Shown: positions 1 to 40,004 of the stretch, piece by piece
Layout: each line of letters opens with the position of its first letter
Position numbering within the stretch: position 1 is the stretch's first letter
Source: Saprospirales bacterium
GTDB taxonomy: Bacteria > Bacteroidota > Bacteroidia > Chitinophagales > Saprospiraceae
NCBI GenBank assembly: GCA_947459365.1
Contig: CANHDG010000005.1
Coordinates: 1 to 40,004 of the forward strand
Direction of reading: 5' to 3'
DNA length: 40,004 nucleotides
Notes under the pieces: generated by a model
What the model saw: only the letters and a program-made list of their open reading frames with translations
Told to the model about the DNA's origin: nothing
Databases searched by the model: none
Program-made: the position numbers and the translations under genes

Positions 1-2
1 AT

Positions 3-500
3 AGACCAAAGGGGGGGCAAATCAAAAAGCTTATTGATGATAACAAACTAACTCACCTGGAGGTGCATTCAATCGATCGACTTGGGAGATCAACCCTTGA
101 TGTATTAACCGTTTGGGATAACCTCACCCAGAGGGGCATAACCATAACTTGCAGGAACCCCAACATCAGAAACATAGATGAGAATGGCAAGGTGGACAAG
201 TTCAGCGAGCTGATGATGTCCATACTATCAACCATGTCAACTTTTGAGAGAAACCTTATTCGGGAGCGCCAAATGGAGGGAATCAAAATCCGAAAGGAGA
301 AAAAACTCTATTCAGGTCGTCAGGTTGGAACAATGGACACCCCAGAACGATTATTGCAGAAGGAAAAATCAAAGCGAATTCTAAAATACCTTGAAAAGGG
401 GTATCCAGTGAGGGAGATCGCTAAGATCGTGCCGTGCAGCAACACCACCATCACCAAAGTGAGGAAAGCAAAAGCAGAGCTGGGGGGCATAGCTATATAA
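3..500 (+). CDS. Site-specific serine recombinase (resolvase/invertase family), truncated at the 5' end by the window edge
   Basis: The frame is open from base 3 (RPKGGQIKKLIDDNKLTHLEVHSIDRLGRSTLDVL...). It has the resolvase motif SIDRLGRS, the ERNLIRERQMEGI helix, and a C-terminal HTH-like segment (GYPVREIAKIVPCSNTTITKVRKA). Confidence 0.85.
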   Translation, partial: RPKGGQIKKLIDDNKLTHLEVHSIDRLGRSTLDVLTVWDNLTQRGITITCRNPNIRNIDENGKVDKFSELMMSILSTMSTFERNLIRERQMEGIKIRKEKKLYSGRQVGTMDTPERLLQKEKSKRILKYLEKGYPVREIAKIVPCSNTTITKVRKAKAELGGIAI

Positions 501-786
501 TTTGTATGCTCATATCCCGAATTGCAGGATCAAAAGTTCTGGCATACCGTTCAATGCTCTTGCGCTTCTTATTGTGGATGCTCCACGCATGGTTGGGCTT
601 GAATACCGATCCCCTGGGTGTTAAATGATTGTTCTCGTTCATCCACTTGGATATCTTGATGTAACTATTCCCCTCCTGATGCATTTGATCAATCTTATTA
701 AATAAAAACTGTTGATAATCAGAATATGGTGAGATCCAAAGCGTGGGGGACAGGAAGTCAACACTAACTGAAAGCGCAAAACCCAC
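493..786 (-). CDS. Small recombinase-domain-like hypothetical protein, possibly a remnant
   Basis: 97-aa ORF with 'ISKWMNENNHLTPRGSVFKPNHAWSIHNKKRKSIERYAR', which resembles the Recombinase-domain pattern (IAxxLNxxGxxTPRGxxW). It lies tail-to-tail with the recombinase. Confidence 0.5.
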   Translation of the reverse strand: MGFALSVSVDFLSPTLWISPYSDYQQFLFNKIDQMHQEGNSYIKISKWMNENNHLTPRGSVFKPNHAWSIHNKKRKSIERYARTFDPAIRDMSIQII

Positions 787-880
787 ATCCGCGTATGAGG
801 GGCCATTCGAGAAAAGTCTGTTACCGTCGAGTAGTGCTGAACGTACAGTGTATTATTTTATGCGCTCAGCGTAAATCTAT

Positions 881-1018
881 AATACTGGTGAATTAGCCCA
901 AAGTTGACGTTGGTGTTTTGTCCTAGTTGTGCTACTTTCTGTATCTAAGTATATGGAAATGTTTTGGCTAAAGCGGACAAAGCTTGATCCACGCACCTGG
1001 AGGTAATTCACCAGTATT
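881..1018. repeat. Perfect 15-bp inverted repeat pair (AATACTGGTGAATTA / TAATTCACCAGTATT) with a 108-bp spacer; MITE/IS remnant or invertible segment
   Basis: Arms at 881-895 and 1004-1018 are exact reverse complements. No ORF lies between them. Confidence 0.7.
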
Positions 1019-1095
1019 TTTTTGCCCGTCTATATCCTTGTTTTTTAGGTTGTGGACAGTCAATGGTGGTCTTAATCAGATTTAATGTCGACATC

Positions 1096-1455
1096 TTAGA
1101 ATGTCAGTATACGATCACTTTGAATAATTAGATGGGTCAATTCAGCCATTGTACTGATTTCTGCTTTTTCCACCAAAGTCGTTGATTTAAGTCGGCGGGC
1201 TTCTAGGCAGCTTCCACAAGTGAGCAACTTTGCTCCTTTGCTAGTAGAAAGCTTCAACATGCGTTCAATTTCAATATTGTAGAATCCATTTGGTGTATTT
1301 TGGTTAGAAATGGCGCAGTTGACACCATCAGCCATTAAAAAAATAGAAAGTTGCGTGTTGGGGTGATCTTTTGTGATTTGATTGGCGATACGTAAGGCGT
1401 TGTAGGCCTTTTCGGTGCCATAAGGGGCATCGTTAATTATGATTAGAATATTCAT
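1096..1455 (-). CDS. DsrE/DsrF-like (sulfur relay / YchN-type) family protein
   Basis: MNILIIINDAPYGTEKAYNALRIANQI...LSIFLMADGVNCAISNQ...LLTCGSCLEARRL has a DsrE-type fold pattern. The start at 1455 is preferred over the ORF-track start. Confidence 0.75.
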   Translation of the reverse strand: MNILIIINDAPYGTEKAYNALRIANQITKDHPNTQLSIFLMADGVNCAISNQNTPNGFYNIEIERMLKLSTSKGAKLLTCGSCLEARRLKSTTLVEKAEISTMAELTHLIIQSDRILTF

Positions 1456-1639
1456 AAGAAGTATGACAGGTGAATAAATAGTATCCATCATTGGCAAAAT
1501 AGTCGCCTGCTCAGATTAAGGATTTTCCAGTAAACAGATACTTTAATGTTAACTTTGCCGCATTGCGAATTTACATGAGCCAACAGCTTGTTGGGTATTA
1601 CTTTCTATTATACAAAAACCAATTTATGATTTTTAAGTA

Positions 1640-2311
1640 ATGTGTACCGTAAGTATTGTGCCGATTGTTGGTGGGCTTGTTTTGACTTCAAGCCGTGATG
1701 AGCAGAAAGCGCGTCCGACGCTCGCACCTCAATATTATGAGCAAGGTGCAAGGCGGCTTTGGTATCCGAAAGATCAGCAGGCAGGTGGTACTTGGCTGGC
1801 TTTGGAGGAAGGAACAGGGAAGGCTGCCTGTTTACTTAACGGAGCTTTTGAGGCGCATGTTCGAGAGGCAAGCTACCGTAAAAGTAGAGGTCAGCTACTA
1901 TTGGAGTATTTTGATTTTGAGGGTCCCTGGCACTTTCAAGAGCAAGTTGATCTTAGCCAGATTGAGCCTTTTACACTTCTTATGTTGAATTTTCATGCTA
2001 ATAAACTAGCAGAATTGCGTTGGGATGGTACTCATAAGCACTATTCGGAAGTTGATACCACTCGTCCAAGGATCTGGTCATCAGCTACTCTCTTTACGGC
2101 ATTAGAACGAGAAGCGCGTGAGCGATGGTTTGATGAGTGGCTAGAGAAAAATGATTGGGAACGGATTATAGAGTTTCACCTAGGAAAGTCGGGCGAAGAT
2201 CCTGCTTTTGATATTCGTATGCTCCGACCGGGAGGGCTTCAGACAGTGAGCATCTCACAAGTTTGTTTTCGAGGCATGGATGTTAAGCTTTTTTACCAAG
2301 ATTTGCTCTAA
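1640..2311 (+). CDS. NRDE/TANGO2 family protein
   Basis: N-terminal MCTVSIVPIVGGLVLTSSRDEQKARPTLAP matches the NRDE-type start (MCT...NRDE), followed by WYPKDQQAGGTWLAL. Confidence 0.8.
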   Translation: MCTVSIVPIVGGLVLTSSRDEQKARPTLAPQYYEQGARRLWYPKDQQAGGTWLALEEGTGKAACLLNGAFEAHVREASYRKSRGQLLLEYFDFEGPWHFQEQVDLSQIEPFTLLMLNFHANKLAELRWDGTHKHYSEVDTTRPRIWSSATLFTALEREARERWFDEWLEKNDWERIIEFHLGKSGEDPAFDIRMLRPGGLQTVSISQVCFRGMDVKLFYQDLL

Positions 2312-2375
2312 ATGCAGTTTATTTGTATTCATTTCACCAATAAAAAATATTTTATCACCATCACCGTAAATATAA

Positions 2376-2819
2376 ATGAAGATTCTTCATCTGATTATTA
2401 CCTTTTATTTTCTTACATCTATTTCCGTTTTTGCTCAAACTGAACAGGTATCACGTGTTCGTTTCTTGGAGGCCGATTGGGCTTCGGCCCTGTCCAAGGC
2501 GAAGCAGGAGGATAAGCTTATCTTTTTAGATATTTATGCTTCGTGGTGTGGCCCATGCAAAAAATTGAAGCGAACCACTTTCGCTAATGAGAAATTGGGC
2601 ACCTTTTTTAATGAACATTTCATTTGTGTTGCGGTAGACGGGGAGAAAGGCGAAGGCCCGAAGCTGGCAAGGCATTATTCTGTTCGAGGCTATCCAACTC
2701 TATTATTCATAGATGGTTTGGGAAATGTTGTTCATCAGGAGGTTGGTTATATAAGGGCGAAGCAATTACACCGAATAGGAGATAATGTATTTGGCAAGCA
2801 CGTAAACCGGAAGAAATAA
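2376..2819 (+). CDS. Secreted/periplasmic thioredoxin-like protein
   Basis: Signal peptide, then DWASALSKAKQEDKLIFLDIYASWCGPCKKLKRTTF...YPTLLFID; CGPC active site. Confidence 0.85.
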   Translation: MKILHLIITFYFLTSISVFAQTEQVSRVRFLEADWASALSKAKQEDKLIFLDIYASWCGPCKKLKRTTFANEKLGTFFNEHFICVAVDGEKGEGPKLARHYSVRGYPTLLFIDGLGNVVHQEVGYIRAKQLHRIGDNVFGKHVNRKK

Positions 2820-2862
2820 CCAAGCGTCTAGGCTTTTTCCCTTTATAAAATATTGAAAATTA

Positions 2863-3519
2863 ATGAACCATAATTTTGATCGTTTTTCTCGGTCGTTTAC
2901 AGGGGTAGGTTTAGCATTGGCATGGCCTGATACGTATTGCAAGCAAGCAGGAGCTTGGTATGATATTATCATGAATAAGGTGGGTGTTGCGAAAAACAAC
3001 TATTATAAAGTTGGGCATGCCGCAGTTGTTTTGATTAATAAGTCAGACGGTCGTTGCTACTACTATGACTTTGGTAGATACCATTCCCCATTCGGCTATG
3101 GCCGTGTTAGGAGTGCTTATACAGACCACGATTTATCTACACCAATTAAAGCACAGTTTAATGAGAGGGGGGCGTTAACTAATTTAGAGGAAATAATGAT
3201 GTTTTTAGCTGGGAATCCATCATGCCATGGAACAGGAGCAGTTCATGCTGGCTTTTGCGAGCTTGATTTTGAGCGAGCAAATGCTATGGCAATTGCGCTT
3301 CAGGGTAGAAGTCCGATTGTTTATGGGCCCTTTGTTTGGGAAGGGACGAACTGTTCTCGTTTTGTTCGAACCGTATTGTTAGCAGGCAGACCAAATTTGC
3401 TAAGGTATTTGCGATTGTTAGTTCCGGATACAATTAGCCCAACCCCCTTGGCCAATGTTCGAGCTGTAGGAAAGGTTGGGAACTGGGTCTCTGAATTAGT
3501 ATGGATGTATGCGCGCTAA
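2863..3519 (+). CDS. DUF6695-like conserved protein, N-terminal part
   Basis: 218-aa ORF with GHAAVVLINKSDGRCYYYDFGRYHSPFGYGRVR and NCSRFVRTVLLA. The family call is from recollection of Bacteroidota homologues. Confidence 0.55.
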   Translation: MNHNFDRFSRSFTGVGLALAWPDTYCKQAGAWYDIIMNKVGVAKNNYYKVGHAAVVLINKSDGRCYYYDFGRYHSPFGYGRVRSAYTDHDLSTPIKAQFNERGALTNLEEIMMFLAGNPSCHGTGAVHAGFCELDFERANAMAIALQGRSPIVYGPFVWEGTNCSRFVRTVLLAGRPNLLRYLRLLVPDTISPTPLANVRAVGKVGNWVSELVWMYAR

Positions 3520-3817
3520 GGGATATCTTAGGTCTACGCTTCCTGCCCCAGTCGTACCTGGAAATTTACCCATCCATGCCCAATGGTTGTCGGGTGAAGG
3601 TGCCGGCTCTTGGTTTGTAATTCATTTGGTAGGCACCGGCTCCTATGAAGTGGCTCGATTTGACCCAGAAGGAAGGCTCGAGTGTATAGGGGTATTTAAG
3701 GTGCGGGATGCCTCTTTTTTTGATATTGAGAGGCCGTTTCAGGTAACCTATCTTTCGCATTGTCAACAGGTGACGTTGTTACAGGAGGGCTCCGTTGTTG
3801 TTTTGGATCGTTTATAG
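3509..3817 (+). CDS. DUF6695-like C-terminal segment, separate overlapping ORF
   Basis: 102-aa ORF overlapping the previous one by 11 nt in another frame: NLPIHAQWLSGEGAGSWFVIHLVGTGSYEVARFDPEGRLECIGVF. Confidence 0.5.
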   Translation: MRAKGYLRSTLPAPVVPGNLPIHAQWLSGEGAGSWFVIHLVGTGSYEVARFDPEGRLECIGVFKVRDASFFDIERPFQVTYLSHCQQVTLLQEGSVVVLDRL

Positions 3818-3855
3818 GAATTTTATTGAGTTAATAGAATAATAGCTTTCAAAAG

Positions 3856-4365
3856 ATGGTGATAACACATTGTAAAAATGATCTTTACGCACTTCGGACC
3901 CTAGTATCGAAGTTAACCCAGGAGCAATACGTATATGTTTCTAACTGTTTAGAGGGGGGATCCTTGGGTCAACATTTGCGCCATATTTTAGAGTTTTACA
4001 CTTGTTTAATGAAGGGTCGAGAAGAGGGAAAGATAAATTATGATATGCGACAGCGTGATGTGCGCATTTCCAATAATCATTCATTTGCGCTTCAGCGAAT
4101 GGACGAAATGATTCAACTGTTAAGTGAGGACGTTTCGGACTGCCCCCTACTCTTGGAAGGGCAATTTGAGTTGGAAGAAACTGCTCTAGTTGTCACGCCT
4201 ACAAGTTTACAGCGAGAGTTGATTTACTGTTTAGAGCACAGTATTCATCATCAGGCTCTTATGAGGGTAGTTTTGACGGAGATGGGTCTGGTACATTTGG
4301 CGGATAAACATTTTGGCATTGCGTTTTCCACGGTACGTTTTCATCAGGGCGCTTCGGTTGAGTAA
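3856..4365 (+). CDS. DinB-like family protein
   Basis: LGQHLRHILEFYTCLMKG...ALQRMDEMIQLL...RELIYCLEHSIHHQALMRVVL; conserved H/HH metal-ligand pattern of DinB-like four-helix bundles. Confidence 0.65.
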   Translation: MVITHCKNDLYALRTLVSKLTQEQYVYVSNCLEGGSLGQHLRHILEFYTCLMKGREEGKINYDMRQRDVRISNNHSFALQRMDEMIQLLSEDVSDCPLLLEGQFELEETALVVTPTSLQRELIYCLEHSIHHQALMRVVLTEMGLVHLADKHFGIAFSTVRFHQGASVE

Positions 4366-4627
4366 TTTTGTAAATGATTGGATAACAACAAGTATTTTAA
4401 CCGATTTATGATAAAATCAGGTTCTTTTTATAATTTTCTTGTTTAAGGCATCTAAACAGCCTTACTTTGCTGAATGGATAGAGTATTTTGGGCGATTGTG
4501 AGCGCTGTTTTATGTAATCGCTCCTCACGAAGGGGAAATATGCTAGGAAGGTAGAATATTGACTGGGAAAGAGTATTCATTCTCCTTTTGCACAATTATT
4601 TTGTTAAACGAAAACAAAGTATTAGAA

Positions 4628-5125
4628 ATGATGAAACTAGAGTATATACCGAAGATTGGATTTGTTTTTGATGGGAAGGAGGTACGTTGGCGGTCCAGTC
4701 GCAATGTGGTGAGGGAGAATCTAGGTAGGGAATTTGAAGAGGAAGACCGAATGGTTGATCTCTCGGAATATTTTGAGGATGGTGAAAGCCATACTATTGA
4801 GCAGCGCCGAGATTTTTACCACGATGAAGGAGATTCCTATTGTTTTTATTTAAATTACGATGAAGAGGATCTTTTAACGGAGTTAGAGGTGCATTCTGGA
4901 CTTACCATTTTAGTAAATGGACACGAAATGCAATTTAACTCCGATATTTACCGTATTTTGGTGTTAATGAACGACACAGGAAACCAGGGTATTGAATTAG
5001 AAGAGGGTAACTATTTATTCCAGGATTTAAAGATTACGATTGCAAGTTCGGCTGCTACAGGTGGGGAGGGAAATGGACTCGCTTATTTTTATGGGGCGGA
5101 AAATATAGAGCATTTATTGGGCTGA
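4628..5125 (+). CDS. Hypothetical acidic protein
   Basis: Open frame. The start at 4628 (MMKLEYIPKIGFVFDGKEVRW) is more likely than 4559. No family recognised. Confidence 0.5.
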   Translation: MMKLEYIPKIGFVFDGKEVRWRSSRNVVRENLGREFEEEDRMVDLSEYFEDGESHTIEQRRDFYHDEGDSYCFYLNYDEEDLLTELEVHSGLTILVNGHEMQFNSDIYRILVLMNDTGNQGIELEEGNYLFQDLKITIASSAATGGEGNGLAYFYGAENIEHLLG

Positions 5126-5431
5126 TGGGCTGACTTTAGAGAGGGGTCATTTTCTGTGCGTTTAATTGTTTTTATAAGGTTGTCAATTAGATGAGTGAAT
5201 GTTGTTTATTTACTCTAACAAGCCATGTTGGTGTTTTCTGAAAAAAACCATGTATGACCGAATTATCAAAAAAAAGCTGAACGGGGTTATTAATGGCGGC
5301 TGAACTTCCTATTTCGATAAAATGCCGCGAATAGTTTAATTGATCTGCGGATGGAGGTTAATAAGCAGACGACTTTGAACAAGATCCTTACTATAGTGAC
5401 TCCCCAAGAAGTACGCTAGTTGATTTGAGCC

Positions 5432-8218
5432 ATGTTAATTTTTTTTAGACGGATCTATTCTATTGTAGGAGCTATCATGCTCTTCCTTACTTGTCTGACG
5501 CTTTTTTCTTGTATAGAGGAGCCTTCAGGCCCTAGCCTTCAAATTGGCTTTTCCCAATGTTGTGATGATCCGTGGCGGCATGTGATGGAAAAAGAGATGA
5601 AGCGGGAAATGACCTTTCATCCAGAGATGTCCCTTAATATTGTGAGTGCTGGAGGTAACAGTGAGCAGCAGATAGCTCAAATTCGGCAGTTAATGCGCGA
5701 GGGTTTAGATTTACTAATCGTTTCTCCAAATGAGTCTGAGCCACTAACGGCGGTGATTGAAGAGGTATTTGATGCCGGAGTTCCTGTGATTCTAATTGAT
5801 CGCAAGACAAATTCAGACAAATATACGGCGTACATAGGAGCAGACAACTATGAGATAGGAGAGACGGCAGCACATTATATTGCGAATAAGTGGGGAGGGC
5901 GTTCCAATATACTGGAGATTAAGATGCTAATGACTATTTCGCCTGCAATTGAGCGTAATCGTGGCTTTATGTCAGGGATGAGTATGTATCCTGGATTAAA
6001 AAAAGTAGGTGAAATAGAGTTACCATATTTGGAGAAGGATGGGGATGCTGCAATTGGTAGATTATTGAAGGAGCACCCGGAGGCAAATGTTGTTTTTGCG
6101 CATACAGATTTATTAGCTGAGACGGCTTACAGGGTTGCTCAGAGGGAGGGGGTTTCTGCCCCTTTGTCCTATATTGGTATTGATGGGATACCCGGTACTG
6201 GGAATGGCATTCAAGCGGTGGAAGATGGCGTATTAACTGCTTCACTCCTGTATCCTACCGGAGGGTCTGAAGCAATAAAACTAGCCTTGGCCATTTTGAA
6301 CAGATTGCCTTTTGAGCGAAAGAATATTCTTCAATCTACGGTAATTGACCAAGGGAACGCTCGTATTCTTCATGCACAAATGAAAAAAGAGGCGAGTTTG
6401 CAAGAAAGTATAGATAAACAATCAAAGGGACTTACAGAGCTCAAAAGTATTTATAGGAGTCAAAAGACATACATTTTTGTGCTAGTTTCCAGTTTGTTGA
6501 TCTCCATCCTGCTTGGTGCGTTTTTTTTGAAATCATTGCGTACAAAGCAAGCTGTCAATCGCCGATTAGAGCAAAAAAATCGGGAAGTACTGGAGAATGA
6601 GCAGCAGATCATGGCTATGTCAGACGAGCTAAGGAGCGCTACTCAAGCGAAGGTTGAATTTTTTACCAATATTTCACATGAATTTCGAACGCCTTTAACG
6701 CTGATTTTGGGGTTTACGGAAGATTTGTTTCCAAAAGCAAAGCAAGACGCAGAAACAAGGCAAAATTTGCGATTGATTCAGCAAAATGCACAGCGATTGT
6801 TGCGGTTGGTTAATCAAATTTTGGATTTTAGAAAAGTTGAGAGTGAGGCAATGAAGTTAAGAGCATCGGAAAACAACCTTGTTGCCTTTGTTCGCGGGGC
6901 CATGGAGTCGTATTCTAAAAAAGCGCAGCTGCGGCAGATTGATTTTAAGCTTGTGACACGACATGAAGCGTTGTCGGTTTGGTTTGATCAGGGGATGTTG
7001 GATAAAGTGTTATTTAATTTGTTATCCAATGCGTTCAAGTTTACCCCTAATGGGGGGAGCATTCAAGTTTCTATTTCGGTAGATCAGTTTGAGAACAGGG
7101 TAAAGATACGAGTAGAAGACAGCGGAAATGGTATGAGTCAGGAGGTGGCGGAGCATATTTTTGATGTTTTTTATCAAGCGCCGGATGGGCAAACAGTTGG
7201 CTCTGGACTTGGTTTGTCTCTTTCAAAGGCCTTGGTTGAGCTTCATAAAGGAGAGATTTCTGTTACAAGTATATTAGGGAAAGGATCAAGATTTGTGGTG
7301 GCCTTACCTATGGGCAAGGAGCATTTATTACCAGGACAAATGGTGGATGAGGTCCAAGATTATACCTATTTAGCGTCACCTCAAATTTTTGAGCAAGAGG
7401 AAATGGAGGAGGGCATTATTGGACTTGGTAGTGCGGGTGTTCCAGATCAGCAAGTACTTGTAATCGAGGATAACGAAGAGATGCAATTTTTTCTAAAAAA
7501 GAAGCTTCGATCTCGGTACCAAGTGATGTCTGCAATAGATGGTGAAACTGGTTTGGAGCTAGCCTTGAAATCTGTTCCAGATTTAATATTATGTGATGTT
7601 CTCTTAAAGGGTATGAACGGTTTAGAGGTAGTGCGTTCATTAAAATCAGATTTAAGAACCTCCCATATTCCTATTATACTTTTAACTGCGCGGGGCTCTG
7701 AGGAACAGCAGTTAGAGGGTTTACGGACTGGGGCAGATGATTATATGACGAAGCCGTTTAATGTGAAATTTTTGTTAGAAAAAATCAAAAATCTACTGAA
7801 TAACCGGCATTTATTGCGAGATAGTTTTGGGAACAAGCTGCTTTATCTAGAAAGTACCGCTGCCACAGATCGTATTGTTGGGACGGAGCTGACCTTAGAT
7901 GAGCAGTTTTTGGTCCGATTTAAGCAGTATATTGATTTACATTTTAACCGACAGGATTTTCAAGTAAACGATTTGTGTAAGGAGCTAAAACTATCTCGAT
8001 CTCAATTATACCGGAAAGTGAAGGCTTTATTGGGGCAGAGCATAAGTGACTACATTCAAGATATACGTTTGGAGCGTGCAAGACAATTATTGACAGAAGG
8101 GCACAAAAGTGTTTCAGAGATTGCGTATGCAGTGGGTTATTCCTCTCCTGATTATTTTTCGACTGTTTTCAAATCTAAATATAATATTGCTCCTTCGCAG
8201 TTTAGCAAATCAATATAA
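5432..8218 (+). CDS. Hybrid two-component system regulator: periplasmic sugar-binding (type I PBP) sensor, TM, HisKA, HATPase, REC, HTH_AraC
   Basis: LacI/RbsB-like sensor (LQIGFSQCCDDPWRHVMEKE...GLDLLIVSPNESEPL...GVPVILIDRK), TM FVLVSSLLISILLGAFFL, H-box FFTNISHEFRTPLTLILG, N/G boxes, REC phospho-acceptor DLILCDVLLKG, and AraC HTH (VSEIAYAVGYSSPDYFSTVFKSKYNIAPSQF). Confidence 0.95.
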   Translation: MLIFFRRIYSIVGAIMLFLTCLTLFSCIEEPSGPSLQIGFSQCCDDPWRHVMEKEMKREMTFHPEMSLNIVSAGGNSEQQIAQIRQLMREGLDLLIVSPNESEPLTAVIEEVFDAGVPVILIDRKTNSDKYTAYIGADNYEIGETAAHYIANKWGGRSNILEIKMLMTISPAIERNRGFMSGMSMYPGLKKVGEIELPYLEKDGDAAIGRLLKEHPEANVVFAHTDLLAETAYRVAQREGVSAPLSYIGIDGIPGTGNGIQAVEDGVLTASLLYPTGGSEAIKLALAILNRLPFERKNILQSTVIDQGNARILHAQMKKEASLQESIDKQSKGLTELKSIYRSQKTYIFVLVSSLLISILLGAFFLKSLRTKQAVNRRLEQKNREVLENEQQIMAMSDELRSATQAKVEFFTNISHEFRTPLTLILGFTEDLFPKAKQDAETRQNLRLIQQNAQRLLRLVNQILDFRKVESEAMKLRASENNLVAFVRGAMESYSKKAQLRQIDFKLVTRHEALSVWFDQGMLDKVLFNLLSNAFKFTPNGGSIQVSISVDQFENRVKIRVEDSGNGMSQEVAEHIFDVFYQAPDGQTVGSGLGLSLSKALVELHKGEISVTSILGKGSRFVVALPMGKEHLLPGQMVDEVQDYTYLASPQIFEQEEMEEGIIGLGSAGVPDQQVLVIEDNEEMQFFLKKKLRSRYQVMSAIDGETGLELALKSVPDLILCDVLLKGMNGLEVVRSLKSDLRTSHIPIILLTARGSEEQQLEGLRTGADDYMTKPFNVKFLLEKIKNLLNNRHLLRDSFGNKLLYLESTAATDRIVGTELTLDEQFLVRFKQYIDLHFNRQDFQVNDLCKELKLSRSQLYRKVKALLGQSISDYIQDIRLERARQLLTEGHKSVSEIAYAVGYSSPDYFSTVFKSKYNIAPSQFSKSI

Positions 8219-8229
8219 TGAATTAGTGT

Positions 8230-8257
8230 TGCAACAATTTTGGGGGGTGTGCAACAA
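8230..8257 (+). promoter_or_regulatory. Candidate direct-repeat operator (TGCAACAA x2, 20-bp period) for the adjacent AraC-type hybrid regulator
   Basis: TGCAACAA at 8230-8237 and 8250-8257, each followed by a TTTTGGGG tract, immediately downstream of the regulator and upstream of the transporter. Confidence 0.35.
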
Positions 8258-8421
8258 AAGTAGAGTTTTGGGGCTATAATATGCTTAAATTATTTTATAA
8301 AAAATTGAAGATCAGTTTCTTACAGACAAGTTTTTTTTGATACAAACTTAAAGGAGTTTGAGAAAATAATACGGGGTACAACATCTGAGGTGTGGTGACA
8401 TTTGTGAAAAATCATCACACC

Positions 8422-9789
8422 ATGAAATTTAATAAGGTAATAGTCTGGTCAGTAACCGTTGCATTAGGCGGTTTTTTATTTGGTCTTGATACGGCGGTGA
8501 TATCCGGTTGTGAACGGACAATACAGCAGCTTTGGGGATTGAGTGATGCTTTAACTGGTCAGATGGTAGCCATGGCGCTTTATGGTACGATTGCCGGAGC
8601 TATATTTGGAGGTATTCCAGCAGATCTAATTGGAAGAAGAAATACCCTATTTGGAATTGCAATAGTGTATTTGATCTCAGCGATAGGCTCAGCGCTATCC
8701 CCAGAGATTTATTCTTTAATGTTTTTTCGCCTTTTAGGCGGATTAAGTATTGGTGCTTCTTCTGTAGTGGCGCCTATGTATATAACTGAAATTGCCCCTG
8801 CGGAAAAGAGGGGACAGTTGACTGCGCTGTTTCAGTTCAATATTGTGTTTGGAATTTTACTAGCCTATTTATCGAATTGGATAATTGGTACGGAGGGAAT
8901 CAGTAATTGGAGATGGATGTTGGGGGTAGTTGCGGTTCCGTCTTTATTGTTTGTAGTGGCAGTCTTATTTATTCCGGAGAGCCCTAGATGGTTGGTGCTA
9001 AAGCAAGGTCGTTCGGATGCAGCGTTTGCTATACTAGAGCAAATTAATCCCCAAACGGCAAAAACGTCTTTGGAGTCGATCATGCAAGGCTATTCAGATC
9101 AGGATAGCAAGCAGGTTTCTTATAAGGAGCTATTTAGTGCAAACTACCGATTTTCCACACTTCTTGCGTTCTTATTTGCTTTTTTCAATCAGGTTTCAGG
9201 TATTAATGCTGTCATCTATTATGCTCCGCGCATTTTTGAGGATGCCGGTATGGCGACTAGTTCAGCCTTGTTATCTTCTGTTGGAATTGGCTTAGTGAAT
9301 TTGGTATTTACCATGTTTGGCTTAGCCTTAATCGACAGAATAGGACGTAGGACCTTAATGTACATAGGGTCCATTGGGTATATTATTTCATTAACTCTAA
9401 TTGCGTGGATTTTCCAGTCTGATAGTACACTGGGTAGTTATTTATTGCCCGGATTAATATTTGCATTTATTGCGGCTCATGCTATTGGACAAGGGGCTGT
9501 TATCTGGGTATTTATTTCAGAGATATTTCCGAATAGAATTCGGTCGTGGGGGAATTCTTGGGGAAGCAGCACACATTGGGTGTTTGCGGCTTTAATAGCG
9601 GGTAATTTTCCATGGTTTGCACAACGATTCGGTCAGAGTAGTTGCTTTTCCTTTTTTGCCTTAATGATGGTATTTCAACTTCTTTTTGTCTGGAAAATGA
9701 TGCCGGAGACAAAAGGTGTCCCTCTTGAAGAAATTGGAGGTGCGCGACAAACAGGTGATAAAACTTCATACGATAGTAAGGTTGATTAA
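8422..9789 (+). CDS. MFS sugar porter (fructose/sugar:H+ symporter-like)
   Basis: GGFLFGLDTAVISG, DLIGRRNTLFG, PESPRWLVLKQGR, NQVSGINAVIYYAPRIFEDAG and PETKGVPLEEI are sugar porter signatures. ATG at 8422 preferred. Confidence 0.93.
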   Translation: MKFNKVIVWSVTVALGGFLFGLDTAVISGCERTIQQLWGLSDALTGQMVAMALYGTIAGAIFGGIPADLIGRRNTLFGIAIVYLISAIGSALSPEIYSLMFFRLLGGLSIGASSVVAPMYITEIAPAEKRGQLTALFQFNIVFGILLAYLSNWIIGTEGISNWRWMLGVVAVPSLLFVVAVLFIPESPRWLVLKQGRSDAAFAILEQINPQTAKTSLESIMQGYSDQDSKQVSYKELFSANYRFSTLLAFLFAFFNQVSGINAVIYYAPRIFEDAGMATSSALLSSVGIGLVNLVFTMFGLALIDRIGRRTLMYIGSIGYIISLTLIAWIFQSDSTLGSYLLPGLIFAFIAAHAIGQGAVIWVFISEIFPNRIRSWGNSWGSSTHWVFAALIAGNFPWFAQRFGQSSCFSFFALMMVFQLLFVWKMMPETKGVPLEEIGGARQTGDKTSYDSKVD

Positions 9790-9841
9790 GGTGGGAGAAG
9801 TAATTTTTTCACCTTAATATTTTTCATTAAAAACGATTAAA

Positions 9842-10753
9842 ATGTCTACTAATCAATCTATTATTTGTTTTGGCGAAATGTTATGGGATTTGTTGCCCAC
9901 CGGAAAAGTGGAAGGTGGCGCACCGATGAACGTCGCTTGTCATGCTGCACGACTTGGCCATCCTACCCGGATGATTAGCAGGGTTGGGGATGATGAATTG
10001 GGTAATAGTTTGGTCCGTTTTTTAGGTTCAAAAAATGTGAATGTTCAGGCTGTCCAGTTTGATCCGGTCATTCCTACAGGTACGGTTGAGGTTACCTTAG
10101 ATGCCTTGGGGGCTCCTAGTTATGAGATTGTTTACCCTTCTGCATGGGACTTTATTCAGGTAAAGTCGGAAGAAGAGAAGTATGTACGGGGAGCAGGAGC
10201 ATTTGTATTTGGAAGTCTGATCTGTCGTGAAAAGCAGAGCTGTACTGCCCTATTCAAGTGTTTGGAGCTTGCCCAATTGAAGGTATTTGATGTGAACTTA
10301 CGTCCTCCTTTTTACTCTGAAGAAGGTATTCAGGCCCTCTTGTTAGTGTCCAATATTGTGAAGATGAATTTGGAGGAGTTAGAAGTTATTGCGGGTTGGA
10401 GTAATTATGAGGGGACGGTAGAACAGCGTATGAAGCTGTTGTTTGAGCGATTTGGCTGGAATGTTTTGGTGGTTACGTTAGGTTCAGGGGGGGCTTATGC
10501 CTACACTTCTGCTGGGTTCTGTTATGAAAAGGGAGTAGCAGTTCCTGTGGTGGATACAATTGGTTCTGGGGATGCCTTTTTGGCCGGCTTTATTCACTAT
10601 TATCTGCAAGAAAAGCCCACTGGTCAGGCTTTGCGGTATGCTAATGCTTTAGGGGCGTTTAATGCCCTGTTTTCTGGGGGAACACCTGTCATTACGGAAG
10701 GTGCATTTGAGGCATTTTGCGCCGAAAATCAGTTAATAATTGACTTCAATTAA
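9842..10753 (+). CDS. PfkB-family carbohydrate kinase, probable fructokinase
   Basis: GEMLWDLLPTGKVEGGAPMNVACHAARLG and the PfkB signature DTIGSGDAFLAGFI. Confidence 0.92.
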   Translation: MSTNQSIICFGEMLWDLLPTGKVEGGAPMNVACHAARLGHPTRMISRVGDDELGNSLVRFLGSKNVNVQAVQFDPVIPTGTVEVTLDALGAPSYEIVYPSAWDFIQVKSEEEKYVRGAGAFVFGSLICREKQSCTALFKCLELAQLKVFDVNLRPPFYSEEGIQALLLVSNIVKMNLEELEVIAGWSNYEGTVEQRMKLLFERFGWNVLVVTLGSGGAYAYTSAGFCYEKGVAVPVVDTIGSGDAFLAGFIHYYLQEKPTGQALRYANALGAFNALFSGGTPVITEGAFEAFCAENQLIIDFN

Positions 10754-10754
10754 T

Positions 10755-12362
10755 ATGCTTATGTTCAAACAAAACTGTCAGCTTCTCCATACAGCGCTTG
10801 TGATTGCGTTGGTCCTAGGTGGGTGTAATCGCAGAATGGCTGTTCAACCGGGTACTTATGGTGAGCAGCATCGTCCTCAATGGCATTATTCCCCACCGCA
10901 GAAGTGGATGAATGATCCAAATGGTATGTTTTATTACGAGGGGAACTATCATTTATTTTACCAACATTACCCTGAAGCAAGTGTATGGGGCCCTATGCAT
11001 TGGGGGCATGCTGTCAGTAAAGATTTAGTACATTGGGAGAACCTACCGATAGCGATTTACCCAGATTCACTGGGGTATATCTTCTCTGGTAGTGCGGTAG
11101 TTGACTGGCAAAACAGTTCGGGTTTGGGGAGTTTGGAAAATCCACCAATTGTTGCTGTTTATACCATCCATGATATGGTTGCTCAAAAAGCTGGGAGGTT
11201 AGATTGTGAGAGTCAAGGGATCGCATTTAGTTTGGACAAGGGAAAAACCTGGACTAAATACGGCAAGAACCCTGTGCTTCCTAACCCGGGCAACATTCCA
11301 GATTTTCGTGATCCTAAAGTTAGTTGGGATCCAAGAGGCTCCAATTGGATTATGACGCTAGCTGCTGGAGATGTCATCAGTTTTTGGAGCTCCAAGAATT
11401 TAATTAATTGGGAGCATTTATCTGATTTTGGGAAAGGGTTGGGAGCTCATGGTGGAGTGTGGGAATGTCCAGATTTATTTCGGATGAAGGTAGAGGGTGC
11501 TAATGAGTATAAGTGGGTATTGGTGGTTAATTTGAATCCTGGAGGTCCTAATGGTGGCTCTGGCACGCAGTATTTCGTAGGAGAGTTTAATGGCAGGCAG
11601 TTCATTCCGGATGCTTCGTTTTTATCCTCTATTTCGAAGGAATCAGGAGTTTGGTTGGATTATGGAAGGGATAATTATGCTGGTGTGACTTGGTCAGATA
11701 TTCCGGAAAGCGATGGGCGTAGGATACTGATTGGTTGGATGAGCAACTGGGACTATTCGAATGTTGTCCCAACAGAGACCTGGAGGAATGGGGCTACCCT
11801 TCCAAGGAGTTTGACTTTGCACAATACAAAGCAAGGTTATAGGGTTTTTTCAAATCCGGTAAAAGAGCTACAATCTATAAGAAAGAAAGAGACAAGTTGG
11901 TCTTTTTTAGACCTTAAATCAGGGCAATTTGTAGCGCCTAAACTTCCCTTTTCTCCGTTGCAGTCTGAGTGGGATTTGGAGCTAGAACTACCGGAGGGAA
12001 GTATTGGTAAATATTGGATAGAGCTGTTTAACGATCTCGGAGAGCGGTATCGAATCGGCTATGATGCTGTTGGTAAACAGCTTTTGAGCGATAGGACAAA
12101 ATCTGGGCCTAATCAATTTTCAGACCGTTTTGCGCGGAGTATCCATGCTGCACCGCTACCACTTTCTGGCAGCAAGCTTCGGTTGCACCTTCTTTTTGAT
12201 GTGGCTTCTGTAGAAGTATTTGCAGAGGAAGGGAGTACAGTCATGACGGAGCTGTTTTTCCCTACTCGGCCCTTTACTTCGGTGAAATTAGTTGCGGAGG
12301 GAGGCGATTTACTGTCTGCTAAGGGGAAGACATGGCATCTTGAAAGGGTGTGGGCTAAGTAA
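10755..12362 (+). CDS. GH32 beta-fructosidase (levanase/inulinase/invertase), probable lipoprotein
   Basis: Lipobox-like LVLGGC, then RPQWHYSPPQKWMNDPNGMFYYEGNYHLFYQHYP (nucleophile WMNDPNG), FRDPKVSWD (RDP), WECPDLF (EC). Start 10755, one base after the fructokinase stop. Confidence 0.96.
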   Translation: MLMFKQNCQLLHTALVIALVLGGCNRRMAVQPGTYGEQHRPQWHYSPPQKWMNDPNGMFYYEGNYHLFYQHYPEASVWGPMHWGHAVSKDLVHWENLPIAIYPDSLGYIFSGSAVVDWQNSSGLGSLENPPIVAVYTIHDMVAQKAGRLDCESQGIAFSLDKGKTWTKYGKNPVLPNPGNIPDFRDPKVSWDPRGSNWIMTLAAGDVISFWSSKNLINWEHLSDFGKGLGAHGGVWECPDLFRMKVEGANEYKWVLVVNLNPGGPNGGSGTQYFVGEFNGRQFIPDASFLSSISKESGVWLDYGRDNYAGVTWSDIPESDGRRILIGWMSNWDYSNVVPTETWRNGATLPRSLTLHNTKQGYRVFSNPVKELQSIRKKETSWSFLDLKSGQFVAPKLPFSPLQSEWDLELELPEGSIGKYWIELFNDLGERYRIGYDAVGKQLLSDRTKSGPNQFSDRFARSIHAAPLPLSGSKLRLHLLFDVASVEVFAEEGSTVMTELFFPTRPFTSVKLVAEGGDLLSAKGKTWHLERVWAK

Positions 12363-12431
12363 GAAAATTCAGAGTTGAACCTTCATTTTTTTGATTGCAT
12401 ATGTTCATTTTTTATTCAAACTTTTTTCGTT

Positions 12432-15400
12432 ATGAAATTCAAACTATTATTTAGTCTTGCGCTGTTTTTGACGGCACAGGTTGCGTTTGCTCAACGGAAC
12501 CTGACCGGCAAGGTAACAGACGCAGAGACCAGCGAGCCATTAGCGGGTGCTACGGTGGTGGTTACTGGTACTAACGTTGGCACCTTGACAGATGGCAACG
12601 GAGCTTTTCAACTAAAAGCTGGCAATGATGCAACAACGCTTACTGTATCCTACACGGGATACAACTCACAAACGATTGCTATTGGGGCCTCTAATGTAAT
12701 CGATGTCGTGTTGCAGGCGGGTGCAGTTCTTGATGAGGTGGTAGTCACCGGTTATGGCACGGAGCGTAAGAAAGACTTATTAGGTGCTGTTGCTATCCTA
12801 GACATCAAAGATGTAGAGGATGTAGCAAATCCAAATGTGTTACAAAGTATGCAGGGGCGGGTTGCTGGAGTGAATGTTGATCAATCTGGAGACCCGGGTC
12901 AAGGAGTACGGGTACGGGTGCGTGGAACCAGTACTTTGGGTAAGCTGACGGATCCATTGTACATTGTAGATGGAGTTCCTGTGCAGTCGTTTGTTTCCAA
13001 TGAAAACAACTCCACTATTCCACAGAGTTGGGATCTTTCTTGGTTAAATCCGAACGATATTGCTTCTATTCAAGTATTGAAAGATGCTTCCTCCGCTTCA
13101 ATTTACGGAGCTAGGGCGTCTAATGGAGTAGTAATTATTACCACAAAACAACCGGGTAAGCAGAAGCCTAGGGTTGACTTTAACCTGAGGACCACTTTAG
13201 AAAATTGGAATGATTACGATGATTTGACGAATAACAGAGAGCGAGCGATAGTAGAATGGCAGGGAGCTGTTAATGATGGAACCAATCCAGACAACACGGG
13301 AATTTATAAGTACAAATGGCATCTTGATCCTAGTTTAGGACCTGGTATTCAAGGAAACGGGGTTCCTGTCTTGGACGAGATAATTTATCCTGAGTGGTTA
13401 GACGAAGGAGATCAGCTTAGGCCTTCTGGTCATCCGCAGAGTATTTATGGAGGTAATATTGAAGAGGGAACGGATTATTGGAAGGAGATTTCTCGTAGAG
13501 GGTATATGCAGAACTATGATTTAGCTTTTTCTCAAGGCAATGAGCGAGGAGGAGTGCAGTTTGGTGCCAATTATTTTGATCATCGTGGAGTGGTTATTAA
13601 TTCCAACTTTAAGCGGATGGGTATGCGGATGAATTCAAATTTCAAATTTTTAGATGGTAAAATAACGATTGGAGAAAACCTAACAGTTTCGCGTGGACAG
13701 CGATTGCTTTTGGACAATGGATTTGGTGGCACTCCGGAGCAGGCTCCTTACCGTTACAAATCTATTTTGCCGGTTCGGACAGAAGATGGTCGTTTTTCTG
13801 GCCCTCCTGGTGGCGGTTTTTCGGATCGTGACAACCCGGTTGCGTTATCTGTGGATAATCAGGATGATCGAAGTAGTAACGTAAAGGTATTTGGTAATAT
13901 TTACACAGAGGTTAAGTTGTTACCTACGTTAACATTCCGGAGTAGTTTTGGAGGTGATTACGACAATATTTTCTCGAAGGATATCTTTCGCACCTATTCC
14001 CGGGGTTTTTTGGCGAATACTACAGCTGAGTTGCAGTTAAGACAAACGCATCAGACCAACTGGGTTTTCAACAATACATTATCTTATTCAAAAGTATTTG
14101 GTCGGCATAATTTGAATGTACTAGGTGGTACGGAAGCTATTCGCAACAACGTCAATATTTTTTCGGCGAGTGCAAAAGGTTTTGCGCAGGAGACGGTGGA
14201 GTATTTTCAACTTAGCGCAGCATCTGGGGAGCGTACCTCCTCAGGCATGAGTACGGGTTTTTCGCTATTCTCTTATTTTGGGAAGATTAACTATGATCTA
14301 AATGATAAGTATTTGGCTTCAGTAACGGTGCGTCGGGATGGTTCTTCTCGTTTTGGTACCCAGAATCGTTTTGCTGTTTTTCCAGCGGCTTCAATTGGCT
14401 GGAGAGTATCTGAGGAGGATTTCCTAAAAAACAACGAGTTGATATCTAATTTGAAAGTCCGAGCGGCATGGGGTCGGACGGGCAATCAGGATATTTTGAA
14501 CGATGCACGTTTTGGGCTTTACAGGGCGGTATATGCTCCAGCAAGTAATATTTTGCCTTGGGACGCTGGTTGCGCTCAAGCCCCATGTGCGGATGCAGCT
14601 ACCTCTTATGATATTGGAAACAATGATTCTGGCATATTGCCTTCTGGATTTTTAGCTACTCAAACAGGGAATGACAAATTGCGTTGGGAGACTACCACAG
14701 AGGCCAATTTTGGACTTGATTTTGGTTTGTTGAAGGGTCGATTGAACGGTACGATAGAGGTGTTTAAGCGTTCTACTAAAGATATCTTAGTACAGCCAAA
14801 ACAAATTGCAGCGTTTGGAGATGGAGCATCCCAATGGGTAAATGGTGCTTCGATGGAAACAACAGGTTGGGAGGCTTCTTTGGACTATAATGCGGAGAGT
14901 AAGGGTGATTTTCGGTATTCAGTTGGGGTGAATCTTTCCCATTACAATTCAATTATTACAGAACTTCCTGAAAGTTTGTGGGCTTCTTATGCAGGCAATG
15001 CTGAACAAAACATTATTGGTCAGGCACCAAATGCATTATTTGGATACCGCACGGACGGCATTTTCCAGAATCAGGCGGAAGTGGAGGATCATGCAGAGCA
15101 AGTGGGCAAGCGAGTTGGGGCACTTCGGTATGTTGACTTAAACAATGATGGGGTGATCAATGCGCTTGATCAGGAATATGGACCTGCTAATGGAGTTCCT
15201 GTGGTGGAGTTTGGGGTGAACTTTCAGGCAAAGTGGAAAAAATTTGATTTCAGTTTATTTACATGGGGTAACCTTGGTAGGGTTGTCACTCCCGACGTAT
15301 ACCGTATGGAGTTAGGCTCTTTAGATAATGGTGAAAATGGAGGTGTTAATCAACTGGATGCTTGGTCTCCAACGAATACAGGTAGTTACATACCTGCGGC

Positions 15401-15683
15401 ATCTAACAGTAATCGCCCATTTGGATTTTCTTTGGATTATAATGTAAGGAACGGAAATTACCTGTCCTTGCGTCAGGTAATGTTGGGATATACTTTTGAG
15501 CAACAACCCGATAGCCCATTTTCGAATCTTCGGATTTATATCAGCGGTGAAAACCTAGGTTGGTGGGTAGATCGTAAGGGCTCTAATCAATACGTTCAAA
15601 CGGGTTGGTCTATAGAAAACCGTTTGGCGGGCATTTACCCAAAGGCTCAGCGATTTTCTCTTGGGGTAACAGCCAGCTTCTAA
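12432..15683 (+). CDS. SusC/RagA family TonB-linked outer membrane protein
   Basis: Signal peptide MKFKLLFSLALFLTAQVAFAQ, carboxypeptidase-D-like domain (LTGKVTDAETSEPLAGATVVV), TonB-box/plug (LDEVVVTGYGTERKKDLLGAV...DASSASIYGARASNGVVIITTK). Confidence 0.96.
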   Translation: MKFKLLFSLALFLTAQVAFAQRNLTGKVTDAETSEPLAGATVVVTGTNVGTLTDGNGAFQLKAGNDATTLTVSYTGYNSQTIAIGASNVIDVVLQAGAVLDEVVVTGYGTERKKDLLGAVAILDIKDVEDVANPNVLQSMQGRVAGVNVDQSGDPGQGVRVRVRGTSTLGKLTDPLYIVDGVPVQSFVSNENNSTIPQSWDLSWLNPNDIASIQVLKDASSASIYGARASNGVVIITTKQPGKQKPRVDFNLRTTLENWNDYDDLTNNRERAIVEWQGAVNDGTNPDNTGIYKYKWHLDPSLGPGIQGNGVPVLDEIIYPEWLDEGDQLRPSGHPQSIYGGNIEEGTDYWKEISRRGYMQNYDLAFSQGNERGGVQFGANYFDHRGVVINSNFKRMGMRMNSNFKFLDGKITIGENLTVSRGQRLLLDNGFGGTPEQAPYRYKSILPVRTEDGRFSGPPGGGFSDRDNPVALSVDNQDDRSSNVKVFGNIYTEVKLLPTLTFRSSFGGDYDNIFSKDIFRTYSRGFLANTTAELQLRQTHQTNWVFNNTLSYSKVFGRHNLNVLGGTEAIRNNVNIFSASAKGFAQETVEYFQLSAASGERTSSGMSTGFSLFSYFGKINYDLNDKYLASVTVRRDGSSRFGTQNRFAVFPAASIGWRVSEEDFLKNNELISNLKVRAAWGRTGNQDILNDARFGLYRAVYAPASNILPWDAGCAQAPCADAATSYDIGNNDSGILPSGFLATQTGNDKLRWETTTEANFGLDFGLLKGRLNGTIEVFKRSTKDILVQPKQIAAFGDGASQWVNGASMETTGWEASLDYNAESKGDFRYSVGVNLSHYNSIITELPESLWASYAGNAEQNIIGQAPNALFGYRTDGIFQNQAEVEDHAEQVGKRVGALRYVDLNNDGVINALDQEYGPANGVPVVEFGVNFQAKWKKFDFSLFTWGNLGRVVTPDVYRMELGSLDNGENGGVNQLDAWSPTNTGSYIPAASNSNRPFGFSLDYNVRNGNYLSLRQVMLGYTFEQQPDSPFSNLRIYISGENLGWWVDRKGSNQYVQTGWSIENRLAGIYPKAQRFSLGVTASF

Positions 15684-15705
15684 TTCATTTACAAAACAAA
15701 GTGTT

Positions 15706-17460
15706 ATGAAAAAATATCTTTTTTTGACAAATATTCTCGGGTTTCTGCTTATTACCGCCTTGGGGGTTGGCTGTAAACAAGAGTTTTTGGATTTCAAACC
15801 GGCAGGTGTCATTTCTGATGAAGATTTGAACACGGTAGAGAATGCCGAGAAGATGATTATTGCTGCTTATGCCTCCTTGGGGAATGATGGGTTGTTGGCC
15901 CATCAATACGGAGATATGTGGGTATATGGCAGTGTTCGATCTGATGATGCCTTTAAAGGTGGTGGAAGTATTGGAGACCAATTTGATAGTCACATGGTGG
16001 AGGTGTTTACCCTCAATACTCCAGCAAATGGGAACTCTAATTTGATGTGGACCTATTTGTATGCGGGTATCTCGCGGGTTAATGATGCGATACGAAGGGT
16101 TCAAGGCCTATCCGATGAGGAGTATCAAGCAAAGGCCGGGGTTAGCCGTGCTCAACGATTAGCTGAGCTGAGGTTTATCAGAGGACATTATGAGTTTATT
16201 TTGAAGGTTCTTTACAAGTTCCCTGTTTATATAGATGAGACCATTGCAAAGGACGATATTATTAATGTATCGAATCGGGAAAAGTCAGATCAGGAGGGTT
16301 GGGCTTACATTGCAGATGAGTTTCGTGCAGGCGTTGCAAGCTTGCCAGCCGTTCAACCGGAGGAGGGGCGCCCTTCTAAGAATGCTGCACGGGCATATCT
16401 TGCAAAGGTATTGCTATACAAAGCGTACATTCAGAATGACCAACATCAAGTGACAAGTATCAATGCTGCGGAACTGGAGGAAGTTGTTAGCCTGATTAGT
16501 ACCATTGAAAGCACCGGAGAGTATAGTTTATATGACGATTTTGCTAAGAATTTTCTTTGGGAGTATGAGAGTGGTGCTGAGTCTGTCTGGGCAATCATGC
16601 GTTCTATCGACGATGGTTCACCGGAGGGTCGTGGCAACTTCTCAACTGGTTTGACGTCTTCTCTTGGTCCTGGGTATGGGTGCTGTTCGTTCAATCAAGG
16701 CTCACAGAATCTAGCGAATGCTTTTAAGACGGATGCAAATGGATTGCCCTTATTTAACAGCTTCATGCAAGGGGAAAATATTGAGACAGCTCAGGATATT
16801 CAGTCGAATAATATGGACCCAAGGATTGCCCATACTTTAGGGATTATCGGTATGCCATTCAAATACGATCCTAACAGAATCTATGACTCTACTTATGCGC
16901 GTGTACCGGGTGTTTATGGTTATGTTCTTGGAATGAAGGATCAGGAATTACCCTCCTCCCCTGCTTTTCGTCAGTATCAGGCATTTTTTAGCATTTCTCG
17001 TAATACCGATCAAATTCGTTTTGGAGATTTATTGTTAATGAAAGCAGAAGCACTGATTGAATTGGGAAGAATGGGAGAAGCTTTACCTATTATAAATGCA
17101 ATTCGGGAGCGCGCGGGTAGTACAGCAAGTACTTCTAGACTCGTTTACGCTAATGGCAATCCGACAGGACAGTGGAAAGTTGGGACCTACAGTACGTTAG
17201 GAACGCAAGAAGAGGCTCGTACCATTTTGAGGTGGGAGCGCCGCTTAGAGTTGGCCTTTGAATCGAAACGCTTTTTTGATCTGGTCCGTTGGGGGGTTGC
17301 AGCAGAGACGCTCAATGCCTATTTTAACACGGAAAAGCAGTACCGTGACTATTTAAATGAGGCGCGGTTTACTAGTGGTCGAGATGAGTATTTGGCAATA
17401 CCACAAACTCAGATTACGATAAGCCGTGGTTTGTATCAACAAAATCCGGGGTACAACTAA
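15706..17460 (+). CDS. SusD/RagB family outer membrane lipoprotein
   Basis: GCKQEFLDFKPAGVISDEDLNTVENAEKMIIAAYASLG... LLMKAEALIELG... RWERRLELAFESKRFFDLVRWG; immediately downstream of susC. Confidence 0.96.
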   Translation: MKKYLFLTNILGFLLITALGVGCKQEFLDFKPAGVISDEDLNTVENAEKMIIAAYASLGNDGLLAHQYGDMWVYGSVRSDDAFKGGGSIGDQFDSHMVEVFTLNTPANGNSNLMWTYLYAGISRVNDAIRRVQGLSDEEYQAKAGVSRAQRLAELRFIRGHYEFILKVLYKFPVYIDETIAKDDIINVSNREKSDQEGWAYIADEFRAGVASLPAVQPEEGRPSKNAARAYLAKVLLYKAYIQNDQHQVTSINAAELEEVVSLISTIESTGEYSLYDDFAKNFLWEYESGAESVWAIMRSIDDGSPEGRGNFSTGLTSSLGPGYGCCSFNQGSQNLANAFKTDANGLPLFNSFMQGENIETAQDIQSNNMDPRIAHTLGIIGMPFKYDPNRIYDSTYARVPGVYGYVLGMKDQELPSSPAFRQYQAFFSISRNTDQIRFGDLLLMKAEALIELGRMGEALPIINAIRERAGSTASTSRLVYANGNPTGQWKVGTYSTLGTQEEARTILRWERRLELAFESKRFFDLVRWGVAAETLNAYFNTEKQYRDYLNEARFTSGRDEYLAIPQTQITISRGLYQQNPGYN

Positions 17461-17467
17461 AGTTGAA

Positions 17468-17503
17468 ACTGTTGGGGGGCAGGAGATATTGCTCCCCAAC
17501 AGT
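17468..17503 (+). terminator. Strong 14-bp hairpin after susD (ACTGTTGGGGGGCA-N8-TGCTCCCCAACAGT); attenuator or processing/stability hairpin
   Basis: 14-bp stem with one G-U pair, 8-nt loop, without a proper T-tract (followed by ATTCTATATATG). Confidence 0.7.
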
Positions 17504-17556
17504 ATTCTATATATGATTCTTTAGAATATCAAATTCGTACTATAGTTACTATCGTT

Positions 17557-19380
17557 ATGAGAAAAATCCTATTGTTGATTTCATATTGCATCTATAGCCT
17601 TGTTTTGGATGCTCAATCCTACGTAGAGATTGCACAATCTGTATTCCCTTCACCGGTAAAGAATACCAACGGAGTGGCTGTTGCGGACTATGATCAGGAT
17701 GGTGATTTAGATATCTTTTTTACCGGAATAAAAAACTTTGAATTGTTGGATAAGGATACCTGGAGCAGGCTATTCAGAAATGAGGGGGATGGGCATTTTG
17801 TTGAGACAACTGAGGAGGCAGGTTTTGGCATACAATACGTAAATGAGGGGCTGAAAGCTGCTCGGGGAGAAAAAATGGGTGCTTCGTGGGGAGATTATGA
17901 TAATGATGGGTATCCTGACTTGTTTTTGGCAAATAGTAGGGAGAATCAGCTTTACCACAACAATAAGGATGGAACTTTTACAGATGTCACGGTAGTTGCG
18001 GGAGTTGCTGGCTGCAATACATGTTACTCTTCTACAGGACTTTGGTGGGACCATGATCTAGATGGAGACTTAGATTTGCTGGTCAGCAATCTTAACACTA
18101 GAAATGTGATGTATGAGAATAAAGGAGATGGCACCTTTCAAGACGTGACGGAGCTAACTGGCTTGGGCGGAGGGCCAACCATCACTTGGTCAAGTGTAGC
18201 AATTGATGCAGGGAAGGATGGTTTTTTAGATCTTCTTCAGGTCAATGATACTCAGGCGAAAGAGTTTTTTGAAAATAGAACAGGACAACGATATAACGAG
18301 GCTGCCCTTGCCTACCGTCTAGACAATAAGGGGGCTGGTATGGGAGTTGCTGTTGGCGACTGCAACAATGATGGGTTATTTGACCTTTACATTACAAATA
18401 TATTCAATCACCTTCCGAATCCTTTATTTGTTGACACCGGGAACCGAAGATACACCGATAAGGCTGCGCAGTTTGGTGTTCAAAATACTGGCTGGGGTTG
18501 GGGAGTATCTTTTTTGGATGCAGATCACGATGGGGATGAGGACTTAGTGGCTGTAAATGGTCCGATTGACAAGCTGTACGATGTTGTGCAGCCGGATGAG
18601 CCGAATGTATTTTTTCAGAATAGATTAATGGATGAAGGAGAGCCAGGTTTTCGAACAGTTTCATCGGAAGTGGGATTTAATGGTTTCGCAAAGGGCAAAG
18701 GGTTAGAGGTTTTTGATTATGATCAAGACGGTGATTTAGACTTAGTGGTTGCAAACATGGAAGATGCTGCTTATTTCTATAAGAGCGAGACGATGATGAT
18801 GGGGCAAGAAAAACGAAATTGGATTCAAATTAAGCTTCAAGGAGTGGAGTCTAACCGAGATGGATTTGGCACTACCGTTCAATGTAGAGTGGGTAACCAA
18901 TGGTATCATCGGTATCACCATGGTGCAGCGGTCTTTGGTCAAAGCATAAAACCTGTTCATTTTGGATTATCTAAAGCTGATACGATAGATGAAATACGTT
19001 TTATTTGGCCGTCTGGGAGGGCTGAGGCGATTTTTAGGGTTCCAAGTAATCAGTTGCTTGCTTTCCGTGAGGGAGGAGGTATTCTAATTGAAAATATACC
19101 GGGAGGAAATTCGGGCGGATTTTCATTCACGAAGCATTCGGTATCCCCGAATCCTACTTCGAGTTCTTCTACTCTAACTTTTCGAGTGGGTAAGAATGGA
19201 GCATTAGCGTTTAGAGTCTTTTCCAGCTTGGGTATTGAGGTGTTTAAAACAACCAGTTTTCCAGACGTGAACGGCAATGTACTTATTGAGTGGGTGCCAG
19301 GAAGTATTCCATTTGGCACCTATTATTACATTGCGACTTGGGGAGAACAGGTTTTTTCGGGCTCTATTGTTTATCGTTAA
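17557..19380 (+). CDS. CRTAC1-like VCBS/FG-GAP repeat protein with ASPIC/UnbV domain and T9SS type A sorting domain
   Basis: Repeated DYDQDGDLDIFF / DYDNDGYPDLFLAN / DHDLDGDLDLLV loops; UnbV-like WIQIKLQGVESNRDGFGTTVQCRVGNQWYHRYHHGAAVFGQSIKPVHFGLSKADTIDEIRFIWPSG; C-terminal SPNPTSSSSTLTF... sorting domain. Confidence 0.9.
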   Translation: MRKILLLISYCIYSLVLDAQSYVEIAQSVFPSPVKNTNGVAVADYDQDGDLDIFFTGIKNFELLDKDTWSRLFRNEGDGHFVETTEEAGFGIQYVNEGLKAARGEKMGASWGDYDNDGYPDLFLANSRENQLYHNNKDGTFTDVTVVAGVAGCNTCYSSTGLWWDHDLDGDLDLLVSNLNTRNVMYENKGDGTFQDVTELTGLGGGPTITWSSVAIDAGKDGFLDLLQVNDTQAKEFFENRTGQRYNEAALAYRLDNKGAGMGVAVGDCNNDGLFDLYITNIFNHLPNPLFVDTGNRRYTDKAAQFGVQNTGWGWGVSFLDADHDGDEDLVAVNGPIDKLYDVVQPDEPNVFFQNRLMDEGEPGFRTVSSEVGFNGFAKGKGLEVFDYDQDGDLDLVVANMEDAAYFYKSETMMMGQEKRNWIQIKLQGVESNRDGFGTTVQCRVGNQWYHRYHHGAAVFGQSIKPVHFGLSKADTIDEIRFIWPSGRAEAIFRVPSNQLLAFREGGGILIENIPGGNSGGFSFTKHSVSPNPTSSSSTLTFRVGKNGALAFRVFSSLGIEVFKTTSFPDVNGNVLIEWVPGSIPFGTYYYIATWGEQVFSGSIVYR

Positions 19381-19399
19381 TTGTAATATTTATTGAAAT

Positions 19400-21574
19400 A
19401 TGAAAAAGGCATTTACTTTTCTGATAATTTTCAATTGTGTTTTGGCAAATCTTGCTTTGGCGCAGAGGTCAGTGGCTCGGTTATGGAATGAGCAGGTTAT
19501 CCATGCAATCAGTAATGATTTAGCTCGTCCGGTTGTGCATGCACGAAATTTGTTCCACACCTCTATAGCGATGTATGATGCCTGGGCCGTTTATGATCCG
19601 GTGGCAGAAACCTATTTGCTTGGAAAAATGGTTCATGGATTTCAGAGTAATTATCGTGCGGTGCCCACCCCAGATGATATTTTATCTGCACAAGAGGAGG
19701 CCATCAGTTTTGCCGTGTACCGATTAATACTGCATCGATTTGCAAGTTCTCCCGGAGCGGTGGAGATAAGGGCTTCAGTAAATGCGCTGATGGACTCTCT
19801 AGGGTACAATCGATTTAACCGTTCTACTAATTATAAGTGCGGCCCAGCAGAGATGGGAAATTACATTGCCGCCCAAATAATTGATTATGGTTTTTTGGAT
19901 GGTTCCAATGAAGGAGGAAGTTACCGCAATCAATTTTATGAGCCAATCAACTCCCCTTTACAACCCGAGTTGCCTGGAAATATTGGGATGAGTGACATTA
20001 ATCGATGGCAACCACTTATGTTCAATCAGTTTATTGATCAAAGTGGAAATATTTTTAACAACGTCGTTCCGTCCTTTTTGGGGGCTGAGTGGGGCAAGGT
20101 GCTTCCTTTTGCAATGCGTCCAGAGGATGCAGAGTCCTTCACAAGAGACGGGTTATCATTTACCGTATATAACAATCCAGGCCCACCTGCTTGGCTTGAT
20201 ACAAGTTCAATTGGTAATTCTTCAGAGGCTTTTAAGTGGAATTTTTCATTAGTAAGTATTTGGGGTGGCTTGTTGAAATCAACCGATACTGTGATTATTG
20301 ATATATCACCGGGCTCTATTGGAAACAATATAAGTTATCCAGAAACTTTTGAAGCCTATCAAGACTTTTATAATTTATTTGAAGGAGGAGATTACAGTCA
20401 GGGGCACAGTATTAACCCCAAAACTGGGGCGCCTTATTCCGAACAACTAGTTCCACGAGGAGATTACTACCGAGTACTAGCTGAATTTTGGGCAGATGGC
20501 CCTGACTCTGAGACACCTCCTGGTCATTGGTTTTCAATATTAAACTACGTAAGTGATCAACCGGGATTTGAGAAGCGAATTCTCGGAGAAGGTCCTTTAT
20601 GTACTCCGTTGGAGTGGGATGTGAAGGCTTATTTTGCCTTGGGTGGTGCCATGCATGATGCTGCTATTACGGCATGGAGTATCAAAGGATATTATGACAC
20701 TAGTCGCCCTGTATCTGTCATAAGGAGAATGGCAGAGTTTGGTCAGTGTAGCGATCCAGCATTGCTCAATTATCATCCTGCCGGACTACCGCTTATCCCT
20801 GGATATATTGAGCAAATTAAGGCAGATGATCCACTTAGGGGGGTCAGCGGGCAATATATTGGAGAGATAAAAATAAATACGTGGCGTGGGCCAAACTTTA
20901 TTGATGATCCCGAGGAAGATGCTGCTGGTACAGGATGGATTAGGGCGGCAAATTGGTGGCCCTATCAACGCCCAACATTTGTTTCTCCTCCTTTTGCTGG
21001 GTATATTTCTGGACACTCTACTTTTAGTCGTGCAGGAGCGGAGGTATTGTCAGGAATAACGGGTGATCCTTATTTTCCCAATGGGATGGGTACATTTTTT
21101 TGCCCCAAAAATCAATATTTAGTTTTTGAGGAAGGTCCAAGTCAGGATATCACGTTGCAATGGGCCACTTATGTTGATGCGGCTGACCAGTGTAGCTTGT
21201 CTAGAATTTTTGGAGGCATTCATCCGCCGATGGATGATATTCCAGGTAGGCTTATAGGAAAGAAAATCGGAGAGGCGGCACTGGAGTACGCCACTTCCTA
21301 TTTCACCGGAGGTGGAGGACAGGATACTATTTATGAAAATAAGTTGTTTCCTAATCCTACCGATTGTGTAATGCAAGTGGAGGTTCCGACCAAAGAGTAT
21401 GTAGTTGTTGCTCTTTACAGTACGGACGGGCGACTTATTTTATCCAAGAGGTTGGTTTTAAAAGAGGGCAAAGGCATTCTTGACTTAACTGCCGTGGCTA
21501 GTGGTTTATATTTTATGGTTGCCCGAGATGAGGTAGGGCATGAACTCTTTTCTGAACGAATCATTAAATATTAG
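19400..21574 (+). CDS. Vanadium-dependent haloperoxidase/PAP2-superfamily protein with T9SS C-terminal sorting domain
   Basis: Active-site segments SIKGYYDTSRPVSVIRR, PPFAGYISGHSTFSRAGAEVL and SRIFGGIHPPMDDIPGRLIGKKIG. C-terminal KLFPNPTDCVMQVEV...LYSTDGRLI...GLYFMVARDE is a T9SS type A domain. Confidence 0.9.
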   Translation: MKKAFTFLIIFNCVLANLALAQRSVARLWNEQVIHAISNDLARPVVHARNLFHTSIAMYDAWAVYDPVAETYLLGKMVHGFQSNYRAVPTPDDILSAQEEAISFAVYRLILHRFASSPGAVEIRASVNALMDSLGYNRFNRSTNYKCGPAEMGNYIAAQIIDYGFLDGSNEGGSYRNQFYEPINSPLQPELPGNIGMSDINRWQPLMFNQFIDQSGNIFNNVVPSFLGAEWGKVLPFAMRPEDAESFTRDGLSFTVYNNPGPPAWLDTSSIGNSSEAFKWNFSLVSIWGGLLKSTDTVIIDISPGSIGNNISYPETFEAYQDFYNLFEGGDYSQGHSINPKTGAPYSEQLVPRGDYYRVLAEFWADGPDSETPPGHWFSILNYVSDQPGFEKRILGEGPLCTPLEWDVKAYFALGGAMHDAAITAWSIKGYYDTSRPVSVIRRMAEFGQCSDPALLNYHPAGLPLIPGYIEQIKADDPLRGVSGQYIGEIKINTWRGPNFIDDPEEDAAGTGWIRAANWWPYQRPTFVSPPFAGYISGHSTFSRAGAEVLSGITGDPYFPNGMGTFFCPKNQYLVFEEGPSQDITLQWATYVDAADQCSLSRIFGGIHPPMDDIPGRLIGKKIGEAALEYATSYFTGGGGQDTIYENKLFPNPTDCVMQVEVPTKEYVVVALYSTDGRLILSKRLVLKEGKGILDLTAVASGLYFMVARDEVGHELFSERIIKY

Positions 21575-21624
21575 CCAGCTTGGTGGATAAATGGTCAGTT
21601 TGTGAAAATGGTGCACGGTGATTT

Positions 21625-22032
21625 CTATTCCTTATCAAATCGCAACTCCTTTATCACCATAGTGCCGCTGTTCGCTTTAAGGTAGATATAAACGCGAAAG
21701 CTCCCGGTAGCCGCGGAAAGATTGCCAATGCAATATTGATCATTGCTTCCTCGGCTTGTACCGTTGTGGACAGCATTAAACGATTTAGGCTTGTTACTAT
21801 TAAAAAAGGCTTGAATAGCTTCTGTCGCCTGTACTTTAGAATACGATTTCTCCTTGTCAAGGATAGAAACGTCTAGGTTTTGATCGAAATAAGAGGACAG
21901 CGTTGATACATCCCCAACACTGATTGCCTTAGTGATCATATCAAGTGTTGGACCACCGGAGACCTGTGCTTGGATTGCTACTGGTATAAAAAACAGGAAA
22001 ACAAAAAGGTACTTCATAAACTTATTCATCAT
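21625..22032 (-). CDS. DUF4783-like secreted protein
   Basis: Signal peptide MKYLFVFLFFIPVAIQAQ, then ITKAISVGDVSTLSSYFDQNLDVSILDKEKSYSKVQATEAIQAFFNSNKPKSF...; NTF2-like DUF4783 pattern. Confidence 0.7.
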   Translation of the reverse strand: MMNKFMKYLFVFLFFIPVAIQAQVSGGPTLDMITKAISVGDVSTLSSYFDQNLDVSILDKEKSYSKVQATEAIQAFFNSNKPKSFNAVHNGTSRGSNDQYCIGNLSAATGSFRVYIYLKANSGTMVIKELRFDKE

Positions 22033-22248
22033 TAGTACATTTGACAGGACAATATTAGTGCCAAAAGTAAATATTAAACCGTTTTTAGGGGTGGGATATT
22101 GTGAATGGGTCGTTAAGGATCGTGGCAATTGTTGTTAATAGAACGGGACAAAATGCGCCCTCATTTTCTTGGGTTATAAAAAAATGAAAAGTTTTTTTTA
22201 AAAAAAAGCAGAAGGGATAATAAATTTGATTACCTTTGCGGTCCTTTT

Positions 22249-22330
22249 GCGGGCGTGGCGAAATTGGTAGACGTACCAGACTTAGGATCTGGCGCCGTGA
22301 GGCATGGGGGTTCGAGTCCCTCCGCCCGCA
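22249..22330 (+). tRNA. tRNA-Leu (anticodon TAG)
   Basis: Acceptor GCGGGCG/CGCCCGC, anticodon stem-loop CCAGA-CTTAGGA-TCTGG, long variable arm, T arm GGGGGTTCGAGTCCCTC. CCA is not encoded. Confidence 0.96.
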
Positions 22331-22355
22331 CATTCAACTTGAAATAAGCATAAAG

Positions 22356-23750
22356 ATGCCCACCTTCTCTCGTCTAGACCTCGATCAGACCCATTTCAAT
22401 CTTACCATCACAATTCCCAAGGAAGAAATAAAGCCAAAAGTTGATTCCGATTTAAAACGTTTTAAGCAGCGAGCAGCCATCAAAGGCTTCCGTCCGGGTC
22501 ATGCCCCAGCTCATTACGTTAAATCGCTTTACGGGGCTTCTGTATTCTATGATGCTTTCACAAAAATGGTTTCAGATCATCTTTATGGTTATTTATCTGA
22601 TAACAATCTGATGGTTTTAGGGCAACCTTTGCCCTTGGAGAATCAGCAAAAATACACTTTTAACATTGATCAACCGGAGCCCGAATACTCCATAACTTAT
22701 GAGGTAGGGCATGTCCCAGACTTTGAGTTGCAGGGTCTGGATAAGCATCAGCAGTATGATTTGCTGGAGATTTCTGATTTAAACACACTTGCTGAGAAGG
22801 ACTTTACCAGCTTGCGTGAGAAAGTTGGGAAGCCTGTTTCAGTAGAAGATGATATTCAGACCAAGGACATTCTGAAAGTGAAGTCTGTTGAGTTTGAGGG
22901 TTCAACCGCGAGAAAGGGTGGTTGGGAGACTACCATTACGATTTTTGTGGACTCTATAGTAGATTCGGAGCTGAAGCAGCATGTATTGGCACTAAAAAAG
23001 GGGGATTCTTTCCGCTTCAATGTCAATCAGTTGGAGGATGGGCGTAATGGAACATTTATTAGGAAATACATATTAAACTTACCAGAAGAGGACGAAAGAG
23101 AGGTGGGTGATGAGTTCGAGGGGGTTATCGAAGATGTTTCTCGATTGACGCCTGCCGATGTAACGCCGGAGTTCTTATCCACTAATTTTGGTGAGAATGT
23201 TACTACTGAGGAGGAGGCTTTAAAGGAGATTGAGAAAGCAACAGCAATTTACTACAGGTCTCGAGCGGAGGCTTTGGTTATGCGTCAGATTCAAGATCGG
23301 TTGATTGAGATGAATCAGTTTGCTTTGCCGGAGGTATTTTTAAAGCGTTGGCTAGTAATGGATGGTACGTTTGCACCCGGAACGGAGGACGAGCGTTTTC
23401 CTTCCTTCGCCGTAAGCCTACGATGGTCAATTCTGCGAGATCGTCTTGTGAAAATGTTTGATGTAACGGTTAGTAAGGAGGAAATAGAGCGTGAATTCAT
23501 TTTAACTCTGAACGGTTATTTCCGAGGACAATTCCCACCTGAGATGATGATGGGTTTTGTAGATCGGATGATGAAAGATAAAAAAGAGGTAGAACGCGTG
23601 ACGAATACTATTGAGTACGAAAAAATCTTCAGGGCGGCTTTGGATTTGGTAACCTTAAATCCTAAAATGGTTAGTTCAACCGAGTTCCACGCCATTTTTG
23701 ATGCGGCACGTGAGGAGGTAGAGGCTGAGAACGCTTCCCAAGCTGGTTAG
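22356..23750 (+). CDS. tig: Trigger factor-like chaperone/peptidyl-prolyl isomerase
   Basis: Trigger factor N-domain (LTITIPKEEIKPKVDSDLKRFKQRAAIKGFRPGHAPAHYVKSLYG), directly upstream of clpP-clpX. True start 22356, because the ORF-track extension overlaps the tRNA. Confidence 0.9.
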   Translation: MPTFSRLDLDQTHFNLTITIPKEEIKPKVDSDLKRFKQRAAIKGFRPGHAPAHYVKSLYGASVFYDAFTKMVSDHLYGYLSDNNLMVLGQPLPLENQQKYTFNIDQPEPEYSITYEVGHVPDFELQGLDKHQQYDLLEISDLNTLAEKDFTSLREKVGKPVSVEDDIQTKDILKVKSVEFEGSTARKGGWETTITIFVDSIVDSELKQHVLALKKGDSFRFNVNQLEDGRNGTFIRKYILNLPEEDEREVGDEFEGVIEDVSRLTPADVTPEFLSTNFGENVTTEEEALKEIEKATAIYYRSRAEALVMRQIQDRLIEMNQFALPEVFLKRWLVMDGTFAPGTEDERFPSFAVSLRWSILRDRLVKMFDVTVSKEEIEREFILTLNGYFRGQFPPEMMMGFVDRMMKDKKEVERVTNTIEYEKIFRAALDLVTLNPKMVSSTEFHAIFDAAREEVEAENASQAG

Positions 23751-23930
23751 TCTTTTTAGTCTAGCTAGACGAGGTGTTTGGAGTCTAAAAGGGATTGTTG
23801 ATCGTTTATCATGTATTTTTTTGTGGGATCAATAATCGTTTTAGGTATTCTTTTGTTCTATATTGCTGAATAGCTGGGTGGGCAAATCGCCCTTCTCAAA
23901 TTGTTCAACTTTAAAATGTATCTAAACACC

Positions 23931-24635
23931 ATGTTTGACAAAAATGAATTTAGAAAGTATGCGGTTCGTCACCTAGGGATGAACAGTATGCACCTTGATC
24001 ACTATATGCAGTCTAGTACGGCTGCCGTAGCACCCAATATTAAAGCATTTACTCCTGCTGTAATCGAAGAGCGTCAGTTGAATGCTGTTCAAATGGATGT
24101 ATTCAGCCGTCTCATGATGGATCGTATTATCTTCATGGGGGTTCCTGTTAATGAGTATGTTGCAAACGTTGTACAGGCACAGCTATTATTCCTTGAGTCA
24201 ACGGATGCTAACAGGGATATACAGATGTTTATCAATAGTCCTGGGGGATCCGTCATTGACGGACTTGGTATTTACGATACCATGCAATATGTCCGGCCGG
24301 ATGTGGCTACTATTTGTACGGGCCTAGCTGCTTCTATGGGTGCCGTTTTGTTAGCGGCTGGGGCGAAAGGGAAACGCTCTTGTCTGTTCCATAGCCATAT
24401 TATGATTCACCAACCTTTGGGTGGTGCGCAGGGACAGGTATCTGATATTGAGATTACGTACATGCTTATCAAAAAAATGCAAAAGTCGCTGTATGATATC
24501 CTAGCGCAGCACACAGGTCAGACTTACGAAAAGATAATGGAAGACTGTGATCGTGATAATTGGATGAGTGCAGAAGAAGCAAAAGCATACGGTTTGATTG
24601 ACGAGGTTTTAAGCCGGACGGAGCCAAGAAAGTAA
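23931..24635 (+). CDS. clpP: ATP-dependent Clp protease proteolytic subunit
   Basis: ERQLNAVQMDVFSRLMMDRIIFMG, FINSPGGSVIDGLGIYDTMQ, AASMGAVLLAAGAKGKR (catalytic Ser), HSHIMIHQPLGGAQGQ (catalytic His). Exact start uncertain (23901-23931). Confidence 0.96.
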   Translation: MFDKNEFRKYAVRHLGMNSMHLDHYMQSSTAAVAPNIKAFTPAVIEERQLNAVQMDVFSRLMMDRIIFMGVPVNEYVANVVQAQLLFLESTDANRDIQMFINSPGGSVIDGLGIYDTMQYVRPDVATICTGLAASMGAVLLAAGAKGKRSCLFHSHIMIHQPLGGAQGQVSDIEITYMLIKKMQKSLYDILAQHTGQTYEKIMEDCDRDNWMSAEEAKAYGLIDEVLSRTEPRK

Positions 24636-24651
24636 ACATGTTTTTCAGACA

Positions 24652-25938
24652 ATGAAAAAAGGGAAAACGACACCACCGCATTGTTCTTTTTGCGGAGGCA
24701 GTGAGGAGGATGTTGATATCCTCATTTCGGGTCTGGAGGCTCAGATTTGTGATTCTTGCGCAGAGCGAGCGCTTGAGATGGTTGATCATCACTTGGGCCC
24801 TGAGCATAGGCGGCGGGAGTCTTCCTCCTCGCCTCTTGGATCAAAGTCCTTTTCTGGCAGTATCAATTTAGTTCCTCCTCGGGAGCTAAAGACATTTCTG
24901 GATAAGTATATTATCGGCCAAGATGAGGCAAAAAAGGTTCTATCGGTAGCTGTTTACAACCACTACAAGCGAATTAAACAACGAGAGGCAGGAAAGAAGC
25001 TCGATAGTGATGTAGAAATTGAGAAGTCCAATGTGCTTTTCGTGGGCCAGACAGGTACGGGAAAAACGTTAATGGCTCGCACGATTGCTCGAACTTTGAA
25101 TGTCCCTTTTACCATAGTTGATGCTACTGTGTTCACAGAGGCTGGGTATGTAGGAGAGGATATCGAAAGTATTTTGGCGCGGTTATTACAGGTATGCGAC
25201 TACGATGTGGCTGCCGCCGAGCGGGGAATTGTTTATATCGACGAAGTTGATAAAATTGCCCGTAAGCAGGATAACCCAAGCATCACTCGTGATGTTTCTG
25301 GTGAAGGGGTTCAGCAGGGATTATTAAAAATGCTAGAAGGTGCTGAGTTGTTGGTACCTCCCCAAGGTGGCAGGAAGCACCCAGATCAGAAGATGCTGAA
25401 AGTGAACACCCAAAATATTCTTTTTATTTGTGGTGGGGCATTCGATGGTATTGAAAAAATCATTGCTCGTCGGGTAAATACCAGTGTAATTGGCTATAGT
25501 AATCAACAAATTGAAAAAGTTGATCGGGAAAACCTGTTGCAGTATGTTACGCATCAGGATATAAAGACGTTTGGATTAATTCCAGAGTTGGTGGGTCGTT
25601 TGCCAGTTATCGTGCATCTCGATCCTTTGGATGTAGAGACGTTAAGTCTGATTTTAACGGAGCCCAAGAATGCGCTTCTAAAGCAGTACCAAGCGCTGTT
25701 TGCTATGGAGGATATCGAGCTGGTTCTTACGGATGACTGTGTTTCTTTTATTGCAGAGAAAGCGCTGGAGTACAAATTAGGTGCCAGAGGGCTTCGCTCC
25801 TTGTGTGAAGCTATTCTTACGGATGCAATGTATGATCCTGCGCCGCACATGAAGAGTAAGCAGCTGGTAATTGATCAAAAATATGCAATGGATAAACTTG
25901 ACCGTTCGCGGCTTTCAAAGTTGAGTATTGCTGTTTAA
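24652..25938 (+). CDS. clpX: ATP-dependent Clp protease ATP-binding subunit ClpX
   Basis: N-terminal zinc-binding CSFCGGSEEDVDILISGLEAQICDSCAE, Walker A VGQTGTGKTLMARTIA, Walker B GIVYIDEVDKIAR, IGYSN loop. Confidence 0.97.
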   Translation: MKKGKTTPPHCSFCGGSEEDVDILISGLEAQICDSCAERALEMVDHHLGPEHRRRESSSSPLGSKSFSGSINLVPPRELKTFLDKYIIGQDEAKKVLSVAVYNHYKRIKQREAGKKLDSDVEIEKSNVLFVGQTGTGKTLMARTIARTLNVPFTIVDATVFTEAGYVGEDIESILARLLQVCDYDVAAAERGIVYIDEVDKIARKQDNPSITRDVSGEGVQQGLLKMLEGAELLVPPQGGRKHPDQKMLKVNTQNILFICGGAFDGIEKIIARRVNTSVIGYSNQQIEKVDRENLLQYVTHQDIKTFGLIPELVGRLPVIVHLDPLDVETLSLILTEPKNALLKQYQALFAMEDIELVLTDDCVSFIAEKALEYKLGARGLRSLCEAILTDAMYDPAPHMKSKQLVIDQKYAMDKLDRSRLSKLSIAV

Positions 25939-26049
25939 GCATAAAGAAAAAGCCCTTTGTAATTAAAGTTACTTAGGTTATATTGGATCTGCAACTAAAT
26001 GTAAGGGTTCACTGTTTTAAAAAATAATTTCATACAAATTAATAAAAAC

Positions 26050-26367
26050 ATGGCACTTCAAGTAACTGATGCCTCCTTTGAGAGTGAGGTACTTCAAAGC
26101 GATAAACTCACCGTTGTTGATTTCTGGGCAGAATGGTGTGGTCCCTGCAAAATGATGAATCCTGTATTGGATGAACTTTCTAAAGAATTGGAGGGACGTG
26201 TTGTTATTGCCAAATTAAACGTAGATGAAAACCCTGAGATCCCGACAAATCTGATGATTCGGGGTATTCCTACCTTTGTAATGTTTAAAGGAGGAAAGGA
26301 AGTTGCTCGTATTGTAGGAGCACAGTCTAAGCAGGCGATGCTTTCTAAGATAGAGGCATTGGTATAA
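26050..26367 (+). CDS. trxA: Thioredoxin
   Basis: VVDFWAEWCGPCKMMNPVLDEL...KLNVDENPEIPTNLMIRGIPTFVMFKGG. Confidence 0.96.
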   Translation: MALQVTDASFESEVLQSDKLTVVDFWAEWCGPCKMMNPVLDELSKELEGRVVIAKLNVDENPEIPTNLMIRGIPTFVMFKGGKEVARIVGAQSKQAMLSKIEALV

Positions 26368-26391
26368 TCCAAGCACAATTTTGTAAGCAAG

Positions 26392-26424
26392 AGCCCAATA
26401 CCCCATACTTTGGGATATTGGGCT
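26392..26424. terminator. Bidirectional terminator between convergent trxA and ruvA
   Basis: AGCCCAATA-c-CCC-loop-GGG-a-TATTGGGCT hairpin between the two stop codons, followed by a short T-run. Confidence 0.75.
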
Positions 26425-26432
26425 TACTCGTT

Positions 26433-27029
26433 TTAGGCCATGTATTTCAGTGCTGCTTTGATCATCTCCTCTACTCGAGCTGTTGCAGGGAGTTCTTTAG
26501 CGATTTGATTAAGGGCTTTTTGGACGGTAATTCGGTTGAAGCCAAGCGCTATCAATGCGGTCAGGGCCTCTTCTCTAACCGTGTTGTCTACGGCCGCTCC
26601 GGGCAACAATACGGGTCCATCGGGAGCCTCTCTGGTCATTTTATCCTTTAGGTCTAGAATAATTTGTTTGGCCGCCTTAGGACCTATTCCCTTTGCCCGT
26701 TGGAGAATATGCGCTTGTTCTCCTATAATTGCTGCGCGAATTTCGTCGGCAGTCATAGAGGAAAGAAGTAGTTGTGCGGTGGATGGCCCAACCCCTGAAA
26801 CAGAAATGAGGTGTACAAACATAGAACGTTCTACCTGGGTGGCGAAACCGAAAAGTGTATGGGCATCTTCTCTAACATTAAAGTGGGTGTATAGAGTTGC
26901 CTTTTCTTTTCCTTTTATTGCTGTATAGGTGCTTAGAGGAATATGTAGGTGAAAGCCAATTCCATTGACCTCAAGCGTTAAAAAGGCTGGTGTTAGGTGA
27001 GTGATTTCTCCTTTAAGGTATGCGTACAT
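26433..27029 (-). CDS. ruvA: Holliday junction branch migration protein RuvA
   Basis: MYAYLKGEITHLTPAFLTLEVNGIGFHLHIPLSTY...VSGVGPSTAQLLLSSM...KGIGPKAAKQIILDLKDK. Confidence 0.95.
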   Translation of the reverse strand: MYAYLKGEITHLTPAFLTLEVNGIGFHLHIPLSTYTAIKGKEKATLYTHFNVREDAHTLFGFATQVERSMFVHLISVSGVGPSTAQLLLSSMTADEIRAAIIGEQAHILQRAKGIGPKAAKQIILDLKDKMTREAPDGPVLLPGAAVDNTVREEALTALIALGFNRITVQKALNQIAKELPATARVEEMIKAALKYMA

Positions 27030-27171
27030 AATCTAAGTTAATATTTAATTGCCGGTCATTATTTGGGGAGCGGCTCTAGTTATTTGATGTATATAATCCA
27101 AGTGATTTTTTGGATAAATCCTTTTTGCAAAGGTAATCTATTTAGAATGGATTGATTTAATTACAACTTTC

Positions 27172-27804
27172 ATGGTACATACATTTACGTTTAACCCTTT
27201 TTCTGAAAACACTTACGTGCTCTACGATGAGTCGGGCGACTGTATGATTGTTGATCCTGGTTGTTACACGACGGTTGAAAGAGAGGAGCTCCGCTCCTTT
27301 ATTGAGCGGGAGCGGTTGCGTCCAGTTCGATTAGTGAATACCCATTGTCATCTTGATCATGTGTTTGGAAATCGGTGGGTGAGTGAAACTTGGGGATTAT
27401 CTTTAGAGATTCATAGGGGTGAGTTGCCATTATTACAACGATTGGTGGATACAGCACGCATGTATGGGGTTCCAGGAGTGGAGGCTTCCCCTTTGCCTTC
27501 TAGGTATATTGAGCCAGGGGAGGAGATTTGTTTTGGGAATACCCGATTAAGGGTGTTGTTTACTCCAGGGCATTCTCCTGCCAGTATTTGTTTCCATAAT
27601 GAACTGGAGGAATATGTTATAGCAGGAGATGTCCTATTTTTAGAAGGGATAGGACGAACGGATTTGCCAGGAGGGGATTTTGAGATACTGATAAGCAGTA
27701 TCCGACAGCAGTTGTTTGTTTTACCTGAGACTACGTTAGTTTATCCAGGTCATGGGCCTACCACTACCATCCGGCACGAGATGGAGTGTAATCCCTTCTT
27801 ATAA
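27172..27804 (+). CDS. MBL-fold metallo-hydrolase (glyoxalase II-like)
   Basis: NTHCHLDHVFGNRW (HxHxDH), FTPGHSPASICFH, VIAGDVLFLEGIGRTDLPGGD, VYPGHGPTTTIRHEMECNPFL. Confidence 0.93.
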   Translation: MVHTFTFNPFSENTYVLYDESGDCMIVDPGCYTTVEREELRSFIERERLRPVRLVNTHCHLDHVFGNRWVSETWGLSLEIHRGELPLLQRLVDTARMYGVPGVEASPLPSRYIEPGEEICFGNTRLRVLFTPGHSPASICFHNELEEYVIAGDVLFLEGIGRTDLPGGDFEILISSIRQQLFVLPETTLVYPGHGPTTTIRHEMECNPFL

Positions 27805-27887
27805 TAATAGCCAAGGCTGGAGGTGCTCCCCTACTTTGGTTGATGGAATAGTTTCTAAAATTATTAGGTGAGTAAATGAAAATGCAC

Positions 27888-27895
27888 TACCTTTG
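27888..27895 (+). promoter_or_regulatory. Bacteroidota-type -7 element TACCTTTG upstream of SRP RNA
   Basis: TAnnTTTG consensus a few nt before the SRP RNA; the same octamer is at 22231-22238 (tRNA-Leu) and 39651-39658. Confidence 0.65.
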
Positions 27896-27900
27896 CGGCG

Positions 27901-27979
27901 CGTCGGGCGACCAGCTCCTGCAAAACTCCCCCAGGGCAGAAATGCAGCAAGGGTATGTGGTTGAGCGGTGTGCCCGACG
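27901..27979 (+). ncRNA. ffs: Small bacterial signal recognition particle RNA (4.5S-like)
   Basis: Closing stem CGTCGGGC/GCCCGACG, conserved apical domain CCAGGGCAGAAATGCAGCAAGGG, followed by a T-run. Confidence 0.85.
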
Positions 27980-28043
27980 TTTTTATTTACAGAACTGAAT
28001 CTTATTCTTATGGGAGTAGGTGTATTTTCAACTTGAACAGTTT

Positions 28044-28706
28044 ATGTTATTCTTTATTGATACGGCTAATTTGGGTGACATTCGCGAAGCTGCGGAGTTA
28101 GGAATATTGGATGGAGTAACAACCAATCCTTCTTTAATGGCTAAAGAGGGAATAAAAGGGGATGCGAATGTACTGCGTCATTATATAGATATCTGTGAAT
28201 TGGTTGGGGAGGCACAAGATGTGAGCGCGGAGGTGATTTCTACCGATTTCAAAGGCATGGTGGAAGAGGGAGAGAAATTAGCTGCTCTTCACGAGAACAT
28301 TGTGGTGAAGGTTCCTATGACCAAGGATGGAATCAAGGCCATTTCCCATTTCACTCGAGTTGGAATACGGACAAACTGTACTCTGGTTTTCTCTGCTGGT
28401 CAGGCCATTTTGGCTGCTAAGGCTGGGGCTACTTATGTTTCTCCTTTTGTAGGTCGATTAGATGATATTTCTTGGGAGGGCATGAATTTGATCAAGGAAA
28501 TTCGTGAAATCTACGATATGGTTGGTTATACCACACTAATTTTGGCTGCTAGTATACGGAGCCCACTTCATATTGTACAGGCTGCCAAGGCGGGGGCAGA
28601 CGTTGTTACGTGTCCTCTTTCAGCCATGTTAGGGTTGTTGAACCATCCCTTGACGGATATTGGGTTGGAGAAGTTTTTAGCGGATCACCGCAAGGTAAAC
28701 GGATAA
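28044..28706 (+). CDS. Transaldolase / fructose-6-phosphate aldolase family protein
   Basis: MLFFIDTANLGDIREAAELGILDGVTTNPSLMAKEG, VVKVPMTKDGIKA, NCTLVFSAGQAILAAKAGATYVSPFVGRLDD. Confidence 0.93.
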   Translation: MLFFIDTANLGDIREAAELGILDGVTTNPSLMAKEGIKGDANVLRHYIDICELVGEAQDVSAEVISTDFKGMVEEGEKLAALHENIVVKVPMTKDGIKAISHFTRVGIRTNCTLVFSAGQAILAAKAGATYVSPFVGRLDDISWEGMNLIKEIREIYDMVGYTTLILAASIRSPLHIVQAAKAGADVVTCPLSAMLGLLNHPLTDIGLEKFLADHRKVNG

Positions 28707-28732
28707 ACTATATTAAGGAAATAATGTAATTT

Positions 28733-28766
28733 GGCTACATAGTGATTCACTGTGTAGCCTTTTTTT
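28733..28766 (+). terminator. Rho-independent terminator after the transaldolase-family gene
   Basis: GGCTACAtAGTGATTCACTgTGTAGCC followed by TTTTTTT. Confidence 0.85.
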
Positions 28767-28836
28767 ATTAATTAAAACAGGGGACCATACTGTGTTTTTG
28801 CATAACAAGAACACAGCATGGCGTATCAGGGTGGAG

Positions 28837-30867
28837 TTATTCAATAGTAACTTTTGCGATTCGGTCACCAACTTGGAGTTGATGAACAACATTCATAGCT
28901 TTTGTTACGCGTCCAAAAAGGGTGTATCTTCCATCTAGGTGTGGGGTTGGACTATGTGTAATAAACCATTGGGTTGATTCAGTGTCAAATCCAGCCGAAG
29001 CCATGCCCACCATGCCTTCATCTTCATACCACAAAGGACCAATCTCAGTTCTGATTGTATAGTCTTTTGCTCCGTATCCATCTCCTCTTGGGCAGCCGTC
29101 TTGTACAACAAAGTTGGGAACTACCCTATGGAATGTTTTATTATCGAAAAAACCTTCCTTGGCTAGATTAATAAAGTTGAGTACGGATGCAGGGGCCATT
29201 TCAGGGTAAAAACGTATTTCGAATTCGCCTTTTGAGGTTTGAACGATGGCTCTCGTATCTGGTTTGTAAAGATTATAGGAGGCCCATTCAATGGGATGAT
29301 TATAGGTTGGTTTTGTTGGCTTGGAGCTTGGTTGGCCCGTAAAATAAGAGATTGTTTTTTCAAGTGCTTGGTAGGCCTCAATATCTCTAGGCATTTTTAA
29401 ACTTTTCAGGCTTTCTTGCCAGTTGGTTATTCTTGCAGAGTCTCTGATAGTGGCGAAGTTAGGAGCGTTAGCCAGAAAAGCAGGAGCTGCCTCTGCGATG
29501 ACGCCTGGATCATTCGTTGCGATTAGCTCTCTGAGATAGTAGTACAAATCCCTACGGGCGCCCCTTGCACCTTCTCCAAATACGGCGTAGAAGTTAGGCC
29601 GTTCGCAAATTAACCGTAAACACTCTGCTGCGGCTGATTTGACGGCAGGGTGTGTTGCCGACTTTCCTTTTTCATAGATCCAGTTGTATTGCCAGGGGAA
29701 TTCAGCGAGTCCTCGGAGGCAAGCAGCTTGTTCATAAGGATTTTGCGATTGAAGAAACATTTCCCTTAAACGATAATTGACAAAATCTTTTGATTCGGGC
29801 TTGGCCCTTCCGCTCAGCCACTTATTGGAGGCATGGAACAGCGCTACCCTACTCTGCCAGAAAAGCGACTCGTTCTCACGAGCGATTCTCCAGTAGTAGT
29901 CTCCATCTTTTTCGTTTCCATTTTGTATAAAAAAGCTGGCTGCCACTTTTGAAATGTGTTGGTTAGAATCTGCAATAAAAGGAACTACCAGTTGGCGGAC
30001 CGTATCGTAAGGGAACTTGGTGAGTGCATTGATTAGGTTACACTTAACTCTCCAGTCAGATTCTGTTTTAAGGGCATTAGAGAGAAGGCGGAAGGATGGG
30101 CCGGTTGTAGATTTTCCAAGGGCAGTTGCTAGGGCCATTCGGATATCTGGGTCAATTGCCCTTACAAACGCTGCGGCCATTACAACAGCTTGTGTGCTGT
30201 CAGGGCTAATATCAGTTGTTCTTGCTAAGTAGTGGGTTGCCATTAATCGGGCTGATTCTGGGACTTGTTCATCCGCAGCGTATCGAATCATCAGGTCAGT
30301 AGCTAACGGATCGGTGATTTTTCGTTGGCCGAAACGGTAGATCGCTCTACATTGACCTAGCAGTAGTAGTGTATCAGATTTTTTATAGGTACTAATCAAG
30401 GCCATATTTTTGAGGCTAGTGACGGTTCCGCACTTACCAATTGCCTCTAAAACAACAGCGTTGAATCGTTGGTGTTGGGATAGCGAGTCATCAGACTGGA
30501 AGCTGTTAATCAGTACTCTTTCTGCGTTTGGTGCTCCAATTTGACCTAATGAAAATGCTGCTGCAATCCGCACATCTTCGACAGGGTCTTTTAGTAATTT
30601 TGAAAGGGGGTCTACGATGGAGGAGTCGCCGAAGGTAGTGAAGGAAAGGGCTGCCAAATATCTTGCTGTGGCATCTGGTTCCTTAAAATATGCTATAAGA
30701 CTATCGATTTCTTGTCGGTCGCGGAAGTTGTAGATTCGTTGAAGCCGCTTGTTATTTAGGTCGATGTTCACCTCATCGACAGGTCCTGCTTTGCGGTTAG
30801 GATCCGGGGGGACACAGGATAGGAGGAGCGAGGAAGCTAGGATAGACCAGAAAAACCAGTAGCGCAT
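28837..30867 (-). CDS. HEAT-repeat lipoprotein fused to a C-terminal cyclophilin-type peptidyl-prolyl isomerase domain
   Basis: Lipobox LLLSC; HEAT-like repeats (YLAALSFTTFGDSSIVDPLSKLLKDPVEDVRIAAAFSLGQIG); cyclophilin domain SKGEFEIRFYPEMAPASVLNFINLAKEGFFDNKTFHRVVPNFVVQDGCPRGDG. Confidence 0.92.
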   Translation of the reverse strand: MRYWFFWSILASSLLLSCVPPDPNRKAGPVDEVNIDLNNKRLQRIYNFRDRQEIDSLIAYFKEPDATARYLAALSFTTFGDSSIVDPLSKLLKDPVEDVRIAAAFSLGQIGAPNAERVLINSFQSDDSLSQHQRFNAVVLEAIGKCGTVTSLKNMALISTYKKSDTLLLLGQCRAIYRFGQRKITDPLATDLMIRYAADEQVPESARLMATHYLARTTDISPDSTQAVVMAAAFVRAIDPDIRMALATALGKSTTGPSFRLLSNALKTESDWRVKCNLINALTKFPYDTVRQLVVPFIADSNQHISKVAASFFIQNGNEKDGDYYWRIARENESLFWQSRVALFHASNKWLSGRAKPESKDFVNYRLREMFLQSQNPYEQAACLRGLAEFPWQYNWIYEKGKSATHPAVKSAAAECLRLICERPNFYAVFGEGARGARRDLYYYLRELIATNDPGVIAEAAPAFLANAPNFATIRDSARITNWQESLKSLKMPRDIEAYQALEKTISYFTGQPSSKPTKPTYNHPIEWASYNLYKPDTRAIVQTSKGEFEIRFYPEMAPASVLNFINLAKEGFFDNKTFHRVVPNFVVQDGCPRGDGYGAKDYTIRTEIGPLWYEDEGMVGMASAGFDTESTQWFITHSPTPHLDGRYTLFGRVTKAMNVVHQLQVGDRIAKVTIE

Positions 30868-31130
30868 ATAAATAAGGTTATTTTACGGGACAAAGTTAGC
30901 AAATATTGCTTCAAAGAGGGTTGTTTTGATTGTTATGGGTAATTATTAGTTTATTGTGGTGGGTTCATTTATGGGGAAAGAGTTGGGGTTGGTGCTAGAT
31001 AGGATTCTGTCTTGACTTGTGGGGAATGGTTGGGCCTACGTTTGTAATAATAATCCGGGAGGTGGTTAGTGGCAGATGTAGGATTTTCCCTACTTTTGTC
31101 AGACTAACAATATAAAAACATTTTATTTTC

Positions 31131-32288
31131 ATGCCTATTTATCATAAACTAGGGAAAATACCTTCCAAGCGGCATGTTGTTTTCGAAAAGGCTGATGGTG
31201 GTCTTTATTATGAGCAGCTTTTCGGTACGGTTGGATTTGATGGTATGTCTTCCCTTTTATATCAGATTCATCGTCCGACGATGGTCAAGTCCATCGGTGA
31301 GGTGCTAGATGTTCGTCCCAAGATTGCGGTGGAGCATAATATGAAGGCGATGTTACTGAAGGGTTTTCAGGTTGCTCCAAAGGATGACTATTTGGAGAGC
31401 CGCGAACCATTATTAGTAAACAGCGATATTTATGTTGGTTTGGCAGCTCCGAGGCAATCGCTGCGTGATTATTTTTATAAGAATGCGGATGCGGATGAAT
31501 TGCTATTTGTACATCGAGGGACGGGCACGTTAAGGACCTTTTTGGGCAATATTCGTTTTGAGTATGGTGATTACCTTGTGATTCCAAGGGGGATGATTTA
31601 CCAGATTGAATTTGATACGACGGACAATCGATTGTTGTATGCTGAGTCATTTCATCCGATTTATACACCCAAACGGTATCGAAATTGGTTTGGACAGTTA
31701 TTGGAGCATTCGCCATTTTGTGAGCGTGATTATAAATTGCCTGAAAACCTTGAGACCTATGATGAAAAGGGAGAGTTTTTGATTAAGGTGAAAAAACAAG
31801 GTCAATTACACCAAATGGTATACTCATCGCACCCATTTGATGTAGTAGGCTGGGATGGGTATAATTTTCCATACGGATTTTCCATACATAATTTTGAACC
31901 CATTACTGGTCGAGTACATCAGCCTCCGCCTGTTCATCAAACGTTTGAAACGAGTGCGTTTGTGGTTTGTTCGTTTTGTCCTCGACTATATGATTATCAT
32001 CCGAAGGCGATACCTGCACCCTATAATCACTCAAACATCGATTCGGATGAGGTACTTTATTATGTGGATGGGGATTTTATGAGTCGCAACAATATTGAAC
32101 AAGGCCATATTACCTTACACCCTGGAGGTATTCCACATGGACCGCATCCTGGTGCTTACGAGCGGAGTATTGGTCAGAAAGAGACCCATGAATTAGCGGT
32201 AATGATTGACACGTTCAAACCGTTCCAAGTTACTGAGAATGCTTTAAGGATTGATGATGGTAAGTATTATCTATCCTGGATGGAGTAA
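31131..32288 (+). CDS. hmgA: Homogentisate 1,2-dioxygenase
   Basis: MPIYHKLGKIPSKRHVVFEK...YEQLFGTVGFDGMSSLLYQIHRPT; metal-binding VHQTFETSAFVVCSFCPRLYDYHPKAIPAPYNHSNIDSDEVLYYVDGDF and GGIPHGPHPG. Confidence 0.9.
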   Translation: MPIYHKLGKIPSKRHVVFEKADGGLYYEQLFGTVGFDGMSSLLYQIHRPTMVKSIGEVLDVRPKIAVEHNMKAMLLKGFQVAPKDDYLESREPLLVNSDIYVGLAAPRQSLRDYFYKNADADELLFVHRGTGTLRTFLGNIRFEYGDYLVIPRGMIYQIEFDTTDNRLLYAESFHPIYTPKRYRNWFGQLLEHSPFCERDYKLPENLETYDEKGEFLIKVKKQGQLHQMVYSSHPFDVVGWDGYNFPYGFSIHNFEPITGRVHQPPPVHQTFETSAFVVCSFCPRLYDYHPKAIPAPYNHSNIDSDEVLYYVDGDFMSRNNIEQGHITLHPGGIPHGPHPGAYERSIGQKETHELAVMIDTFKPFQVTENALRIDDGKYYLSWME

Positions 32289-32300
32289 TTTAGTAACAAT

Positions 32301-32339
32301 TAAAAAGCCCGGCCTGAATTTTCAAGTCGGGCTTTTTAA
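32301..32339. terminator. Bidirectional Rho-independent terminator
   Basis: AAAAAGCCCGGCCTGAATTTTCAAGTCGGGCTTTTT between convergent genes. Confidence 0.9.
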
Positions 32340-32352
32340 TTGTAACGTATCT

Positions 32353-33705
32353 CTACAATGTGGTAATGAGTCCCGCTTGGAGTGTAGTTGAATTTGTGGT
32401 TGAGGCTTCAGGGCCAAATCCTTTTCCAGCTATTTGACGGCGATAAATGGGCTCTGCGTAGGCAATTAGCCGTGGGGAAAGTTGGCGCTGAAATCGAATA
32501 CCGGCATCAACGGATGCGAAAAAGTTATCTTTAAGTTGGCCGTTATCTAGCAGGCCTGCTACGGAAGGCAGCGTTGGATTGCCAGGCAAGCTTGATCCTT
32601 GAGGGGGGGTGGGATAAGGTATATGGCGGTAGGTAAAGGATTTGGACGAGGCGATTTGTGCGGTCCCTCCAACTGTAGCGTGTAGGCTGTTTTTTCCCCA
32701 GCGTGTAATTTGTCTTGTCGCTTTTACAGGTATAGATACCATGGAGGCTTTTACCTGATCGGTACTTATTCCGAATGTTTGGTCTCCTTGTTGATAGAGC
32801 TCGAAGACATCTGTATCTGTTTTAAGTGTAAGTTGGGAATAGGATGCACCTAATTCAAGTCCCCATTTCGCTTTTTTAGCAGCTACTGCCATACCGACTA
32901 ATGGGGTTGTGGTTGAGGTCGAGAATCCGTTTTGTGTGTGCAGGTTAAGTCGTTGAATACCGGAGTAGGCAATTAATTGTAACTGTTTAGCCGTGCTTTT
33001 ACGCTTTAGGTAAGGTGTAGCTACCCTTGGAATGTTTGTCAGCTGGTTATCTGGGTTGGTTAGCTGGAAGCCGAGTGTTTGGAGAAGAGCAAGCGGAATC
33101 AGCTTAGAAGGCCCATTGTTAACCGGGTTTGGTTGAGAGAGGTCGGTTTGAATTGGAAAGAGTAATGGGGTATGGCTAGGGTCAGGGATTTCATTAGAAA
33201 TAGTAGCTACGCTATTGATTGAATAGGACGAGCTTTCGAAAAGAGAGGTGTTTGATGCGTTTAGTGAATGCGTTGTCTTGCTTTTTAAGAATTTTTCTGC
33301 CTTAGCCATTGGGATTTCCTTATTGATGGGAAGATCGTTTACTGGCATTTTAAAAGGGTAGACATTATTGTGGAGGATGTTATTAAAGTTTGCCGCAAAA
33401 AGTAAGATAATTGCTGCTTCGGCCACTTTAATCAACCTTATGCGTTGTATCGTAGCGTTTTGAGTGAGTTGCCTAGCCATTTTATTCCAATGACTGTATT
33501 GGTAGGGCACCTCTAATTCTTGGAGTGCTGTCCTCAGTTGTTTGTCAAAGAGTTCACTATTTTTCTCGAGGTGTGGGCCTGTCATGGGGGCATCGGCTTT
33601 ATCGTCTAATTTTTGACGGAGTGCTTCCCAAGAAGTTGGGTCGTATGCCTCTTCCAAATTTTGAAGGGACTCGGCTATTTTTTGATCAAAAGTAAACTTG
33701 TTCAT
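32353..33705 (-). CDS. Single-TM membrane protein with tandem N-terminal motif and C-terminal beta-barrel-like region; putative anti-sigma/outer membrane protein
   Basis: Two similar N-terminal motifs (FDQKIAESLQNLEEAYDPTSWEALRQKLDD and FDKQLRTALQELEVPYQYSHWNKMARQLTQ), TM LIKVAEAAIILLFAANF, C-terminal alternating beta-strand pattern. Downstream of an ECF sigma gene. Confidence 0.65.
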   Translation of the reverse strand: MNKFTFDQKIAESLQNLEEAYDPTSWEALRQKLDDKADAPMTGPHLEKNSELFDKQLRTALQELEVPYQYSHWNKMARQLTQNATIQRIRLIKVAEAAIILLFAANFNNILHNNVYPFKMPVNDLPINKEIPMAKAEKFLKSKTTHSLNASNTSLFESSSYSINSVATISNEIPDPSHTPLLFPIQTDLSQPNPVNNGPSKLIPLALLQTLGFQLTNPDNQLTNIPRVATPYLKRKSTAKQLQLIAYSGIQRLNLHTQNGFSTSTTTPLVGMAVAAKKAKWGLELGASYSQLTLKTDTDVFELYQQGDQTFGISTDQVKASMVSIPVKATRQITRWGKNSLHATVGGTAQIASSKSFTYRHIPYPTPPQGSSLPGNPTLPSVAGLLDNGQLKDNFFASVDAGIRFQRQLSPRLIAYAEPIYRRQIAGKGFGPEASTTNSTTLQAGLITTL

Positions 33706-33739
33706 GGATGCAGGTGGTTCGGATGATTATTGATTGGGG

Positions 33740-34309
33740 TTATTTAGGTTCGAACTCCATTCGTTTTGCAACAAAATATTCCTGAAGTTTGGTGCGGGCT
33801 TTTACGAGGTTGCTTCTGGACGTGCTCTCTGTTATTTGCAACGCCTCACCAATTTCTTTATGGGAAAATCCTTCGATTACATATAAGTTAAACACCGCCC
33901 GGTAAGCAGGAGATAGTGTTTGTACGGCATCTAGGATTTCTTTTTCTGTTAAATCGCTAAGTGCATCTGGTTGAGCTTCATCGGAGATGGAGTAGGCTGT
34001 TTCGATGTCTTCTGTTCTTCTTCTCACTTGTCGGCGATGATGGTCAATACAATTATTGACGACTACAGTGCGCATCCAGGCAATAAGTGAGGTGCCAGGT
34101 TTATATCGGGTAATATTTTGGAATATTTTGATAAAGCCCTCATGAAGTAAGTCAAGTGCTTCATCACGAGACCCTGCGTAGCGCAGGCAAACCCCCATCA
34201 GCTTGCCGTAGTGTTCTTCGTACAAGCGTTGTTGTGCCCAGCGTTCTTCACGTGCTAGTGCAGTAATAAAGTCTTGCTCAACTCGTTCCAAGTCTAGGGC
34301 GAAATCCAT
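33740..34309 (-). CDS. ECF-type RNA polymerase sigma factor
   Basis: EEHYGKLMGVCLRYAGSRDEALDLLHEGFIKIFQNITRYKPGTSLIAWMRTVVVNNCIDHHRR and LSPAYRAVFNLYVIEGFSHKEIGEALQITESTSRSNLVKARTKLQ; sigma2/sigma4 domains. Confidence 0.95.
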   Translation of the reverse strand: MDFALDLERVEQDFITALAREERWAQQRLYEEHYGKLMGVCLRYAGSRDEALDLLHEGFIKIFQNITRYKPGTSLIAWMRTVVVNNCIDHHRRQVRRRTEDIETAYSISDEAQPDALSDLTEKEILDAVQTLSPAYRAVFNLYVIEGFSHKEIGEALQITESTSRSNLVKARTKLQEYFVAKRMEFEPK

Positions 34310-34651
34310 AGATTGATTTCTGGAGGAAAGTTAGTGATAAAATAAATAATATTGTCTGTTGGAGCAGACTTCTTCTATTAACGGATAGAAAGTTAAAATA
34401 GCTGCCATTTGGATAAAAATTGTGGATCATTCCTTTTTCGATGAAGACTTTGCTGTTTTTAAATGTTACGAGATTGTATGTTTGGTGGAAATTGGGATTA
34501 AAAATCTTCAGGTTAGGGTATTTTAGTTGGTGAGTTAATAAACTTGTACTTTTGTTTTCGAGTGTATTTGTTGAAGCTGCTTCTTTTTAGGGATACTTAG
34601 GGGGAGTTGGTCTTTTGTTTCATTTAATTATTTAGAAAAATTTACATAGTA

Positions 34652-36922
34652 ATGTTGATAAATTATGTTTGGAGGAGACGTCTATTTTTCCTCGTGAGTT
34701 TGCTGAATAGCATATTCGTGCTTAATGCTCAGGATACCGAGGCCAGGATCAATTTGCTGTTGGCGAAGATGACGGTAGATGAGAAGATTGGGCAGTTGAA
34801 TCAGCTGCCTGGAGATCTAATGACGGGTTCGGAAGTGGGCAAAGAGGACTTATTAGCCCAGATCAGATCGGGAAGGGTTGGAAGCGTGCTGAGCCATACC
34901 AATTTTGAGCAAAAAATTATTCTTCAACGAGCAGCGGTTTCGGAAAGTCGACTGGGAATACCATTGCTTTTTGGTTTTGATGTTATTCACGGTTATAAGA
35001 CCGTATTCCCTATTCCATTGGCACAAGCTGCCAGTTGGGACATGCGTGCGATCGAGGAGGTTGAGCGAATAGCAGCGCGCGAGGCTTCGGCAGACGGGCA
35101 GCATTGGACCTTTTCCCCCATGGTAGATGTCTCGAGGGATCCAAGGTGGGGGCGTGTGATGGAGGGGGCTGGGGAGGATCCGTATTTAAGCGGTAAAATT
35201 GCAGAGGCTAGGGTTAGAGGATTTCAAGGAGACGATTTGGGTCAAAGCAGTACGATTGCTGCTTGTGCCAAGCATTTTGCCGGCTATGGTTTTTCGGAGG
35301 CAGGAAGGGACTATAATACAGTGGATATGAGTGAGCAGCGGTTGAGGGAAGTGGTTTTGCCGCCTTTTAAAGCTGCTGCAAAGGTTGGTGTGGCTACTTT
35401 CATGAATGCGTTTAATACGCTTAATGGGGTACCTGCTAGTATGAATAAGTATTTGATTACGGATATTCTGCGAGGCGAATGGACTTGGAGCGGGTTGGTG
35501 GTGAGTGACTGGAATTCTTTTGGGGAAACAATCGTCCATGGTGCAGCAGCTGACGATGTCGATGCTGCATCCAAATGCTTAAGTGCGGGTAGTGACATGG
35601 ACATGGCGGGTGGGACCTTTCAGCGTGGATTAAAAAAAGCATTGGAGGGCAAACGAATCTCAATGCAGCAGCTCGATGAGGCAGTACGGAGGGTGTTGCG
35701 TTTAAAGTATAGTTTAGGCTTGTTTGATAATCCATTTTTGTATTTAGATGGGGAAAGGAGGTTAAAGGAACTTTCTCAACCAGTGTACCGAGAGACGGCT
35801 AGGTCAATAGCCGCTAGCTCCATGGTCTTGCTCAAAAATCAAGGTAAAATTTTACCTATTCGACCTGCGGCAGGTTTAAAAAAGAAAATTGCAATTGTAG
35901 GGCCGATGGCTGATAGCAAAACGAATAAGGACTACATGAGTTTTTGGACCTTGGGTTTGGGGATGCAGTATTATGACTCCACCCAAGTTGTGACTCCCGC
36001 GGAAGGGTTAAAGCCGGTATTAGAAAATATGGGCTATGAAGTGTTGGTTCGTCCTGTTTGTACAGCAGGAGATTGTGATGAAAAGTCGTATGCGATGATG
36101 ATCGAAACAGCTAGGGAAGCCGATATTATTATTGCCTGTGTAGGTGAGCGAGGTTTAGATTGTGGGGAAAGCAAGTCGGTGGCTAGTCTTGATTTACCCC
36201 GAAATCAAGAAGGGTTATTAAGGCTTTTGGGCCGTTTTGGGAAACCTGTTGTGATGGTGCTATTTAACAGTCGACCAATGACTTTTGAATGGGCATCGGA
36301 GAATATACCGGCTATTTTGGTGGCTTGGCAGCCAGGGTTTGAGACTGGGAATGCGTTAGCAGATGTTTTGACGGGCAGGGTAAACCCTTCAGGCAAGCTT
36401 CCGATGACTTTTCCTAGGAAGGTGGGCCAGGTTCCAATCTATTACAATCATTTAAGGACGGGGCGTCCTCAGGCCTCTTTTGGTATGCCTTTTACTAGTG
36501 GGTACTTGGATGTCTCTGCCACTCCTGCGTACCCTTTTGGTCATGGTCTTAGCTACACGGAGTTTCAGTATTCCGATATTACAATCACTAAACCAACATT
36601 GGAGAAGGGGGAGTCGTTAGCGGCGTCAATATCCGTTACAAATATTGGTGACCGGATAGGTAGTGAAGTAATTCAGTGTTATACACAAGATCTTACAGCT
36701 GAGGTAGCGAGGCCAGTGAAAGAGTTAAAGCGATTTTTAAAGATTACGCTAAATCCGGGTGAAACGAAAAAGATCCAATTAAAGATCAGTCAAGAGGATC
36801 TTTCTTATTGGGATAATGAGCTGCGATTTAGAGTAGATCCAGGGAAGTTCAAATTGTTTATTGGTGGAAGTTCTGAAGCCGTTAAAGAGGCTGATTTTGA
36901 AGTAAAGAGTATTAAGAAATAA
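34652..36922 (+). CDS. Glycoside hydrolase family 3 beta-glucosidase (BglX-like)
   Basis: MTVDEKIGQLNQLPGDLMTG, FGFDVIHGYKTVFPIPLAQAASWD, FSPMVDVSRDPRWGRVMEGAGEDPYLSG, LVVSDWNSFGE (nucleophile SDW), FPFGHGLSYTEF and C-terminal FnIII-like domain. Confidence 0.95.
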   Translation: MLINYVWRRRLFFLVSLLNSIFVLNAQDTEARINLLLAKMTVDEKIGQLNQLPGDLMTGSEVGKEDLLAQIRSGRVGSVLSHTNFEQKIILQRAAVSESRLGIPLLFGFDVIHGYKTVFPIPLAQAASWDMRAIEEVERIAAREASADGQHWTFSPMVDVSRDPRWGRVMEGAGEDPYLSGKIAEARVRGFQGDDLGQSSTIAACAKHFAGYGFSEAGRDYNTVDMSEQRLREVVLPPFKAAAKVGVATFMNAFNTLNGVPASMNKYLITDILRGEWTWSGLVVSDWNSFGETIVHGAAADDVDAASKCLSAGSDMDMAGGTFQRGLKKALEGKRISMQQLDEAVRRVLRLKYSLGLFDNPFLYLDGERRLKELSQPVYRETARSIAASSMVLLKNQGKILPIRPAAGLKKKIAIVGPMADSKTNKDYMSFWTLGLGMQYYDSTQVVTPAEGLKPVLENMGYEVLVRPVCTAGDCDEKSYAMMIETAREADIIIACVGERGLDCGESKSVASLDLPRNQEGLLRLLGRFGKPVVMVLFNSRPMTFEWASENIPAILVAWQPGFETGNALADVLTGRVNPSGKLPMTFPRKVGQVPIYYNHLRTGRPQASFGMPFTSGYLDVSATPAYPFGHGLSYTEFQYSDITITKPTLEKGESLAASISVTNIGDRIGSEVIQCYTQDLTAEVARPVKELKRFLKITLNPGETKKIQLKISQEDLSYWDNELRFRVDPGKFKLFIGGSSEAVKEADFEVKSIKK

Positions 36923-36936
36923 TAAAACGTATTAAA

Positions 36937-37308
36937 ATGGAAGCTACAGAACCAGGGCACTTATCCCCTACCCTTGCCGAATTGCAGCAGATGGTGGATG
37001 AGTGGATTCGTACGGTGGGTATTCGCTATTATAACGAATTGACGAATACGGCCCTTTTAATGGAAGAGGTTGGGGAGGTTGCCCGATTAATGGCAAGGAT
37101 ATATGGAGAACAATCGTTTAAATCTTCTGAGAGGGAAGCTATGGCTCCTCAGGAGTTAGCAGGGGAGATGGCTGACGTATTATTCGTGCTGGTTTGCTTG
37201 GCAAATCAGACGGGAGTAGACTTAGGGCGGGCTGTAATGGATAATATGGAGAAGAAGGCAATACGGGACGCCGAAAGGCACAAAAACAATTGGAAGCTAC
37301 AGGGCTAG
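36937..37308 (+). CDS. MazG-like nucleotide pyrophosphohydrolase
   Basis: TALLMEEVGEVARLMARIYGEQ...ELAGEMADVLFVLVCLANQTGVDL; EExxE...ExxD motif. Confidence 0.9.
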   Translation: MEATEPGHLSPTLAELQQMVDEWIRTVGIRYYNELTNTALLMEEVGEVARLMARIYGEQSFKSSEREAMAPQELAGEMADVLFVLVCLANQTGVDLGRAVMDNMEKKAIRDAERHKNNWKLQG

Positions 37309-37340
37309 ATGGAGGATCTATGCCCCGTAGCTTCCAATTG
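37287..37340. terminator. Long bidirectional terminator hairpin overlapping the 3' end of the MazG-like gene
   Basis: CAATTGGAAGCTAC-a-GGGC ... GCCC-c-GTAGCTTCCAATTG: 14 perfect bp, one mismatch, then 4 bp. T-run (TTTTTG) on the minus strand. Confidence 0.85.
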
Positions 37341-37341
37341 G

Positions 37342-39417
37342 TTATTTTGCGAAGATTGAGATAGCGGCTCCACCTCCAGGGGCCAACTGGAGGGTAATAA
37401 TATCGCCCTTTTTGACCATTTTTTTAGTTACTTCGACAGGGTACGGGTTATCTACGTAATGGGAATCAGGACCGTCTGCATAGATTACAGTTTCATAGTT
37501 CTTGGCAGGGTCTAAAAAATCAAGGTTAATTTTAAAGGATCTGCTTTCTTCATCTGTTATACTACCTATGAACCAATTATCAGATTTTTTTTGTTTTCGT
37601 GCAATGGTTAAATAGTCTCCGATTGCAGCATTCAGAACATGGGTTTCTGACCAATCGGCTGGAACGTCGCGGATAAATTGAAATACTTCTGGCCGTTTTT
37701 CGTAGTTTTCCGGTAAGTCTGCTGCCATTTGTAGAGGAGAATACATCGTCACGTACAAAGCGAGTTGGTTAGCGACCGTTGATTGGATGAATTCTTTTTT
37801 GTTAGGGTCATAGGCGTTCATCCGTGTTTCAAAGATGCCTGGTGTATAATCCATTGGCCCTCCGAGCAATCGTGTAAACGGTAATGTCAGTACGTGGGAG
37901 GGGTTATTCCCCTTGCTCCAAGCATTGTATTCCATTCCTCTTGCAGCTTCGTTGGAAACCCAGTTCGGCCAGGTCCTTTGTAATCCACTTGGCCTGGAGG
38001 CTTCATGTGCATTTACCATTATTTGATAGTTGGCGGCATTTTGGGCAACACGGATCAAATGAGTATTAAACCACTGACCATCGTGCCACTCCTTTTTAGG
38101 GAATAGGTAGCCCACGTAGCCGGTCTTAACGGCACTCATTTGATGCTTTTTCATGTATTGGAAAGCGGCATCCATTTGTCGCTCATAGCTTGGTACTGCA
38201 CCAGAAGTTTCATGATGCATAATTATACTAACCCCCTTTGATTTTGCGTAGTTTGTTAATTCATTTATGTCGTAATCTGGGTAAGGTTGAGTAAAGTTGA
38301 ACACCTCTTCTTTGCCGCTATTAAACCAATCCTCCCAGCCAACATTCCAGCCCTCAACCAAAACACCTTGGAAACCATACTTTGCTGCAAAGTCAATGTA
38401 TCTTTTCACATTTTGGGTATTGGCTGCATGGGTACCATTGGGTTTCCCTGACTTGTCTGAATAGTGCCAAGAGCCTTTGCCTACGTGCATTTCCCACCAT
38501 ACACCCACGTATTTTGTAGGTTTTATCCAACTAAGGTCCCCTGTGATTTTACAGGGTTCATTAAGGTTGAGAATGGTTCTGTTTTCAAGCAAGTTAGCAG
38601 CGGAATCGTCTATAAGAATAACCCTCCAAGGAGTATGAAAGGGCAATTTATTCTTAGAGATAATGGATGGATTTGCGGTGGGGGTAACGCTTGCTTTGAG
38701 CAATAACTTTTTACGATCCACATTGAGGTGCAAGGCCCCATAATCGACCATGGCTGCTTCAGCAATGGCTAGATGAAGTCCCTTTGAGTTTCGGAATGCA
38801 ACAGGCGTTTGGACTGCGTGGGTATTGGGGATGTATTGATTAAACGGTTCAATATCGGTTAAGTGTTTTGCTGCATCGATTTTGCTTAGAAGGGATTGGG
38901 TATAGGTATGTTCGTTCGAGTCCCAGTCGGAGGGTGCCCACCAGGTGGTATAATCTTCTGCGAGTTGGAACTCGGTAAATTCACGCATTACCGATAAAGA
39001 GTCTGCTCCTTGATGATCAAACTCATATCTGAATCCGATCCCATTGTTGAACGCTTTAAAGTGAAGTTTTAATTTGTGTTTAGAGGGTGATTCCAGTTCT
39101 AGGACAAGAGCATTGTGTTGATCACGGATATACGCTTCTTCCCCCAAGACAGGCATCCAGGTGGAGTCAACTTGGTAGAGCTGTGTATTGGTTAAGGTGA
39201 GTTGTTTGGAAAAGTCTTGGAGGGTTGTTAATATTCCAAGTTTAGAGTTTGGTAGGACTTTTTTTCCTTTTCGGGAGATGGAGTAGGATGGTTTCCCCCT
39301 TTTGTCCAATTTAAATTGTAGGGCTAAGGAATGATCTGGGGAGTACAGTATTTTAGATTGTGCATCTAGCTTGGGGCTTGAGATAAGTAGACAAATTAGG
39401 AGTAGATAGATACGCAT
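37342..39417 (-). CDS. Glycoside hydrolase family 97 (alpha-glucosidase/alpha-galactosidase)
   Basis: WWAPSDWDSNEHTYTQS, KYVGVWWEMHVGKGSWHY, KYGFQGVLVEGWNVGWEDWFNSGKEEVFNFTQPYPDYDI, MVNAHEASRPSGLQRTWPNWVSNEAARGMEYNAW. Start 39417 preferred (signal peptide). Confidence 0.95.
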   Translation of the reverse strand: MRIYLLLICLLISSPKLDAQSKILYSPDHSLALQFKLDKRGKPSYSISRKGKKVLPNSKLGILTTLQDFSKQLTLTNTQLYQVDSTWMPVLGEEAYIRDQHNALVLELESPSKHKLKLHFKAFNNGIGFRYEFDHQGADSLSVMREFTEFQLAEDYTTWWAPSDWDSNEHTYTQSLLSKIDAAKHLTDIEPFNQYIPNTHAVQTPVAFRNSKGLHLAIAEAAMVDYGALHLNVDRKKLLLKASVTPTANPSIISKNKLPFHTPWRVILIDDSAANLLENRTILNLNEPCKITGDLSWIKPTKYVGVWWEMHVGKGSWHYSDKSGKPNGTHAANTQNVKRYIDFAAKYGFQGVLVEGWNVGWEDWFNSGKEEVFNFTQPYPDYDINELTNYAKSKGVSIIMHHETSGAVPSYERQMDAAFQYMKKHQMSAVKTGYVGYLFPKKEWHDGQWFNTHLIRVAQNAANYQIMVNAHEASRPSGLQRTWPNWVSNEAARGMEYNAWSKGNNPSHVLTLPFTRLLGGPMDYTPGIFETRMNAYDPNKKEFIQSTVANQLALYVTMYSPLQMAADLPENYEKRPEVFQFIRDVPADWSETHVLNAAIGDYLTIARKQKKSDNWFIGSITDEESRSFKINLDFLDPAKNYETVIYADGPDSHYVDNPYPVEVTKKMVKKGDIITLQLAPGGGAAISIFAK

Positions 39418-39627
39418 AGAAGCTTTTTTTTGAAAAAACAAAGATAAGTCTTAGAATGAGAGTACTAGTTGGGCCCATTTGTTTATTTTCAGAAAAGCTT
39501 CATTCTAGCTTTGTTGAGGTAATCAGGGTGTAAGGTAAGGAGTCGGAGATGCTTCCAGAAGTGGGCGTAGGTCTAGTTAAAACACATTTACTTTGAGGGG
39601 TTAAATTTTGTTGTTTGACCCTGTAGA

Positions 39628-39658
39628 TTTGTCGTTTAAAAAAAAATAGTTACCTTTG
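39628..39658 (+). promoter_or_regulatory. Bacteroidota-type promoter TTTG-N19-TACCTTTG
   Basis: TTTG at 39628-39631, exactly 19 nt, then TACCTTTG at 39651-39658; matches the -33/-7 consensus TTTG-N19-TAnnTTTG. Confidence 0.75.
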
Positions 39659-39662
39659 GTCG

Positions 39663-39920
39663 ATAAAAAAAGCAGCCCTTGATGAAGAGCTGCTTTCTGT
39701 GTCATGGGATTATAGTTTAATAAACACTCTATTTTGGAGTGTGTGTGGAGAGGTGGCCGACCCTACCCCCCAGTGGAACCGGCCCCTCGCCACGGATTTA
39801 AGGTCACTATTGACCCTATTCGATTATCGGTTTTTAGCCTTGAAGAACTATCTCAGTCTTCAGTATGCGGGAGAAACTTGGGCAATTACCGTGCCAAAGT
39901 TCGAATTAATTAAATTTTTC
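39663..39920 (+). ncRNA. Candidate structured non-coding RNA of unknown family
   Basis: Downstream of a consensus promoter; hairpins at 39669-39696, 39724-39742, 39750-39788, 39802-39815, 39841-39862 and 39877-39899, ending near a T-run (39915-39919). No convincing ORF. Confidence 0.5.
39882..39897 (-). promoter_or_regulatory. Sigma-54-like -24/-12 element (TTGGCACGGTAATTGC); could instead be a hairpin arm
   Basis: Reverse complement reads TTGGCACG-GTAA-TTGC, with exact GG-N10-GC spacing. Confidence 0.4.
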
Positions 39921-40004
39921 TTGATATGTCTTTTGGTTTTTTTGCTTGAGCCATGTAGCCAGTGAAGCGTTAAGGGCCAGTGCAGTGGTGGTTAGCATTA
40001 ATAG
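39906..40004 (-). CDS. C-terminal fragment of a gene running off the window edge
   Basis: The minus-strand frame is open from 40004 to a TAA at 39906: LLMLTTTALALNASLATWLKQKNQKTYQEKFN*; hydrophobic then basic tail, membrane-protein-like. Confidence 0.5.
   Translation of the reverse strand, partial: LLMLTTTALALNASLATWLKQKNQKTYQEKFN

Follow-up and report, generated by a model that had tools for sequence, protein, structure and literature searches.

A predicted sigma-54-dependent small RNA with an invariant G-rich loop, usually encoded divergently from htpG, in Saprospiraceae

CrcZ and CrcY of Pseudomonas and Azotobacter are stand-alone small RNAs that depend on sigma-54, carry repeated motifs, and act as decoys for Hfq/Crc (PMC8871633). 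In Bacteroidota, predicted sigma-54 regulons are enriched in chaperones (PMC12316311), and in Flavobacterium psychrophilum, sigma-54 promoters have been mapped for htpG, dnaK, groESL, grpE-dnaJ, clpB, and lon as well as for the small RNA Rfp36 (PMC9723704). The RNA described here resembles CrcZ/CrcY in being a predicted stand-alone, sigma-54-dependent small RNA with motifs (in our case putative binding motifs) that are repeated in many genera, but it has no sequence or structural likeness to them, comes from another phylum, and is typically found next to htpG, while their neighbor is cbrB. Moreover, the CrcZ motifs are unpaired A-rich repeats, whereas those of the present RNA are G-rich hairpin loops. 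The presence of one conserved G-rich loop on repeated hairpins of one transcript, predicted here for the tandem copies, is shared with CsrB/RsmZ, although the Csr loops carry GGA and the loop here reads GGGGGGUA. Rfp36, whose sigma-54 promoter has been mapped, is a putative regulatory RNA of the Bacteroidota, as is the present RNA, and htpG of its host also has a sigma-54 promoter (PMC9723704); however, we saw no sign of homology, as judged from the lack of a convincing copy of our core model (R2, below) outside Saprospiraceae. A literature search found no work on small RNAs in Saprospiraceae.

The locus lies in the last 400 nucleotides of the window, i.e., the whole stretch of DNA analyzed (40,004 nucleotides), which is all of contig C5 of a 3.15-Mb draft genome. 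Its features, and those next to it, are as follows.

39882-39896, minus strand: sigma-54 (-24/-12) promoter TGGCACGGTAATTGC, the sole match in the window to TGGCAYN5TTGC (0.20 expected)
39664-39870, minus strand: predicted small RNA of about 205 nt, deduced from promoter and terminator; fold z = -4.5
39799-39818, minus strand: hairpin A, UAGGGUCA-AUAG-UGACCUUA, in which 5 of 8 pairs show two-sided changes among 28 distinct sequences
39745-39793, minus strand: hairpin B, the family core (GUGG..GAGG GGCCGGUUC loop GGGUCGGCC CCUC..CCAC), supported by covariation and by matches to model R2
39764-39772, minus strand: invariant loop UGGGGGGUA of hairpin B, its GGGGGGU identical in 37/37 aligned copies
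39724-39742, minus strand: small hairpin ACACUC/GAGUGU between core and terminator, from the predicted fold
39664-39696, minus strand: intrinsic terminator AAAGCAGCTCTTCATCAAGGGCTGCTTT followed by a T-run, from a script scan and the fold; this was hairpin 1 of the original prediction
39628-39658, plus strand: TTTG-N19-TACCTTTG, the promoter of the original prediction, present here and conserved in 0/76 relatives
37342-39441, minus strand: glycoside hydrolase family 97 gene (Pfam PF10566, E = 1e-104), the downstream neighbor and not part of the RNA

The start of the predicted RNA was set 12 nt past the -12 element and its end at the T-run of the terminator; the promoter reads TGGCAC-N5-TTGC (39896-39882, minus strand). 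The first 283 nucleotides of another contig of the same genome (G000:C307:1-283) overlap the end of C5 (window positions 39678-39960) at 95% identity, and that contig runs on into the next gene; the overlap represents either a strain variant or a second copy.

The original prediction had also placed an undescribed structured noncoding RNA at this locus, but on the plus strand, starting near 39663 from a housekeeping promoter of the -33/-7 class. The promoter sequence is indeed there and has no second match in the window, where chance alone would give 0.29 occurrences of TTTG-N19-TANNTTTG. Likewise, TACCTTTG does precede the tRNA-Leu (22231) and SRP RNA (27888) genes, as had been pointed out, but the window holds three further copies (26271 on the plus strand, 27128 and 16403 on the minus strand), and a TTTG/TACCTTTG promoter sought at the matching place in 76 relatives was found in none of them. 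Since both strands of the stretch fold better than shuffled sequences (z = -4.0 for the plus strand and -4.2 for the minus strand), folding energy alone cannot assign the strand. The alignments do so: in the minus-strand reading, G-U cells outnumber A-C cells by 104 to 3 (alignment A1) and by 124 to 4 (alignment A2), and because pair variation thus runs through G-U and not A-C, the RNA strand is the minus strand. The six inverted repeats that had been listed are all present, although they acquire another meaning on this strand. The first one, together with its A-run, becomes an intrinsic terminator, a long stem and then a T-run, while the sixth (CTTGGGCAATTACCGTGCCAAAG) is no ordinary hairpin but the reverse complement of the stretch containing TGGCACGGTAATTGC, i.e., the sigma-54 promoter. 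GGTCA/TGACC and GAGG(T)GGCCG/CGGCCCCTC do belong to the conserved core, which however forms on the opposite strand, where the supposed 20-nt C-rich loop is the invariant G-rich loop UGGGGGGUA. Position 39663, proposed as the start, falls at the predicted 3' end. A plus-strand RNA has its perfect consensus promoter in its favor, but that promoter is not conserved, the covarying structure has the minus strand as its sense strand, and the transcript would end in a sigma-54 promoter instead of a terminator; on the grounds of the G-U asymmetry and the lack of conservation, we rejected this reading, leaving it only a very slim chance. The plus-strand match at 39628-39658 may be due to chance, or it could in this species promote transcription antisense to the RNA; a weak antisense transcript could coexist with the minus-strand RNA.

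We then determined how widely the RNA is distributed. All sequences came from genomes, largely metagenome assemblies, and because relatedness among the species makes their loci non-independent, there are fewer independent observations than the locus counts suggest; in addition, the genome_contigs records and the G-numbered genomes partly overlap. The stretch 39744-39835, delimited by BLASTN (E up to 0.001), was conserved in 28 of 36 same-genus genomes, and a covariance model recovered at least one more copy in the genus (genome G008). The genus-level model, R1, was run on 299 genomes of the order and matched 25, which belong to a single family. Model R2, a 62-position covariance model of the core hairpin built from many genera, matched 108/248 Saprospiraceae genomes, representing 57 of 114 genera. 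In the class sample, R2 matched 5/395 genomes, every one of them Saprospiraceae, and in the phylum sample, the only addition to these few was a palindrome (G1066) that we judged unrelated. No convincing copy was thus found outside Saprospiraceae in the Bacteroidota class and phylum samples, R2 absence calls being only as reliable as the model and its fast filters. Three candidates were set aside: a Myxococcales record (L059) was a chance match, with neither a hairpin nor a sigma-54 promoter beside the matched string; a Thermoanaerobaculia record (L063, JAKLJF010000260.1), carrying htpG and the full RNA, is probably a misbinned Saprospiraceae contig; and the G1066 palindrome is a perfect inverted repeat, the surrounding 3 kb of which yielded no htpG. 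Where present, the RNA occurs as single or tandem copies spaced by 60 to 400 bp, with 2 to 4 copies in many genera and one copy in the window and in most of its genus.

The two hairpins of the core differ in where they vary. Hairpin A (AAGGYC..GGYCUUAA) changes on both sides in 5 of its 8 pairs within the genus, whereas hairpin B is nearly fixed there. A comparison across genera, with 37 hairpin B sequences drawn from about a dozen of them, revealed compensation at 8 of the 13 pairs and a covariation score that was reached by none of 500 shuffles. On this compensating stem, the GGGGGGU loop was identical in all 37 aligned copies. The stretch of loop between stem and G-run differs by one to three bases among copies, which disfavors a reading frame, and the earlier view that the locus encodes no credible protein was upheld. 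Conservation and covariation in relatives, on which the original prediction had staked its claim of a structured noncoding RNA, were therefore both found, and the Rfam comparison that it had proposed as a check yielded no family: cmscan of this locus in the window and in 11 relatives against Rfam 15 gave no match at or above the gathering cutoff. Relaxed thresholds produced only low-scoring chance matches, the best one in the window being BTnc060 (25.4 of 228.9 bits). In line with the original prediction, the RNA matches neither tmRNA nor 6S RNA: tmRNA (RF00023) is located elsewhere in the genome (G000:C87), and RF00013 (6S RNA) was not matched anywhere in the genome, although a diverged Bacteroidota 6S RNA could sit elsewhere in it. 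The genome has tmRNA, SRP RNA, and RpoN and yet no RF00013 match. It is very likely that the locus encodes a structured RNA of this family on its minus strand, and the family is apparently undescribed.

In the genus of the window, 32 of 34 loci have the sigma-54 pattern TGGCAYN5TTGY upstream of the RNA, compared to approximately 0 expected; in other genera, 21 of 39 loci have it, compared to 0.3 expected and 0/39 on the other strand. The expectations were calculated from the DNA that flanks these loci. No recognizable sigma-54 promoter was found in the other 18 of the 39 loci outside the genus. Among the same-genus copies collected, own genome included, 29/29 carry TGGCAY-N5-TTGY 104 to 214 nt upstream of the invariant TGGGGGGTAGGG (minus-strand reading). 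In tandem arrays, the promoter precedes the first unit only, suggesting one transcript with several hairpins. Of the 248 family genomes, 232 encode RpoN, and the genome of the window does so on contig C27 (G000:C27). With a -24/-12 promoter on a fixed side of the RNA and RpoN in the genome, the RNA is predicted to be sigma-54 dependent.

We next examined the neighboring genes. By clustering of neighbor proteins, htpG was found to be divergent from the RNA in 65 of 72 scorable loci, its identity being confirmed as HSP90 by Pfam PF00183; the 7 remaining loci, including the window and three close relatives, have enough flanking sequence but no htpG, and 5 more loci are cut short. In other genera, htpG adjoins the RNA in 36 of 40 loci from about 22 genera, and among twenty weaker matches it is divergent within 1 kb in 13 and lies at 2.4 kb in one. 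The gene downstream of the RNA varies between loci or is convergent. The copy in the window is one of the few that moved away from htpG: in this genome, htpG sits apart on contig C47, and the gene upstream of the RNA, read on contig C307, is wecA-type glycosyltransferase-like by sequence. Since this copy neither adjoins htpG nor has the htpG-side motif, its induction by protein stress is an extrapolation from the other loci. htpG itself is preceded by TGGCAY-N4-TTTG, which is akin to the sigma-54 pattern of the RNA, in 61 of 65 loci, and by eye this element usually stands beside a GNCA-N3-TGNC-like inverted repeat (CTGNCA-AAA-TGNCAG; L040-L076 and L142-L181). In Saprospiraceae, it is likely a sigma-54-type chaperone promoter with an activator site. 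The htpG-side motif (TTTGNCAG..TGGCAC) did not lead to a chaperone regulon, this over-strict pattern giving matches only in or near unrelated genes. On the basis of the promoter pattern, the htpG element, the presence of RpoN, and the sigma-54 promoters of F. psychrophilum, the RNA and htpG are likely to be controlled jointly.

Two further observations concern the space around htpG. In L142 and 14 other loci, a conserved open reading frame of 80 to 90 codons (cluster C3) lies between htpG and the RNA on the strand of the RNA; it has no Pfam match, and its stop codon abuts the sigma-54 promoter. In L227, L228, L232, L237-L240, and L242, the G6-loop hairpin beside htpG is followed directly by a T-run, and in those genera it may double as a terminator.

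We infer from these data, with reasonable confidence, that the minus strand encodes a small RNA which depends on sigma-54, runs from about 39870 to a terminator at about 39664, and belongs to an undescribed Saprospiraceae family that is normally divergent from htpG, that this RNA would be made together with htpG in a sigma-54 protein-quality-control response, and that it would serve as a decoy through its G-rich loop. Sigma-54 would transcribe the RNA together with htpG upon protein damage, repeated hairpins would display the G-rich loop as a putative binding site, and under stress the loops would titrate a partner that is most likely an RNA-binding protein, as in the CsrB/RsmZ and CrcZ systems. 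The decoy step, taken alone, is a plausible proposal to which we give somewhat less than even chances. It is suggested by the repeated identical loops on one predicted transcript, by the stable hairpin, and by the invariant unpaired loop, and also by the finding that the perfect complement of the loop is not enriched genome-wide and has no clear 5'-untranslated-region (5'-UTR) target among 54 sites; the mostly single copies in the genus of the window weaken the idea of titration.

The same RNA and promoter could instead serve a trans-acting antisense RNA whose G-rich loop pairs with C-rich stretches (UACCCCCC) of target mRNAs. A strictly conserved unpaired loop is typical of a seed, and 48 of 67 other-genus units have C-rich 6-mers on the 5' side of the hairpin compared to 14 in shuffled sequences, which indicates C-rich partners at least within the RNA. 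However, six genomes contained 214 copies of TACCCCCCR versus 248 of the reversed pattern and hence showed no enrichment, 50 of the 54 sites in two genomes fell inside coding frames and none was a clear 5'-UTR site, and only 4 of 65 loci had a C5 run close to the start of htpG. Simple antisense targets reached through UACCCCCCR were thus rejected; no conserved complementary sites were found at mRNA starts in this search for perfect sites, imperfect pairing being still conceivable, and we regard the antisense reading as unlikely. The C-rich 6-mers (CCCCCC and CCTCCC in L142-L181) might alternatively pair with the RNA's own G6 loop, giving a cis-acting, self-regulating switch in which temperature or a ligand reshapes the array and decides the fate of the transcript. 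The excess of these 6-mers ahead of the loop in other genera and the terminator-like hairpin and T-run of some genera fit such a switch, but the variable or convergent downstream gene leaves no common gene to control in cis, and the genus of the window lacks the enrichment (3/35 versus 2.7), so self-pairing cannot be the general mechanism; we consider this option improbable. Lastly, GGGGGGU is able to pair along the anti-Shine-Dalgarno sequence (ACCUCC, two of the pairs being G-U), and by binding the 3' end of 16S rRNA in this way the loop could sequester free 30S subunits. As a loop with Watson-Crick pairs throughout would read AGGAGGU and none of the 37 copies tends toward that sequence, this seems very improbable.

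Returning to the decoy reading, the invariant loop provides a clean bait for finding its partner. The present data add to Saprospiraceae an RNA family that is supported by covariation, strictly conserved in its loop, and linked to a gene, and an RNA in the sigma-54 chaperone regulon, tied to Hsp90, would offer a direct handle on how Bacteroidota deal with protein stress. The usual adjacency to htpG in relatives suggests a new RNA component of the response to protein damage. We tentatively propose, as a possibility held with less confidence than the decoy step, that in Saprospiraceae the sigma-54 proteostasis response may include an RNA branch of its own, a transcript linked to Hsp90 and often made up of tandem GGGGGGUA-loop hairpins that would titrate an RNA-binding regulator when proteins are damaged.
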